A DNA stretch of 64,000 nucleotides from Thioploca sp. (GCA_012032555.1 JAAUSR010000011.1:1-64000); one strand, 5' to 3'. Numbered from the stretch's first letter, positions 1-64,000 are shown. Notes: generated by a model not told the origin, from the letters alone. Numbers and translations: made by a program.

Positions 1-169
1 TGCCACCCATGCCGCCCATGCCGCCCATACCCATGCCGTACATCGGATACATGCCACCCATGCCCATACCATACATACCCATGCCGTATTGAGCGCTAGA
101 AATTTGAGGTAGGGAAACTAAGCTACCAGCCACAACTAAAACACCCAGTACTTTTTTCATACTTATCAT
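1..169 (-). CDS. Secreted Gly/Met-rich protein, N-terminal part only
   Basis: The reading frame runs off the left edge of the window. The start is an ATG at 169-167 with an upstream AAGGA about ten bases away; a second in-frame ATG lies at 160-158 (giving MKKVLGVLVV...). A typical signal peptide follows (hydrophobic core, then a likely cleavage site after ISSA). The remainder seen is almost entirely Gly and Met with some Tyr and Pro, arranged as irregular GMG/GGM repeats. Low-complexity Gly/Met exported proteins may bind metals such as copper or may be structural, but nothing here decides between these. Function unknown; the existence of the gene is well supported by the start, signal peptide and clean frame. 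Confidence 0.7.
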   Translation of the reverse strand, partial: MISMKKVLGVLVVAGSLVSLPQISSAQYGMGMYGMGMGGMYPMYGMGMGGMGGMGG

Positions 170-627
170 AATTTATATTTCCTTAAACTAGGATAATTTA
201 GGATACCTAAACTAGGTCATATCTAGGTCATATTGTTAATTTATTTTGCCTTAATAAATAGGGGCATCCTAATAACCGCAAATCTCATTCCTATTATAGT
301 TTTTTTATTATAATATATTAATTATAATTAATATTTTTTAATCATAAAAGTTATCTATTAATTTTAAATTATGACATAAAGTCATAATCCAATTAGATGA
401 CTTTAATAAATTATTGTGATAACCAGCGTTTAGCCAACTTGATTAAGTATATGTCATATTGACATATTTTTGCTTTTAATTTTCTGATTTTTTTTACACC
501 TAAATTTTATTAAGTTGGAAAAAATCATATTAAATGTTTACTAAAAAATTAATGGCTTAAATTCAATTTTATTTCTAATTTAAATAGTTAAGTAAACTTT
601 ACTTAGTAAATGGGAACATTTTAAGCA
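170..627. other. AT-rich intergenic region, 458 bp
   Basis: This stretch lies between two divergently read genes, so it should hold promoters for both. It is extremely AT-rich with many runs of A and T. I see no RNA gene, no long inverted repeat and no plausible coding frame. Confidence 0.6.
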
Positions 628-918
628 ATGATAAAACTCAAAAATAAGGATATTAATAACCCCAAATTAATTTATTTAAAAGGTATTTTATTCTTACTTA
701 TTTTAGTAACATCAGCGAGTTTAATATTAGTAAAAACTAAAAGCTGGATAATCAGTTTTTTACTATTATTGGTTATTTGGTCATCAGCTCGATTTTACTA
801 TTTTATGTTTTATGTCATTGAGAAATATGTTAATTCAAATTATAAGTTTGGCGGTATTCTGCATTTTTTAAAGTACTTGATTTCAGAACGGGGCAACCAA
901 AGAAATAACCATGGATAA
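628..918 (+). CDS. Small hypothetical membrane protein
   Basis: A 96-residue protein with two hydrophobic stretches (about residues 15-35 and 42-63), so probably two transmembrane helices with a short polar C-terminus. The leader region has no strong ribosome binding site. It lies 27 bases upstream of the DUF3301 gene in the same direction, so the two may be cotranscribed. I do not recognise the family. It is the only substantial frame here and its hydrophobic pattern is coherent, which supports it as a real gene, but only moderately. Confidence 0.5.
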   Translation: MIKLKNKDINNPKLIYLKGILFLLILVTSASLILVKTKSWIISFLLLLVIWSSARFYYFMFYVIEKYVNSNYKFGGILHFLKYLISERGNQRNNHG

Positions 919-945
919 GTTTTGTTTGTTTATTTGTGATCAGTC

Positions 946-1269
946 ATGAATTCACTTAGTTTACTGATTTTACTTGGTTTAATAACTTGGTTGTGGTTTG
1001 ATACTCAACGTAGTCAAGAAGCCGCTAAAATGATTTGTAAACAAATGTGCAACCAATTCAATTTACAATTGTTGGATGATACGATTGCGCTAGTGCAAAT
1101 TCGTTTACAACGTAATAGTCGTGGTTGGTTACAGCTAAAAAGAATTTATGAATTTGAATTTTCTGATAGTGGTAATAGTCGCCAACGGGGTATAATTATA
1201 ATGCGAGGTAGTGCATTGCAGATATTAGAACTACCCGGTTATATGGACAGAGTTATTTTACCTATTTGA
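946..1269 (+). CDS. DUF3301 family protein
   Basis: A 107-residue protein starting with a single hydrophobic anchor (about residues 3-17, ending LITWLWFD) and followed by a soluble part. The arrangement of an N-terminal membrane segment ending in W-x-W-F-D, then an A-C/K rich helix and a C-terminal motif R-G-x-I-x-M-R-G, matches the small gammaproteobacterial family DUF3301. Function of that family is not known to me. It sits between the small membrane protein and gnd and is followed by about 300 bases without a gene. Confidence 0.72.
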   Translation: MNSLSLLILLGLITWLWFDTQRSQEAAKMICKQMCNQFNLQLLDDTIALVQIRLQRNSRGWLQLKRIYEFEFSDSGNSRQRGIIIMRGSALQILELPGYMDRVILPI

Positions 1270-1573
1270 GTATAGGTTTAGATTGAAATAAAAATAGCGC
1301 AAATTGTCTAGAAAAGCGCGCCTTAAAAAAACTGACCCAATCTATTAATCCTATCAATTTCAAATGTCCGATCGACTGACTTGGCTAAACGAGACAATTA
1401 CGAATCCTCTTTCAAAATGAATAGGTGGCAAACTACATAATGCTTAGCTAGATCTAAAATACGAACTATCCAACCAAACCAGATTAAAAAAAGTCATCCA
1501 TTGTTAGTCAAAGTAAACTAAAATAAGTAAAGTCGGTTTAATTTATTAATTATTAATAATAGAGGATGGCAAT
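1270..1573. other. Intergenic region upstream of gnd with a dispersed repeat copy
   Basis: No gene is visible. Positions 1381-1425 carry a 45-base segment that recurs, with 37 of 45 positions identical and no gaps, at 37167-37211. The bases just before 1574 (GAGGATGG) give gnd its ribosome binding site. Confidence 0.6.
1381..1425 (+). repeat. Dispersed intergenic repeat, copy 1
   Basis: This 45-base segment aligns without gaps to 37167-37211 with eight mismatches. The best-kept core is ACGAATCCT followed by TTTCAAAATG and ATAGG. Another shorter relative (ATTTGAAATGGATAGGTGG) lies near 18086-18104. All copies are between genes. Nature unknown. Confidence 0.55.
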
Positions 1574-3021
1574 ATGGAACGGGCAGACATTGGCTTAATT
1601 GGGTTAGCTGTCATGGGGCAAAACCTAGCCTTGAACATGAATGATCATGATTTTAAAGTCGTGGTTTATAATAGAACAGCTACGACTACCGATGAATTTT
1701 TGAGTGGTCCGGCAAAGGGTACTGCGATTAGCGGTACTTATTCTCTAGCTGAATTGGTTAAGACTCTCAGAAAGCCCCGTATTGTTATGTTAATGGTGAA
1801 GGCTGGAACTGTCGTTGATAATTTAATTGACCAACTACGGCCCCATTTAGAAACTGGTGATATTATCATTGATGGTGGTAACTCATTATACAAAGATACA
1901 CAACGTCGTACTAGAACTTTATCAGAACAAGGAATTCGTTTTATCGGTACTGGTATTTCCGGGGGTGAGTCCGGAGCACGGTTTGGTCCTTCTATTATGC
2001 CTGGTGGCAATCCAACAGCATGGATGGAAGTAAAACCTATTTTACAAGCAATTGCTGCGCAAGTTGATGGTGAACCTTGTTGTCAATGGGTAGGAGAAAA
2101 TGGTGCTGGTCATTACGTTAAAATGGTCCATAATGGCATTGAATACGGTGATATGCAATTAATTGCCGAAGCTTATCATCTTTTGCGTGAAGGCGTGAAA
2201 TTACCTGTAGAAGAATTATCCCCAGTTTTTGCTGAGTGGAATAAAGGGGTATTGGAATCTTACTTAATTGAAATAACTAGCCAAATTCTCCAAGTCACTA
2301 CGGAAGAGGGTACCCTACTTATCGACAAAATTCTCGACGCGGCTGGACAAAAAGGTACTGGTAAATGGACCGGAATAGATGCCCTTGATTTAGGTGTCCC
2401 GGTAACACTAATTACCGAGGCTGTTTTTGCGCGTTGTTTATCTGCGCTCAAAGCCGAACGTGTGAAAGCAGCGCCCATTTTAACTGGCGATAAAAAAACC
2501 TTTGTTGGCGAAGTTAAAACTACGATTGCCGCTATCCACGATGCTTTATATGCTTCCAAAATTGTTTCTTATACCCAAGGATATATGTTAATGCGCGAAG
2601 CCGCTAAGGAGTACAATTGGGAGTTGAGTTATGGTGATATTGCTTTAATGTGGCGTGGTGGTTGTATTATTCGGAGTCAATTTTTAAGTAACATCAAACA
2701 AGCGTTTGAGCATAATCCGCAACTAGAAAATTTGCTCTTAGATAATTTTTTGCTACCGAGATTAAAAAAGCTGAAGCGGGTTGGCGTAAAACAGTCATGT
2801 TAGGTGTTCAATTAGGTATTCCTACCCCGGCTTTTTCATCGGCATTAGCTTTTTATGATGGCTATCGCTGTGAATATTTGCCAGCTAACTTATTGCAAGC
2901 ACAACGAGATTATTTCGGTGCGCATACCTATGAACGGACAGATAAACCCAGAGGGCAGTTTTATCATACTAACTGGACTGGTCAAGGTGGTCAGGTTGCC
3001 TCTACTATTTATGAGGTTTAA
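1574..3021 (+). CDS. gnd: 6-phosphogluconate dehydrogenase, decarboxylating (one frameshift)
   Basis: Oxidises and decarboxylates 6-phosphogluconate to ribulose 5-phosphate in the pentose phosphate pathway, making NADPH. The N-terminus has the Rossmann nucleotide-binding pattern ([16 protein letters not shown]), followed by [12 protein letters not shown], the family motif [19 protein letters not shown], and the catalytic [13 protein letters not shown]. The first frame stops at 2803. The C-terminal end continues one frame back from about 2749 ([17 protein letters not shown]..., then [20 protein letters not shown]). Bridging gives about 482 residues, the normal length. The break sits at a T6 run, 2746-2751, and corresponds to one missing T. 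All family motifs are intact on both sides, so I treat it as a whole gene with a probable base-call error. Confidence 0.93.
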
Positions 3022-3039
3022 CCTTGGAAAGGTAACCTC
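3013..3039 (+). terminator. Weak stem-loop at the end of gnd
   Basis: GAGGTT (3013-3018) pairs with AACCTC (3034-3039), and ACCTT (3021-3025) with AAGGT (3029-3033), around a three-base loop. It overlaps the gnd stop codon. No T-run follows, so intrinsic termination is only a possibility. Confidence 0.3.
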
Positions 3040-3075
3040 TGAAAAATAGGTTGGGTCTTCTTACTGTATTAAGAA

Positions 3076-3191
3076 TAGGACTTACGCAATTATTTTCATA
3101 AATAGTTTGTTTTATTAAATAATTTTCCTGTACGCTAAGATAACAACTTATTGAAATAATTAAATTATCTATTTGAACTGCGTAAGTCCTA
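3076..3191. mobile_element. MITE-like element, 116 bp, 13-bp terminal inverted repeats
   Basis: The left end TAGGACTTACGCA (3076-3088) is exactly repeated in reverse complement at the right end, TGCGTAAGTCCTA (3179-3191). The interior is AT-rich and carries no gene. If the outer TA dinucleotides are read as a target duplication, the element itself is GGACTTACGCA to TGCGTAAGTCC, as expected for non-autonomous relatives of IS630/Tc1-mariner elements. The symmetry makes that TA assignment unavoidable rather than proven. No parent transposase is in the window. Confidence 0.65.
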
Positions 3192-3283
3192 AAGGATATA
3201 GACAGAAGAATTATCTTCTTTTTAATTATCTTCTTTTTAACCCTACTTCTAAGACAGTTCTTGCTGATCCATCAACACGAATT

Positions 3284-3305
3284 TATCTGGTGTTAACGCC
3301 AGATA
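3284..3305. promoter_or_regulatory. Near-perfect 22-bp palindrome upstream of the giant gene
   Basis: TATCTGG (3284-3290) and CCAGATA (3299-3305) flank TGTTAACG; the whole 22 bases are self-complementary except for one T-G pair. It lies about 260 bases before the start codon at 3564. It has the size and symmetry of a dimeric operator, but no T-run follows, so it is not an intrinsic terminator. Operator function is a guess. Confidence 0.35.
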
Positions 3306-3563
3306 GAATTATCGTTGGTTTGCTTGGGAATGCTTGTTATTACTATAAATAATAGCCAATCAGTTTGAATCTAGAATGTTCTCTTCTCCTTTAGGCTATC
3401 TCTATTTTTTCCTTGCAAAAATATCATTTTACTAATAGAATAATATCATTTGATAAATAAATTACCAAGTTTATTTATTCTTCAAAACGACTGTTTTAAT
3501 TCCTAGTATTTCTTGTTGTTGATCTGTTGAAGGTCATCTTCATTTTTTATAGGGTAGGACTAT

Positions 3564-6500
3564 ATGTATTCCCATAACAGATTGATTTTATTTATTCGTT
3601 TTTTGGTCAGTTTAGTTTGCGTACTCACCTTACCAATGAGTTTCGCTACGACTAAGAAATTTTGTGATACCGTTGGTGGACCACTGTCTGCAGATGAGAC
3701 CCCTAAAGAATATACTTTAGTTATCAATGACAGTGGCACTATCGAAGATCTTAATTTTTCTTTGAATCTAAATGGACATCAACATGTTGGTGGACTCATT
3801 CTCACCTTAAAACAGGGTACCACTCAAGTCACGCTTATTGATCAACCTGGTATCCCTAGCCTAACACCACAACGACCAGAAACTACGAAAGGCTGTTCCG
3901 GTTGGCATATTCCTGCTGTTATTTTAGATGATGAAGCAACGGATAGTATTGAAGAAAATTGCAATGATGCTGGTGATCCAGCTTATAAACCGAATGGTTC
4001 GTATCGTCCTAATAATTTATTAAGTACTTTTGATGGTCAAAATATCCAAGGTACGTGGACATTAAGTGTCCAAGATAAAGAACCGGCTAGTCCAAACGGA
4101 CAGATTAAAGAATGGTGTTTGAATGCTGATTTGGTACTATCTGGTAATCCAAATTATGCCTCGCTACCTTTTCCCAATGATACGCTTCAATTTCAAGCTG
4201 TTCCGATCGAAGGTTTGCCTCAAGATACTAGTACTACTTCATTTCAACCGATTAGGATTTCTAATCAAAGAGGTAATGCGGATTTACAAGTTTACTTCAA
4301 GGAAATCATTGGTGATAAAGACGATTTTACGATCGACATGACTCCAATCCCAACTACTAATACGTTACTAGCAACAATTCCCGCCGGGATGAGTGACGTT
4401 ATTACGGTCAAATGTGATGCGACTACTACCGGTGAACGATTGGCTACTTTAAAACTCACTACCAATGATCCAGATAATTTAAATTTGGAGTATAAGCTGA
4501 GTTGCGCTGGGTTGGGTTCAGAATATCAAACTGTTCCGATTTTTGCTGATAATACAATTCGTTTTGGCGATATTCCATTAAACATGGGTACAACGCCAAT
4601 GGTCGCAAAAATTAAAACCTTTCAGATTAATAACGTGGGTAATGCGCCACTAACCATAGAAAATATCCAACTTGATCAAACTGGTGATTGGTTGGACTTT
4701 GCCGTAATAGAACCGGTTAGTTTCCCGATTACCCTGACTGATAAGACGAGTCATTTAACGGTTAAGCTACAATGTGAGCCATGGGCGCTAGGAACACGTC
4801 AAGCTAAATTAATTGTCACGACTGAATTTCGAGAACTTCATGAATATGGATTGCAGTGTGATGGTATTGACGCAGATGTAGTACCATTAGAAGCTAAATA
4901 CCACTCCTTACCACCTCCCAATGATCGAATTGAATTTAAGGCTGGGGAAGAGACGCCAGTAGAAAAAACGTTGTTTATTACTGAAGTCGGTGGGCGTGAT
5001 TTAACGATAAGTAGAGTCGAACTGATTGAGGAACAGAGTGATACTTTAGCTAATTATTTCTCTATAGATAAAGATCCTTCTTTCTTCCCCTTTACTATTC
5101 CGTACAACGCTCCAGATTACCTCCCTATCAAGATTACCTGTAAACCTTCGCCCAAAGCGAATGGAGATTTTTTACCTCAAAAAGTAGCAAAATTACAAAT
5201 ATTTACCTACGAAGGTACATTTGAAGACGAACTCAATGAAAAAGAATCGAAAAAGGAGTATCACTTACAATGCGATGTCCAACCGAGTTTTGCCGGTTAT
5301 GAAGTGACCTATCAATCCTCGACAAATGAAACGATTACTCTCAACCCGAATGATACTTTTTACGTGGGGCAAAGTCGGGAAAAGAAAATTCGCTCCGGTC
5401 AGTGGGAAACTGCAGAAAGAACTTTTGTTATTCATAACCCTGGCGAAGCGGATTTACAGGTAGCACTAGACAGCATCGACAATGCCGGCTTCACCATTAA
5501 AAATGTTGATACGCTGTTTCAAAATCCAATTCCTAAAAATGGGCAACTTCCGGTTACGGTACAATGTACCCCTCACAAAAGTTGGATAACACCCGCCACC
5601 TTAACTTTATTGACGCTAAATGCTTTCAATCTTTCTCCTAATAAAAAACAACCACAGAAATTTAAGTATAAGTTAGAATGTTTTGGTATAGCTGATCGAC
5701 CAGCTATTTATAATTCTATGCCAGTTTCACCAGGAAAACCGATAGATTTTGGTTCTGTCCCAATTAATTCTACCCAAAAAACGACTTTGACGATTGTAGA
5801 AGATGGTCATTCATTATTATGGGTCGATTTGGCTAAACCGATTTCTGGTCCCCAAGCCGGTGAATTTAAACTGATTGATTCACCGTTACCACTATTTTCT
5901 CCAGAAACTTCAGTGGGTAAGGAAACGACCATTCAAGTTCAATGTCAACCACAAGCTCAAGGTGAGCGGCGAGCCACACTTAATTTAATAACCAATGGTT
6001 GGCCAAATGAACAACAACCCCCTCATCAGGACTTACCCAGTAAGCAAATTGAAGATTTAGGCCATTGGTCGGTTAAATATGATCTGATTTGCAATGGTGT
6101 ACAACCGGGCTTGCCTGGCTTTGCATCCACTCCGGTTCCTAATAGCACGGTTGAGTTTGGTGAGATCAATATTGGCACTAGTGCAACACAATCTATTGAA
6201 ATAGAAGAAATTGGCGATAAAGATTTAACGATAAAGTCAGCTATTCTTGCCGGTGAACAACAAGCTAATTTTAGCATCGTGAATCTAGAATCGATTCCTT
6301 TCACGATAACCAATGGTAGTGCCAAACAAATACTTACAGTCCAATGTCAACCAACAGCTGCTGAGCAGTATAAAACCAAATTAGAATTAATGACTAATGA
6401 TCCTAACAATCTTACTGTTGCTTATGATTTAACCTGTCAGGGTATTTCAGTAGCACCTATCCCAGGCGGGGATAATGCGCTAGTTATCCAATTAGCTGGT

Positions 6501-9500
6501 GAGGGTAGCGGTTCAGTTACGAGTGATCCGCAAGGAATTATTTGTCATGAGAATAACGAAGCCACCTGTGTTTTTAGTTTTATGCCTAATGCCGTGGTGA
6601 CTTTGACACCTAAAGCTGCATTGGGAGCAAAATTTGACCACTGGAGTGGTAATTGTAACGAACATGGTCAAATTATTATAGCCGGACAACAGTCATGTAC
6701 AGCCCATTTCCAATTATTACCGCCGACACAATCTTTATTTAACTTGACTGTCAGTGTTTCCGGTCAGGGTAAAGTGACTAGTAAGCCGGTGGGGATTCTC
6801 TGTGGTGACGGCAATAAAGTTTGTGCATTTGATTACGAGGAAGGAACGACAGTTACTTTGACAACTACCTTTGATTCAACGGCGTGGCGATTTAGGGGTT
6901 GGGTTGGTTGTTCACTCGGTAATGATAACACGACACAAGTGGTCATGACCAAAAATCAAAAGTGTCAGGCTATCTTGGTACCGCTATCTCAATCTTCGCC
7001 ACAATCGTCATTAAATTGTCCCAATACCCCCATTCTTTACGTTAATCAAAAGGCGGGGGGCAATAATACTGGCCTAAATTGGAATGAAGCTTTCACTGAT
7101 TTACAAACCGCTTTAACGACAGCGATCAGTTGTGATGGAGTTAATCAAATTTGGGTAGCAGAAGGTACTTATAAACCAACTAATCAAACTGATCGGATGG
7201 CCACTTTTCAATTGATTAATGGGGTAGCGATTTATGGTGGCTTTAATGGTACCGAAACCCAACTGCAACAACGTGATAGTGCTAATCATCCAACTATTCT
7301 CAGTGGCGATATTGGTGTCGTGGGTAATCCTCATGACAACAGCTATCATGTGGTTACGGGAAGCGATACCGATGAAACCGCATTGCTAGATGGTTTCACT
7401 GTTACCGCTGGTCAAGCGAACGGTAGCCCAAATTGCCCCCTCGGTTGTGGTGGAGGCTTGTTTAATGATCAAGGTAGTCCAACATTACAATATCTCTTAG
7501 TAGAAAATAATTCTGCCTATTACGGTGGTGGATTGTCAAATCATGCCGGCAGTCGTCCCAAGGTAAAATATAGCTTCTTTAAAAACAATACTGCGACTAG
7601 TGGCGGTGGTATGGCGAATATCAATAGTAGTCCCCTAGTCAGTCATGTTTTCTTCATTGCCAATACCGCTACTCAGATAGGCGGAGGTTTATTAAACCAA
7701 GGTGATAGCCAACCTCAGCTATCACACCTAAATATCATGAACAATTCGGCGATTTATGGGGGTGGGATGTACAATGATGCCAGTAGCCCGTGGTTAAGTC
7801 ACAGTATCTTTACTCAAAATCAAGCGAGTCATAGCGGCGGCGGTTTGGTTAATAAAAATAATAGTCATACTTGGTTAAGTCATGTAGTTTGGGGTAATAA
7901 TTTAGCCGTTCAAGCGGGTGGTGCTGTATGGAATGAAAATAGTTCTCCTTTACTGGTTCAGGTGACCCTAAGTCAAAATGAAGCAGCGAACGGTGGCGGT
8001 ATAGCTAATCAGGCCAGTTCAGTACAAATCATGAACAGTATCCTCTGGAATAATAAAGATAATACCGGCACAACCGCTCCTGCTCAGATTAACGATGACA
8101 GTAACCATACCATGGTAACCTATTCCATTATCCAAGGGGGATGGTTGGGCGAAGGCAATAAAAATGAAGATCCTCGCTTTCTAGATTTAGAAAATAACAA
8201 AACGCAACATACTGTGGCAAAAGAATTTCATTTAGCAACCGATTCTCCGGCTATCGATGCTGGAAATAATATCAATATTCCACCGGATTTAACTGATGCA
8301 GAAGGTGAAGGTGGTGATGGTAATACCACCGAATTGGTTGAAATCGATTTCGATGGTAATCCACGTTTGCTAGACGGTAATGATGATGGTATCGCTATTG
8401 TTGATATGGGCGCTTATGAAGTTTATTCCTCATCGGGACAACGGTTTACTTTAACCATTATTAATACGGATACTTCTCAGGAAAGTATTATTAAAAGTGA
8501 GCTACCCAGCATCCACAGTAATTTACCGGGCATCTCTTGTGGCGACGATTGTACTCAAGAATATCCTTATGGTACTGAAATTATTTTAATAGCACAGAAT
8601 GGTACTCATTCTCAATTTGTTAGCTGGAGTGGTGATTGTCAAGGTAGTTCTAATCATATTACGTTCAATATGACCAAGAATAAAACCTGTAAAGCGTTGT
8701 TTGAGGCAACCGCCTCCATTTCAGTTACGCCAATCCATGAAGATAACTCTAACTTAACTGATAATCCAGTTATACTGGAACAGCCAACCATCGCCAAACA
8801 AATTCAAGCACTGCCCCCGGCTTGTCAAGAAGTCCAAGGTAGTTTCATTAATGTCGTTTGTAACTTAGGTGGACAAACCCGCCAAGAAGTTACGATTGGT
8901 TCTGAAGGTAACATTTCTAATGTCAAGCTGGAAGGCACTAATTTTAGCCAAGGCTGGATATCCAACGCTCAGTTAGCCGTTAATTCAAATTTGATGGGTG
9001 GTGTATTATCCGGTGTTGTCGAGAATAAAGGGACCATATCCCATATCGAATTTCGAGGTGCTAAATTAGCAGGTGGTTTCTTGTCCGGTCTCATTATTAA
9101 TAACAGTCCGGTCAATGGTCGGCTTGAAAATGTTTCACTGGATACCGATGCTTATCTCTTAGGAGGTACCTTGTTCGGTGAAATTAATAATTTAGGAATT
9201 ATTCGTGATGTTTTCATAGCGGCTGATACCCGAATCAGTGGTGGAACGGTTACCGGCAGCCTGATTGGTCAATCTGCTAAGACTTCGGTGCTAGAAAATG
9301 TCAGCGTAACCGCGGGTAGTTGTTTAGAAAATGTTAAACTTGGTCAAGGTGTCCAATTAGAAAAAAATGTCACAACCACCGGTCATTGTCCTCAACCTAA
9401 TTTGGGTAACACGCTTATTACCGAGGCTATTCCGGCGGCGGGTCAACCTTTTAAAGATGCCATCATTGGCATTGAAGGTCAACTTTCTCGGGCAGTGTTA

Positions 9501-12486
9501 CAAGGAACGACTCGAAGTTTAGGGACGGTAGCCGACGCAATTTTAGCACCCCATAGCACATTGATAGGCGGTTTGGTGCAGGGACAAGTCATCAGTGAAG
9601 GAACGCTAACCGATGTTAATCTGGCTGCTCATACCCATGTTGTAGGTGGTACCCTAAATGGTTTCATTATGGGCGATGAAGCATACCCAGCTTGGTTAGA
9701 AAACGTAACGATTAGTGCGGGGAGCTATCTGGACAATGTGAAATTAGGTGCTGATGTTCAACTCGCCGATGGCGTGATTTACGGTAAAGGGGTTGAACGT
9801 ATCACTCCAACCCAAGCCAATACTCAAGTTATTATTACTGATTCGGTTCAAGCCGATGGTAAAGTATTTAAGGACATCACGATTGCGCCGACTGGTATTC
9901 TTACTGATGCGGTACTCACCGGAACAATCACCAATTTAGGTCAAATCTCAACAGCAACCTTATCAACAGAGGGTATTTTAAGTGGCGGGATAGTAAGCGG
10001 TCAATTTACTAACCGGGGTACCGTTAAAAATGTGCAATTGAATAATGCTACTCTCACCAACGGGACACTCGCGGGTCAGATAACTAATACCCAAAGTATT
10101 ATTCAAGATGTCACCTTAGCACCGAATACCGTAATCGAAAATGGTGAATTGCGTGGCCAAATCAAAGGGGATCCGTATTATCCAGCCATACTCAATAACG
10201 TTCAAATTGCGAGCGGCAGTTACCTTGAAAATGTTATTTTGGGTGAAAATGTTCAGGTTGCAGAAAAGGTAACTTATGGCGACGGTGTTCAGCAAATAGG
10301 CTATTCAGATTTAACCCCGATTACTTTAATTACCAGTTTGATTCAAGCTGAAGGTCAAATCTTATCGACTGTCACGGTCACAGCTGAGGGTAAACTATTT
10401 AATCCAACTTTAACTGGCACCATTACTAATCAAGGTATGATCGTTCATGCTACTTTGTTACCCGATACGATTATTAATGGTGGGCATTTAGCCGGTGATA
10501 TTATCAGTGACGGTGGTATTGTTACCGATGTCTCTCTAGAAGCAAAAAGTCATTTAACCGGTGGTCAAATCGAAGGTCGAATTCAAGGACAAGGAGAAGC
10601 GCAACAGCGTGCACAACTGGATTTAGTAACCATTACGCCCAACAGTTATGTCTCCAATATCATTATTGGCCAACAAGTTATTAACGCTGGAACTATCGCT
10701 GATTCTGAACTTCAAGGTGCTAACTTAGAGGGAGGTACCTTAGCTGGTGTCATTCTCAATACCCGTGGTGGCACAATTAACAACGTGCAATTAGCGGCGG
10801 GTACTCAAATAATCGGCGGCAACGTGATGGGCAAAATAACCGGTGATCCAACTCAACCAGCACAGTTAGAAAACCTCACCATTGCCGCTGGTAGTTTCCT
10901 TGATAACGTCATTATTGATTTAGCGACGACCGCTCTAGCAAACCAAGTTAACTTGGGAGCAGGTGTTCAATTAATAAATCAAACACCTAATCAACCAACG
11001 ATAGATCAACCGAACTACGCTGCCATGGCTTTGATCAAAGTAGCTCCAGCCGAGTATGTGACTAAAAATATTGTTGCTAGTCCCACAGCACCTTATTTCC
11101 TAAGCCAAATACATACCTCACAAGGCTTACAACCCAATCATGCCTTGTTAACTTACATCCAAGCTGAAGAAATCAGTCTTGACACCACCATTCAAGTGGC
11201 ACCGGAACAGGTAGGGCAAGTCGCCGATATTCTTATAGTGCGCAGTTATCAGTCTCAAGAAAATACAACTTATTCTATGCGTCAACAAGATGAATGGGTC
11301 ACCTGGAATAAAGATCCAAGCACCTTACAAGTTGCACAAACTGTTCAACAATTACCTAAGAAGCTAACCGTGAAAGTGGTGGACAAAATGGATTTAAGCA
11401 AAGCTGCCGGTGAATACACTTTTTATGTTGGTTATCGCACTTTGCCAGACAATACCATTACCTATAATGGTGCTACTCCGCTACATTTCTTTGTTGATAG
11501 TGCACCACCAGCTTGTAATCTTTACGCAGTACATGATGAAGGCGTAGCCGATACTCAATTCCTCAAAATTGACTTAAGTTATTTAGGATTAAAAGGCGTT
11601 ATGACACCTTTAGGACCACTTTATCCTAATAAAAATATTGAGGGACTCGCATTACACCCATCTAATCCTGATGTACTATACGGAACAGCCGGTTCAGTAG
11701 CGGGTCAAAAAAATAGTTCGCTTTACACCATTGATCGACTTACCGGCGAAATCCTATCCCAAATGCCACTCACGATTCCTGAGCAGAATCTTTATTTTAA
11801 TCAAGTGGCTAGTTTAGCAGTCAACTGGAATGATAAAACCTTGGACCGACTTTGGGCATGGGGTAAAACTAATCAAAGGGTAACTGGATGGGCTTGATTC
11901 AAATCGATCCGAATACGGGTATAACCACCCTAGTTAAACAATTTACTGATGAGGTGTGTCAAGCTCGTTATGTATCGCAATTGGAGCAGCAACAAGCCCA
12001 CAATGACAGCTTTCATCAACATTATACTGACTTAATTCAGCGGAATAATAATCAACCGCTAACACAATTAGAGTCGACTCAAGTTGAAAAATTTATCCAA
12101 AAACAATGTGATATACAGGCATTAGCTTGGAGTTATAATGCTTCTAACCAAGAAATTCCTAAATTATATGCCGCTGGTAATAATACTTTATGGATTTATG
12201 ATCACCTCAATACCCAAGAATTAGAGTTGGCTTGTATTAACGTCGTGCCAGCCGGAGAACTGATTGAGGGATTAGAAATGCAACCTAATGGTTTGTTATT
12301 ACTAGGGATTGATCATCGAAATACCAAAGAAACCAGCATTGTTGCCTATGATCCGAAGACTTGCAAGGCCGTAAAAAACGTACTTTTAGTGAAAAGCTAG
12401 GTTATGATGATATTGAATCTCTCGTTTGGCCTGTTGATGAGTGTTTTAACCAATCCTGGTTGTGGCCAGAAGAAGAATCTAATTAA
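3564..12486 (+). CDS. Giant secreted multidomain surface protein (two frameshifts)
   Basis: About 2970 residues after bridging two breaks. In order: signal peptide (1-28); a P-domain of the proprotein-convertase type (about 35-190); seven or so HYDIN/choice-of-anchor-D Ig-like modules of about 100 residues (190-970), each with a G-x-x-x-L-x-L/I and a Cys near its end; two InlB-B-like modules ending in W-S-G-N-C and W-V-G-C; a parallel beta-helix with choice-of-anchor-Q features (AIDAGNN, about 1150-1620); a third InlB-like module; five or six long beta-helix repeats built on S/A-G-S-Y-L-E/D-N-V and L-x-G-G-x-L-x-G (about 1740-2480); and a C-terminal part resembling a beta-propeller. The first break lies near 11873-11890 (GGG at 11878-11880), the second at an A6 run, 12373-12378; each equals one missing base. 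The end after the second break (FSEKLGYDDIESLVWPVDE...) stops at 12486. Likely an adhesin, sheath or matrix component; role inferred from architecture only. Confidence 0.8.
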
Positions 12487-12522
12487 TATGAACTAGGTGG
12501 GGTGTTATGTGTCGCACCTCTT

Positions 12523-12561
12523 TAGGATGAGTAGAAGCGAAAAAAGCCGAAACTCATCCTA
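12523..12561. repeat. Stem-loop with 10-bp arms (TAGGATGAGT)
   Basis: TAGGATGAGT at 12523-12532 is repeated in reverse complement at 12552-12561, with a 19-base loop. It lies between the convergent ends of the giant gene and the Rep gene. No T-run follows either arm. It could be a bidirectional transcription stop or a REP-like repeat. Confidence 0.45.
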
Positions 12562-12663
12562 CGCTATTTCTTTATGACTAGTATGAAAGTTAGGATGTCT
12601 CTTGTTACAAATAAAAGCCCTTTTAGTTGAAAAGACTTTAATGACATAATTAAGTTGTAAGGA

Positions 12664-13722
12664 TTAACTTTTCTTAACGGATTTTTGCCGTAACTGCACT
12701 AAGCTTTGATTCAAAGCATATTGTGGTTCCCAATGTGGCATTAGTAAGCGTTTGGGTAATCCATGCGGAGTTTTAGCCGGACGTACTAATTTTTCTATGA
12801 TCTTTTGTGGCGATTCTTCTACAAGTTGCATAGCATAAATATAGGCTCCAAATTGACGTTTGATAAGCTCGATGCTGTTCTCATAAGCAATTTGGTGTGC
12901 TTGAACTTGGGTTGGGATTGTTAAAGGTTGTGCCTCTTGAAGTAGTTCTCGTAATATCGGATAAGCTCCAGCAAGGTATTGATTAGTATTAATGAGCATA
13001 TCAGCGGGTAAAAGGCGACGGCTGTTATGCCATTCTACCTCGATACGTACCCGATCAGAATACTGATCACCGAGTTGCTTGCCTTTTTCATAAATGCGAG
13101 CATATTTTCCAGCTTGACGACTACCGATATAAATTGTTCGACCTTCATGTGGGTTATCAAAATTAACGCGTTCACGCCGTGGCAATCGCCCTCGAATATT
13201 GAATTTGCCGGCTTCCCAATCTCGATTAGCTTGTTCTACCGAATAAAATTCGGCTTTGACATCAATAGCTATGTCAACTCGAGTTAATCTCATACGGGGT
13301 AATTGTTGTAACCAATGAAATAATCGACTTTCCCAGCCGATAGCGGCTGCCAAACAACCTTCACCATAAATTTGGACTAGAATGGTTTTGGCCTGAGTTT
13401 TCCCGCCTAAGCCAACTAATCCCCAATTTTCAGCTGATTTATTGCCTAACCGAAAACACTGCTTATAACGTCGTAATGGTCGATGTTCTTGACTAAGACC
13501 ATAACCAAACACCTGAGTTAATTGTTGAGAAAGTAATGAAATAGTTAAATCTTTTTTTTCAAGAACGGTTTCTGGATAATAATTTTCAGAAAACGTAAAA
13601 CTCACTGTATCTACAAAGGTTTTTGCTTTTGAAGTCACTGCTATCGGTGCCGGTATTTCTTCCCATGGCTCTTTATTTTGGCTAATTAAAGTAAGTTCTT
13701 GTTCTTTAGCTAGTAAATCCAA
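12664..13722 (-). CDS. Replication initiation factor of filamentous-phage/RstA type (Rep_trans)
   Basis: A 352-residue protein with the layout of the Rep_trans family (PF02486), which nicks DNA for rolling-circle replication in filamentous phages and some plasmids. Visible signatures: RMRLTRVDIAIDV (about 145), the strand-helix block TIYIGSRQAGKYARIYEKGK (about 195-214), which in this family contains the candidate nicking tyrosine, and VRIEVEWHNSRRLLP after it. The first about 40 residues are variable. It stands alone: no phage coat, assembly (Zot-like) or recombinase gene is next to it. It is read towards the giant gene and away from sox. It may be a relic of an integrated inovirus or a domesticated protein; length and motifs look intact. 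An alternative is a plasmid Rep relative. Confidence 0.7.
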   Translation of the reverse strand: MDLLAKEQELTLISQNKEPWEEIPAPIAVTSKAKTFVDTVSFTFSENYYPETVLEKKDLTISLLSQQLTQVFGYGLSQEHRPLRRYKQCFRLGNKSAENWGLVGLGGKTQAKTILVQIYGEGCLAAAIGWESRLFHWLQQLPRMRLTRVDIAIDVKAEFYSVEQANRDWEAGKFNIRGRLPRRERVNFDNPHEGRTIYIGSRQAGKYARIYEKGKQLGDQYSDRVRIEVEWHNSRRLLPADMLINTNQYLAGAYPILRELLQEAQPLTIPTQVQAHQIAYENSIELIKRQFGAYIYAMQLVEESPQKIIEKLVRPAKTPHGLPKRLLMPHWEPQYALNQSLVQLRQKSVKKS

Positions 13723-13944
13723 TTTTTTACACCTCTTTATTTTTTACTATTAAATCAACATCTAACATAACTATATGAATAAAAATAATATTTTAATTTA
13801 CATTTAAAGTAAGTATAAACAAAAAACTGATCATTTTGCAAAGTGCAGACATTAGCTTTGGTTTCATCTATAATGTGACGTAATTGATTCATCCATAAGT
13901 TGAAAGGTGCGGTAAAGTCTTTGTTAATACTGGAGGATATTTTA

Positions 13945-15183
13945 ATGCGGAGTCCATTAAAAAAGCATAAGTGGTTAGTTGTGATTTTAAACTTAATAAT
14001 ACCAACATGGGGCATTGCTACTGAAATCTCAGTAACTATACCACTTGACCTTGATCAACCTACTTATAGCGTACCTTGGAAACGATATAGCCAATGGGCA
14101 CAAAATGACTGGAGCAATTACAGCCATTTGAGACAAGAGATAGCCCGCCCAGTTTCTTTTATTCAACATGTTGAAACACCGATTAAAGGTAATCCTGATA
14201 AGGGTAAAAAACTGATTGCTGATCGTAAAAAAGGTAATTGTGCTGCTTGTCATTTATTACCAGCAGAGAAACTGCCTGGAAATGTAGGAATTAATATCTC
14301 CACTATTGGTACTTGGCAACGTACCGATGAGTATTTATTTAACTACATTTACGATCCACGGATTTATAACCCCTCTACAATAATGCCACCTTGGGGTGCT
14401 CACGAAGTACTCACCAAAGCAGAAATTCAGGATATCGTCGCTTATTTTAAAACCTTAACTCAGCCAGTTGAGTTTACTGATCCACTAGAAAATCCTGATA
14501 AACGACCCATACCGGTAGAAGATAGAAATAATTTGGATGAAATGGAAAACCCAGCGATGTTTGCAGTCAAATTGGGTGAGAAGTTATATAATCAACCGGG
14601 ATCGATGGGGAAATCCTGTCACGATTGTCATGATAATCCGCAACAAACTTTTGTTACGTGGGCAGTTAGAATGCCCAAAGTAGAACCCCGATTGAATAAA
14701 GTCATTGGCGTAGAAGAATTTGTAACTCGCCATGCACGCGCAACGACTGGCGCTGAATATTTAGCACAAACCGAAGAAAATTTAGCCTTAGCAATTTATT
14801 TACGTTATTTAGCCAATGGTCAGGTGATTTCCATCGATAAAAATGACGATAATACCCGTATTGCCTTAAGACGAGGTGAAAAATTGATGGATCGTAAAAT
14901 TGGGCAACTGAATTTAGCCTGTAACGATTGCCATCACACCAGTGCTAATAAATGGTTAAGAGGTCAATACCTAGGTGACTTCGTTGGTATGTTAGATCAT
15001 TTTCCCACTTATCGCACTAGTCGAACTGAAATCTGGGATATTCGTAAACGTTTTCAATGGTGTAATGTTTCAGTTCGTGCTAACGAATTACCACCCGATG
15101 CCCCAGAATATGGTGATCTTGAACTCTATCTCACCGCCGCTAATAATGGGCGGACTTTAAGTGTACCTGGGATCCGTCATTGA
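13945..15183 (+). CDS. soxXA: SoxX-SoxA fusion, triheme cytochrome c
   Basis: SoxAX starts thiosulfate oxidation by joining thiosulfate to the SoxY cysteine in the periplasm. This 412-residue protein fuses both subunits. SoxX part: signal peptide (1-25), heme motif CAACH (99-103), candidate distal methionine Met147 in STIMPPWG, and the closing helix EIQDIVAYFKTL. SoxA part (from about 200): heme motif CHDCH (225-229), heme motif CNDCH (326-330), and the active-site cysteine Cys373 in RFQWCNVSVRANEL, followed by the SoxA C-terminus ending SVPGIRH. I chose the ATG at 13945 because GGAGG lies eight bases upstream; a longer frame from 13900 lacks this. It heads the soxXA-soxY-soxZ-soxB cluster. 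Confidence 0.92.
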   Translation: MRSPLKKHKWLVVILNLIIPTWGIATEISVTIPLDLDQPTYSVPWKRYSQWAQNDWSNYSHLRQEIARPVSFIQHVETPIKGNPDKGKKLIADRKKGNCAACHLLPAEKLPGNVGINISTIGTWQRTDEYLFNYIYDPRIYNPSTIMPPWGAHEVLTKAEIQDIVAYFKTLTQPVEFTDPLENPDKRPIPVEDRNNLDEMENPAMFAVKLGEKLYNQPGSMGKSCHDCHDNPQQTFVTWAVRMPKVEPRLNKVIGVEEFVTRHARATTGAEYLAQTEENLALAIYLRYLANGQVISIDKNDDNTRIALRRGEKLMDRKIGQLNLACNDCHHTSANKWLRGQYLGDFVGMLDHFPTYRTSRTEIWDIRKRFQWCNVSVRANELPPDAPEYGDLELYLTAANNGRTLSVPGIRH

Positions 15184-15210
15184 TTCAATTATTAGTACTC
15201 ACTCACAATG

Positions 15211-15256
15211 GGTTACTGATAACTGTTCACTGATAACTGTTCACTGATAACTGAAA
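15211..15256 (+). repeat. Tandem repeat, TAACTGA family, between soxXA and soxY
   Basis: Two full and one partial copy of the 14-base unit ACTGATAACTGTTC (15215-15228, 15229-15242, 15243-15253). The core TAACTG(A) is the heptamer known from marine Beggiatoaceae intergenic regions. It sits just upstream of the soxY ribosome binding site. Confidence 0.8.
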
Positions 15257-15270
15257 AAAGGAGAAAATAA

Positions 15271-15738
15271 ATGATTACTTCTCGTCGTAATTTTCTTAAA
15301 AATACGCTTAGTAGTGCCATCGTGTTAATCACGAGTACAGCGATTTTATCACAACGAGTACTGGCTGATTGGTCTAAAATGGCTTTTACCGCTAAAAACA
15401 CTGAAGAAGCTTTAATGGCTCTATTTAATGATTCTGATGCCACTGTCAGTGATAAAATTACCATTGTTTCTCCAGAAATTGCTGAAAATGGTAAAGTTGT
15501 TCCGGTTGAAGTAAAAGTAGATTTACCCCGAGTAGAATCAATCACCTTATTCTCAGAAAAAAATCCGGTGCCACTATTAGCTCAGTTCAACTTTACCGGT
15601 GGTCGTGCTAAAGGTTGGATTAAAACCCGGATTAAAATGGCTGAAACCGGTAAGGTAATAGCCGTCGTTAAAGCGGACAGCAAATTGTACCAAGCTAGCC
15701 GAGAAATTAAAGTCACAGTTGGTGGTTGTGGTGGTTAA
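15271..15738 (+). CDS. soxY: SoxY, sulfur carrier subunit
   Basis: SoxY carries sulfur intermediates covalently on a C-terminal cysteine while paired with SoxZ. The 155-residue product ends in the diagnostic GGCGG swinging arm (Cys153). The N-terminus has a Tat-type signal (SRRNFLK followed by a hydrophobic stretch and a cleavage region near VLA), as expected for SoxY folded and exported with SoxZ. AAGGAGA precedes the ATG. It follows soxXA by 87 bases containing tandem repeats and is followed by soxZ 15 bases later. Confidence 0.95.
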   Translation: MITSRRNFLKNTLSSAIVLITSTAILSQRVLADWSKMAFTAKNTEEALMALFNDSDATVSDKITIVSPEIAENGKVVPVEVKVDLPRVESITLFSEKNPVPLLAQFNFTGGRAKGWIKTRIKMAETGKVIAVVKADSKLYQASREIKVTVGGCGG

Positions 15739-15753
15739 CCGGAGAAAATTAAT

Positions 15754-16080
15754 ATGTCAAATGAAACCAATACGCGTCTGCAAGCAAAATTCAATGAAGG
15801 TGTAACTGAAGTCAAAGCGCTCATTAAACATCCAATGGAAACGGGACAAACTAAGGATTTAGAAACGGGTAAATTGATCCCGGCTCACTTTATTGAAGAG
15901 ATTCGTTGTGAATATAATGATGAAGTAGTGATGTCAGCACAATGGGGAGTGGGTATTTCTGCCAATCCTTATCTGGCTTTTCAATTTGAGGGAGGCAAAA
16001 TCGGTGATAAAGTGAAGCTAACTTGGAAAGATAATCAGGGCCAAACTGAAACTACCGTAACTGAAATTATCCCAAAATAA
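15754..16080 (+). CDS. soxZ: SoxZ, partner of SoxY
   Basis: A 108-residue protein of the SoxZ family: it forms the heterodimer that presents the SoxY cysteine to SoxXA and SoxB. Recognisable features are EVKALIKHPMETGQ near the N-terminus, HFIEEIRCEYNDEVV, the G-I-S-A-N-P-Y-L-A-F block, and the closing W-x-D-N-x-G. There is no signal peptide of its own, as usual, because it is carried out with SoxY. GGAG lies ten bases before the ATG. It is in the same operon as soxY. Confidence 0.95.
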   Translation: MSNETNTRLQAKFNEGVTEVKALIKHPMETGQTKDLETGKLIPAHFIEEIRCEYNDEVVMSAQWGVGISANPYLAFQFEGGKIGDKVKLTWKDNQGQTETTVTEIIPK

Positions 16081-16119
16081 GTTGCTTCTTTTTTTTGACT
16101 TCAACTCGTTTTCAGTAGA

Positions 16120-16146
16120 GTGCGTTACGGCTACCGCCTAACGCAC
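16120..16146. repeat. REP-like hairpin between soxZ and soxB
   Basis: GTGCGTTA (16120-16127) pairs exactly with TAACGCAC (16139-16146) around CGG/CCG. Hairpins of this GTGCGTTA...TAACGCAC form are common between genes in many bacteria. No T-run follows at once, so it is more likely a repeat or mRNA-stability element than a terminator. Confidence 0.55.
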
Positions 16147-16289
16147 CGATTTTAAAAGCGATCAGTGCATCTGCCATCAGGAAAAAATTATTAAAATCAG
16201 TAGCGGATAAATAATATAATTTATTGATTTAAAAATAATATTTTTAAAGAGCACCAACTTATTTTGCCCTTCTTGAGGAGACGTTAATC

Positions 16290-18044
16290 ATGTCAATGAG
16301 TCGTCGTCAATTTCTGCAAGTGATGGCTATTGCTAGTGCTAATGGCCTGTTACCACAATCTGTTTTCGCACAACGCCAACAATCAGCTGATCCCTACGAA
16401 ATACCTAATTTTGGTCAAATCCGCTTATTACATTTCACCGATTGTCATGCACAGTTATTACCCCTCTATTATCGAGAACCACAAGTTAATTTAGGCTTGA
16501 ATGATAGACAAGGTAAAGTTCCCCACTTAGTTGGTCATGCCTTTCTAAAACATTTTAATATCCAAATGAATACGCCGGCGGCCTATGCTTTTACTCATTT
16601 GAACTATGTCAAAGCCGCTCAGAAATACGGCAAGGTCGGTGGTTTTGCTCATCTTGCTACGTTGATAAAACGCCTCCGTGAAACTTATGGTCGAGAGAAA
16701 ACTCTATTGCTTGATGGTGGTGATACTTGGCAAGGTTCTGGAACAGCGTATTGGACACGTGGGCAAGATATGGTTGGTGCTTGCAATCAATTAGGTGTGG
16801 ATATCATGACTGGACATTGGGAATTCACTTATCCAGCTGCAGAGGTATTAGCTAATCTTAAGCAATTTCAAGGTGAATTTCTTGCCCAAAATGTTAAGGT
16901 AAAAGAGGAAGCTTTATTTGTCGGTGCAGCGGCTTTTAATGAATTAACTGGACATGCTTTTAAACCTTATGCGATAAGAGATTTAAGCGGTGTGCGCGTG
17001 GCGGTGATTGGTCAAGCCTTTCCTTACACCCCTATTGCGAATCCAGCTCGATTTATTCCTGATTGGACTTTTGGAATTCAAGAAACAGAAATGCAGCAAT
17101 TAGTTAATCAAATCCGTCACCAAGAAAAACCCAATATTGTGATCGTTATTTCTCATAATGGTATGGATGTCGATTTAAAAATGGCGAGTCGAGTGACTGG
17201 AATTGATGCAATTTTAGGAGGTCATACCCATGATGGAGTGCCTCAACCAACTACAGTTAAAAACCGTGATGGCGTCACCTTAGTTAGTAATGCGGGTTCT
17301 AATGGTAAATTCCTTGGTGTATTAGATTTTGCAGTCAATAAAGGTAAAGTGACCGCTTACCAATATCACCTGTTACCGATATTTTCTAATTTATTAGCTC
17401 CCGATGAAGAAATGCAAACTTATATTGATAAAGTACGCGCACCCTATTTAGCTAAACTCAATGAAAAGTTAGCGGTTACTGAGCAATTACTTTATAGACG
17501 TGGCAATTTCAATGGAACTTTTGACCAACTCATTTGCAATGCCTTACGTGAACAAAATGATGCTCAAATCGCCTTATCTCCGGGTTTTCGCTGGGGTACC
17601 ACTCTCTTACCGGGTCAACCGATTACCCTGGAAGCCGTATTGAATCAAACGTGTATCACTTACCCGGAAACCTATGTGCGAAACCTGAGTGGTCAAGCGA
17701 TTAAGACGTTACTAGAAGCAGTCGGTGATAATCTTTTTAATAATGATCCTTATTTGCAACAAGGCGGTGATATGGTACGAACTGGTGGTCTCAATTACGT
17801 TTGTGAGCCCACTCAAGCGATTCATAAACGGATTAGCAACCTCACCTTAGATGATGGAACTGCGTTGGATATGAACAAACAATACAAAGTCACCGGTTGG
17901 GCAACGGTAGCTAATCAATCTTCAGGCAAGCCTATTTGGGAAGTGGTTGTTGATTATTTACGAGCGCATCAAACCGTTAAGTTAGACAAAATCAATTTAC
18001 CTCAATTAATCGGAGTAGAAGCTAATTTTGAAGCTTATACTTAA
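16290..18044 (+). CDS. soxB: SoxB, thiosulfohydrolase
   Basis: SoxB removes the sulfone group as sulfate from the SoxY-bound thiosulfate, using two manganese ions. The 584-residue product begins with a Tat signal (SRRQFLQ, then a hydrophobic segment ending SVFA). Metallophosphatase motifs are all present: LLHFTDCHAQLLP, LLDGGDTWQGSG, the SoxB-specific GHWEFTY, VISHNGMD and GGHTHDG. The C-terminal 5'-nucleotidase-like domain includes NQTCITYPETY. GAGGAG precedes the ATG. It lies 209 bases after soxZ, separated by a hairpin, so it may be read from the same or its own promoter. soxCD is not seen downstream. Confidence 0.96.
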   Translation: MSMSRRQFLQVMAIASANGLLPQSVFAQRQQSADPYEIPNFGQIRLLHFTDCHAQLLPLYYREPQVNLGLNDRQGKVPHLVGHAFLKHFNIQMNTPAAYAFTHLNYVKAAQKYGKVGGFAHLATLIKRLRETYGREKTLLLDGGDTWQGSGTAYWTRGQDMVGACNQLGVDIMTGHWEFTYPAAEVLANLKQFQGEFLAQNVKVKEEALFVGAAAFNELTGHAFKPYAIRDLSGVRVAVIGQAFPYTPIANPARFIPDWTFGIQETEMQQLVNQIRHQEKPNIVIVISHNGMDVDLKMASRVTGIDAILGGHTHDGVPQPTTVKNRDGVTLVSNAGSNGKFLGVLDFAVNKGKVTAYQYHLLPIFSNLLAPDEEMQTYIDKVRAPYLAKLNEKLAVTEQLLYRRGNFNGTFDQLICNALREQNDAQIALSPGFRWGTTLLPGQPITLEAVLNQTCITYPETYVRNLSGQAIKTLLEAVGDNLFNNDPYLQQGGDMVRTGGLNYVCEPTQAIHKRISNLTLDDGTALDMNKQYKVTGWATVANQSSGKPIWEVVVDYLRAHQTVKLDKINLPQLIGVEANFEAYT

Positions 18045-18190
18045 TTTGAGGAAAATCGGGCACGCTGCGCTCAGTCCGATCGACATTTGAAATGGATAGG
18101 TGGTCCGTGCCAAAATAACCTTGACAGTTAAGTTGCCAACCCGTAGTATAAACAGTTTATTAATAACTAGCGAATTTTGGAAAGTATTGA

Positions 18191-18625
18191 ATGAAAACCT
18201 TTAGCGCCAGACCGCAAACAGTTAAGCGAGACTGGTATGTGATTGACGCGGCTAATCTGGTATTGGGTCGATTGGCAAGTGAAATTGCTAAACGCTTGCG
18301 AGGTAAACACAAACCGGAATATACCCCTCACATCGACACGGGAGATTATATTGTGGTCATTAACGTGGAGAAGCTCCGTGTGACCGGTCGCAAACGGACC
18401 GATAAAATCTACTATCACCATAGTGGTTATCCGGGTGGAATTAAAGCGATTCCGTTTAACAAACTCCTCCAACAAGCGCCAGAGCGAATTTTGCAGATTG
18501 CGGTAAAAGGCATGTTACCTAAAGGCCCCTTAGGTCGAGCTATGTTTCGGAAACTAAAAGTCTATGCGGGTCCCCAACATAACCATCTGGCTCAACAACC
18601 CCTCTCGTGGACTTTAACTCAGTGA
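18191..18625 (+). CDS. rplM: 50S ribosomal protein L13
   Basis: An early-assembly protein of the large ribosomal subunit. The 144-residue product shows the L13 signatures: [20 protein letters not shown] near the start, [26 protein letters not shown] and the central [10 protein letters not shown]. The length is typical. It is followed eight bases later by rpsI, the usual two-gene operon. Confidence 0.98.
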
Positions 18626-18632
18626 TATCCTT

Positions 18633-19022
18633 ATGACAGAACAATATTACGGAACCGGCCGACGCAAAAGTGCTTCGGCACGGGTGTATTTAAGACCTGG
18701 TGAAGGTCAATTCCTGGTCAATGGATGTTCTTTAGAAGAATACTTTGGTCGGGAAACGGCACGAATGGTGGTACATCAACCACTGCAAGTCGTTGATAGA
18801 GAAGGCACGTTTAATATTTATGCCACAGTAAGTGGTGGTGGTAACACCGGTCAAGCGGGTGCGATTCGGCATGGCTTAGCTCGTGCACTAGTCAATTATG
18901 ATGAGAGTTGGCGGACTCCCTTGCGTCAAGCGGGTTTCTTGACCCGGGATGCACGTGCAGTGGAACGCAAAAAGGTGGGTTTACATAAAGCCCGCAAACG
19001 CCCTCAATACTCAAAACGCTAG
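18633..19022 (+). CDS. rpsI: 30S ribosomal protein S9
   Basis: A small-subunit protein whose C-terminal tail reaches the P-site tRNA. The 129-residue product has [16 protein letters not shown] at the start, the [19 protein letters not shown] block, and the basic tail ending RKRPQYSKR. It is the second gene of the rplM-rpsI operon; tRNA-Gln follows 47 bases downstream. Confidence 0.98.
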
Positions 19023-19069
19023 TATATCAGTTACCTATTATCATTATTTATGGATAACTGATAATTGCA

Positions 19070-19140
19070 TGGGGGATCGTCTAGCGGTAGGACAGTGGAC
19101 TCTGACTCCATCAACCCAGGTTCGAATCCTGGTCCCCCAG
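19070..19140 (+). tRNA. tRNA-Gln, anticodon CUG
   Basis: A full cloverleaf can be drawn. The acceptor stem is TGGGGGA (19070-19076) with TCCCCCA (19133-19139) and discriminator G at 19140. The anticodon loop has CTG at 19102-19104 within a TGGA/TCCA stem, and the T arm contains GGTTCGAATCC. The first pair U-A is typical of glutamine tRNAs. A perfect CCA directly after the discriminator is not encoded (the next bases are CCCA). Confidence 0.95.
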
Positions 19141-19202
19141 CCCACTACTCTCAATCCGTTTTACAATCAGAAGTCTCTCTCCTAACAGCTGTGAAATAAA
19201 TC

Positions 19203-19225
19203 GACTTCACCACTGAGGTGAAGTC
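19203..19225. terminator. Perfect 9-bp hairpin downstream of tRNA-Gln
   Basis: GACTTCACC (19203-19211) pairs exactly with GGTGAAGTC (19217-19225) around a five-base loop. It may end the rpsI-tRNA transcript, but no T-run follows, so its role as a terminator is uncertain. Confidence 0.35.
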
Positions 19226-19417
19226 CATCTTAGCCTCATTGGTCTAATTTGCAATCTAGAAGGATTTATCGAAATTGATATTGACAAAGTGTTCACCGAT
19301 TTCGGTAAAAAACCGCTGGCATAAAATAGCTAATTGTTACCGACTTTGATGAAGAACTAAACGTGTGTTTGTAAATTAAGGTGTGTTGGTAACCACAAGT
19401 GGTTGTGAAGAAGATGT

Positions 19418-19894
19418 GTGTTAATGTTGTGTGCTACGCAATTTGTTATTCATTCTACTAGAAAATCATTTCATCTTACCTTCAAAGGCTTTACATTAAT
19501 AGAACTTCTGGTCGTGTTGCTAATATTCAGTCTATTAGCTGGATTAGTTGTTCCTCGGTTGAGTAAAATGTATGCCAGTTGGCAAATGACTTTAGAACGG
19601 GATGAGGTATTAACTCAATTAAGCAGTTTAAATTACCGTGCTTTTCAACAACGTATTGATTTTACTTTAACAAATTATCCGCCTCAATCAGAAGATAAGC
19701 CTGAGAATAAACCCACTGACGTTATAGCCCCCCTCCTTGAACTCCCGGCTGGTTGGCAAATTAATACTAAACAACCTATTATTTTTCGCGCTAACGGGGC
19801 CTGTGGTGGTGGTATTGTGTATTTAAAATATTCGGAATACACTTTCACCGCACAACTAGAACCCCCTTTTTGTCGAGCCAAATTGTTAAATTAA
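19418..19894 (+). CDS. Type IV pilin-like / GspH-type pseudopilin
   Basis: The class III prepilin signal is clear: after a polar leader of about 24 residues, KG is followed by FTLIELLVVLLIFSLLAG, with Glu at +5, the site read by prepilin peptidase and methylase. About 130 residues of soluble domain follow, with a pair of cysteines near the end. The spacing and length (about 158) fit minor pseudopilins of the GspH/FimT type. The start is GTG at 19418 or ATG at 19424; a GAAGAAG precedes both. No other secretion or pilus genes adjoin it, so which machine it serves (type II secretion or type IV pili) is open. Confidence 0.75.
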   Translation: MLMLCATQFVIHSTRKSFHLTFKGFTLIELLVVLLIFSLLAGLVVPRLSKMYASWQMTLERDEVLTQLSSLNYRAFQQRIDFTLTNYPPQSEDKPENKPTDVIAPLLELPAGWQINTKQPIIFRANGACGGGIVYLKYSEYTFTAQLEPPFCRAKLLN

Positions 19895-19971
19895 AATTTG
19901 ACTCGTCATAGTCGTTATCGAAAGATATCCATGATTGTTGTCTTTAAAGTTCCACTATCATCTCGATCTGA

Positions 19972-21165
19972 TCAAGCTGGTTGCATGGTGTAGTAACGCA
20001 AAGTTAAAGCAAATTCTTGTAGTGCTTTAATCCCAGTTGCCTCGGCTTGTTTACACCATTCTTGCAATGATTGTAAGAGGTATTCTTGGCTCACAGCCGT
20101 TTGTTGCCACAATGCTTGTAAGCGCATGCGGTAGTGATAGACGGTTTGTAAAGTTTGATTTTGTTCGAGTATGGTCACCAGATTAATTTTATCTTCTTCA
20201 TTTAGAAGAGATTCTTCTCGTATTAGCAAAGCGCGCACTCGCTTGAGTACTTGTCGAGAGGTACCTTGAGTATGGCGTAATTCTTCTTTATATACTTTAA
20301 CTAATACTTCTTTAGCATAGTGTGCCATTACTTGAAATCGGTAATGGAGAATTGCTTTAACTGTATCTCGATCGATCAAGTTTTTTCCTTGATGTAGGTG
20401 TGGGTGAGTAGCGACTTTTTTTACCTTAACTAAACCAACTGATTGCAATAAGCGAATGTACAACCAGCCAATATCAACTTCCCACCACTGAGAAGACAAT
20501 TTAGCGGAACTCGCAAAAGTATGATGGTTATTATGTAATTCCTCACCACCAATAAAAATACCCCAAGGTACAATATTTTTAGAAGCATCGGCACATTCAT
20601 AATTGCGGTATCCCCACCAATGTCCCAACCCGTTAATGAAACCCGCCGCAAAAATGGGAATCCACATCATTTGCACTGCCCAAACCGTAATACCGAGTGC
20701 ACCAAATAATAATAAATCGATAACCGCCATAATCGTTATACCCAACCAAGCATGACGAGTATACACATTTCGTTCTAACCAATCATTAGGTGTCCCATGT
20801 CCGTATTTAGCCAGTACTTCTGGTTGATGCGCAGCCTGGGCATAAAGTTCGGCACCTTGCCACAAAACTTTTCTAATGCCAAAGATTTGCGGGCTATGAG
20901 GGTCATGAGCTGTTTCGCAATTCGCATGATGTTTGCGATGAACCGCTACCCACTCTTTGGTAATTGTGCTGGTTGTTAACCAAATCCAGAAACGAAAAAA
21001 GTGACTCAGTATGGGGTGTAACTCCAAAGCACGATGTGCTTGATGACGATGTAAAAAAATAGTCACCGACGCAATAGTGATATGAGTTATGAGCAAAGTA
21101 ACCACCACAATACCCCAAACGGGTAATTCTAATAAACCATTTAACATAATTATCCTCATGTTCAA
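19972..21165 (-). CDS. DesA-type membrane fatty acid desaturase with C-terminal extension
   Basis: Introduces a double bond (usually delta-9) into fatty acyl chains in the membrane, using a di-iron site. Three histidine boxes are visible: HRHQAHR, HRKHH and HNNHH, set among four to five hydrophobic segments over residues 1-230. The C-terminal about 100 residues (from QVLKRVRALL) are helical, with the pattern L-L-x-R-x-x-x-L, then LEQNQTLQTVYHYR, LQALWQQ and LQEWCKQAEATGIKALQEFA. This part looks like the C-terminal helical region of ISL3-family transposases and is, as far as I recall, shared by gammaproteobacterial DesA-like desaturases. It is a single gene; the region upstream has heptamer repeats. 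Confidence 0.88.
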   Translation of the reverse strand: MNMRIIMLNGLLELPVWGIVVVTLLITHITIASVTIFLHRHQAHRALELHPILSHFFRFWIWLTTSTITKEWVAVHRKHHANCETAHDPHSPQIFGIRKVLWQGAELYAQAAHQPEVLAKYGHGTPNDWLERNVYTRHAWLGITIMAVIDLLLFGALGITVWAVQMMWIPIFAAGFINGLGHWWGYRNYECADASKNIVPWGIFIGGEELHNNHHTFASSAKLSSQWWEVDIGWLYIRLLQSVGLVKVKKVATHPHLHQGKNLIDRDTVKAILHYRFQVMAHYAKEVLVKVYKEELRHTQGTSRQVLKRVRALLIREESLLNEEDKINLVTILEQNQTLQTVYHYRMRLQALWQQTAVSQEYLLQSLQEWCKQAEATGIKALQEFALTLRYYTMQPA

Positions 21166-21212
21166 TTATCAGTTATTCAGTTATCAGTTATCAGTTATCA
21201 GTTATCAGTTAA
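21166..21212. repeat. Heptamer repeat array (TTATCAG)n upstream of the desaturase gene
   Basis: Several near-perfect tandem copies of TTATCAG (equivalent to TAACTGA-type on the other strand) directly upstream of the desaturase start. A further group, CAACTGATAAC-TACT-AACTGATAAC, lies at about 21357-21381 just after the end of the membrane ATPase gene. Copies in both orientations thus bracket the 225-base intergenic region. Confidence 0.8.
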
Positions 21213-21390
21213 TTGGCCATTTAATGTTAATTAATAAATTCCACAACGAATCATTAACGCCACACGCAACTTTTCATATTCAACCACGCTAAGATTAAAT
21301 ATTAGTTAATATTAACGACTTATTATGAAATGACATTGCACATCACGTTAATTATCAACTGATAACTACTAACTGATAACAGATATTATT

Positions 21391-24207
21391 TCAGATAAAC
21401 CACCTTCGGATCAATTCCACTTGAAAACAATATTTATTATGACCAACCGATTCTATCAATTCGCGTTGAAGTAAATGAGTTAAAGCGACTTCACCATCTG
21501 GTTCTGACAGTTGGCTATGTTTGATTAAATCTTCTCGGCTAATGGTTGCGCCTTCTCCTTGTTGAGCTAAAAATCGTAATAAGCTTAAACCGGTCTTAGT
21601 TACTTGATTATTAGCAATATCAGCAAAGAAAAATCGTCCATGTTGTAACGCATCAGGAATCGCTGCTTCAACATCCGTCACTTGGGCAAATCGGCGTTTA
21701 ATAATATCTTGTTTATTTTTAAGTGTAACAATTTCTGCACATAACAATTGGATTAAAGCCGGATGACAGTGTGTTATTGTCATCACCCGTTGACTGGCAC
21801 TCGGATCATAACGCAGAGCAAAATCTTTTACTGGATGTTCAATAAGTTGTAAGGCCTCCTGAGCTTGTAGGTAGCTAATATGTACAGTTTGAACATTAAT
21901 TAAATAACTAGCCCAACGTTCAAATTCATCTATGGTATGAGAACCCGATAAGAGAATTTTAATACGGGGACGATGTTGAATAAGGTGACGAAACATACCC
22001 AATACCGAAACTTCATCTAAAAAACCTTTGTTAAAGATATGCTCTAAAGCACTAAACTCATCTAAAGTCAGTAATAAAGTTTGTTGCAAATCAAGACTCT
22101 GTTCTATTTCATCGAGCCATTCATCAAAACGCGTAAAGGGGTCAGTAATCAATTGTTCACGGCTCAGTGGTGGTAATTGTAATTCTCGATGACGCTTGGC
22201 AGAAGTTAACATAGCGCGACTGATGTTATAGAGAAAACCAGCATAATCTTTAGCTAAAGAAGCCGGACCTTGTAAATCGACAAAGAGCGGAATAATTTGC
22301 CAAGGTAATAATTTGCCTAGATTATTAAGTAAGGAAGTTTTACCGGTACGTCGCTGACCATATAATAACAAGGGTGGACAACGAACATCGAGTAATAATC
22401 GTTCAATTCGAGCACTGATATCACTACGCCCAACGAAGATTTCTTGATGTTCGGTCAGTGGAATGCCAATAATGTAGGGATTGCTAATTTCTTGCCGACT
22501 TTCTACCGCTTCCCCTAAGGCACGGACATAATCTGCTACCGTTTGTCGCCATTGCGCCGCAATAGGATAAAAACGTTGAGCATAAGGTTCGGAAGAACGT
22601 GTTAATTCTCTGAGTAAGCCATCTAAACGTTCTTCTACCGCATCTAAGGCGAGACGTTGATTGTAAGAACTTTCTTGCGCTAAACCAGCATCGACATCAC
22701 GACTAATTCGACTAAAACTACGTAATAATGCACTGACCGGACTACTTAATTCACCCGCCGCTAAGTGACGATGTGCTTGGCTAATGGTGGTCACATTGTG
22801 ATAACTTTGTAATCGTTTGGCGTCTAATTCAATTTGTGCTTCTTGTGCCGCCCAATTTTGAGGACTATTACTTAAATATTCTATAGCGGCTTTGCCAATG
22901 ATCGGATGACGTTCCGTTACCATGACTAAGTAAGTTTCTAATCCAAACAGGGGTAAATGTTGGTGTTCGTCCCAAAAAGCGGTATGCCAAGACAACAAGC
23001 TCGTTTGACTATCTCGTTTTTCCTCAGCATGGTAAAGCAATAAATTCCAGGCGGATTGGAACGGGTAAAATAACAATGGACGCCACCATACAAAACTTAA
23101 TCCGAGTAAAATAGCGGATAGCATTAATAATAATAGCCACAAGCTATCGTCTTGAATGAGGAGAGCAAAGGCAATAAAGACACCACCACTACCAAAAATC
23201 CCGGCAATAATGCCAGCCCAAGGATTGGCAATGCGTTCAGCCAGGACATAAGGAAAAGCAAACAATAATAGATAGAGAAACGCATTTTCAATTCCACCAT
23301 GAAAACCATAGGGTGGTATTTGGAGTGGCAACAATACGAAAAATTGATTCTTTAGTAACGTAAATAGAGCTAACAAGAAACTAGTAGCAAAACCCAACAA
23401 TAAGGCCGATTGCCAATGCCAAGTGGGTAAAAACCAAATAAACGCAATTGATAATCCAAACACGCCATTAATCAAAGTATCATAAGCTAAGGTAAATAGA
23501 ATCCCATTTTTTATCAAGACAGTAACACTATGAGCAGCCAAGGCGGTGAAGCCGACAATTAAAAACACCACCACGCTACTAACCACCACACCAATCACAA
23601 TACTACCCATTTGGCGATAAGCTGGATGATTATAGGCGGTTTGAGTGGTGCTATACATAATACTGCCCCCTAAACTCGCCGTAAAAATTCCTAACCAGAC
23701 TGTTAATAATGCTAGGAAATTTTCACCCGTTGTTACTGGAGAATCAGAGAAGTTGACGATGAGCATGATGGCAATCGCCAGATTTTTAGCCATGCTAAAC
23801 AAAATTTCTCCAGCAATACCGATAGGTAAGCTCAGTAAGATACCGCCTATTATTCCGGTAATAATGCCAAAAGCCACTGATACCATAAGACTGCCTAATA
23901 TTCCACCAACCAAACTCAGTGGTAGGGCATAACAGGTTGCTAATAAAATGCCTTCATTAGACGCATCTAACAACCATAAACAACAGATAACTATCAAGCT
24001 AACCCAAAGAGCAGTTAATCCATGCCCTAAGATCAATAATCGCCATAAAGCGGGATGTTGCCAATGTTGTTTAGTTAAATGCGCTAAAGCAAAATTAGGT
24101 GATAAATGGGGATCGATAGTAGCGACATAACGCCGCCATGCTGAAGGCGTAAATAATAACCAACCAATAATAACTAAACTCGCGAAAATTGGACTGGATG
24201 GTAACAT
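21391..24207 (-). CDS. Polytopic membrane protein with cytosolic P-loop ATPase and winged-helix C-terminus
   Basis: A 938-residue protein I cannot assign to a named family. Residues 1-385 hold about eleven to thirteen hydrophobic helices. Residues 390-590 are soluble. Residues about 600-850 form a STAND/ATPase_2-like P-loop domain that opens with an F-V-G-R motif (EIFVGRSDISARIERLL), has the Walker A LLYGQRRTGKTSLL and the Walker B LLLTLDEFSAL, and then a sensor-like LLSGSH. The last about 70 residues (GLSLLRFLAQQGEGATISREDL...) look like a winged helix. It starts 36 bases after the XRE-ATPase gene on the same strand, so the two are probably one operon. A role as a membrane-tethered switch is inference. 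It does not look like a transporter of a known class. Confidence 0.75.
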   Translation of the reverse strand: MLPSSPIFASLVIIGWLLFTPSAWRRYVATIDPHLSPNFALAHLTKQHWQHPALWRLLILGHGLTALWVSLIVICCLWLLDASNEGILLATCYALPLSLVGGILGSLMVSVAFGIITGIIGGILLSLPIGIAGEILFSMAKNLAIAIMLIVNFSDSPVTTGENFLALLTVWLGIFTASLGGSIMYSTTQTAYNHPAYRQMGSIVIGVVVSSVVVFLIVGFTALAAHSVTVLIKNGILFTLAYDTLINGVFGLSIAFIWFLPTWHWQSALLLGFATSFLLALFTLLKNQFFVLLPLQIPPYGFHGGIENAFLYLLLFAFPYVLAERIANPWAGIIAGIFGSGGVFIAFALLIQDDSLWLLLLMLSAILLGLSFVWWRPLLFYPFQSAWNLLLYHAEEKRDSQTSLLSWHTAFWDEHQHLPLFGLETYLVMVTERHPIIGKAAIEYLSNSPQNWAAQEAQIELDAKRLQSYHNVTTISQAHRHLAAGELSSPVSALLRSFSRISRDVDAGLAQESSYNQRLALDAVEERLDGLLRELTRSSEPYAQRFYPIAAQWRQTVADYVRALGEAVESRQEISNPYIIGIPLTEHQEIFVGRSDISARIERLLLDVRCPPLLLYGQRRTGKTSLLNNLGKLLPWQIIPLFVDLQGPASLAKDYAGFLYNISRAMLTSAKRHRELQLPPLSREQLITDPFTRFDEWLDEIEQSLDLQQTLLLTLDEFSALEHIFNKGFLDEVSVLGMFRHLIQHRPRIKILLSGSHTIDEFERWASYLINVQTVHISYLQAQEALQLIEHPVKDFALRYDPSASQRVMTITHCHPALIQLLCAEIVTLKNKQDIIKRRFAQVTDVEAAIPDALQHGRFFFADIANNQVTKTGLSLLRFLAQQGEGATISREDLIKHSQLSEPDGEVALTHLLQRELIESVGHNKYCFQVELIRRWFI

Positions 24208-24243
24208 CGTGATAGTAACCAGTGGAGAATGGCTGTTGTTAGG

Positions 24244-25409
24244 CTATTCATTCTGGCTGTTTTCCAATAAATAGCGATAAGGATTCATCCGTCGTAAAGC
24301 TTCTGTTTTCCAAGTTTCGTCAGTTTTGCCCTCTTCTAAGGCGGTGAGACGCGCATGACACAAAATCTGTAATAATGCCGGCCATTGACCACTTTGATTC
24401 ATAATCCAGTCAATATCACTTTGCCCAAAGGGAATAGGGGAACTTGCGATAAGACTAAGTGTTTCTGATTCAGTTAATGGACCCAAATATAAGACATGAC
24501 CAAAGATATTGAAAAAAGGTGAAGGTTTATTATCGTCTAAAATCATTTCTTCTGGTGCTTGGTGAGCCGTGAGTAAAAACCCGATTTTACCACCAGCATG
24601 ATGACTTCCTAATGAGCGCATACCCCACCAAAATTGTTCGTCTAAATCTGGCGAAGCTAAACCTGCACTAATTTCGTCCAATAAAACTAAGGTTGGAATT
24701 TCCAAATAATTATCAATGATTTCCATAAAGCTAACTAAATCACAAGGTTCCGGAACCGGCATATCTAATTCAATTAAAATATGCCGCAATAAACTTTCCT
24801 GATAACCCATCCGGGGATCTTGAAAATCGACAAAAACCCACTGATAACCGGGACTAAGCCAATTATTACGTTGTTTGGGACGTAATTGCTCGGCTGGGGT
24901 ATCAATAATCCGGCGGAGATAATGGAGTAAAGAGGTTTTACCACTACGTTTAAACCCTACAATGGCAATATGTTGTAGTGGTGTGTATTTCCAAACGTCA
25001 AAGATCCGTTTTAAAATATATTCTCGCCCAAAAAATTGATGGGGTTCAGTAATCGGTGGCCCAATCACAAAAGGACTACTATGCCAAGTATTTAAAGAAA
25101 TAGGTAAATTTGACTGAGTTAGCATCATTGGCTCTGCTTCATTATCACTTGCCAATCCCGCCGCTAATAAGAGGTTTTCACACTCAGTGGCTGTTAAGTT
25201 CAGATGGTAAGCACATCGCAATACTTCATCGCGTTCCAATGGTAAACTAAATTCGTCGTTAACCATTCTAATAAAACATCACGACGTACCTTGATTTTTT
25301 TAGCTAATTCAACATTACTTATGCCGCAACGTTTCATATAACTTATTAGCAGTTCTGCAAATGAAGGCATAAATGAATAGTGACTTTGATCTTTAAATAG
25401 AGAATTCAT
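24244..25409 (-). CDS. XRE-type HTH protein with P-loop ATPase domain (one frameshift)
   Basis: Bridging one missing base near 25255-25262 gives about 388 residues. Residues 1-80 are an XRE-like helix-turn-helix (FAELLISYMKRCGISNVELA then VRRDVLLEWL) continuing into RDEVLRCAYHLNLTATECENL and LLLAAGL, a pattern seen in XRE heads of NTPase regulators. Then comes an ATPase domain: F-F-G-R-E motif, Walker A IVGFKRSGKTSLLHYL and Walker B LVLLDEISAGL, followed by LLTAHQ. It shares the P-H-Q/E-x-F-x-G-R entrance and domain type with the membrane ATPase 36 bases downstream. The pair looks like a two-part ATP-dependent regulatory or defence-like module; function is not known. Confidence 0.75.
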
Positions 25410-25530
25410 CGTTGGAGATGACCAAGTTACATTTTATAGACATGGATAGACATGACCTTATTTTGAGTCAGACCTTCTGTCGTGTATAAGGATGCAACCA
25501 GTCCGATATTCCCTCGCCCACTTTCCCGAC

Positions 25531-25884
25531 TCAATCGAAGAAAGAAAACTTAGGGTTACATTTCCTTAAGATATTGTAGGCCCCATTCATATCTATATTG
25601 ATTAAGATTCTGTCTTGAGAACGGTACAAGCCCAGTTTAATGCGTTTACCCAGGAAGAAAGCGGTTCGGTTGGTACTAATTAGGTAACGAATCTCAAAGT
25701 TAATGCAGTTGGCAATATCAGAAAAAACCTAATCGCTTGCCACACCTTGTTTGGTTGGAGCGGAGACCCGATCATAAATAAATAATTTTAGGTGACGGTA
25801 GACGGAAATCGTTCCCTGGTTGACCAGCCTTGACCGGTGTTTACGACTAATACCGGTAAGTTTGAGAACCTCTTTAGCTTTCAT
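25531..25884 (-). mobile_element. Wrecked IS607-type element (tnpA and tnpB remnants)
   Basis: Two remnants lie in one direction. From the ATG at 25884: MKAKEVLKLTGISRK, the MerR-like DNA-binding head of IS607 serine recombinases, running quickly into IYDRVSAPTKQ, which matches the catalytic-serine motif Y-A-R-V-S-T-x-K-Q; a stop follows, and the rest is missing. Then, about 25730-25531: GKRIKLGLYRSQDRILIN and IDMNGAYNILRK, the RuvC-III end of a TnpB nuclease with its last acidic residue, ending in TGA at 25531. Most of both proteins is deleted. The palindrome ATTATAGAC-TG-GTCTATAAT (25907-25926) stands just outside the tnpA start. Confidence 0.75.
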
Positions 25885-26351
25885 CAAGTCGTATTATACA
25901 CACCTCATTATAGACTGGTCTATAATTATGGATGTTTTTACCGATTGACCAAGGTTGGCTTCGATCTTTGAAGAAGTGGGTAATATTTTACCTGATGGTA
26001 TTGAGTTAGAGAGAATTTTTGCTGATACTCAATGGCGTTCAAGAATAAATGTATTGTGGTAGGGAAGGATTTTCCCACTAGCAACCGAAATAGAACATTG
26101 CTTGGGAGTTACTGAGTATGAAAAACCTAGTGTAGGCAAAAAAATCTCTCAGGATTAACTATCTTTTGCTAAACTTAGATCTAAAAGAATGGACAACTTA
26201 TTCTTTGATATTCATTTTTTACTAAGTTAGTATCCCACGTCTGGTCAATTTCGGCTAGTCAAAAAACACCTCTCATTTTTTTAATGGGGTTGAGTCATTT
26301 TTTCTCAATACCTAAAATTTGGGCTAGGCTTATTTAGCGAGGAGTTAGGCC
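25885..26351. other. Intergenic region beside the IS607 remnant
   Basis: It holds the 20-base palindrome at 25907-25926. On the plus strand a short open stretch of about 36 codons (25965-26060, reading ...SIFEEVGNILPDGIELER...) ends in a stop; it may be the remains of a gene but I do not recognise it. The last bases carry a GAGGAG-like ribosome binding site for the gene at 26352. Confidence 0.4.
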
Positions 26352-27080
26352 ATGTTTAGATTGTTTTTCTTAATTATTAGCGTCATGACTCTAGTTGACG
26401 CAGTATCGGCAGCGGATGCTGTTGTTATTCATGCTCAGCAAACGGATTCTTTTTACCCAGGACAATTACTGGATAGCAAAATGGATGTCAGTTTAGCCGA
26501 ACAAGCGGAGTTTACCGTGGTCTTTGCCGACGGTCATGTCCAAACTATAACCGGACCTTATCAAGGTCAATTGGCAAATCCTACTGAACTCGCGCTAGCG
26601 GATCCTGAATTTATTCCTAATTTTGTCAAAGCATTAGATGAAATTAAAGTCCTCCAAGAGCAAGTGACTCGAGGACCAACTAAAAACCCCGACGATATTT
26701 GGTGGGTAGATGTGGCAACCCAATCCACCCAACAACGCTTTTTTTGCATTGCGCCAGCAGTTAAAGTCGTGTTATGGCGACCCCAAAGTCAAAGTGATAG
26801 TGCTGCTACCGTATTGATTAAACATAGACCGACCGGCAAAGAGGCCAAAGTAGTTTGGCCAGCTTATCAAACGACTTTGAAATGGCCAGAAAGCTTACCG
26901 ATTATCGATGGTGAAACTTACAATGTTGAGGTTAAAACTCGACAAGGTGCTTTTACCTTTAAACGGTTAGTGCTCTATAAAGTTCCCGATAGTTTACCAA
27001 CTAATTCGCATAAGGTGGTTTGGATGGTAGGAAGAGGGTGCATTTCTCAAGCGAATATGTTATTGGCCAGTTTACGTTAA
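26352..27080 (+). CDS. Secreted hypothetical protein
   Basis: A 242-residue protein with a clear signal peptide (1-20, cleavage near VSAA). The mature part begins with a short domain that has VFADGHVQTITGPYQG, a pattern seen in FecR-like or surface anchoring segments, then a linker, and a C-terminal all-beta part (W-R-P-Q-S..., LKWPESLPI, YNVEVKTRQGAFTFKR) that could be an Ig-like fold. GAGGAG precedes the ATG. A strong terminator follows at 27153. No family recognised with confidence; location in the periplasm or outside is likely. Confidence 0.65.
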   Translation: MFRLFFLIISVMTLVDAVSAADAVVIHAQQTDSFYPGQLLDSKMDVSLAEQAEFTVVFADGHVQTITGPYQGQLANPTELALADPEFIPNFVKALDEIKVLQEQVTRGPTKNPDDIWWVDVATQSTQQRFFCIAPAVKVVLWRPQSQSDSAATVLIKHRPTGKEAKVVWPAYQTTLKWPESLPIIDGETYNVEVKTRQGAFTFKRLVLYKVPDSLPTNSHKVVWMVGRGCISQANMLLASLR

Positions 27081-27152
27081 CTCGTTGGCTTTACTCGAGT
27101 TTATCTGGTTAATTTATCCGTGATCTGAGTAAAGTAAGCAGCAGTTGAAAAT

Positions 27153-27187
27153 AGCTTTGTAGATAGTTGTTCTACAAAGCTTTTTTA
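27153..27187 (+). terminator. Rho-independent terminator
   Basis: AGCTTTGTAGA (27153-27163) pairs perfectly with TCTACAAAGCT (27171-27181) around a seven-base loop and is followed by a run of T to about 27186. This is a textbook intrinsic terminator for the gene ending at 27080. Confidence 0.92.
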
Positions 27188-27294
27188 GTTATTGGTGCAT
27201 TTTTATGGGGATGTGTCACTACGATTAACTTATACTGTGTTCAAGAATAAATAAAACCCCATATAATTTATCACACATTATGAGCCGGAGTTAA

Positions 27295-27738
27295 TTGAAG
27301 AATATGTTATGGATCAAAGCTTTTCATATTATTTTTGTGGTAACTTGGTTTGCTGGCTTATTTTATTTACCACGCTTATTTGTTTATCATGCGATGACTG
27401 ACGATACTAACGGTCAAGAACGTTTTAAAGTGATGGAACATAAATTATATTATGCTATTACTACACCCAGCGCCTTTCTCGCTACCGGTTTTGGTCTCTG
27501 GTTATTAAGCGCTTATTGGTGGAAGCCGTTGTTGAATGTGACTGGGGTCGGTTGGCTTTATCTTAAATTAGTCTTAGTCATTATGCTGATCGGTTATCAT
27601 CTTTATTGTGGTCAATTTCTTAAAGATTTTAAGCATAATCGTAATCATCGTAGTCATATTTTTTACCGCTGGTTCAATGAACTGCCGGTCATTATTTTAA
27701 TTGCTGTCATTATTCTAGTAGAAGTACAGCCTTTTTAA
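27295..27738 (+). CDS. hemJ: HemJ, protoporphyrinogen IX oxidase
   Basis: A 147-residue integral membrane protein of the HemJ/UPF0093 family, which oxidises protoporphyrinogen IX to protoporphyrin IX in heme synthesis. Four hydrophobic segments are visible. The family's conserved residues are present: WIKAFHIIFVVTWFAGLFYLP with its histidine near the start, then RLFVYH, a central LATGFGLWLL, WLYLKLVLV, and FNELPVI. The frame can start at TTG 27295 (GGAG five bases upstream) or ATG 27304; homologues start near the latter. It is convergent with gmk. Confidence 0.9.
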   Translation: MKNMLWIKAFHIIFVVTWFAGLFYLPRLFVYHAMTDDTNGQERFKVMEHKLYYAITTPSAFLATGFGLWLLSAYWWKPLLNVTGVGWLYLKLVLVIMLIGYHLYCGQFLKDFKHNRNHRSHIFYRWFNELPVIILIAVIILVEVQPF

Positions 27739-27767
27739 GCCATCAAGAAGGCAATAGCGCTTGTTGC

Positions 27768-28381
27768 TTAACTCAATAAATTTGTTAATAATTTCTCTAG
27801 TTTGGGGGCATGGATTAATTGGGCAAGCCGCCGGCTATGGACAATGGCTTGTAAATCTTTTAAGGCTTGAGAAAAATCGTCATTCACTACCAAATAGTCA
27901 AATTCAACATAGTGGCTGATTTCATCAAAAGCACCCCGTAACCGCTGCGCGATCACGGCATCACTATCCTTACCTCGGCTGCGTAGTCGTTGTTCTAGTA
28001 CTTCTCGTGATGGTGGTAAGATAAAAATAGTGACGGCATCTGGTTTTAAGCGACGAACTTGCTGCGCACCTTGCCAATCGATTTCTAGAATCACATCGGT
28101 ACCGGTATGTAAACGTTCCAGCAACAATTTTTGCGAAGTACCATAGTAATGATCATAAACTTGAGCATGCTCTAAAACAAATTACAAGTTAACATATGAA
28201 TGAAGTCGTCTTCTGTCACAAAATGATAATTGACACCATTTTTTTCTCCAGATCGCGGTTGACGAGTCGTGTGAGATATCGATACGGTTAAATTATCAGT
28301 GTTGGCTACTAAAGCATTCACTAAGCTGGTTTTACCCGCGCCCGAGGGTGCAGAAATGGCAAATAGGATACCTTTAGTCAC
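27768..28381 (-). CDS. gmk: Guanylate kinase (one frameshift)
   Basis: Phosphorylates GMP to GDP. The N-terminal part has the P-loop SAPSGAGKTSLVNAL, SHTTRQPRSGEKNGVNYHFV and DDFIHML. The frame then breaks at an A4 run on the plus strand (28174-28177). Adding one base reads on as N-L-F-L-E-H-A-Q-V-Y, then YYGTS and LEIDWQGAQQVRR and FILPPS, giving about 204 residues, the normal size. GTG at 28381 is chosen as start because AAAGGAGGG stands just before it; a longer frame from 28417 overlaps yicC. It follows yicC by ten bases, the usual pair. An essential core gene, so the break is probably a base-call error. Confidence 0.92.
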
Positions 28382-28391
28382 GATCCCTCCT

Positions 28392-29258
28392 TTATTCAAT
28401 GTTTTGAGTTTGTTCACGCATTTGTTCGATGAGCACCTTTAATTCCAGTGCGTGGCGGCTAGTATAAATATGATTGGATTTGGAACTCAAGGTATTCGCT
28501 TCTCGATGTAATTCTTGAGCCAGAAAATCTAACCGTCTTCCCACCGATTGATCTTGAGTTAATGCCTGCCGTATCTCCTGTAAATGCGCTTCTATCCGTT
28601 CTAGTTCTTCGGCAACATCCATTTTTTGAGCGAGGATAACAATTTCTTGCTCTAAACGTTCACTATCGAGTTCAATTAATTCAGTCAAGCGAGTTTGTAA
28701 ACGCTCGCGTTGGTTTTGTAAAATCAACGGTAATTCACTTCGAATTTGCACTACTTCTTCAGCAATAGCGGCACCACGTTGTGCTATCAAAGCGGCTAAC
28801 TGTGCTCCTTCACGTTCACGATGTCCAATCAATTGCGTGAGTGCGATTTCAAAATGATGAAGGATGGCGTCGCTCACTTGTTCTATATCAATAGAATTCG
28901 TTTCGAGTACCCCGGGCCAACGTAAAATATCTAAGGTATTGAGTGTGGTATGGGTTGCTGTTAAGGTATTAATCTGTTGGATAGTATTCCACAATTGTTG
29001 AACTAAGTTGGTATTAAGTTGCCACTGCCCAAGATAGCTCGTGTTAGCTTGAAAATAGAGAGTACAATCGACTTTGCCTCGTTTCAGTTGTTGTTGAATA
29101 CGTTCCCGTATGGTGGCTTCTAAGCGACGTAGGTCTTCGGGTAAACGTACGCAGATATCCAAATAACGATGATTAACTGAGCGTAACTCCCAACAAAGTT
29201 GTCCCCAAGTTTCTTGTCGCTCTTCCCGAGCAAAGGCGGTCATACTACGAATCATCAT
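28392..29258 (-). CDS. yicC: YicC family endoribonuclease
   Basis: A 288-residue protein of the YicC family, whose E. coli member is an endoribonuclease. Signatures: MIRSMTAFAREE at the start, WELRSVNHRYLDI, and the C-terminal KMDVAEELERIEAHLQE, GRRLDFLAQELHREANTLSSK, ALELKVLIEQMREQTQN. The first ATG (29258) overlaps the last 14 bases of the hybrid kinase gene, so translation may be coupled to it. It is followed by gmk. Confidence 0.93.
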   Translation of the reverse strand: MMIRSMTAFAREERQETWGQLCWELRSVNHRYLDICVRLPEDLRRLEATIRERIQQQLKRGKVDCTLYFQANTSYLGQWQLNTNLVQQLWNTIQQINTLTATHTTLNTLDILRWPGVLETNSIDIEQVSDAILHHFEIALTQLIGHREREGAQLAALIAQRGAAIAEEVVQIRSELPLILQNQRERLQTRLTELIELDSERLEQEIVILAQKMDVAEELERIEAHLQEIRQALTQDQSVGRRLDFLAQELHREANTLSSKSNHIYTSRHALELKVLIEQMREQTQNIE

Positions 29259-32004
29259 GGGTATCCTTGGTAGAAAATTTTTTAATTAATTGCAATAAAT
29301 GGCGCAAGTTAATGGGTTTGCTTAAATATTCATTCATGCCAATGGCTAAACAACGTTCCTGGTCTCCAGGCATAGTCAAAGCCGTGACGGCAATGATGGG
29401 TAAATCTTGATACTCAGGATTGGCACGAATACGTTGAGTCGTTTCCAAGCCATCCATACCCGGCATTTGGATATCCATAAGAATCAATAAAGGTCTTTCT
29501 TCAGTCAAACATGTTAAGGCTTCGATACCGGTGTGAGCAACTTTAGTACGATAATTAAAGGCAGTCAAATAATCTACCATAATCTCAACATTATTTGGAT
29601 TATCCTCAACGATTAAAATTAAAGGTGAATGATGAACCGCTGGAGTAGTAGGTAACGCCATTATTTCTTCTACAGCGGCTTCTTCAGTAATTACCGGTTC
29701 GTTTGGATAACCTAAAGGCAACTCAACCATAAAGCAACTTCCCTGATTAACTTGGCTAGTTACCGTGACACTGCCACCATGTAATTCAGCCAGTTGTTTT
29801 ACTAATGCTAACCCTAATCCGGTTCCTTCGAGTTGTTGAGTCAGTTCAGAGTTGACTTGTTCAAACGGATTAAACAAACGTGACAAAGCCGATTTCTCGA
29901 TACCAATACCCGTATCCCTTACTGCAAAAGTCACGGTATTTTCAGTATTATTCTGCTTAACTTCTAAACGAATCAAACCTTTCTCTGGCGTAAATTTCAC
30001 CGCATTACTCAGTAAATTAACTAGAATTTGTTTAACCCGACGTTGATCAGCTACCATAATAGTTACTTCTGGCGCCAATTCCAAAATCAGTTTAATTTGT
30101 TTCTTGTGAGCAAGTTGTTTCACAAATGCCAGACTGGCTTGACAAATTTCATCTATATCAACAGAATCTAACTGCAATTCTACTTTACCCGCCTCAATTT
30201 TAGCTAAATCTAAAATATCATTAATAAGAGACAATAAATGGTAACCACTATTACTAATATTCTGTAATGATTTCATCTGTTTATCATTGATATCCCCATA
30301 GACTTGCTCGATGAGAATTTCTGCCATTCCTAAAATAGAATTCAGCGGGGTGCGAAGTTCATGACTCATATTGGCTAGAAATTCATCTTTGAGTTCATTA
30401 GCCTTTTTCAATTGCGTATTAGCGACACTTAAATCAGCAAGCCGTTCGGCTATTTGTCGATTCAGTAAGATTTGTTCAGCCTTCAAGGTGGATTGAAGTT
30501 GTTCATATGGAGTGATATCAATAACAAAACTGACGATACCCGTGATTTCTCCATCCGGCTCGCTCAGTACAGAAAGAGATAACCGCGCAAAAAATATGTT
30601 GCCGGATTTTTTCAAAAACGGCATTTCAATTTCATCATTACCGACTTGACTCCATTTTGCTGATAGCACTTGTAGCAAGCTGTCTTGATTCTCCGTAAGA
30701 CATAATAAGGCAATCGATTGTCCCTTGATTTCTGTAGCCGTATAACCATAGAGTTTCTCCGCACCCTGATTCCAACTCGTAATCTGATATTGTTTATCCG
30801 TAGTGATGATAGCATCATGAATTTGGTTAATAATTTGCGCTTGTTGCTGCAATTGTTGTTCTATTTGTTTGCGTTGGGTGATTTCTTTCTCGACGGAGAT
30901 AAAATGCGTGAGTTCATGATTATCATTATAAATTGGTTGAATGCTCAGCGATACCCAATAACGTTGTCCAGTTTTAGTATAATTCACCAATTCAGTGGAG
31001 ATAGGTTGTTGTTCACGTAAGGCAGTGCGAATTTTAGCTAGCGTGATCGGATCGGTTTCAGCACCGTGTAAAAACACGCTGGGACGCTTACCAACGACTT
31101 CTTTAAAGGGATAACCGGTGATTCGAGTAAAGGCGTCATTAACCCATTCGATTTGAATCATGGCATTGGTAATAACCACGGCGTTATCGGTATATTGGGC
31201 GACTAAAGCGAGTTTCTTAATTTCGGTCTGCGCTTGTTCTCGACGAAACAATAACGTGTTAAGTGCATGAGCAATGACACCAATTTCATCGTGTGCGAGG
31301 ATGGGGACATCATTCTGTTTATCACTGATTAAACAGTGTTGAATCGCCTCAGCTAGAACTTGAAGAGGACGTTGAATGAATCGGCTAAACCAACTATAAA
31401 TGAAGATAAATAGAATGCTGAGTAACAACACCATCCAGATCCGCAGATGCCAATCTTCCGAGTAAAGAATAGCTTGGAGTGGAATGGTATTTAAATGAAC
31501 GGTAATGATACTTTGGTTAGCATTATTAGTTAAGGGAGTATTATTACTTAGCCATAAGGGGGTAGTAAAGCTAAATTCATAAATTTCAGGATGGTATTGA
31601 TAATTCGGTTGTTGGCTTTGTAAAGCTTGATTTAATTCTTCACCTAAATTTTCTTGTGGTAATTGACTCAGTAATTTACCTAACCAAATGTAACGAGTGG
31701 ATGCAATGACTTTAGCCGGCTCCCCGCCCACGATGACGATCAATTTGACATCGGGTTCGGCGCCCAAGGCACTTACCAATCGCTGTAATTGCTCCGATGA
31801 GTTTGCCATTTCAGCGGCTTGCCGGATACTGTTAATTAACTGTTCTGCTCTATACAACTCCAGATTTTGTAATTTTCCCGTCACAATATGATTAAATACC
31901 CAATTTAAACTGGGCAGGATGACAGCACCGAGTAATAACAAAGGAATGAGAAGTTTCCATTGTAGCGAATAAAATTTGGTCGATAAAGCCGGAATTGAAT
32001 TCAT
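29245..32004 (-). CDS. Membrane hybrid histidine kinase (HAMP-PAS-PAS-HisKA-HATPase-REC)
   Basis: A 919-residue sensor. In order: membrane helix (about 16-36); periplasmic domain (37-188); second helix (190-207); HAMP (208-260); two PAS domains (about 265-380 and 390-500); coiled coil; HisKA with phospho-accepting His548 (MSHELRTP); HATPase with N-box NLLSNAVKFT (about 663-672), DTGIGI and GTGLGLALV; receiver domain with phospho-accepting Asp844 (ILMDIQMPGMDG) and the lysine in LSKPI. All catalytic residues are present. Its start overlaps the end of the substrate-binding lipoprotein gene by four bases, which strongly suggests that the lipoprotein is its ligand-sensing partner. Output regulator unknown. 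Confidence 0.93.
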   Translation of the reverse strand: MNSIPALSTKFYSLQWKLLIPLLLLGAVILPSLNWVFNHIVTGKLQNLELYRAEQLINSIRQAAEMANSSEQLQRLVSALGAEPDVKLIVIVGGEPAKVIASTRYIWLGKLLSQLPQENLGEELNQALQSQQPNYQYHPEIYEFSFTTPLWLSNNTPLTNNANQSIITVHLNTIPLQAILYSEDWHLRIWMVLLLSILFIFIYSWFSRFIQRPLQVLAEAIQHCLISDKQNDVPILAHDEIGVIAHALNTLLFRREQAQTEIKKLALVAQYTDNAVVITNAMIQIEWVNDAFTRITGYPFKEVVGKRPSVFLHGAETDPITLAKIRTALREQQPISTELVNYTKTGQRYWVSLSIQPIYNDNHELTHFISVEKEITQRKQIEQQLQQQAQIINQIHDAIITTDKQYQITSWNQGAEKLYGYTATEIKGQSIALLCLTENQDSLLQVLSAKWSQVGNDEIEMPFLKKSGNIFFARLSLSVLSEPDGEITGIVSFVIDITPYEQLQSTLKAEQILLNRQIAERLADLSVANTQLKKANELKDEFLANMSHELRTPLNSILGMAEILIEQVYGDINDKQMKSLQNISNSGYHLLSLINDILDLAKIEAGKVELQLDSVDIDEICQASLAFVKQLAHKKQIKLILELAPEVTIMVADQRRVKQILVNLLSNAVKFTPEKGLIRLEVKQNNTENTVTFAVRDTGIGIEKSALSRLFNPFEQVNSELTQQLEGTGLGLALVKQLAELHGGSVTVTSQVNQGSCFMVELPLGYPNEPVITEEAAVEEIMALPTTPAVHHSPLILIVEDNPNNVEIMVDYLTAFNYRTKVAHTGIEALTCLTEERPLLILMDIQMPGMDGLETTQRIRANPEYQDLPIIAVTALTMPGDQERCLAIGMNEYLSKPINLRHLLQLIKKFSTKDTHDDS

Positions 32005-32984
32005 TGGTCAATCGCTCTGGAAACGGGTTCTGACATGATGCAGTTTATCGTTCGCTGTGAGGAAGTCAAATAGCCGGCTTTACGAAGGGTATTATCCATC
32101 AGCGTTAAAGTCCGTTCCAAAATACCCCGGGGTTCAAAAAAAGCGCGTTGCTCAGTTAGCCGGATCACTTGTAATTGTTGGCTTAATATTTTGCTGAATG
32201 CTTGTGGATTGATGCCTTCACGTTCAGCCATGAGTGGATGAGCTTTATTCGGATAAGCGAGACTATATTGCATCGCAGCCTCAATGGCTCGAATCAAGGC
32301 GACTAGTTCATCAATCCGTGTTGCCATAACATGGGTTTGTACGACTAAGACATCAATAATTTCTTGAGGAATTTCTTGACTCGAAAACAGCCGCCGGGTT
32401 TGACCGGTTTGCTGCAAAATCACCGCAAGTGGCGGATAAGTCACTACTGCATCGACGGTTTTATTATAAAAAGCATACTTCATGATATCTGGTGTCATCG
32501 GCACCAGGATAACATCACTTAGGATTAAATTAGCTTTTTCTAGGGCCCGAGCGAGCAAATACATATTGACTGAGCCTAACTCTAAACCAATTCTTTTACC
32601 ACGTAAATCGGCTATTGTAGTTAATGAAGGTTGCGCTAAAATAACATCACCCCCGGTTGAATAATCAATAACATAAATAATAGGTGGACAATAGGATAAA
32701 TTTTCTCTAGCCAACAAAACTTCACTGAGGGTCGTAGCCATCACATCCAGTTGTCCCCTTTCAAAAGCTAAACGGCTATCACCGAGTGATGGAAATTCAA
32801 TCAATTGAACATTAATCCCGGCTTGGGCAAATAAGCCCTGTTCTTGGGCTAAAAAGATAAACTCATAACCTGGCCAAGTATTTAAGCCAATTCGTAGCAA
32901 AGCGGGAGGCGTTCGATAACAACCCCAAGTGGATAATAAGGTGAAAATGATAAGAAGCCATTTTTTTATGCGATTGAATTTCAT
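32001..32984 (-). CDS. NMT1/THI5-like substrate-binding lipoprotein
   Basis: A periplasmic binding protein of the SsuA/TauA/NMT1 type. It has a lipoprotein signal ending in a lipobox LLSTWGC, then RIGLNTWPGYEFIFLAQEQG near the mature N-terminus, the specificity loop region TTLSEVLLARE, ADLRGKRIGLELGS, and VDAVVTYPPLA. I chose ATG 32984; a TTG four codons upstream has a poorly placed ribosome site. No permease or ABC ATPase gene is adjacent. Instead it overlaps a hybrid kinase gene by four bases (stop/start overlap). Ligand unknown; a nitrate, sulfonate, taurine or pyrimidine-like small molecule would fit the family. Confidence 0.85.
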   Translation of the reverse strand: MKFNRIKKWLLIIFTLLSTWGCYRTPPALLRIGLNTWPGYEFIFLAQEQGLFAQAGINVQLIEFPSLGDSRLAFERGQLDVMATTLSEVLLARENLSYCPPIIYVIDYSTGGDVILAQPSLTTIADLRGKRIGLELGSVNMYLLARALEKANLILSDVILVPMTPDIMKYAFYNKTVDAVVTYPPLAVILQQTGQTRRLFSSQEIPQEIIDVLVVQTHVMATRIDELVALIRAIEAAMQYSLAYPNKAHPLMAEREGINPQAFSKILSQQLQVIRLTEQRAFFEPRGILERTLTLMDNTLRKAGYLTSSQRTINCIMSEPVSRAIDQ

Positions 32985-33084
32985 GGTTTTATCCAATCCC
33001 TGGTTGGCAATAATAGGGAGTTGCTTTGAAGTTCTTTTTATAAGTAGTTACAATTTCTTTTCACTTAGCAATCACTACCGATTT

Positions 33085-33121
33085 TAAAAAAACCGGACCG
33101 GTTTCAACAACCGCTCCGGTT
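33085..33121 (-). terminator. Rho-independent terminator of the receiver-pseudokinase gene
   Basis: Read on the minus strand: AACCGGA pairs with TCCGGTT (33115-33121 and 33091-33097), with an inner CGGTT/AACCG stem, then a run of seven T (the A-run at 33086-33092). It begins 12 bases after the stop codon at 33133 and separates that gene from the lipoprotein-kinase operon. Confidence 0.9.
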
Positions 33122-33132
33122 GATATTACCGC

Positions 33133-34380
33133 CTAAAGTTTTTCTCGTTTTAACCGGATAGTAAAAGAAATCCCTTCTGCCCCACGATTAGCCACCGTCA
33201 CTGTTCCACCCAATGATTCAATCAGGTGATAAGCGATAGACGGACCTAAACCGGGATGTCGGCCGGGTGTAACGGAATCAGAAGGTGAGCGAAAAAAATA
33301 CGGTAAAGTATCCTCAGCGATAAGTCTACCGGTGGTATGAATACCCAACTGAATTTCCCCTTCTGACGGTTCGCAAGATAAGCTAACTATGCTGTCTGGA
33401 TTGGAAAACTTAACCGCCGCTTTGAGTAATTCCATGATAGCTTCAGCACAAAGTCGTTTACCATGATTATCGGTTTTTTGAACGCTTTTAATAGGAAGGA
33501 GATAGGTTTCCGCTTCGTCTGCCTCCTCGGTAGCAGTGAAATAATCGGCAGAAATCAAAGTATATAACTCTTCTTGACCAATAGCTTGCCCACCACACAT
33601 CGGAACTGCGCCGAGAGAAACTTGACGAGAACTGGCAAAATCACGACTGGCTGCAATAGCAGTCGCTAATATATTACGTACACTGCTCAGTTCAAAGGGA
33701 TAGATATGAGTCGCTGGATCAATCTGAGTCACTAATAGAGATTGTTTGATGCTTTCAAGTAAATGGTTCACTTCATGAACACCATCAAGGAGGCGTTGTT
33801 TAAATGTCGTTAATATACTCTTAAATGGTTTCTGCAATTCATAATACAGTGAACTCAAGACTTCATCTTTAACCCGGTTAAGTTTTTCTAATTGTTCTTT
33901 GGCTTCAGTCAGTTCTTGGGTTCTTTCTTTAATTTGCGCTTCTAAAGTATGATTATACTCTTCAATCTGGTGAAGATAAGCTTGTTCTTGTTCATGCCAG
34001 AATTTTTTTTCTAAACAAGCTCCAATTCTAGCTTTGAGTAAAGTTGAGTTAAACGGTTTAGTGAGGTAATCATCCGCACCCATCTTTATGCAATTAACGA
34101 CACTATTTATTTCATCTAATGCCGAAATCATAATCACCGGAATATCGCGCCAAGCAGGGTTATCTTTGATTTGACTGAGGACTTCATATCCATCCATTTC
34201 TGGCATCATAACATCTAACAGCACTAAATCAATCGGTTGTTTGGCAATGATATTCAAGGCGATAATACCACTCGCGGCTAAAATAGACGTATGCCCTAAA
34301 GCAGCCGTTAAATTTTCCAAGGTTTCCCGATTGGATTGAACATCATCAACAATAAGGAGAGTAGCAGCACGTATCATCAT
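33133..34380 (-). CDS. Receiver domain fused to a degenerate histidine kinase (pseudokinase)
   Basis: A 415-residue protein. The N-terminal receiver is intact: DD (12-13), Asp56 in LLDVMMPEMDG, and KPF with its lysine at 108. A coiled coil (about 125-172) leads into a HisKA-like helix where the phospho-acceptor is changed: LSSLYYELQKP puts Tyr180 where MSHELRTP has histidine. The HATPase-like domain also lacks key residues: ELLKAAVKFS replaces NLLSNAVKFT (both Asn lost), TTGRLI replaces DTGIGI, and GLGPSIAYHL replaces GLGLA. The fold is probably kept (SLGGTVTVANRGAEGISFTI). It should receive a phosphoryl group but not make one. Likely partners are the hybrid kinase at 29245 or the PAS protein upstream. 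Confidence 0.85.
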   Translation of the reverse strand: MMIRAATLLIVDDVQSNRETLENLTAALGHTSILAASGIIALNIIAKQPIDLVLLDVMMPEMDGYEVLSQIKDNPAWRDIPVIMISALDEINSVVNCIKMGADDYLTKPFNSTLLKARIGACLEKKFWHEQEQAYLHQIEEYNHTLEAQIKERTQELTEAKEQLEKLNRVKDEVLSSLYYELQKPFKSILTTFKQRLLDGVHEVNHLLESIKQSLLVTQIDPATHIYPFELSSVRNILATAIAASRDFASSRQVSLGAVPMCGGQAIGQEELYTLISADYFTATEEADEAETYLLPIKSVQKTDNHGKRLCAEAIMELLKAAVKFSNPDSIVSLSCEPSEGEIQLGIHTTGRLIAEDTLPYFFRSPSDSVTPGRHPGLGPSIAYHLIESLGGTVTVANRGAEGISFTIRLKREKL

Positions 34381-34494
34381 AATTAATTAATAATAAGTGG
34401 TTAGTGAATTTGTTAAGGTATCTGAATTCAACGGTAAATCCAGTGATTCAACTGGGGGTTAAAGTGACTATTCTTAACCGGTTTTAAATACATT

Positions 34495-36921
34495 CTAATA
34501 ATCTGGATTTTCCAAATCAGCTTGTGAATAGTGACGATGAGTAATATCTTGAATAATAACAATAAAATGGTCACTATATGGTCCGGTCTCTAATAAATGG
34601 GCGGTGAGTTCAAACAAGGTTTGCTCTACCGGGAGCGGTACAGCAGATAACGAAGACAATACGCCTTCAAACAGGGGCGCTAAAATAGCAGCCATTGGCC
34701 CGGTTAAAATCAAGTTATTGGTTTGAATGGGTGTAATCACAGATAAATAGTGTTGCGCAATCGAATTAGTTAAAATAATGCGTTTGTTAACATTCAATAA
34801 CAATACCCCAATCGGTAGAGATTGCACCAGATTTTCTAAATTTTTTTGTTCCTGGGTCAATGCGATACGAGAACGCTTTAAGGCATTCACTAAATGATTA
34901 ACTAAAGTATAGCAAATGCGTAACTGACTTTCGGAGAAGGCGTTATTTGCTTGGGCACCGAGCCAAAGAATACCGTTAATCGGTTGATTGACTTGATGTG
35001 AAGGGGGAAAGTTAATCAATAAAATTTGGCGCTTAGTGCCTAGACTCTTGATTTCCTGGAGTGAATTAGCATATTCCTTGAGACGACGCATCGGAATATC
35101 TTCCAACAAATGACTCGGGCCACCGAATTTGGTTACAATAGTCGTTAATTCTTCTTTAATTTCGTTGAATACCTCTGTTGTTATTCGGTGCCGTAATACT
35201 AAACATAAATCGCCACTACCATCCTGAACAACGATTAAACTACTGCAAGAGATAGTTGGTATTAATCGGTATAAATGCTCATATAACACTTCGGCAATTT
35301 CATCTAACGACAGGGCACCACTAATATCTCTTGAAAATTCATATAATTGGTGAATCTCAAAATTACGCCGTTGCAATTGTTTCTTACTTTCACGTAAAGC
35401 GGATTCCGCTTGTTTATGTTGACTAATATTACGTGATGAAGTCACCAACTTAATAATTTGTTGGTTTTTATTTAGGATTGGAGTGGTATAGGTTTCAAAC
35501 CAAATATATTGACCATTTTGACAACGAATTCGGTATTCTACTATGTTATCGATTTGATCGTCTCGACTTTGTTCATAAGCTTTTTTGAACTTATCATGAT
35601 CATCTGAATGAAGTAGCGAGTAGGGAGATTTACCCAGTAATTCTTCGGGATGATAACCCAATAAGTGAGTAACGGCTGGAGATAAATGCAGATAAGTGCC
35701 ATCGACCTCATGTAAACAAAGGAGATCATGGTTATTTTCTGCTAGCATTCGATATAATTCTTCGTTCTTACCCAGTATTTCTCGTCTTTGCTCACGCGAA
35801 GTGACATCACGTACTAAAGATAATAAAGATAAAGGCTTACTCGATTGCGCAAACCGAGCTGATAATTGCCATTCACAATGAATCACTTGACCAGTTTTTG
35901 TGTAATTGCGGATAATTCGAGTCAACCGCGTTTGGTGAGGCGGATGCAATTGGGCTAGTTCTTGTGCCATCAGATTCGCATCCTCTTTATAGATGAATTG
36001 CCATTCCGTGAGTTGCTTACCGATTAACTCTGCAGCCGACCAACCAAAAATGGGTTCAGCCTGCGACGACCAACGTTGTAACCGCAATTGCGCATCCCAC
36101 TCCATCACGGCACAAGGGAGATTATCGAGATGAAAACTTAAATCAGCATAAGTTTCATTGACATCCCTTTCTTGTTGGCGTTGTTCAGTGACATCATCTA
36201 TCAAAGCAAAGGCAAAATTAGGCTGTAATAGATTTTCAGGTATCCAGGTAATATAACCATTTACCCATTTTATCGTGCCATCTTTGTGAAGGCAGCGGCT
36301 GGCAATGGGAAAGTAATTATTTCTCCTACTTCTCACTTGTTCAAAAGCTTGAGTATTTTTATCACTATCTTCTGAATGGCTAATATCTGTAAACGATTTC
36401 CCTGCTAATTCTTGTCGGGTATAGCCTAATATTTTCTCAGCAGCCGCATTACTTTGTGAGGCAAAGTAACCTTTTAAATCCATCAAAATAATGCCGATAG
36501 GCGCCTGTTCAAATAAGGTCCGAAACCGCGCTTCATTCACCCGCAAAACCGCTTGCATTTTCTGTAATTGCAGATTTTGTTGTTGTAGTTCCTGTTGTTG
36601 CTGTAATCCGTTGACGATAAAGGGCATCCATTGCCATAGCCCAATCAAGAATAGAATTTTACTAATCACTTTAGTTAAAGCGATACCCACCGCATTGAAT
36701 GGAAAAGCAGAAGCGGCTACCGGCACCTGTTCCCAAAACCGGGGGGTATCATCCAAAGTAAATAGGTAAATGACATCTCCCAAAGTAACCAGGATTAAAC
36801 TGATGAACATCAAATACCATCCAAGCTGTCGAGTGAGTTTATGATGGATTCCTATCCATCCAAAATAGCTAGCGATGGCTAAACTTAACCACACTTCTAA
36901 GCTGACTAAGATAGTATGCAT
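34495..36921 (-). CDS. Membrane multi-PAS/GAF sensor protein without kinase domain
   Basis: An 808-residue protein. Residues 1-100 contain about three membrane helices. A Gln-rich coiled coil follows (107-135: QQQQELQQQNLQLQKMQ). Then three PAS domains (about 130-250, 255-375, 380-505, each closing with a DVT/ISQ-type helix), a GAF-like domain (about 525-690) and a fourth PAS (695-795) ending HRHYSQADL. No HisKA, HATPase, GGDEF, EAL or methyl-accepting region is present. The last PAS is followed only by a few residues. It lies 114 bases upstream of the receiver-pseudokinase gene in the same direction, so it may act through it. Ligands unknown; PAS domains here show no certain heme or flavin residues. 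Confidence 0.85.
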   Translation of the reverse strand: MHTILVSLEVWLSLAIASYFGWIGIHHKLTRQLGWYLMFISLILVTLGDVIYLFTLDDTPRFWEQVPVAASAFPFNAVGIALTKVISKILFLIGLWQWMPFIVNGLQQQQELQQQNLQLQKMQAVLRVNEARFRTLFEQAPIGIILMDLKGYFASQSNAAAEKILGYTRQELAGKSFTDISHSEDSDKNTQAFEQVRSRRNNYFPIASRCLHKDGTIKWVNGYITWIPENLLQPNFAFALIDDVTEQRQQERDVNETYADLSFHLDNLPCAVMEWDAQLRLQRWSSQAEPIFGWSAAELIGKQLTEWQFIYKEDANLMAQELAQLHPPHQTRLTRIIRNYTKTGQVIHCEWQLSARFAQSSKPLSLLSLVRDVTSREQRREILGKNEELYRMLAENNHDLLCLHEVDGTYLHLSPAVTHLLGYHPEELLGKSPYSLLHSDDHDKFKKAYEQSRDDQIDNIVEYRIRCQNGQYIWFETYTTPILNKNQQIIKLVTSSRNISQHKQAESALRESKKQLQRRNFEIHQLYEFSRDISGALSLDEIAEVLYEHLYRLIPTISCSSLIVVQDGSGDLCLVLRHRITTEVFNEIKEELTTIVTKFGGPSHLLEDIPMRRLKEYANSLQEIKSLGTKRQILLINFPPSHQVNQPINGILWLGAQANNAFSESQLRICYTLVNHLVNALKRSRIALTQEQKNLENLVQSLPIGVLLLNVNKRIILTNSIAQHYLSVITPIQTNNLILTGPMAAILAPLFEGVLSSLSAVPLPVEQTLFELTAHLLETGPYSDHFIVIIQDITHRHYSQADLENPDY

Positions 36922-37068
36922 GATTTCAATACCTCATTGAGTAGCAATTTTAGAAAATCATTATGCGTTCATCATAATCTTTTAGAAAGGGTAATTAAAG
37001 TGCTGATTCTCAATCATACCAACTCCTATTTTCTTAAGCTTTTCTTATTTTAAGTTGATGTAGTTGAT

Positions 37069-37272
37069 GTAGGTCGGACATTGCTCCGCGTGTCCGACTT
37101 CCTTTTCTGTGCGTATCCAACTGCCTATCGGGGTCAGACAAGCGGAGCAATGTCCGGCTGGCTTTATTAGCTAAGCGGAATAATGACGAATCCTATTTCA
37201 AAATGGATAGGGGACTAGGTTGGATACACACCCAAACCGGAAGTCGGACACGCGGAGCAATGTCCGACCTAC
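37069..37272. repeat. Inverted repeat, 34-bp arms, with internal third copy
   Basis: The left arm (37069-37102, starting GTAGGTCGGACATTGCTCCG) and right arm (37239-37272) are exact reverse complements over at least 33 bases. A third, imperfect copy in the orientation of the right arm lies at 37133-37157 (22 of 25 positions agree). The roughly 200-base unit carries no gene. It could be a mobile non-coding repeat or a REP cluster. Confidence 0.8.
37167..37211 (+). repeat. Dispersed intergenic repeat, copy 2
   Basis: Aligns gap-free to 1381-1425 with 37 of 45 identical bases; core ACGAATCCTATTTCAAAATG then GATAGG. It lies inside the 204-base inverted-repeat unit. Confidence 0.55.
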
Positions 37273-37433
37273 CTTCAAAATTAATAAGTGGTTAGGAGTG
37301 AGGAAAAAATCAGTTAACTTTAGTTACCAGTTAGCGAAGTGATACGAAATTAAAGGTGGTAAGCCTGAAGTGAATCAGGGCAATAGTTAGTCAGAATTCT
37401 ATGGCAGAATACCAAATACCGGTTGAATACTTC

Positions 37434-38567
37434 TTAAAATTTCATATCTTCAAAGAATTTCTTGACCCCATCTAGCCAGGAACTTTCTCTGGGACTATGT
37501 TGCTTGTTACCGGCTCGCATACTTTGTTCAAATTCTTTGAGTAATTCTTTTTGGCGAGTGGTAAGATTAACTGGGGTTTCTACCACCACTCGGCAATGCA
37601 AATCTCCAGTTGGACCACCCCGCACCGGTTTAACCCCTTTCCCACGAATTCGAAATAATTTACCAGTTTGAGTTTCTGAAGGAATCTTGAGCATAACCCG
37701 ACCATTTAAAGTAGGTGCTTCCAATTCACCACCTAAAGCCGCTGTTACAATACTAATTGGCACCTCACAGTAGAGATTATTTTCTTCACGAGTGAAGATA
37801 GGATGAGGACGAACATTAATTTGGACGTATAAATCACCCGCCGGACCGCTATTGACACCGGCTTCCCCTTCACCGGATAATCGGATACGATCTCCAGTAT
37901 CGACCCCGGCGGGTACTTTAACGGATAAAGTTTTGTGTTCCTGAGTTCGCCCACTACCATGACAGGTTGGACACGGATCAGCTATAATTTTCCCCGTTCC
38001 ACGACAACTCGGACAAGTTTGTTGCACCGAAAAAAAACCTTGTGTCATGCGAATTTGACCCTGTCCACCACAGCGACGACAGGTCGTTGGACTACTGCCT
38101 GGTTTAGCACCACTACCCTCACAACGAGAACAAACGATTTGAGTTGGTAATCGAATCTTAACTTCAGTTCCGGCAACGGCTTCTTCTAGCGATAAACTGA
38201 GATCGTAACGTAAATCTGAACCCCTAAAAACACGATTACTACTTCCTCCCCGGAAACCACCACCAAATACGCTTTCAAAAATATCACCAATATCGCCAAA
38301 ACCACTAAACCCAGAGAAACCACTACCGCCAGCTATATTGGGATCAACACCCGCATGTCCAAATTGGTCGTAGGCAGCACGTTTTTGTGGATCAGATAAA
38401 ATTTCGTAGGCTTCCTTTGCTTCTTTAAATTTTTCTTCTGCTTGTTTATCACCGGGGTTGCGATCGGGATGGTGTTTCATCGCTAAGCGGCGGTAGGATT
38501 TTTTTAATTCCTCTTCACTAGCATTTTTAGCGACACCGAGTGTTTCGTAATAATCACGTTTTGACAT
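37434..38567 (-). CDS. dnaJ: Chaperone DnaJ (Hsp40)
   Basis: Co-chaperone that delivers unfolded clients to DnaK and stimulates its ATPase. Domains in order: J domain with HPD ([19 protein letters not shown]), a Gly/Phe-rich linker ([18 protein letters not shown]), four zinc-binding CxxCxGxG repeats ([32 protein letters not shown]), and the C-terminal client-binding domains. The start is ATG 38567 ([11 protein letters not shown]), the usual N-terminus, and not the TTG three codons upstream. It is the third gene of grpE-dnaK-dnaJ, 414 bases after dnaK. Confidence 0.97.
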
Positions 38568-38981
38568 AGTTAGCAAACTTTATAGCGAAATAGGACGATT
38601 GAGATTGTCCGATATAACTTACTCATTTACTTAAAATTTAATTAATCAATAATAGCATACCGTTATTAAGTAATGAATGCGACTAAAAACTGCTTGCTTT
38701 GCTATTTTCACCGCCAAGTAATTAAGTGATGCCTTATGGCAAACAAAGGGATATCCTTTTATTGGTCACCATTTTTTCCGCACGACCCACTCTTAGATTT
38801 TTAGCGGTGAAAGAAAGCAACAGTGATCTTTTCAAAGGTTAAGCGGATTGATAAGCGGTTGTTATTATTTTGCTTTCACCAACATTCCACTTTAACCATT
38901 TAAAATCGGTTAACCACTTATTAGGATCTAAAACCATACTCCATGAAACCGAGTTGTTATTTATTCTAGCTTATCTTCAAA
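38568..38981. other. Intergenic region between dnaK and dnaJ, 414 bp
   Basis: This gap is longer than usual for a dnaK-dnaJ pair. I see no gene, no RNA and no strong hairpin. dnaJ may therefore have its own promoter here. Confidence 0.5.
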
Positions 38982-40925
38982 TTATTTTTTACCGGCTTTA
39001 ACTTCCTCAAATTCAGCATCGACGACATCAGATTGACTGTTAGCCTGTGTTGATTTTTCTGCGGCAGATTGTGCTGCTTCAGTAAAGCCTTCACCCTCAC
39101 CGGCATTTGCTTGACTATAAGCTTGTTGAGCAATTTTACCAGAAAGTTCTGCTAAAGTTTGAGTCTTCGCTTCAATCTCAGCTTTGTCATCACTTTTAAT
39201 CGTTTGCTTAAGATCTTCAATAGCGGCTTCAATGGCAGTCTTATCATTAGTACTAACCTTATCACCTAGTTCTTTTAGAGATTTAGAAGTCGCATGAACT
39301 AAATTATCGGCTCGATTGCGTGCTTCTACTAATTCATGAAACTTCTTGTCTTCACTCGCATGGGCTTCAGCGTCTTTAACCATATGTTTGATTTCTTCTT
39401 CAGATAAACCGCTTGACGCTTTAATCGAACGTTTTTGTTCTTTACTGGTCGCTTTATCTATAGCAGAAACATGTAAAATGCCATTAGCATCAATATCAAA
39501 GGTGACTTCAATTTGTGGAACACCGCGTGGTGCTGGTGGAATATCGGTTAAGTCAAATTTTTCCAAAGACTTATTAAATTGCGCCATTTCCCGTTCACCT
39601 TGTAATACATGCACGGTTACAGCGGTTTGATTATCTTCGGCAGTTGAAAAAATTTGGGAGTGTTTGGTAGGAATCGTGGTGTTCTTAGGAATTAATTTAG
39701 TCATTACTCCACCTAGGGTTTCAATCCCTAATGACAGCGGGGTTACGTCCAACAACAACACATCTTTAACATCACCACTTAAAACACCACCTTGGATAGC
39801 GGCACCAACCGCAACAGCTTCGTCTGGATTAACATCCTTACGTGGCTCTTTACCAAATATATTCTTCACAGATTCTTGCACTTTCGGCATACGGGATTGC
39901 CCACCAACGAGAATTACTTCATCAATATCTCTGGCGTTAACACCAGCATCTTTTAGTGCAATTCGGCAAGGCTCTATACTTCTTTCAATCAGATCTTCTA
40001 CCAAGGATTCTAACTTAGCGCGAGTTAACATAATATTAAGATGTTTGGGACCACTGGCGTCAGCGGTGACATAAGGTAAATTAATGTCAGTTTGTTGGCT
40101 AGAAGATAATTCAATTTTCGCTTTTTCAGCTGATTCTTTGAGGCGTTGTAAAGCTAAAGGATCGTTTTTGAGATTAATGCCGCTATCTTTCTTAAATTCA
40201 TCCACGAGGTAATCAATAATCCGTAAATCGAAGTCTTCACCACCCAAGAAAGTATCACCGTTGGTAGCCAGCACTTCAAATTGATGTTCTCCATCAACCT
40301 CGGCAATCTCGATAATGGAAATATCGAAAGTTCCGCCGCCCAGGTCATAAACAGCGATCTTAATATCTCCCCGTTTTTTATCCATGCCATAAGCTAAAGC
40401 GGCAGCAGTAGGCTCATTGATAATACGCTTTACATCCAACCCAGCAATTCGTCCTGCATCTTTAGTGGCTTGACGTTGTGAATCATTAAAATAGGCTGGT
40501 ACGGTAATAACGGCTTCTTTAACCGGTTCACCTAAATAATCCTCTGCCGTCTTCTTCATTTTCATTAATACCCGCGCTGAAATTTCGGGTGGTGCCATCT
40601 TTTTACCTTTGACATCAACCCAAGCATCACCATTGTCAGCTTCAACAATTTTGTAGGGTACCATGTTGATATCACGTTGAACGACATTATCTTTAAATTT
40701 GCGACCAATCAACCGCTTGACGGCAAATAAAGTATTATGGGGGTTAGTTACCGCTTGTCGTTTAGCCGATTGTCCTACCAAAACTTCACTATCATTCGTG
40801 AAAGCAACAACCGATGGTGTAGTCCGCCCACCTTCACTATTTTCAATGACCCGGCAATTTTTACCTTCCATTACCGCCACACAAGAATTAGTTGTTCCCA
40901 AATCAATGCCAATAATTTTACCCAT
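38982..40925 (-). CDS. dnaK: Chaperone DnaK (Hsp70)
   Basis: ATP-driven folding chaperone. The 647-residue product has the Hsp70 signatures: [16 protein letters not shown] at the start, [29 protein letters not shown], the linker [16 protein letters not shown], the substrate-binding domain, and a C-terminal lid with the [10 protein letters not shown] tail. GGAG stands before the ATG. Order grpE-dnaK-dnaJ, all read leftwards. Confidence 0.98.
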
Positions 40926-41013
40926 AATTTTCTCCGGTTAATAAGTTTTCGGTTATCTGTTAAGCGAATTAGTTTAGTTTATTGCCTAAAATCTACCCAG
41001 TTGATATAGGGTC

Positions 41014-41778
41014 TTACCCTTGGTTTTCAAGCGATTTTTCCGTTTCAAGTACTTTTGCGACAATAACGCGAGCCGGGCGTAACAAACGGTCATTCAGTTG
41101 ATAACCTTTCTGATGAACATGTAATACGGTACCCGCCGTCACATTCGGTAGTGGTTGCATAGCAATGGCTTCATGCCATTGTGGATCAAATTTTTGGTCT
41201 TGAGGATTGATTTCAAGAATATTAAACTTAGCCATGACATCTGTGAGCATTTTTGCCGTTAAAGCTAAGCCTTCACGCATCGTATCCAAGGTGGTTTCTG
41301 GTTTGGTAACCGCATCTAATCCTAATTCCATACTATCTTTAATAGCTAACAATTCCGTAGCAAATTTTTCTAAAGCATACTTACGAGCATTATCCAGATC
41401 ACGTATCATCCGTTTTTGGAGATTGTCGTATTCTGCTTGGCTACGCAATAAGTTATTCCAATAAGTTTCTGATTTCTTAGTAACTTCCGCTAATTGGTGC
41501 TTTAATTCTTCAACTGAAGGTGTTACTTCAACTTCAGCAGTAACGGTTTCATTTAATTCGGTACTAGCCATTTCAGCTGGTGTGCTGATTTCCAAGGTTG
41601 CATCAACTGCTGCTTCTTGCTTCGCATTCAGGGTTTCATTGGTAGCGACATGGTGATGGGGTTCAACAGTTTCGGTTGCTGAAATAGTATTATTGGGATG
41701 ACTATTAGCAACGGCTTCCTCTGAATTTTGTTCAGCTAATGTGGATTGTTCTGGTTTAATTTCTTGATTTATGCTCAT
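41014..41778 (-). CDS. grpE: Nucleotide exchange factor GrpE
   Basis: Releases ADP from DnaK. A 254-residue protein: an unusually long, low-complexity N-terminal tail rich in Glu, Thr, Ala and Asn (about 1-85), then the paired coiled coil (VEELKHQLAEVTKKSETYWN, AEYDNLQKRMIRDLDNARKY), and the beta domain with NPQDQKFDPQWHEAIAMQP and GYQLNDRLLRPARVIVAK. AAGGAG lies ten bases before the ATG. It heads the heat-shock operon; dnaK starts 88 bases downstream. Confidence 0.96.
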   Translation of the reverse strand: MSINQEIKPEQSTLAEQNSEEAVANSHPNNTISATETVEPHHHVATNETLNAKQEAAVDATLEISTPAEMASTELNETVTAEVEVTPSVEELKHQLAEVTKKSETYWNNLLRSQAEYDNLQKRMIRDLDNARKYALEKFATELLAIKDSMELGLDAVTKPETTLDTMREGLALTAKMLTDVMAKFNILEINPQDQKFDPQWHEAIAMQPLPNVTAGTVLHVHQKGYQLNDRLLRPARVIVAKVLETEKSLENQG

Positions 41779-42875
41779 AATAGATTATCTCCTTATCAGT
41801 TTTTTTCAGTTATCATATCAGTTAGCAGTTATCAGTAAAAAATGATAACCAAAAAGCGATAATCGCAATCTATATATAGATAATTAAGATCCAATAATAA
41901 TTAATAACCGACAACGGTTAACTAATAATGGTTAACTGTTAACTGATAACTGATAACTGAACCGGGTTCAGACAGTTTTACGTGGCGATAGTTCTGTAGT
42001 AACATCCAGTTTCAAAGGACAGACTAAATTTTATCGAACTAAAATTTAGACCAGAGATGGAAGAAAATTGTTCGAGTAAACACGTATTGAAATCGTAAAT
42101 TTTCCAACTGGCGATAAAAATCATTCGATGTCCTAAGCCAGATGCCCTTTGTCGATCTTTGAGTGGAAGAAGATTCAAAACTATCGTTGGGGATATTTAT
42201 CATTGTTATAGTTTAACTTAAATATGCAATGATATTGGTAAAAGGTAAGTCAAGTTGTTACTCGTTAAACAACCTATTTCTCATATCGAAGATATTCTCT
42301 CAAATCTTAGCTAACAGAAATTGTCTAAACAATTGTTAATACCACTGGATACCGAAATTTTTTGGCATGGCCAGTGCGCAAAAAAACGATACCGATCCTT
42401 AATAAAAATGGAGCGATCTTTAAATTATTACCAATACCGCTGTAAATCATACCTGCAAAAATAAACTTTCGCAATCCCTAACAAACAAACCCGTTATAAA
42501 GAATTGGGCGCTTAAGAAACCGATATGACACGACAGTGATATCAGGATATGAACAACCGCCACAAAATTGTTCATTATGCCAAGATAAACCTAGAAACCG
42601 AGTAGAACCCTCGATGAGCAGAACGTTCTGTTCAAGAAAACTCGTTGTAGCAAAGCAATTGTACCCAAACTGGGAGAAGTGGTTGATGAAATTAAACTTA
42701 ATTGGCTGGATCTCAATGGAGAGCCAAAAATGATAACCAATCAGTAACCTAAACACTTCAACATGATGAAACTTCCCAAGTGGAATAACCTGTGCAATAA
42801 GTTTGCTGTTAGTGAAATGAACTGGATTGAGAATCAACTCGTAAAATAGTAAGTTGTTGCAATTAGGAGAATGAT
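41779..42875. other. Intergenic region, about 1.1 kb, between grpE and pilU
   Basis: The grpE side holds TAACTGA-type repeats (about 41800-41835 and 41932-41960). The rest (about 41960-42840) has a few short open frames on both strands (for example minus-strand 42478-42837, 119 codons, and 41978-42178, 66 codons). None has a good ribosome site, recognisable motif or signal peptide, and they may be decayed sequence. Promoters for the divergent grpE and pilU genes must lie here. Confidence 0.5.
41932..41960 (+). repeat. TAACTGA heptamer array upstream of grpE
   Basis: Four contiguous heptamers: TTAACTG, TTAACTG, ATAACTG, ATAACTG, then A. Reverse-oriented relatives (TCAGTTATCA, GTTATCAG) lie nearer grpE at about 41809-41836. 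The array is about 155-180 bases before the grpE start. Confidence 0.85.
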
Positions 42876-43937
42876 GTGGATATTAATCCTTACCTTAAAT
42901 TGATGGTTGAGAAAGATGCTTCTGATATCTTTTTTTCAGTGGCTTCCCCGATACGTATTAAAGCCGGTGGTAAGATAATGATTGTTGGAAAAAATGCTTT
43001 AACAGAAGAAATAATGCAAACCATCGCCCAGAAAATTATGACTGCAGAACAATGGGCTGTTTTCGATAAAGAATTAGAAATTGACTTCGCGATTACTTTA
43101 GCTGAAGCTAACGCCCGGTTTCGGGTTAATGCTTTTAAGCAACAGGGCGTGATTTCGATGGTCATGCGTTATATTAAATCACAGATACCTAGTTTGGATG
43201 ATCTTAATTTACCACCGATACTCAAAGAAATCATCATGCGCAGACGTGGCTTACTTCTCATGGTCGGTGCCACTGGTTCTGGTAAATCTACAACTTTAGC
43301 GGCGATGATTAATCACCGTAATGAACGTCAAGCGGGGCATATTTTAACCATTGAAGATCCCATAGAATTTGTTCATCCTCATAAAAAATCGGTCGTTAAT
43401 CAGCGTGAATTAGGAATAGATACCCGCTCTTACTTGCGCGCCTTAAAAAGTGCCATGCGTGAAGCACCGGATGTTATTTTAATTGGAGAAATCCGCGATC
43501 AGGAGACCATGGCTTCCTCACTAGAATTATCTAACACTGGTCATCTCGCTATTTCTACTCTTCATGCCAATAATGCTTATCAGGCCATGCAGCGGGTTAT
43601 TAATATGTTTCCTCAAGAACAACACAAGCAGCTATTTATGGATCTCTCTTTAAATTTAGTCAGTGTCATCTCGCAACGCTTAGTCATAGGAGTAAGTGGT
43701 AAACGCGTAGCCGCTGTAGAAGTGATGATTAACACACCTCATATTGCTGACTTAATTCTCAAAGGTAAAATAGATGAAATTAAGGAGGCTATGTCAAGTA
43801 GTGGTGCTGAAGGCATGCAAACATTTGATATGGCTTTATTCAATTTATACAAAGCCGGTACAGTAACTTTAGAGGAAGCCTTAGCCAATGCAGACTCCCG
43901 AACCAACTTAGAATCACGAATTACTTTTAACCGGTAA
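42876..43937 (+). CDS. pilU: PilU-type twitching-motility ATPase
   Basis: A hexameric GspE/PilT-family ATPase helping to retract type IV pili. The 353-residue product has the N-terminal PilT/PilU domain (MVEKDASDIFF), Walker A MVGATGSGKSTTLAAM, the Asp box TIEDPIEFVHPHKKSVVNQRE, Walker B APDVILIGEIRDQETM and the His box TGHLAISTLHANNA. FVHPHKKSVVNQRE and the 350-residue length favour PilU over PilT. The start is GTG 42876, with AGGAGA six bases upstream; the two ATGs nearby are in other frames. No pilT adjoins it. Gliding or twitching of filaments would fit. Confidence 0.9.
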   Translation: MDINPYLKLMVEKDASDIFFSVASPIRIKAGGKIMIVGKNALTEEIMQTIAQKIMTAEQWAVFDKELEIDFAITLAEANARFRVNAFKQQGVISMVMRYIKSQIPSLDDLNLPPILKEIIMRRRGLLLMVGATGSGKSTTLAAMINHRNERQAGHILTIEDPIEFVHPHKKSVVNQRELGIDTRSYLRALKSAMREAPDVILIGEIRDQETMASSLELSNTGHLAISTLHANNAYQAMQRVINMFPQEQHKQLFMDLSLNLVSVISQRLVIGVSGKRVAAVEVMINTPHIADLILKGKIDEIKEAMSSSGAEGMQTFDMALFNLYKAGTVTLEEALANADSRTNLESRITFNR

Positions 43938-43978
43938 CTTTAATTCTAAACGAATTGAGAATAGCTAAACAACAGAAC

Positions 43979-44180
43979 GGGTATCCACCGGAATCGATAT
44001 TGTGAGAACGATTACCTTGAACCTTATTCGGCTCAGGTGGGAATTCGGAGGAATGTTTCAGGTCTCCTACAACTTTTCGGCCGGTAGGCTAACTCAACAA
44101 CATTCACTACACTCATTCCCGGGGTAGAAATGTTAGGTTCAAGTGTCTACCTTAAACCCACAATACGAAAGGGGATACCC
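43979..44180 (-). ncRNA. ssrS: Candidate 6S RNA (rod-shaped structure next to zapA)
   Basis: About 202 bases fold into one long rod: GGGTATCC/GGATACCC (ends), TATTGTG/CACAATA (43998-44004, 44159-44165), CTTGAACCT/AGGTTCAAG (44016-44024, 44135-44143), an internal bubble, GGGAAT/ATTCCC, GAATGTT/AACATTC, and an apical CCTAC/GTAGG hairpin. 6S RNA has this size and shape (a long helix with a central bubble) and in gammaproteobacteria usually lies just downstream of zapA on the same strand, as here. Strand is inferred from that synteny. The sequence motifs do not map cleanly on E. coli 6S RNA, so identity is unproven; the structure itself is clear. Confidence 0.5.
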
Positions 44181-44211
44181 TAAAACTAAATCTCTTACTA
44201 CAGCATTTATT

Positions 44212-44520
44212 TTATAGTTTTATAGCGGATAAAGCAAATTCTATTTTGTTTTCTAGGCGTGTTATCTCGTTTTGTGCTATACCGATAGAGTTTTCTCTTT
44301 GTTGTTTATATTGCAAATATTCATGAATAATATTTAAAGCACTGATAACTACCATTCGTTCGGTACTAACTACTTTACCACCTTCCCGTACTTCTTGAAC
44401 TTTCTTATTCAAATACTGAGCAGAAGCCATTAAGGTGTCACGTTCTTCTTCCGGACAAGCCACTATATAATCTTTATCCAGTACTCGTAAATTGACCGGA
44501 ATTGTTTTACTGGTACTCAT
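44212..44520 (-). CDS. zapA: Cell division protein ZapA
   Basis: ZapA bundles FtsZ filaments at the division site. The 102-residue product has the family's N-terminal IPVNLRVLDKDYIVACPEEE, ASAQYLNKKVQEVRE, ERMVVISALNIIHEYL, and a C-terminal coiled coil. It overlaps the end of the upstream zapB-like gene by four bases, so the two are translationally linked. A rod-like RNA structure lies directly downstream. Confidence 0.93.
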   Translation of the reverse strand: MSTSKTIPVNLRVLDKDYIVACPEEERDTLMASAQYLNKKVQEVREGGKVVSTERMVVISALNIIHEYLQYKQQRENSIGIAQNEITRLENKIEFALSAIKL

Positions 44521-44726
44521 ATACCCACTTCCATCGATTTTAGTCGAGCAATCATGGCTTCAATACGATCTCGAGCAATCGCATTTTTCTCTAATAGTTC
44601 CGCTCGTTCAGCTATCAAATGCGTTTGAGTTTCACGCAAGACACGGTTTTCATCCGCCAGTTGATTGCAAATTTGAATAAGCGCATTAACTTGTGCTTCT
44701 AGTGATTGCAAATCCAACTTTTCCAT
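44517..44726 (-). CDS. ZapB-like coiled-coil protein (TIGR02449 type)
   Basis: A 69-residue, nearly all-helical protein with regular hydrophobic heptads (LQSLEAQVNALIQICNQLAD, ENRVLRETQTHLIAERAELL). Small coiled-coil proteins of this type are typically encoded just before zapA in gammaproteobacteria and resemble ZapB. The end overlaps the zapA start by four bases. A role in division is inferred from this neighbourhood. Confidence 0.82.
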   Translation of the reverse strand: MEKLDLQSLEAQVNALIQICNQLADENRVLRETQTHLIAERAELLEKNAIARDRIEAMIARLKSMEVGI

Positions 44727-44863
44727 TGATTCAAACCTTGCTATCTTCTTAAACTCGTATCCACATAATTAAATAAACATTATCAATTATTAATCAGTAA
44801 TTATCAAGGTTTTTTTAATTAATCGGTTTTGATTCTATACTATTCTTCCGAAATTTCATTTTC

Positions 44864-45736
44864 TCAATCAGCCTTATCTTCTTCTATCGCTGAATTATCC
44901 CCCTTATCTTCTTCCAAATCATCAAATAATTCACTCTTTTCAGTATCATCCTTTTCAGTCGCTGATTTATCCTCTTCACTTTCTTCCAAATCATCAAATA
45001 ATTCACTCTCATCAATCGCTTGTTGAGGTGGATTACCATCATAAACTAAATATTGACGTCGCGCTAAGTAAGCATCACGAATATAAGAATACTTATCTAA
45101 AGCGGCTGTTTGTAAAATTTTTTCTATATCTAATAAATCAGCTCGAGTATCGGTAGCACTAATCACATTCGTACTAATTACAAAATCACGAGCATTACCA
45201 CCTTGATAATGAGCATAATAAACACGTGGATCTAAAAAGATGTCAACCCCTTTCCCTAAGACATCACGTACCGAACTTGGGCCAAAAAAAGGTAACACCA
45301 TATAAGGGCCACTTTTTAATCCCCAATAACCCAAGGTTTGACTAAAATCTTCTTCGTGTTTAGGTAACCCTAGTTTAGTCGCAACATCAACAAAACCAAC
45401 TAGCCCCAGTGTGGAGTTCAATAATAGCCGACCGGTATCTGCAGCCGCTTGTTTCAATTTAAACTGTAATAAATCATTACCGACAACAGTAACATCATTT
45501 AAATTATTAAAAAAATTAGTTATTCCTTTATCAACCGGTGCTGGTGTGATTGCTTTATAACCTTTGGCGACCGGTTTTAACATAGCTTGATCAACACTTT
45601 CGTTAAATGCAAACACATTACGATTAAACTTTTCAAAAGGATCAGTATGTTGAGGATTAAAAGCACATCCAGAAATGAATCCCAATACGAAAAACAGTAT
45701 TCCTAATAGGCGACTGTAATGAACCACATTTACCAT
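44864..45736 (-). CDS. mlaA: Outer-membrane lipoprotein MlaA (VacJ) with acidic tail
   Basis: MlaA removes misplaced phospholipids from the outer leaflet of the outer membrane and passes them to MlaC. A lipobox LGFISGC ends the signal peptide. Family motifs follow: DPFEKFNRNVFAFNESVDQ, VGFVDVATKLGLPKHEEDFSQTLGYWG, GPYMVLPFFGPSSVRD. I chose ATG 45736; a GTG eleven codons earlier is possible. The last about 50 residues are very acidic and contain a twice-repeated SELFDDLEE unit, an extension not typical of the family. The other mla genes are not nearby. Confidence 0.92.
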   Translation of the reverse strand: MVNVVHYSRLLGILFFVLGFISGCAFNPQHTDPFEKFNRNVFAFNESVDQAMLKPVAKGYKAITPAPVDKGITNFFNNLNDVTVVGNDLLQFKLKQAAADTGRLLLNSTLGLVGFVDVATKLGLPKHEEDFSQTLGYWGLKSGPYMVLPFFGPSSVRDVLGKGVDIFLDPRVYYAHYQGGNARDFVISTNVISATDTRADLLDIEKILQTAALDKYSYIRDAYLARRQYLVYDGNPPQQAIDESELFDDLEESEEDKSATEKDDTEKSELFDDLEEDKGDNSAIEEDKAD

Positions 45737-45855
45737 AAGTATCGTTACGTCTCTCAAAATCAATATCACCCAAAATTAAGTTTTAATTTACTTTACTATT
45801 TTTTATTCTAGTCTATCAACTTAGAAAATTCTAGTTAACTATTTGTAAAGATAAC

Positions 45856-46428
45856 TTATTTTAAACAAGCTCGTACTGGAGCAAAAGAGCGACGATGAAG
45901 AGGAGTGATACCTAATCGTTGAATCGCCTCCCGATGAGCACGAGTTGGATAACCTTTATGAGCAGCAAATCCGTAACCGGGATATAAATCCTCCATGGCG
46001 ATCATTTCTTGATCACGGGTTACTTTGGCAATAATAGAAGCCGCACTGATAGCCGGTACGGTTTTATCTCCACCAACAATGGCTTGTACTGGACAACTTA
46101 ATTGCGGACAATATTTACCATCAACTAGCGCATAATCAGGAACAATGGTTAACTGTGCCACGGCTCGCTGCATAGCCAGTAAACTCGCTTGTAAAATATT
46201 TACTTTATCAATTTCTTCAACCTCGGCACGACCTAAAGCCCATGCTAAAGCGCGCTGATGAATTTGTTCAGCTAATTTAATTCGTCGCTTTTCACTCAGT
46301 TGCTTGGAATCAGCTAACCCAATAATGGGTGAATTATCCGTTAAAATAACCGCAGCGGCTATGACCGGCCCTGCTAACGGCCCACGACCCACTTCGTCAA
46401 TACCGGCTATATATATTTCATTTTTCAC
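45856..46428 (-). CDS. rnhB: Ribonuclease HII
   Basis: Cuts the RNA strand of RNA-DNA hybrids and removes single ribonucleotides. The 190-residue product has the catalytic acidic residues in [16 protein letters not shown], the G-L-A-D-S-K-Q-L-S block, and [34 protein letters not shown], and the C-terminal [18 protein letters not shown]. Typical length. Read leftwards, 120 bases upstream of mlaA. Confidence 0.96.
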
Positions 46429-46872
46429 GATAAGGTACTCTTGAAAATTATAAGATTTCTAATTCGGAGTGGGTCATTAGCGACGCAAGCGTTAATGATA
46501 AGCAAAACCCATTGCGAGAAAAACATGGATTAGTGCCTGGAACTCGTTTGGTCAAATCGGAAGCCGCTTTGGAGGAAAATTCAGGCTTGAACGCCGGAGA
46601 CCTTATATGAATCTTAGTTTCTTGCTTTAGACTCCATCCCCACTCATCTTGCTAAACACTAGTGTCAACAGCTTACCCCGTTACACCACTTTGAATAGGT
46701 AGGGTGGGCATTGCCCACCCTACTTTCTACCGCATCCCTTCGTGTTGGCATGGAGGGGGTAGATAGTTACCACTTATCTTACACACACGATTTGGAACAA
46801 GATTAACCTGATGTTAATTCTTTTAATCGGGTTCAGAAGTGAAAGTTGAACGTCTTCTCAGTGTCAGTTGAA
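46429..46872. other. Intergenic region with a perfect REP-like hairpin, 444 bp
   Basis: No gene is seen. The notable element is the palindrome at 46699-46723. A short plus-strand stretch near 46540-46630 might be the worn end of a former gene but shows no family signature. Confidence 0.5.
46699..46723. repeat. Perfect hairpin GTAGGGTGGGCA-T-TGCCCACCCTAC
   Basis: Two 12-base arms (46699-46710 and 46712-46723) are exact reverse complements with one base between. GC-rich hairpins of the GTAGGGTGGGCA type are widespread between genes in many bacteria and are usually REP-like. Confidence 0.8.
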
Positions 46873-47907
46873 TTAATCAATTAACGAACTATCCGGGTTT
46901 CTTTCTAACCATCTAACTGAATAGATTATAAAAATATAAATTAACCCCCATGCTACTAATAAGAGCCATTGTATATAAATTGAAGAATGTAATGCGAGCA
47001 ACGCTGAAATACTACAAGCAACCATCAGTAAATATTCTAATAAAACTGTCCGTTTATGTCCCCAACCTAATTCTACTAACCGCTGATAATAATGAGATTT
47101 ATGCGCTAACCAAATCTTCTCACCCCTTAACATTCGTCGTAGTAAAGTAACGCTAGCATCCACAATAAAAGGTGAAAACAGCAACACCGCTATCCACAAA
47201 GGAAAGATACCTTCACGATTTCCCCATAAACTCAAAGCCGCCGCTAAAAATCCTAACGTGGAAGCGCCGGTATCGCCCATAAAAATCCGTGCTGGTGGAA
47301 AATTAAATAATAAAAAACCACCGCCGGCACTGGCTATGATCAAATTCAACGCCATAAACTCAGGTTGAGCAGCTAATTGACCGAATATCGCTAAAGTACC
47401 AAAACCAATCACCGTCATACCTCCAGCAAAGCCGTCCATGCCATCCATGAAGTTGTACAAATTAATCATCCAAACAATAAAGAGGAGAGATATTCCCATT
47501 TGGAAAACTAGGGGCCATTGCCATTCGATTCCGGGCAAACTTAGTGCGATTAACTCAAATTCACCTGGCCATAACAACAGGTACGCCGCCAAAAAATGAA
47601 CGACTAATCGTGACAATGCTGAGAGGTGATGACAATCATCAATAAATGAAATTGCCGCGATCAATAAACTACTTATGCCTAATTCCCAACAGTAATGCGG
47701 TAGTGTTTTATAAAACTGAGTCATGAGCACCGTTGATAAAACAATCGCTATTAAAATAGCAATACCACCGGTAATTGGAATGGGATAACTATGGAGAGAA
47801 CGAGCATTTGGTGTATCCAGAATCGGCAAAATAGTGGTTGAACGGATGAAATAGCGCGTCAGTAGCGCCGAGATAGAAAAAGCCACTACTGTTAAAGTAA
47901 AAACCAT
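46873..47907 (-). CDS. Polyprenyl-phosphate sugar-1-phosphate transferase (MraY/WecA family, WbpL-like)
   Basis: A polytopic membrane enzyme that moves a UDP-sugar phosphate (usually a HexNAc-1-phosphate) to undecaprenyl phosphate, the first step of O-antigen or capsule synthesis. The 344-residue product has about ten helices and the family motifs: TPNARSLHSYPIPITGG, AISFIDDCHHLSALSR (Asp pair), NLYNFMDGMDGFAGG, and FMGDTGASTLGFLA; the HIH-like loop appears as LAHKSHYYQR. The sequence start and the downstream pairing with an SDR epimerase resemble WbpL-type enzymes. It starts 25 bases after the epimerase gene, so they form an operon. Confidence 0.9.
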   Translation of the reverse strand: MVFTLTVVAFSISALLTRYFIRSTTILPILDTPNARSLHSYPIPITGGIAILIAIVLSTVLMTQFYKTLPHYCWELGISSLLIAAISFIDDCHHLSALSRLVVHFLAAYLLLWPGEFELIALSLPGIEWQWPLVFQMGISLLFIVWMINLYNFMDGMDGFAGGMTVIGFGTLAIFGQLAAQPEFMALNLIIASAGGGFLLFNFPPARIFMGDTGASTLGFLAAALSLWGNREGIFPLWIAVLLFSPFIVDASVTLLRRMLRGEKIWLAHKSHYYQRLVELGWGHKRTVLLEYLLMVACSISALLALHSSIYIQWLLLVAWGLIYIFIIYSVRWLERNPDSSLID

Positions 47908-47932
47908 GTTATTTCTAATATTCCATGGTGTG

Positions 47933-48826
47933 TTATTTTAAAATGCCCATGTCGTTGTCGCTAAATTTTCGGGGACAATAACCAAAATCATGGTGAGCAG
48001 TACTGTGGTCGAAACAGAGATCTTGATTCATTCGCGTTATCATGGCAGTCGATAAGTGAGCAAAAGTGGGTAACCAAGCCATACTATAAACTAGTAATTT
48101 AAAAGCTGGCAATGGAATTGAAAAAATATAGGGTTTCTTACCCAGTTGTTGAAAAATGGCTTCAACCATAGCGCGATAACTCAGGGTTTGTCCACCACTT
48201 AAATTATAAGCACGATTCACTGCTGTGAGAGAAAGAGCAGCTTGAATGCAAGCCGCTGCTAAATCATCCGCGTGAACTGGTTGCCGCAAGCCCTTCCCTT
48301 GGCCTAACAAAGGAAAAAAACCAAAGCGGCGAATAAATTGGGCAATAAAACTGACATTTTTATCTTGACCACACCCATAAATTAGAGTGGGACGAAATAA
48401 TGTCCATTCCACCTGCTTGACTTGACACCAATTGATCAGCGACTGTTCTGCTTTAGTTAGCTGGGCAACAATCGCTCTTTCTTGCGGATCGGTAGAAGTC
48501 CGTTTACTAAAACAACTAGTTGAACTAAAAGCAATAATTCTTTTGATAGCGGCTGGTTGAGCTAAACGTGCCAATCCGAATGGTAGTAAGGGTAACGGTG
48601 CTAAATGGAAAAGCAAATAAGGTTGAGAAGGAGAAATGGGTAGGGTAGTCACCTGCAAATCAAGTTGTTGCCAAGTGACCCCCCTTTGATAAGGTTGTGG
48701 TTGTCGGCTGATAGCCGTGATAGTAAAACCAGCCATTTTCAGACGTGGTATTAAAAATCGACCAATTTGACTGCTGGCACCCGTTACTAAAGCATGAGTT
48801 TGAATAAAATCTGCTAACATCATCAT
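47933..48826 (-). CDS. NAD-dependent epimerase/dehydratase (extended SDR)
   Basis: A 297-residue Rossmann-fold enzyme. The N-terminus has ALVTGASSQIGRFL, a G-x-x-G-x-x-G variant. The central part carries IIAFSSTSCF; the usual Tyr-x-x-x-Lys catalytic pair is not obvious (E-R-A-I-V-A-Q-L-T-K-A-E-Q is at that place, which has the lysine but not the tyrosine). RPTLIYGCGQDKN is typical of the sugar-nucleotide group. It precedes the polyprenyl transferase gene, as in WbpV/WbpL-like O-antigen pairs, where such enzymes modify the first UDP-sugar. Substrate is inferred from that pairing only. Confidence 0.82.
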   Translation of the reverse strand: MMMLADFIQTHALVTGASSQIGRFLIPRLKMAGFTITAISRQPQPYQRGVTWQQLDLQVTTLPISPSQPYLLFHLAPLPLLPFGLARLAQPAAIKRIIAFSSTSCFSKRTSTDPQERAIVAQLTKAEQSLINWCQVKQVEWTLFRPTLIYGCGQDKNVSFIAQFIRRFGFFPLLGQGKGLRQPVHADDLAAACIQAALSLTAVNRAYNLSGGQTLSYRAMVEAIFQQLGKKPYIFSIPLPAFKLLVYSMAWLPTFAHLSTAMITRMNQDLCFDHSTAHHDFGYCPRKFSDNDMGILK

Positions 48827-49301
48827 TTATTGTTATCATGGTTAAAAAATATTCTTTATATAAAAATATTTTACCGGATAGCTTAGGGTAAAGTAACCGG
48901 AATTTGATAAATACGGCTAAGGTGAACTCGGTGAAGTGTAGCGGAATTGAGGAAAACGATTCTAAGGTAACTTGGATGAAATATATAGAATAATCAATGA
49001 CATGATCGTAAGACGCCTTGGGGAAATTAGCGAGTTTGGACGGATTTCAACGCTTTTATTTAAGTCATCCTACCCCCAACAAACGTGCCGAGAGAATACA
49101 AACTCAACTTTTTTAGATTAAAAGTTTAATTGCTCGTATCCTTTCGACAATAACCATAAATAATAAACTCTTCCAGTGGCCAGATTTTTCTCTGTTTCGA
49201 TGTTGTTCTTAGTTAATTGAAGAATCATAATGAATGAGAGGAATAGTACCTTCAATTGGTCAGATTGAAAGTTGAACCTCACCTCATCTTATTTTAGCAC
49301 T
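48827..49301. other. Intergenic region, 475 bp
   Basis: Nothing recognisable as a gene, RNA or repeat. It separates the bacteriohemerythrin gene (ending at 49302) from the epimerase gene start, so it should hold the promoter of the epimerase-transferase operon. Confidence 0.5.
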
Positions 49302-49781
49302 TTAAAATATACCCTTAGAGTTAAGATAACGGCCTAATTCTTTATCTGAAACTAAAATGTGATCAAACAGCCAGTTAACCAGAAAACTCAATATTTTGAA
49401 TGTTTGAACTTTGCCTTGATAAAAATCCGCTCTAAATTCCTGAATACGAAAAGTGAATTCATCATGTTGGCGTTTATGAATTTCGCTAAAGGGGTACTGA
49501 TACTCTGTCATCAACATTTCTTCGGTGTTGAAATGGTAATGAGTGTAGTCAAGTAGTTCATCTAACACATTGCTTTGGATTCGATGATCAAGTTGGGTTT
49601 CAACCACCGCACGCATTTTTCGGATCAACTTCATGAGATGCTGATGTTGTTCATCAATTTCATCAACATAAACGCTGTAGCGGTTATTCCACATAAAGGG
49701 TTTGAAACCCATTTTATTTTCTGGGTTCTTTAAGGTTATACCTGCTAACCTTTTATCCTCTGGTTTCATATCGTTTGTCAT
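49302..49781 (-). CDS. Bacteriohemerythrin
   Basis: A non-heme di-iron protein that binds oxygen (storage, sensing or delivery). The 159-residue product has a variable N-terminal leader of about 30 residues, then the hemerythrin ligand set: D-E-Q-H-Q-H-L, H-Y-H-F-N-T-E-E, H-K-R-Q-H-D-E-F, and W-L-F-D-H-I-L-V-S-D. All the expected His, Glu and Asp ligands are present. Oxygen binding would suit a microaerophilic sulfur oxidiser. It is alone, with long gaps on both sides. Confidence 0.94.
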   Translation of the reverse strand: MTNDMKPEDKRLAGITLKNPENKMGFKPFMWNNRYSVYVDEIDEQHQHLMKLIRKMRAVVETQLDHRIQSNVLDELLDYTHYHFNTEEMLMTEYQYPFSEIHKRQHDEFTFRIQEFRADFYQGKVQTFKILSFLVNWLFDHILVSDKELGRYLNSKGIF

Positions 49782-50222
49782 ACCTTATAACCTCATAATA
49801 AGTGAATGGGATATAAAATAGCTGATACTACAACCGGACAATATATACAAAATTTATTCCTATATAAAATAAGATTTAAAATCATGTTTTATTTCAATAG
49901 ATTAAAACATCATTTCGATTATAGCTTCAATTTAAGGGTGTTGATTTTAAACACCTTAACCGGTTCATTTTAAATAGTACCTGTTCATTTTCAACACCCG
50001 GCAATAATGTGGATTTAAGTTGGACCAGTCAATCCAAGCTAAATCGCCATAAGAGTGAAATCACTGCAACCACTCATCGCCAAATATCCAGTTTGGTGAA
50101 GTATTGACTTAAATGGATTAGCTTATTTAACTCAAATGAGTAGGGGGAAATTTAATCAGTTTTATAACCCTAAACCCAACTAAACAAGAAATATTAGGTT
50201 CAATTGATTGCTGAAATTGAAT
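49782..50222. other. Intergenic region with alternative hairpins, 441 bp
   Basis: No gene is seen. A cluster at 49936-49999 can form either a long-range stem (GGGTGTTGA with TCAACACCC) or a local one (GGTGTT with AACACC). It lies 155-220 bases upstream of the bacteriohemerythrin start and downstream of hisC. Confidence 0.45.
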
Positions 50223-51292
50223 TTACAATAACGATTTTAATGCTTGTAAAAAGGCTTGATTTTCTCTTGATGTACCTATTGTCACCTGCAAACAATCTTC
50301 TAATAAGGGATGTCTACCATGGACACACTTAATCAAAATGCCTTTTTCTTGTAACTGCTTAGAAATGGTTTGGGCATGATCAACCCGAAATAAAATAAAA
50401 TTAGCTTGACTAGGCCAAATCTGGATATTTTTCAAAGCACTTAATTGATCTAACAGTATTTCTCTATCTTCTTTAATCCGTTGAATTTGTTCTTTAAACA
50501 TTGCATAGTGGCGAAGTGCGAAAGCAGCACTAACTTGAGTAAGAACATTAATATTATAAGGTTGCCGTACCTTTCAATTTGCGTTAACCAATCTTGCGTT
50601 CCCGCCAATAAACCTAAACGCAAACCAGCTAAGCCTAACTTAGAAACCGTTCTCATAATAAGTAAATTAGGATATTGATCTAAACGTGACATAAAGGTTC
50701 GATTACTAAAAGGAGCATAGGCTTCATCAATAACAACAACGCCCGGGGTAGTTTCTATAATCGCTTCGATGTCCTCAGTGGCAAACAAATTACCGGTTGG
50801 ATTATTAGGATAGGCTAAAAATACTAAAGTTGGTTGATAGGTTTCAATCGCTTCTAACATCGCATACATATCAAGGGTGAAACTATTTTCTTGTAAAGGT
50901 ACACCCACATATTTCATTCCCACTACTTGCGCCAGATGACGATACATAATAAAGCTAGGTTCTGGAACTAATAATACCCGCCGTGGTCCATTTAAAGCCA
51001 AAATCAGCATTTGAATCAATTCATCTGAACCATTACCCAAAACCATTTCTACTCTATCAGGAATCTGCATAACGGTCCGTAGAATTGCTTTCAGTTTACG
51101 TGCTGATGAGTCGGGATATCGATTCAGTGCGGTTGTTTGTAAAATTTTCAGCCATTCTTCAATAAGAACGGCATCCCAACCATAAGGATTTTCCATCGCA
51201 TCCAGCTTGATAGCATTACTTGGCTCCGGAACATAATAAGCAGAAAGTTGTTGAATTTCAGGTCGTATCCAATTAGTAACAGATTTACTCAT
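50223..51292 (-). CDS. hisC: Histidinol-phosphate aminotransferase (one frameshift)
   Basis: A pyridoxal-phosphate enzyme of histidine synthesis. Motifs: KLDAMENPYG, NRYPDSSARKLK, VLGNGSDELIQML, FLAYPNNPTGN, VIDEAYAPFS, and MRTVSKLGLAGLRLG with the Schiff-base lysine. After ...LTQIER the frame breaks; adding one G (plus-strand CC at 50570-50571) reads V-R-Q-P-Y-N-I-N-V-L-T-Q-V-S-A-A-F-A-L and on to FILFRVDHA and TIGTSRENQAFLQAL. The bridged product is about 356 residues, normal for HisC. Biosynthetic core gene; a base-call error is the likeliest reason for the break. Confidence 0.92.
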
Positions 51293-51479
51293 AACAATTT
51301 ATAGCTCAATCAAGATAAAAAAGAAGATATTTTCTATTATTTCAGGTTGTTATTACTTAATATCTCATAACATAGATGATATTGTCCATAATTTTAATAA
51401 CTTAATTAGTTCATGATCAGAAAAATTTTTCTCTCATTAAGCCCGGAGTCAGGTATATTGATGAAGCTTAGAAATATAA

Positions 51480-54400
51480 CTAATTAAATATCCAAACCAC
51501 ATAAGCCTGTTCCGAATTTTGTACCGCCCGATAAACATTAATTTTCACTTTGAAAACATAGCCATCAGCGTGTAACGCTTCCTGAGTCTTACTTAAATAA
51601 TCACCACTATTACCATTTAAGAAATTGAAATACTCACGAATCGATAAATTCCGATTATCTCGTGGTATCATTAAAGTAAACTGGCGGTTCATTAAATCTT
51701 CACGACGGGTACCATAGAGTCTACCAAAAGCACGATTCATATAAACAAATTTAGCACCTTCATCAGTAATACAAATAGCAACATCAATCTGATCACAAGC
51801 GGTATACAGTATCGAATGAGTAATCTCCGGAGATAATTGGTGCACTTTTCTAGTAACCGTAATATCCTCACCAATTAACCAATGCTTCCAGCCAGGAATG
51901 GGAAATTTTTCGGTATAATTGGACCAAGCAATGATTCTAACGTTACCGTCTTGGCAAGTCATTTCGGTTTCATAGGGCACCGATATTGAGTTCAGACAAA
52001 TTTGGGTAGGTAAATTGTGCTGATTGGGTACTGACTGATATAATCGAGCGAACGAGTGAGGTGATTGCAGCATTTCCGCCGATTTATATCCGGTGACCTT
52101 TTCACAATAAGAATTCCAATGGATAAGTTGACCTTGTTCATCATAAACATTGACCATCATCGGTAAATTTTGTACTAAGTGTTTTAGGCGATTTTCATGA
52201 TGATGAATGATCTTTTGGTGGACAGTCATATCGATCCCAACTCCCCATATAGCCCAACCTTGGATTTTGATTTTATCAGAAAGCATAGACCACATAATCT
52301 TTTTTTGAGTACCCGCTTTACAGGTTAAAATCATCGTGAAACGATGAAGTTGCCGGTGAGTTTGAATAACTTGTTGCCAAATTTGTAGTACTTTTTGGCG
52401 CACGGTCAAATCCGGATAGAGTAATTCCCAAGCGTGGGGATTATTAATAATTTCTTTAGCACGATAACCCGTTACTTGTTCACAATAGTGATTCCAAAAA
52501 ACAATGTTAACTTGTTCATCTAGTGCACCAACCATAACCGGTAAATTTTCAATAATGAAGCGTAAATGCGTCGCATGTTCTTGTAACACCGTATTAAAAC
52601 TCGCTTCTTTATCCGGTTGATATGGTCGAGTTTGATCCAATTCCATTACTTCTTCACCAACACCAACGGTTAATAAGTCTGGCATCTCAACTTGGTTGAT
52701 TAATGACCAAGCTACCGTTTTTTGCTGTCCTTGCTTACAAGTCAATTTCCAGAGCCAACGGTTATTTTCTGGATGGTTTTTCGACATATATTGTGCCACT
52801 CGAAACAAATTGTCTCGATAAATCGTATCAGGATAAAGCTGTGTCCAAATATGAGGATTGTTAATCACTTCAGCAGCACTATATCCAGTTATTCGCTCAC
52901 ATTGTTGATTCCAAAAGACAATATTGTTATTCAAATCGATAGCAATGACCATAATCGGTAAATGTTCAATAGTCAAGCGGAAACAAGTTTCATTAGCTTG
53001 AATTGCTTGCTGATCTTCTCGTAAACGCTGTTCAGCCTGGACATAATTGGAAATATCAATAGCAAAGTGAATGACACCTAAAATATTGCTTGCCTTATCT
53101 CGATAAGGAATTTTATCTACTCGAAAAATACCTTTAGGTAGATGTTCTATTAAACCCAATTTAGCTTGACCGGTGTTCATCACTTCTAAGTCATCAGTAT
53201 AATCTTGCTCAGCATACTCTGGTAATAACTCATGAAGAATCATACCTTCGAGTTTCTCCGGTTGAGTCCCCTCTCTTTCTGCAAAATAGCGATTAGCACG
53301 GATAATCCGATTTTCCTTATTTTTATAAATAATGGCTAAGGGAGCCGCATGAAAAATCGTTTGATATTGATGATGTTCATAACGGAGTATGGCTTCTAAA
53401 TATTGTTGTTCACTGGCATCATGCATTAAACCAAAACTGAATAAAATATGGCCTTTATCATCACGAATGACATCAAAACGTCCCCACACTGGAAATTGCC
53501 GCTTGTCAATATCTAATACTTCTAAAATACCTTCCCAGGTTTTACCGGCTTGGAAACTGACTTTGATTTCGTGCTCAATCAGTTCTAAAGTTTCTGGCGT
53601 GCAATAATCACGGTGATTGTATTGACGAATATTTTTTAAACTATGTTTAAATAATTTGGCATGAGCGAAATTGGCATAAACTAATTGTCCTTCCGTGTTG
53701 CTAATGGAAATCGCTTCATGAGAAACTTCAACAATACGCTTAAATAAACGTAATTGTCCTTGGATTTTTTTGCGTTGGCTCATATCAATTCCAACACAAA
53801 GCACATAAACAATTTGTTCATCATTCCCCATCACCGCACTGGCATGCCATTCAACAAGTAGTTGTTGCTCCGTTTTGGTGAGTAGGCAATTTTCCAATAA
53901 AATACTTTTCTCCCGTTGCGAAAGTAAAGCACTCATACTTTCTGCAATAAGAGGGCGTTCAGCTTGAGGAAATAAGTTTTTATAGTCTTGGTTGATGATT
54001 TCTTCGAGAGGATAACCCAATACTTGTAAAAGAACTTCATTACATAAACTGATTTTACCGGATGGTGTAAAAGCAAGCAAAAAAACCGGTGCGGCTTGAA
54101 TGAGTGCATTAGCAAAAGCTTCTGCCTTTTGTAAGGCGGTCTCAGCTTGCTTACGTGCCGTAATATCGCGTACCGTAGCACAGACTAAAGTATGATCTTT
54201 AAACGGATAACTTCCGGTGGAAATTTCCACTGGAAAAACCATACCATCTTGCTTTTTATGCCAATGTAACAGAATATGATAAAATTTGCGCTTACCAGCT
54301 AAGCGCAGATCAATTAAGCTTAAGGGGATATTATCAAGAATGTTTTCCATATTTAACTGCAACCATTCTTCACGGCTATAACCATATAAATTAGTTGCGG

Positions 54401-55652
54401 CCGGATTGACATCAAAAATTTGTAATGTATTGGAATCAAATACAATAATCGCATCCGATTCGGCTTCAAACAGCAGACGATAACGGGTTTCACTTTCAGT
54501 TAGGATTTGCGTGGCTTGTTTTTCTGAAGTGATATCACGAATAACGACCACAAAGTGAGTTTTAGCTTGCCACATCATTGATTCAGTTATCATTTCTACT
54601 GGGAAGATGGTTTTATCTTGCTTTTTATGATAACTGGCTTGGGAAATACCTAATTCCAAATTAGCAAAATTAACATGGGTAGTAAAAATATCATTTGCCA
54701 CTAATTTTAAAAAAGTCTGACGCGTATAACCGTATAACTGCAAAGCACTAGGATTCGCATCAATAATCATCGCTTGGTTATCAATGAGTAAAATCGCATT
54801 GGGTTGTGCCAGGAAAATTTGCTCATATTTTTTACATTCAACTAAAGCCTCTTCAGTCCGTTTATGCGAAGTAATATCCGTAAAAATAATTAATAAACGG
54901 GTAGCTTGACCGCTATTGTCACGTAAAACGACACCTTGGCTTTGAACCCAACGATAAGAACCTTCTTTATGTTGTAACCGATGGTTATTATCATAAAGTG
55001 CAGCGGGATCTTCTAAACAATTTTTAACTTCTTTAATGACTTTATAATAATCGCTGGGATGAATATGGGAATACCAAACATTTTGGCTATTTAAATCTTC
55101 ATGAGAATAACCAAATAAGGTGTTCCAAAGCGGAGAATAAGTGATTTGATTAGTCATCAGATCCCAATCTAACCAACACTCTTGTTTGGCTCGTAAGGTT
55201 AATTCAAAAAAGGTTTGCAATTCTTGTAAACTGCTATCGAGTTGATTGATAACTTTATGTAGCGCTAGGTTTTCTTGTTGTAAATGAGTACAATTAGCTT
55301 GTAAATTCAATGGAATCTCTATTCCAACGACGTAAAAAGCAGATTCTGCGGCAACGCGACTCGCTTGCCACAAAATCTCTCGATAAGTACTATCATAATG
55401 TAAAAACCGATTGGCAAAGGTCACTGATTCTGTCGTTTCATTGAGCTGATAAAGCGTCGCTTCAGTTAAGGCATAATTTTCCGGATGAACTAAGTCCAAA
55501 TAGGAACAATTGGGTAAATGGCTACTGTCATAACCCAAAGTCTTTTCCCATTCAGCATTAATCTGGCGAAAAGTACCATCAAAGCTAATTACACAACATA
55601 AAGTTTTACAGTTAGAAAAAAAATGGGAATGGCTAAGATTGTTGATGTGCAT
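51480..55652 (-). CDS. Giant sensor built of about eleven PAS domains, no output domain
   Basis: A 1390-residue protein with no membrane helix. It is a string of PAS/PAC units: about 10-125, 150-270, 275-385, 390-505, 510-630, 635-755, 760-870, 885-1000, 1035-1145, 1150-1270 and 1280-1390. Each has the N-x-x-x-x-x-x-x-G-Y core and many close with a D-I-T/S-x-x-K/R linker. Units 8-10 are close relatives of one another (NNIVFWNQQCERITGYSAAE, VNIVFWNHYCEQVTGYRAKE, GQLIHWNSYCEKVTGYKSAE), so they arose by recent duplication. No HisKA, HATPase, GGDEF, EAL, methyl-accepting or DNA-binding part is seen, and the stop comes right after the last PAS. It must act by protein contact. Neighbours do not reveal the partner. 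Confidence 0.88.
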   Translation of the reverse strand: MHINNLSHSHFFSNCKTLCCVISFDGTFRQINAEWEKTLGYDSSHLPNCSYLDLVHPENYALTEATLYQLNETTESVTFANRFLHYDSTYREILWQASRVAAESAFYVVGIEIPLNLQANCTHLQQENLALHKVINQLDSSLQELQTFFELTLRAKQECWLDWDLMTNQITYSPLWNTLFGYSHEDLNSQNVWYSHIHPSDYYKVIKEVKNCLEDPAALYDNNHRLQHKEGSYRWVQSQGVVLRDNSGQATRLLIIFTDITSHKRTEEALVECKKYEQIFLAQPNAILLIDNQAMIIDANPSALQLYGYTRQTFLKLVANDIFTTHVNFANLELGISQASYHKKQDKTIFPVEMITESMMWQAKTHFVVVIRDITSEKQATQILTESETRYRLLFEAESDAIIVFDSNTLQIFDVNPAATNLYGYSREEWLQLNMENILDNIPLSLIDLRLAGKRKFYHILLHWHKKQDGMVFPVEISTGSYPFKDHTLVCATVRDITARKQAETALQKAEAFANALIQAAPVFLLAFTPSGKISLCNEVLLQVLGYPLEEIINQDYKNLFPQAERPLIAESMSALLSQREKSILLENCLLTKTEQQLLVEWHASAVMGNDEQIVYVLCVGIDMSQRKKIQGQLRLFKRIVEVSHEAISISNTEGQLVYANFAHAKLFKHSLKNIRQYNHRDYCTPETLELIEHEIKVSFQAGKTWEGILEVLDIDKRQFPVWGRFDVIRDDKGHILFSFGLMHDASEQQYLEAILRYEHHQYQTIFHAAPLAIIYKNKENRIIRANRYFAEREGTQPEKLEGMILHELLPEYAEQDYTDDLEVMNTGQAKLGLIEHLPKGIFRVDKIPYRDKASNILGVIHFAIDISNYVQAEQRLREDQQAIQANETCFRLTIEHLPIMVIAIDLNNNIVFWNQQCERITGYSAAEVINNPHIWTQLYPDTIYRDNLFRVAQYMSKNHPENNRWLWKLTCKQGQQKTVAWSLINQVEMPDLLTVGVGEEVMELDQTRPYQPDKEASFNTVLQEHATHLRFIIENLPVMVGALDEQVNIVFWNHYCEQVTGYRAKEIINNPHAWELLYPDLTVRQKVLQIWQQVIQTHRQLHRFTMILTCKAGTQKKIMWSMLSDKIKIQGWAIWGVGIDMTVHQKIIHHHENRLKHLVQNLPMMVNVYDEQGQLIHWNSYCEKVTGYKSAEMLQSPHSFARLYQSVPNQHNLPTQICLNSISVPYETEMTCQDGNVRIIAWSNYTEKFPIPGWKHWLIGEDITVTRKVHQLSPEITHSILYTACDQIDVAICITDEGAKFVYMNRAFGRLYGTRREDLMNRQFTLMIPRDNRNLSIREYFNFLNGNSGDYLSKTQEALHADGYVFKVKINVYRAVQNSEQAYVVWIFN

Positions 55653-56164
55653 GGCAATCTAATCTAATCTCTTTAATAATGAGTTGACCTACTATTGATA
55701 TTAATTTAGCCCATCTAACTCACTACTGACTAACTTGGGCTTAGATAAGTAGGAAAGAGATAACTGGGTTGTCGTTAATGATATAACTTACCCGCTTAAG
55801 TTAAGCGATATCTCACCAAAACCACTATTGGTGGAATACTGGCTTAACCTCAGTGCTATTTGAGTTAAGCTTTAAAGCAAGAGAGCGAACACCTTTCCCT
55901 CTACTGACATAATTTGGGTAGGAAGAAGCCACTGGTTTGCCTTTAATTTAATAGCAGTGAGTTTTTACTCGCTTTCTCGAGCAAGCCGATACTCCAACCA
56001 CCCACTCATGTCCATTTCATCATGAGGTTAACGATATTTGATTTAAAAATTTAGGTTAAAATAAGACGAATTAAATAAAAATATATACAATAATTTAACT
56101 TAACTATCAATCTCATTAAAGAAATTAAGCCCGTTCAATAGATCACTAACTGACAACTCAATCT
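55653..56164. other. Intergenic region between divergent PAS-protein and parE genes, 512 bp
   Basis: No gene or strong structure is seen. One TAACTGA copy lies just before parE (56147-56153). Promoters for both divergent genes are expected here. Confidence 0.5.
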
Positions 56165-58069
56165 ATGATTAACCAATACAATGCCGCTGATATAGAAGTT
56201 TTGACTGGGCTTGAGCCGGTGCGGAAACGTCCCGGAATGTACACTAACACTGCTAACCCTAATCATTTGGCTCAAGAAGTGATTGATAATAGTGTTGATG
56301 AGGCTATTGCTGGCTATGCTAACGACATTGAAGTTATTTTGCATCTCGATGGATCACTCAGTGTTCGGGATAATGGTCGTGGTATGCCGGTTGATATCCA
56401 CCCTGAAGAAGGCATTAGTGGTGTCGAAGTTATTCTCACTCGTTTGCATGCTGGCGGTAAATTCTCTCAACAAAATTATCAATTTGCCGGTGGATTACAC
56501 GGTGTTGGTGTATCCGTGGTCAATGCACTTTCTAGTCGTTTAGAAATCACCATCAAACGCAATGGCCAGTTATATCAGATGTCATTTGCTCACGGTGACA
56601 AGACCTCGGAATTAAACGAAATTGGGACCATTGGACCACGTCGTACTGGTACCACAGTACGTTTTTGGCCAAATCCGAGTTATTTTGATTCGCCACATTT
56701 TTCGGTAGCGGCTTTAACCTACTTAATCCGTGCTAAAGCGGTATTATGTGCTGGCTTGACGATGACGTTTAGTGACGAAAATACTGGGGAGAAACAACAA
56801 TGGTTTTATCAAGAGGGATTATCTACCTACTTATTTGATCAAATCAGTCCGGCAGTCGTTTTACCAGAGGTACCCTTAATTGGCCATTTTGCCGGAACCA
56901 CTGAAGCAGTTGATTATGCACTCTTCTGGATAATCGAGGGTAAACTTATCGCGGAAAGTTATGTTAATTTAATCCCGACTCCCCAAGGGGGTACTCACGT
57001 TAATGGTTTACGAAGTGGTTTGTTAGAAGCCCTGCGAGAATTTTGCGATTATCGTCATTTACTACCGCGAGGAATTAAGTTGGTTGCTGAGGATATTTGG
57101 GAGAATTGTGCCTATGTATTATCTGTTAAATTAGCCGATCCCCAATTTGCGGGTCAAACGAAAGAGCGACTCAATTCTCGTGCTTGTGCCACTTTTGTTG
57201 CTGGGGTGGTGCGCGATGCGTTTAGTTTATGGCTTAATCAACACGTTGAAATGGGAGAACAAATTGCTGAATGGGTTATTCAACAAGCCCAAAAACGGTT
57301 GCGTGCTGATAAAAAAGTCATTCGCAAAAAAGTAACGAATGGTCCAACTTTACCAGGCAAATTAGCTGACTGTACTCTACAAGAGATGAAACAAACGGAA
57401 TTATTCTTAGTGGAAGGCGATAGTGCTGGCGGTTCTTGTAAACAAGCACGCGATCGTACCTTTCAAGCAGTCATGCCGTTACGAGGTAAGATTCTTAATA
57501 CCTGGGAAATCGAGACCAGTGAAGTGTTAGCCTCGCAAGAAGTTCACGATATTGCTATAGCATTAGGTATTGATCCCGGGACTGATTCCTTAGCCGGGTT
57601 ACGCTACGGTAAAGTATGCATTTTGGCTGATGCTGATTCCGATGGAGCACACATCGCCACCTTGCTTTGTGCCCTATTTGTTAAACATTTTAGCAAGCTC
57701 GTTGCCGAAGGGCACGTTTATGTCGCAACGCCGCCATTATATCGAATTGATGTGGGCAATACCATTTACTACGCGTTAAATAATGAGGAAAAACAAGGTA
57801 TTTTGGATAGAATTACTGCAGAAAAAAAATCGGGAACCATTCACATACAACGTTTTAAAGGTTTGGGTGAAATGAATCCGTTACAATTACGCGAAACCAC
57901 CATGGCTAGGGAAACCCGGCGATTAATTCAACTCACCCTAAATGATAATGACCCAACTCACGCTATTATGGATAGGTTACTCGCTAAAAAACGATCTGCT
58001 GAGAGAAAAATTTGGTTAGAGCAAAAAGGTCATTTAGCCATGACAACGATTCAGTCAAGTACCAAGTAA
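56165..58069 (+). CDS. parE: DNA topoisomerase IV subunit B
   Basis: The ATPase subunit of topoisomerase IV, which untangles replicated chromosomes. The 634-residue product shows the GHKL ATPase motifs (VRKRPGMYT, VIDNSVDEAIAG, VRDNGRGMPVDIHPEEG, GGLHGVGVSVVNALS) and the Toprim domain (LFLVEGDSAGGSCKQARDR, PLRGKILN, ILADADSDGAHIATLL). The length and the P-V-D-I-H-P-E-E-G form are typical of ParE rather than the longer GyrB. Its ribosome site is weak; the ATG at 56165 fits the usual N-terminus. parC is not in the window. Confidence 0.95.
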   Translation: MINQYNAADIEVLTGLEPVRKRPGMYTNTANPNHLAQEVIDNSVDEAIAGYANDIEVILHLDGSLSVRDNGRGMPVDIHPEEGISGVEVILTRLHAGGKFSQQNYQFAGGLHGVGVSVVNALSSRLEITIKRNGQLYQMSFAHGDKTSELNEIGTIGPRRTGTTVRFWPNPSYFDSPHFSVAALTYLIRAKAVLCAGLTMTFSDENTGEKQQWFYQEGLSTYLFDQISPAVVLPEVPLIGHFAGTTEAVDYALFWIIEGKLIAESYVNLIPTPQGGTHVNGLRSGLLEALREFCDYRHLLPRGIKLVAEDIWENCAYVLSVKLADPQFAGQTKERLNSRACATFVAGVVRDAFSLWLNQHVEMGEQIAEWVIQQAQKRLRADKKVIRKKVTNGPTLPGKLADCTLQEMKQTELFLVEGDSAGGSCKQARDRTFQAVMPLRGKILNTWEIETSEVLASQEVHDIAIALGIDPGTDSLAGLRYGKVCILADADSDGAHIATLLCALFVKHFSKLVAEGHVYVATPPLYRIDVGNTIYYALNNEEKQGILDRITAEKKSGTIHIQRFKGLGEMNPLQLRETTMARETRRLIQLTLNDNDPTHAIMDRLLAKKRSAERKIWLEQKGHLAMTTIQSSTK

Positions 58070-58086
58070 GGTGCATTTCTTATTTC

Positions 58087-59127
58087 CTACTGAGCTATGG
58101 TTATTAACCAGGCATCACGATTGAGTTGAGTTAAGGTAATCGATACCTCTAAAAAAGTACGAATGACTTCAATATTGGTGAGCGTATGTTGAGTCGGGTG
58201 GAGAGTAACCCATTCGCCTTCTCCAACTAAAGCCAACGGAAGCAGCAATTGATCAGCTAAATATTCACCCACCGGAACATTAGCTGTTAGGTAATTTTGT
58301 ACCTGAGCTATCACCTTATCTGCCACGGCTTCCGCTCGAATACCCCGTTGACCAAAACCAGTGAAAACCTCAGTGACGTGTTCACTTTGAATTTGTAATA
58401 ATAACACATTAGCCGGTCCCAGTTGTGCGGGTAAAGTATGTTGTTGTAAGCAGTTTGGTGACCAACCTAATTGACTAGCCACTCGCTGTAATTCGCGTTC
58501 GGCTACCTGCTGTGGGATATTCGTTATTAAGGTGGTTGCTTGATAAGCTACGGTTTTACCTCGTTCCAGTAACTGAAATCCTTGAAGAGATTGAGTTGGG
58601 GTAATATGAACTTGTAATTGTCCGCCACCGGTTGGATAAAAGCCATAGCGATCTAAAGTCACTTTTACCACTGCACCCATACGGTTAAGCAGTGGTAACC
58701 AAGCTTGATCTAAAAAATCAAATGGCGGTGCTAAAGGATTATGAGTTCCACCGGTTAGGGTTAAGTGAGATTCGTTGGTAGTCAATAAGAGGGGATACAA
58801 AATGGTTTGTAATACTAAAGTAGTACTACCCGCACTGCCAATGGCAAAATGATAGTGACCACCCTGTACTTCACCCGGAACGAAGGTTAAAGTCGTTGAG
58901 CCAATTTCATCTCCGCTCACTTGTGCTCCACAGATATCACGTGCCGCCCGAACTGCCGTTAAATGTTGGCGTTGTAAACCGGGTTTTTTACGAGCAGCGC
59001 GGATCTGAGTAATCCGAAAGGCTTTACCGGTACAAATAGATAAAGTGAGGGCACTTCTCAGGACTTGTCCACCGCCTTCACCCATTGCCCCATCAATTTC
59101 AAGATAAATTAGGCTGTTGGAGTTCAT
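58087..59127 (-). CDS. rtcA: RNA 3'-terminal phosphate cyclase
   Basis: Converts RNA 3'-phosphate ends to 2',3'-cyclic phosphate through an enzyme-AMP intermediate. Motifs in the 346-residue product: DGAMGEGGGQVLRSALTLS, RAARKKPGLQRQHLTAV, GGTHNPLAPPFDF, FYPTGGGQ, DQLLLPLALVGEG, and near the end H-P-T-Q-H-T-L-T-N-I, where the His314 of QHTLTN is the likely adenylation residue. It is convergent with parE (17 bases between stop codons). The usual partners rtcB and the regulator rtcR are not adjacent. Confidence 0.94.
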   Translation of the reverse strand: MNSNSLIYLEIDGAMGEGGGQVLRSALTLSICTGKAFRITQIRAARKKPGLQRQHLTAVRAARDICGAQVSGDEIGSTTLTFVPGEVQGGHYHFAIGSAGSTTLVLQTILYPLLLTTNESHLTLTGGTHNPLAPPFDFLDQAWLPLLNRMGAVVKVTLDRYGFYPTGGGQLQVHITPTQSLQGFQLLERGKTVAYQATTLITNIPQQVAERELQRVASQLGWSPNCLQQHTLPAQLGPANVLLLQIQSEHVTEVFTGFGQRGIRAEAVADKVIAQVQNYLTANVPVGEYLADQLLLPLALVGEGEWVTLHPTQHTLTNIEVIRTFLEVSITLTQLNRDAWLITIAQ

Positions 59128-59209
59128 ATTATTTAATTGAATGGTTAATTGATTAGAGATTCATTCAATCAATAAAAATAATACTTAATTTAAGAAAGTA
59201 ATAAGAAGG

Positions 59210-61693
59210 TCATACTGAATTAGCGTTGATCAATTTGGCATAGTTTAATTCGGTAGGTAATAAACTTTCAATCGTTTCAAGTAATTGTTTTAAATTAATG
59301 GGCTTGCTTAGATAAGCATTAGCACCGGCGTTAAGACAACGTTCTCTATCGCCCGCCATGACTAGAGCAGTCAAAGCAATAATTGGTGTCACTACCAATA
59401 TGGGATCAATCCGTAAACAGCGAATAGCCTCTAAGCCGTCTATTTTGGGCATCTGAATATCCATTAAAATAAGATCCGGTCGTTCTCGCTTAGCTTTCTC
59501 AATCGCCTCAATACCATCATGAGCCAGCAGAACTTGGTATTTTTTAGCGACTAAATAGTTAAATAACATTTCTTGAGTGGCTTCACTATCCTCCGCTAGT
59601 AAAATGCGTGGTATGCTATGACGAATGGTTATTTTCTGAATCGAAGTTGTTTTCGGAATAGATTCCCAGCTTGAGTGAACGAACTGATCTCTTTTTTCAT
59701 CAGGATGCCAAGGTAGGGTTACGATAAAACAACTCCCTTGTCCAATTTCACTCGTCACAGTAACACTGCCACCTAATAATTCAGTTAATTTGGAAACTAA
59801 AGATAACCCTAAACCGGTTCCTTCTTGTTGGCGATTGAGTGTCGCATCCAATTGGATAAATGGTTTAAATAGTTTATTTAAATCAGCTTTATGAATACCA
59901 ATCCCCGTATCACGAACGACAAATTCAACCGACTGGTGCTCTACATCCGCATTAACAGCCAGTTCAACCTGACCACCTTCCGACGTAAATTTAACCGCAT
60001 TAGTTAATAAATTAACTAAAATTTGTTTGAGACGTAATTCATCTGTTTTAATAATATAAATTTGATAATCGCAACTAAAGCGGAGTTTAATCCGTTTCTT
60101 TTGTGCGGCTTGTTGGACAAATTGTAAACTGTCTTGACAAATTGGATCGACAACAACTTGACTAATTGACAATTCTAATTGACCAGCACAGATCTTTGAT
60201 AAATCGAGAATATCGTTAATGAGTCTTAGTAAATGTTTACCGCTGTTGCCAATACGTTGAATAATTTCTTGTTGTTTAGCCGTTAATAAACCAAAGATCT
60301 GTTCTTGGAGCATTTCGACATTACCTAAAACACTATTCAACGGGGTGCGTAATTCGTGGCTCATATTGGCAAGGAATTCATCTTTCAAGCGGGACGCGCG
60401 CGCTAATTCAGCATTAGCTACTCTTAATTCGATAGTGCGTTCTTCTACCCGCTGTGCTAAGGTAGAACGTTCTATCTGTAAAGCTTGTTCTACCCGTTGA
60501 CGTTCGGTGATATCATGTAACATAACTAAATAGGCGGGGGAATCTTCCCAGTAAGTATCAACGAGTTCCATTTCAGCCGTTCCGCTTTCTCCACTCACTC
60601 GAACAATATCCATTTCTTGACGTTGACCGTTGGTTAACGATGAAGTGAAAACTTCACCTACTTTAAATACACCTTGATTTATTAAAAATTTCTGCATGGC
60701 CTGATTAATAAAAACAATGATATTCTGATGGTCAAGCACCATAATACCAATAGGGTTCAATTCAACCAAATGACGAAAGCTTGCTCGACTGGCTGCTAAT
60801 GCCATTTCCATTTGTTTACGAGTGGTAATATCATGGGGAATAATAATTAAGCCAATTTTTTTATTATGAATATCGGTTAGGATACTAACCGTTAATAAAA
60901 TACAACGGGTTTCTCCGTTATTTTTTAGATGTACACATTCTCCATGCCAAAATCCAGTTTGATTTAATTCTTCATTCGTTATGGCTTCTTCTGTATGTAA
61001 CCATTGTACTTGATAAAGGTTGGTCAGCGGTTGTCCTATTATATCGTTATTATTGCAATGATATTGAATCATTGCTGCTGAATTAAGGTAAATAATACAA
61101 TTATCATTATCAACGACAATAACCGGATCACGAATTTGCTTCAAAATACGGCGTTGAAATTGAATATGTTCTTCAGCTTGTTGACGTTCTAGAATTTCTA
61201 GTTGGAGGCGAATATTGGCTTGTTTAAGTGCAAGCGTTTTCCGATGGAGATCGACTAATACAGCTACTTTAGCTTTGATAATAAGATGGTTAAATGGTTT
61301 AGGGATAAAATCGATAGCACCTAGTGCATATCCCTCCAGAATTTTTTCTAAATTTTGTGTAAAACCAGTAATGAAAATAATCGGTAAATTCGGATTAGAA
61401 TGTTGTTCTCTAATGCGTTTAGCGGTTTCTAAACCATTCATGCCGGGCATTTCTACGTCAAGAATAATTAAGGCACAGTTGGGTTCCGATAACACCCATT
61501 GTAAAGCGGCTTCACCCGACTTAACTGCGATGAGATTATAATTTTGCCGCCTTAATATTTTTTCTAGCGTAAATAAATTATCCTCCCGGTCATCAACTAA
61601 TAAAATGGGTGGTTGTGCTGCTTGTTGTTCAAGATCGGTCTGTTTTTTCTGTAATATAGCTAATTGTTCATTTCTATGATTATTATATCTCAT
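59210..61693 (-). CDS. Soluble hybrid histidine kinase (REC-PAS-PAS-HisKA-HATPase-REC)
   Basis: An 827-residue kinase with no membrane segment. Domains: receiver with Asp79 (LIILDVEMPGMNG) and KPF; two PAS domains (about 180-295 and 300-400); coiled coil; HisKA with His446 (MSHELRTP); HATPase with NLLTNAVKFT, DTGIGI and GTGLGLSL; and a C-terminal receiver with Asp745 (LILMDIQMPKIDG) and LSKPI. All key residues are present. The N-terminal receiver suggests that another kinase feeds it. It stands 82 bases upstream of rtcA; a functional link to rtcA is not evident. The kinase core is very like that of the protein encoded at 29245-32004. Confidence 0.93.
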   Translation of the reverse strand: MRYNNHRNEQLAILQKKQTDLEQQAAQPPILLVDDREDNLFTLEKILRRQNYNLIAVKSGEAALQWVLSEPNCALIILDVEMPGMNGLETAKRIREQHSNPNLPIIFITGFTQNLEKILEGYALGAIDFIPKPFNHLIIKAKVAVLVDLHRKTLALKQANIRLQLEILERQQAEEHIQFQRRILKQIRDPVIVVDNDNCIIYLNSAAMIQYHCNNNDIIGQPLTNLYQVQWLHTEEAITNEELNQTGFWHGECVHLKNNGETRCILLTVSILTDIHNKKIGLIIIPHDITTRKQMEMALAASRASFRHLVELNPIGIMVLDHQNIIVFINQAMQKFLINQGVFKVGEVFTSSLTNGQRQEMDIVRVSGESGTAEMELVDTYWEDSPAYLVMLHDITERQRVEQALQIERSTLAQRVEERTIELRVANAELARASRLKDEFLANMSHELRTPLNSVLGNVEMLQEQIFGLLTAKQQEIIQRIGNSGKHLLRLINDILDLSKICAGQLELSISQVVVDPICQDSLQFVQQAAQKKRIKLRFSCDYQIYIIKTDELRLKQILVNLLTNAVKFTSEGGQVELAVNADVEHQSVEFVVRDTGIGIHKADLNKLFKPFIQLDATLNRQQEGTGLGLSLVSKLTELLGGSVTVTSEIGQGSCFIVTLPWHPDEKRDQFVHSSWESIPKTTSIQKITIRHSIPRILLAEDSEATQEMLFNYLVAKKYQVLLAHDGIEAIEKAKRERPDLILMDIQMPKIDGLEAIRCLRIDPILVVTPIIALTALVMAGDRERCLNAGANAYLSKPINLKQLLETIESLLPTELNYAKLINANSV

Positions 61694-61906
61694 CTGTTTT
61701 TAAACCTCAAAATACCGGGCATTTTATTATTTTAATCTGGGTTGGGTAATTAAAAGAATCAATCAGCAAAATTCGTATCAGCAAAATTCTCAATTTCTTA
61801 TAGGAAAATTGTTATGATAAATTAAAGCATAATAATAAATTTAAATTAATTCAATTTAATCAAAAAAACTAAATGGTTTACTTGGCTTCAATAAGGAGTT
61901 CACATT

Positions 61907-62983
61907 GTGACAGATGAATCCACTCAACCTAAAATAATAGATAAGTTAATTAAACTATTAACCAAGCTATGGCAGCAATTGGTAGCGCTTTATCATCCGG
62001 ACAATCTTAAAAAACGGGGGACAAAGCAAAGTGTGATTTTAATCGCACTGACGGTATTATTTCCAATGATCTTAATCGGTTGGTGGTGGAGTACTGAACC
62101 CCATTTATTCGATGTGAAAAGTATTGCTCAAAAACAAGCAACACGCCATAACCAACAATTGGTAACCGGTTATGTGACAACCTCTACCCTAATTACTATT
62201 GCTAATACCCTATTAGATAAGTCTGGAGGGTATTTAAGTAACGATGTTATTCCGCCGAGTATTTTTATGGATGACATGTCTAATTGGGAATTTGGCGTTT
62301 TGCAGCAAGTGCGTGAATTTACTAAAGTATTACGTAATGATATTAGTCGCTCAAAAACACAATCAATAGAAGATCCGGATTTAGCCAAAGCTGAACCGAA
62401 ATTTAATGCTGACAATCAATCCTGGTTTTGGCCAACCAGTGAAACGGAGTATCAAGAAGGTATCCAATTATTAACTCACTATTTATATCGCCTAGCCGAT
62501 CCACAAAATAATACCGCCCAATTTTTAACCCGCACTGATAATTTGCGTGATTGGCTAGAAGTTGTCGTTAAACGTTTAGGGGGATTATCACAACAATTAA
62601 GTGCGAGCGTTGGGCAGTTACGAATCAATACTGATTTAGCCGGGGATATTAATCAAGCTAATTCTCCCAGTACTGAATTGCGGGTAAAAACCCCTTGGGG
62701 CAAAATTGATGATATTTTTTATCAAGCACGTGGCACATGCTGGGCTTTAATCCATTTACTTCATGCGATAGAAATTGACTTTAAAGAGGTTTTAGAAAAA
62801 CGTAATGCTATAGTCATGCTACAACAAATCATTCGAGAATTAGAAATGACCCAAACAGCCGTTTGGAGTCCGATGATTTTAAATGGTTCTGGATTTGGAT
62901 TATTGGCAAATCATTCACTGGTTCTTTCTGCTTATATTTCGCAAGCGAATATCGGTATTATTGAATTATATAATTTATTGTAA
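61907..62983 (+). CDS. DUF2333 family membrane protein
   Basis: A 358-residue protein with one membrane helix near the N-terminus (about 44-64, VILIALTVLFPMILIGWWW) and a long periplasmic part. The block GYVTTSTLITIANTLLDKSGGYLSNDV followed by IFMDDMSNWEFGVLQQVRE is characteristic of DUF2333, a family with no firm function that I know of. The start is GTG 61907 with AAGGAG eight bases before it. It lies 133 bases before the Wzt-like ATPase gene; the gap has TAACTGA-type repeats. Confidence 0.85.
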   Translation: MTDESTQPKIIDKLIKLLTKLWQQLVALYHPDNLKKRGTKQSVILIALTVLFPMILIGWWWSTEPHLFDVKSIAQKQATRHNQQLVTGYVTTSTLITIANTLLDKSGGYLSNDVIPPSIFMDDMSNWEFGVLQQVREFTKVLRNDISRSKTQSIEDPDLAKAEPKFNADNQSWFWPTSETEYQEGIQLLTHYLYRLADPQNNTAQFLTRTDNLRDWLEVVVKRLGGLSQQLSASVGQLRINTDLAGDINQANSPSTELRVKTPWGKIDDIFYQARGTCWALIHLLHAIEIDFKEVLEKRNAIVMLQQIIRELEMTQTAVWSPMILNGSGFGLLANHSLVLSAYISQANIGIIELYNLL

Positions 62984-62996
62984 TGGTTATCCGTGA

Positions 62997-63116
62997 ACAG
63001 TTATCAGTTATTAAGGATAGCTTTAGCTAATAATTAATAATGAAAAAACATTAATTGATAAGTAAAATTAATAATTGATAACTGTTCATGGATAACTGAA
63101 AAAACTGACAACTGCA
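62997..63116. repeat. TAACTGA-type repeats between DUF2333 and the ABC ATPase gene
   Basis: GTTATCAGTTATTA near 63000 and GATAACTGTTCATGGATAACTG at about 63076-63097 followed by AACTGACAACTG are scattered copies of the heptamer in both orientations, ending directly at the start codon at 63117. Confidence 0.7.
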
Positions 63117-63827
63117 ATGACAACTCAACAACAAAATTTACCGGTTTTATCTTTAAAGAACGTTGGAATTTATTACAAACGTAACCGTGGTGTATTTGGC
63201 GAATCTTTTTGGGCACTTAAAGATGTTTCCTTTGATTTATATCCAGGTGAAACTTTAGGTATTATTGGTCGAAACGGCGTCGGTAAAAGTACCTTACTCC
63301 GCTTAATGGCAGGCATTATTAAACCCAATAAAGGCCATTTTATTAATAATGGTCATCAGGTTTCGCTATTATCTTTAAATTTAGGATTTATTTATTATTT
63401 AACTGGACGAGAAAATGCTATTTTAAGCGGCATGTTTATGGGATTAAGAAAATCAGAGATCCAAGCTAAAATGAATGCGATTATTAAATTTTCCGAACTG
63501 GGAAAATTCTTTGATCAACCGATTGCAACTTATTCTTCTGGGATGTTGGCTCGGTTAGGATTTTCAGTTGCTTTTCAGGTAAATCCCGATGTGTTATTAA
63601 TTGATGAAATTTTTGGCGTGGGTGATGCCGAGTTTCGACAAAAATCAACTTGGCTGATGCAAGAAAAAATTCATTCTCACCAAACCATTGTATTTGTTTC
63701 CCATCAAGATGCCTTAATTAGACAATTGTGTCATCGCGTCGTTTGGATAGAAGACGGGGTAAGCAAAGCCGAAGGGCACGCAGCCCATGTACTCAAGGAA
63801 TATCATCAATCTTTGCATCTCAGTTAA
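63117..63827 (+). CDS. ABC transporter ATPase, Wzt/TagH type (polysaccharide export)
   Basis: The ATPase subunit of an O-antigen or capsule exporter. The 236-residue product has the N-terminal A-L-K-D-V-S-F-D block, Walker A IIGRNGVGKSTLLRL, the signature YSSGMLARLGFSVA (the Y-S-S-G-M-x-x-R-L form is typical of polysaccharide exporters), Walker B VLLIDEIFGVGD, and the H-loop VSHQ. It lacks the C-terminal carbohydrate-binding domain of long Wzt proteins. No permease gene (wzm) lies upstream; it may follow beyond the window or be elsewhere. Confidence 0.9.
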   Translation: MTTQQQNLPVLSLKNVGIYYKRNRGVFGESFWALKDVSFDLYPGETLGIIGRNGVGKSTLLRLMAGIIKPNKGHFINNGHQVSLLSLNLGFIYYLTGRENAILSGMFMGLRKSEIQAKMNAIIKFSELGKFFDQPIATYSSGMLARLGFSVAFQVNPDVLLIDEIFGVGDAEFRQKSTWLMQEKIHSHQTIVFVSHQDALIRQLCHRVVWIEDGVSKAEGHAAHVLKEYHQSLHLS

Positions 63828-63850
63828 GTCTAGGCTAAAGGAAAATTAAT

Positions 63851-64000
63851 TTGACCCAAAAAATCAGAGATTCGACTGAACCAGATGATCTCGTTGCGAC
63901 TAGAGCGCAGATCATTGAATATCAAGAGGAAATTGCTCAACTACGGCGTAGTTTGGAAGAAAGGACTCAAGATATCAACAAACTCATTCAATGGACCCAA
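63851..64000 (+). CDS. Start of a coiled-coil protein, cut by the window edge
   Basis: The frame opens at TTG 63851 with AAGGA eight bases upstream, and stays open to the end of the window. The 50 residues seen are hydrophilic and helical with heptads (AQIIEYQEEIAQLRRSLEER), so a coiled coil. In polysaccharide-export clusters the ATPase gene is often followed by a glycosyltransferase with such a coiled-coil head; that is inference. Confidence 0.5.
   Translation, partial: MTQKIRDSTEPDDLVATRAQIIEYQEEIAQLRRSLEERTQDINKLIQWTQ

Follow-up and report, generated by a model that had tools for sequence, protein, structure and literature searches.

A conserved pair of STAND ATPases with a secreted partner in Beggiatoaceae: a possible envelope-signalling switch

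Two neighbouring ATPase genes on a contig of Thioploca sp. raise the question of whether their products work together and, if so, whether they serve defence or ordinary physiology. The window analysed here, a stretch of 64,000 nucleotides (GCA_012032555.1 JAAUSR010000011.1:1-64000), comes from a genome of 5.55 Mb in 198 contigs. An initial annotation had described positions 21391-25409 as a two-gene module consisting of an ATPase headed by an XRE-type DNA-binding domain (hereafter A) and a polytopic membrane ATPase (M). ORF calling in the window recovered two reading frames on the minus strand, spaced by 36 bases, but the XRE head of A proved to be out of frame. The unit had also been drawn too small, since a secreted protein encoded divergently from A (X) is linked to A more tightly than M is. 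The features of the locus are collected in Table 1.

Table 1. Features of the X-A-M locus, in coordinates of the window
Feature	Position	Strand	Basis
M, polytopic membrane STAND ATPase of 938 aa, member of the core family	21391..24207	-	ORF, orthologues, AlphaFold2, dN/dS
Membrane part of M (residues 1-397), with about 12 helices and no Pfam family	23017..24207	-	hydropathy, model, alignment, Pfam
Soluble, helical middle region of M (residues 398-571)	22495..23016	-	alignment, helices in model
M residues 572-938, STAND/AAA ATPase and C-terminal winged helix	21394..22494	-	alignment, model, structure matches, Pfam
A, STAND/AAA ATPase ORF, 340 aa	24244..25266	-	ORF, orthologues, dN/dS
5' portion of the XRE head of A, out of frame with the ATPase in the window genome	25261..25409	-	comparison with G040, HTH profile matches
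IS-like remnant, about 525 bp extra relative to G040, directly upstream of A	25425..25951		boundaries approximate
Conserved X-A intergenic element, CTAAGTTTAGCAAAA here, consensus TTAAGTTTAGCAAAA	26164..26178	-	at least 13 identities in 14 of 27 genomes
X, 242-aa secreted protein, divergent partner of A	26352..27080	+	head-to-head linkage, dN/dS

Domain anatomy of the two ATPases and their partner

The membrane part of M shows twelve hydropathy peaks within residues 1-373. In an AlphaFold2 model (mean pLDDT 78.5, pTM 0.54) helices fill residues 6-397, a helical middle region reaches to about residue 571, and a winged helix is formed by residues 871-937, in agreement with the roughly twelve membrane helices and C-terminal winged helix first proposed from the sequence. 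Within the ATPase, pLDDT falls below 50 at residues 572-598 and 609-629, and the catalytic loops around 572-629 are therefore modelled with low confidence. Alignments revealed that the middle region (398-571) is kept between Beggiatoaceae and Chloroflexota, and that the membrane part (1-397) is the least conserved region of M between the two phyla. None of 22 M members matched a Pfam membrane or transporter family at an E-value of 0.01, so the membership in a known transporter family that would have argued against a module was not found for the membrane part. Transporters were likewise absent from the structure matches listed for M, in searches that were dominated by the ATPase part and hardly probed the membrane part. 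Searches of PDB sequences yielded no useful relatives of M or of the ATPase of A.

Both proteins carry Walker A and Walker B motifs. In the window M these read GQRRTGKTS and LLLTLDEF, and family alignments showed GQRRxGKTSL and LDEF to be invariant in M and GxxRSGKTSLL and LLDEI in A. A GxP-like motif, assigned by eye, is xHPALIQL in M, where H815 and P816 are invariant and the glycine varies within the core clade, and SGxWPALLQIL in A. The shared F-x-G-R-e entrance described for the two proteins holds for A (FFGRE) but not for M, which has FVGRS. The two ATPase domains match each other weakly, at about 24-43% over parts. The Pfam families AAA_22, AAA_16, ATPase_2 and nSTAND1 recur across both protein families, with scores for the single A and M proteins that fall under the curated cut-offs. 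In a structure search, residues 586-938 of the M model aligned with the archaeal protein SSO1545, CED-4, the plant NRC and RPP1 resistosomes, MalT, Avs3 and ORC, and for NRC, CED-4, RPP1 and SSO1545 the alignments continued into the winged helix. On the strength of these alignments we place the ATPases of A and M among the STAND/ORC members of the AAA+ proteins; together with the family-wide Pfam matches they uphold the STAND-like P-loop domain that had been assigned to both proteins. C-terminal TPR, WD or LRR repeats are absent, as M and A stop at or near the winged helix; since many accepted STAND proteins lack such repeats, their absence is not decisive.

In common with known STAND NTPases (Pfam nSTAND1, AAA_16 and ATPase_2; CED-4, plant NLRs, MalT, Avs3 and SSO1545), A and M have a P-loop ATPase, with a winged helix behind it in the model of M, N-terminal domains that vary, and frequent lineage-specific expansions. 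They differ from them in that two STAND proteins are adjacent and one of them sits on about 12 membrane helices, in having no sensor repeats, and in Pfam scores that mostly stay under threshold. The fusion of a STAND ATPase to a DNA-binding head makes A resemble regulators of the LuxR/MalT and SARP (BTAD) types, whereas its partnership with a membrane STAND and the frequent loss of its head set it apart from them.

X begins with a signal-peptide-like segment, and a Pfam scan assigned it to no family. Its structure model is weak (pLDDT 63.9) and has a C-terminal beta-sandwich; the PDB matches of this model (the cupredoxin domain of nitrous oxide reductase, FN3, Ig) show the beta-sandwich only. 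A resemblance to FecR or DUF928, seen by eye, was ruled out by the Pfam scan, by genome-wide family searches in which X was not among the PF04773 or PF06051 matches in G000, and by profile-profile comparison (probabilities of 3% for FecR and 0.2% for DUF928). In most of ten sampled genomes a relative of the C-terminal domain of X adjoins Reg_prop/Y_Y_Y hybrid sensor kinases, a position that would suit a protein working with a membrane sensor from the periplasmic side. The core of the 15-mer located between X and A is, genome-wide, no commoner than a reversed control, that is, at background; AARTTTAGCAAAA was accordingly rejected as a genome-wide regulon site, its specificity being to the X-A gap only. 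Since the element is also present in genomes where A is headless, its binder need not be A.

Distribution, descent and setting of X, A and M

The family sample comprised 42 genomes from 25 genera, namely the window genome and 41 others. We took this family to be Beggiatoaceae because its named matches are Parabeggiatoa, Thiomargarita, Thioploca and relatives, and because Beggiatoaceae comprises 25 GTDB genera (PMC11172852, 2024). Orthologues of M were found in about 32 of the 42 genomes (58-94% identity), orthologues of A in 31, and a member of the X family in 39. Orthologues of all three proteins are present in 27 genomes and of none in 8; the 7 mixed genomes include several incomplete or fragmented assemblies. 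Fisher tests of the associations (p of 1e-6 for A with M and 2e-5 for A with X) are indicative only, as the genomes are related and not independent. X and A are arranged head-to-head in 26 of the 28 genomes that have both. In G007 a contig break splits A and leaves its head on the contig of X, and G020 is the only genome with X and A on separate contigs without explanation. A and M occur together in 30 genomes, being adjacent on the same strand in 16; in several genomes assembled into long contigs (G001, G023 and G036) the two genes are not linked. The co-occurrence of both families in other genomes, on which the idea of a module had been made to depend, was thus found, and it extends to adjacent genes in Chloroflexota.

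All three genes are under strong purifying selection. Compared with G040, a genome of the same genus, dN/dS was 0.066 for M (0.057 for its membrane part), 0.037 for the ATPase of A and 0.106 for X, with 0.074 for the neighbouring desaturase; the remainder of A's head gave 0.27, on 45 codons only. In a tree of the M ATPase, the core copies of Beggiatoaceae fall into a single short-branched clade with full support, the paralogues from the same family lie apart on long branches, and the Chloroflexota copies lie close to the core clade. The core copy is vertically inherited across Beggiatoaceae and slow-evolving. When 369 genomes of Gammaproteobacteria were sampled, the matches were confined to Beggiatoaceae apart from one, to the ATPase only.

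Complete A-M pairs were found in Chloroflexota at five loci (L083, L086, L088, L175 and L176), where the genes are adjacent and the proteins 43-50% identical. Such pairs are rare there: 14 of 400 sampled genomes pass an E-value of 1e-60, several of them lacking the membrane part. Gene clustering did not recover X at the Chloroflexota loci. M of the core type from Chloroflexota is 45-51% identical to the window M, while full-length paralogues within Beggiatoaceae are mostly farther or equal (28-49%). That proteins from another phylum resemble the window M about as much as most family paralogues do, or more, fits a lateral transfer of M between the phyla, in a tree some of whose deep branches are weak. 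A published case of genes passing between filamentous gliding bacteria is that of Desulfonema (PMC6390638).

The neighbours of the core copy are genes for L13, tRNA-Gln, a desaturase, a UPF0093/HemJ-like protein and yicC. The wrecked mobile element that had been reported next to the module is real, and is extra relative to G040. It contains fragments resembling a TnpB C-terminus and an HTH, named by eye, on which Pfam was weak or silent. This IS-like remnant separates the X-A promoter region from the start codon of A, so that in the window genome A and M have probably been severed from the ancestral promoter region. A setting typical of defence, as had been supposed, was not borne out, given the housekeeping neighbours, the single slow-evolving inherited clade and the local nature of the insertion. 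Phage searches gave no good match to the core copy, plasmid searches gave one partial match only, and the core copy was not found in viral contigs. PADLOC returned no confident match for the window proteins (best E 0.04) or for 21 relatives of A (best E 2.5e-4), six of which weakly match mad8, probably through the shared P-loop. In Anaerolineae, A or the A-M pair adjoins PMT-type glycosyltransferases (L083, L084 and L085) and MurJ (L083), a hint towards envelope glycans.

The head of A and the exchange of parts in paralogous pairs

The ATG at 25409 is real, but its frame closes within the head, and the ATPase runs in another frame from about 25266; the ORF that begins with the ATG at 25266 takes in the 3' part of the XRE head. 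In G040, whose A is 94% identical, head and ATPase form a single reading frame, and comparison revealed that one C is missing in the window (AACGA versus AACCGA). Given the single frame in G040, and since no slippery heptamer was seen at the site, we rejected a programmed frameshift joining head and ATPase; a real deletion or an assembly error is more likely. The description of two intact proteins at this locus is thus wrong for the window genome, unless the missing base is an assembly error, and the DNA-binding output of its switch is probably not intact.

The head is in frame in 18 of the core A genes examined, frameshifted in two (the window genome and G012) and missing from nine. The XRE head that had been assigned to this ATPase therefore exists in most relatives, and its frameshift is what sets the window copy apart from them. 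Relatives of A gave Pfam matches to HTH_31, HTH_3 and HTH_26 in their heads, and the head of A itself gave profile matches to the HTH structures 2kpj and 3op9. In all nine headless genomes the ATPase is kept, and in eight of them so is the linkage of A to X. This repeated loss weakens DNA binding as a universal output of A. Since the ATPase stays conserved where the head is lost or frameshifted, the partnership of the A and M ATPases must have a role that is independent of the head.

Paralogous pairs keep the A-M order and change the parts. On the A side, a paralogue in the window's own genome carries a SEFIR/TIR head (L110), and others carry a protein kinase (L177), Trans_reg_C (L178), BTAD (L088) or two or three XRE copies (L116 and L119). 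On the M side, a beta-propeller replaces the membrane domain at L178, and a protein of 1540 aa from one Anaerolineales genome combines the membrane domain, without the rest of M, with an unrelated region. Large genomes hold up to 22 M-family matches each, on long branches. This modularity suggests that A carries the output head and that M is the sensing side.

Competing readings and what the locus may mean

The anatomy of the locus, the co-occurrence of X, A and M and the selection acting on them are observations, and the reading that we favour, with less than even confidence, is that the three form one envelope-signalling switch built on two STAND ATPases. X in the periplasm and the membrane domain of M would constitute its sensing side. 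A signal would change the nucleotide state of the STAND domain of M, which would pair with the homologous STAND domain of A at the cytoplasmic face. A would then relay the signal through its exchangeable head, here transcription control of the XRE type, an output that would probably cover the divergent promoter between X and A and the conserved element there. Sensing, the pairing of A with M and the output of the head are the steps that we infer. Against a single switch count the genomes in which M is not linked to A, the failure of the clustering to recover X in Chloroflexota, and the repeated loss of the head.

The main rival, which we consider unlikely, is that A and M form an NLR-like conflict pair for immunity or programmed death, in which one protein senses invasion and the other perturbs the membrane or triggers an effector. 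Such a pair would agree with a STAND fold closest to plant NLRs, CED-4 and Avs3, and with the multiplicity and long branches of the M-family paralogues in large genomes. Multicellular bacteria, Beggiatoa among them, are moreover enriched in STAND conflict systems (PMC7159879; PMC10907252), and Beggiatoa is named among the hosts of NTP-dependent conflict systems (Kaur et al. 2020, PMC7159879). Like A and M, those systems have NTPases with exchangeable effector-like heads that are expanded in filamentous bacteria. In contrast to them, no vWA, MoxR, VMAP, EAD or caspase component was found beside the A-M pair (vWA and MoxR being absent from the annotated neighbours in the window), and inheritance of the core copy is vertical, with a near-universal presence in its family. 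Its slow evolution in one clade, its housekeeping neighbours and the outcome of the phage, plasmid, viral-contig and PADLOC searches also argue against a conflict role for this copy, which looks like one kept vertically as an envelope switch rather than as a phage-defence cassette. The divergent paralogous pairs, with their SEFIR/TIR, kinase and other DNA-binding heads, lend a conflict role some probability.

Two ATPases, about 12 membrane helices, a secreted partner and a dispensable head on A could also belong to an ATP-driven membrane machine such as an exporter, a flippase or an envelope-building complex, with M as channel and motor, A as accessory motor and the head as secondary, and the glycosyltransferases and MurJ of Anaerolineae suggest envelope glycans as its object. 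We regard this as distinctly unlikely, since the transporter searches described above were negative in Pfam (0 of 22 members) and in the structure matches listed (which mainly probed the ATPase part), and since the membrane part, unlike a substrate pathway, is the least conserved between phyla. That A simply regulates X as an XRE-type protein, with M a separate gene placed downstream by chance, would account for the head-to-head arrangement, the conserved intergenic element and the 18 intact heads. It is nevertheless improbable, because the ATPase and most of the linkage to X outlast the head in nine genomes, and because A-M adjacency is preserved across two phyla and in paralogous pairs.

The switch that we favour can be put in a broader form, which we hold to be possible but rather doubtful: Beggiatoaceae would have inherited vertically a membrane-embedded, NLR-like two-protein STAND switch with a secreted partner, a switch that lateral transfer would have made common to Chloroflexota, in which two STAND proteins replace a kinase-regulator pair and which serves envelope or multicellular physiology (filament, sheath, gliding) rather than defence. 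The parts of X-A-M are of known kinds, and their combination (two STANDs, one of them polytopic, a secreted head-to-head partner, and the standing of a near-core family trait) is unnamed in the literature searched, which lay mostly outside subscription journals; no paper there names the A-M pair, in line with the view that it belongs to no named system.

Work on STAND ATPases has mostly treated them as switches of immunity or death. A near-universal, slowly evolving STAND pair would, if the broader form is true, represent immune-type machinery kept for ordinary physiology, and it stands beside paralogues that evolve fast and exchange TIR, kinase and DNA-binding heads. Its hosts are giant and filamentous sulfur bacteria, and its ATPases are of the same class as the immune switches of plants and animals. 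For a family whose genetics are poorly known, X, A and M provide a concrete set of three genes for probing a link between signalling ATPases and bacterial multicellularity.

Region around the ATPase genes

An insertion, an IS-like remnant lying immediately upstream of the STAND ATPase gene A, cuts off the ancestral promoter region between A and the divergent gene X, which encodes a secreted protein, from A and from the gene for the membrane ATPase M. Inspection by eye suggested pieces resembling a TnpB C-terminus (LYRSQDRILINIDMNGAYNILRKCNP) and an IS607-type HTH; Pfam support for the remnant was weak (HTH_17, E 0.014). The first 49 codons of the A head are almost the same in DNA as in the same-genus genome G040, with two synonymous and two nonsynonymous differences and a dS of 0.07, against approximately 0.45 in the flanking genes. 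This low divergence may reflect local conservation or a recent exchange. In its C-terminal part the desaturase matches FA_desaturase and also the DDE domain of the ISL3 transposase (E 5.5e-13); G040 carries the same gene intact.

Features in the window and at related loci
Feature	Location	Length
Fatty-acid desaturase gene	window 19972-21165	397 aa
A head, first codons	window 25261-25409	49 codons
IS-like remnant	window 25425-25951	
Second STAND pair	L110:8135-11982	
M-domain fusion	L173:7763-12385	
A or A-M neighbourhoods	L084:6898-11429; L085:1305-3947; L083:2220-5738	
Secreted X-domain relatives	L201:6935-7516; L203:6267-6812	

Related ATPase loci

The second STAND pair of the window's own genome, with a SEFIR/TIR head on one member, is plausibly a conflict-type module. 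In an Anaerolineales genome, the membrane domain of M is joined to an unrelated region of ~1150 aa without the STAND ATPase, reflecting either domain shuffling or chimeric assembly. PMT-type glycosyltransferases and MurJ adjoin A or A-M in Anaerolineae.

Relatives of the secreted protein

Secreted relatives of the X C-terminal domain were found at the two tabulated loci and eight others. Reg_prop/Y_Y_Y hybrid histidine kinases adjoin them in 8 of the 10, and a CHAT-TPR protein does so at several. Together they make up a family of uncharacterised secreted proteins associated with membrane sensors.
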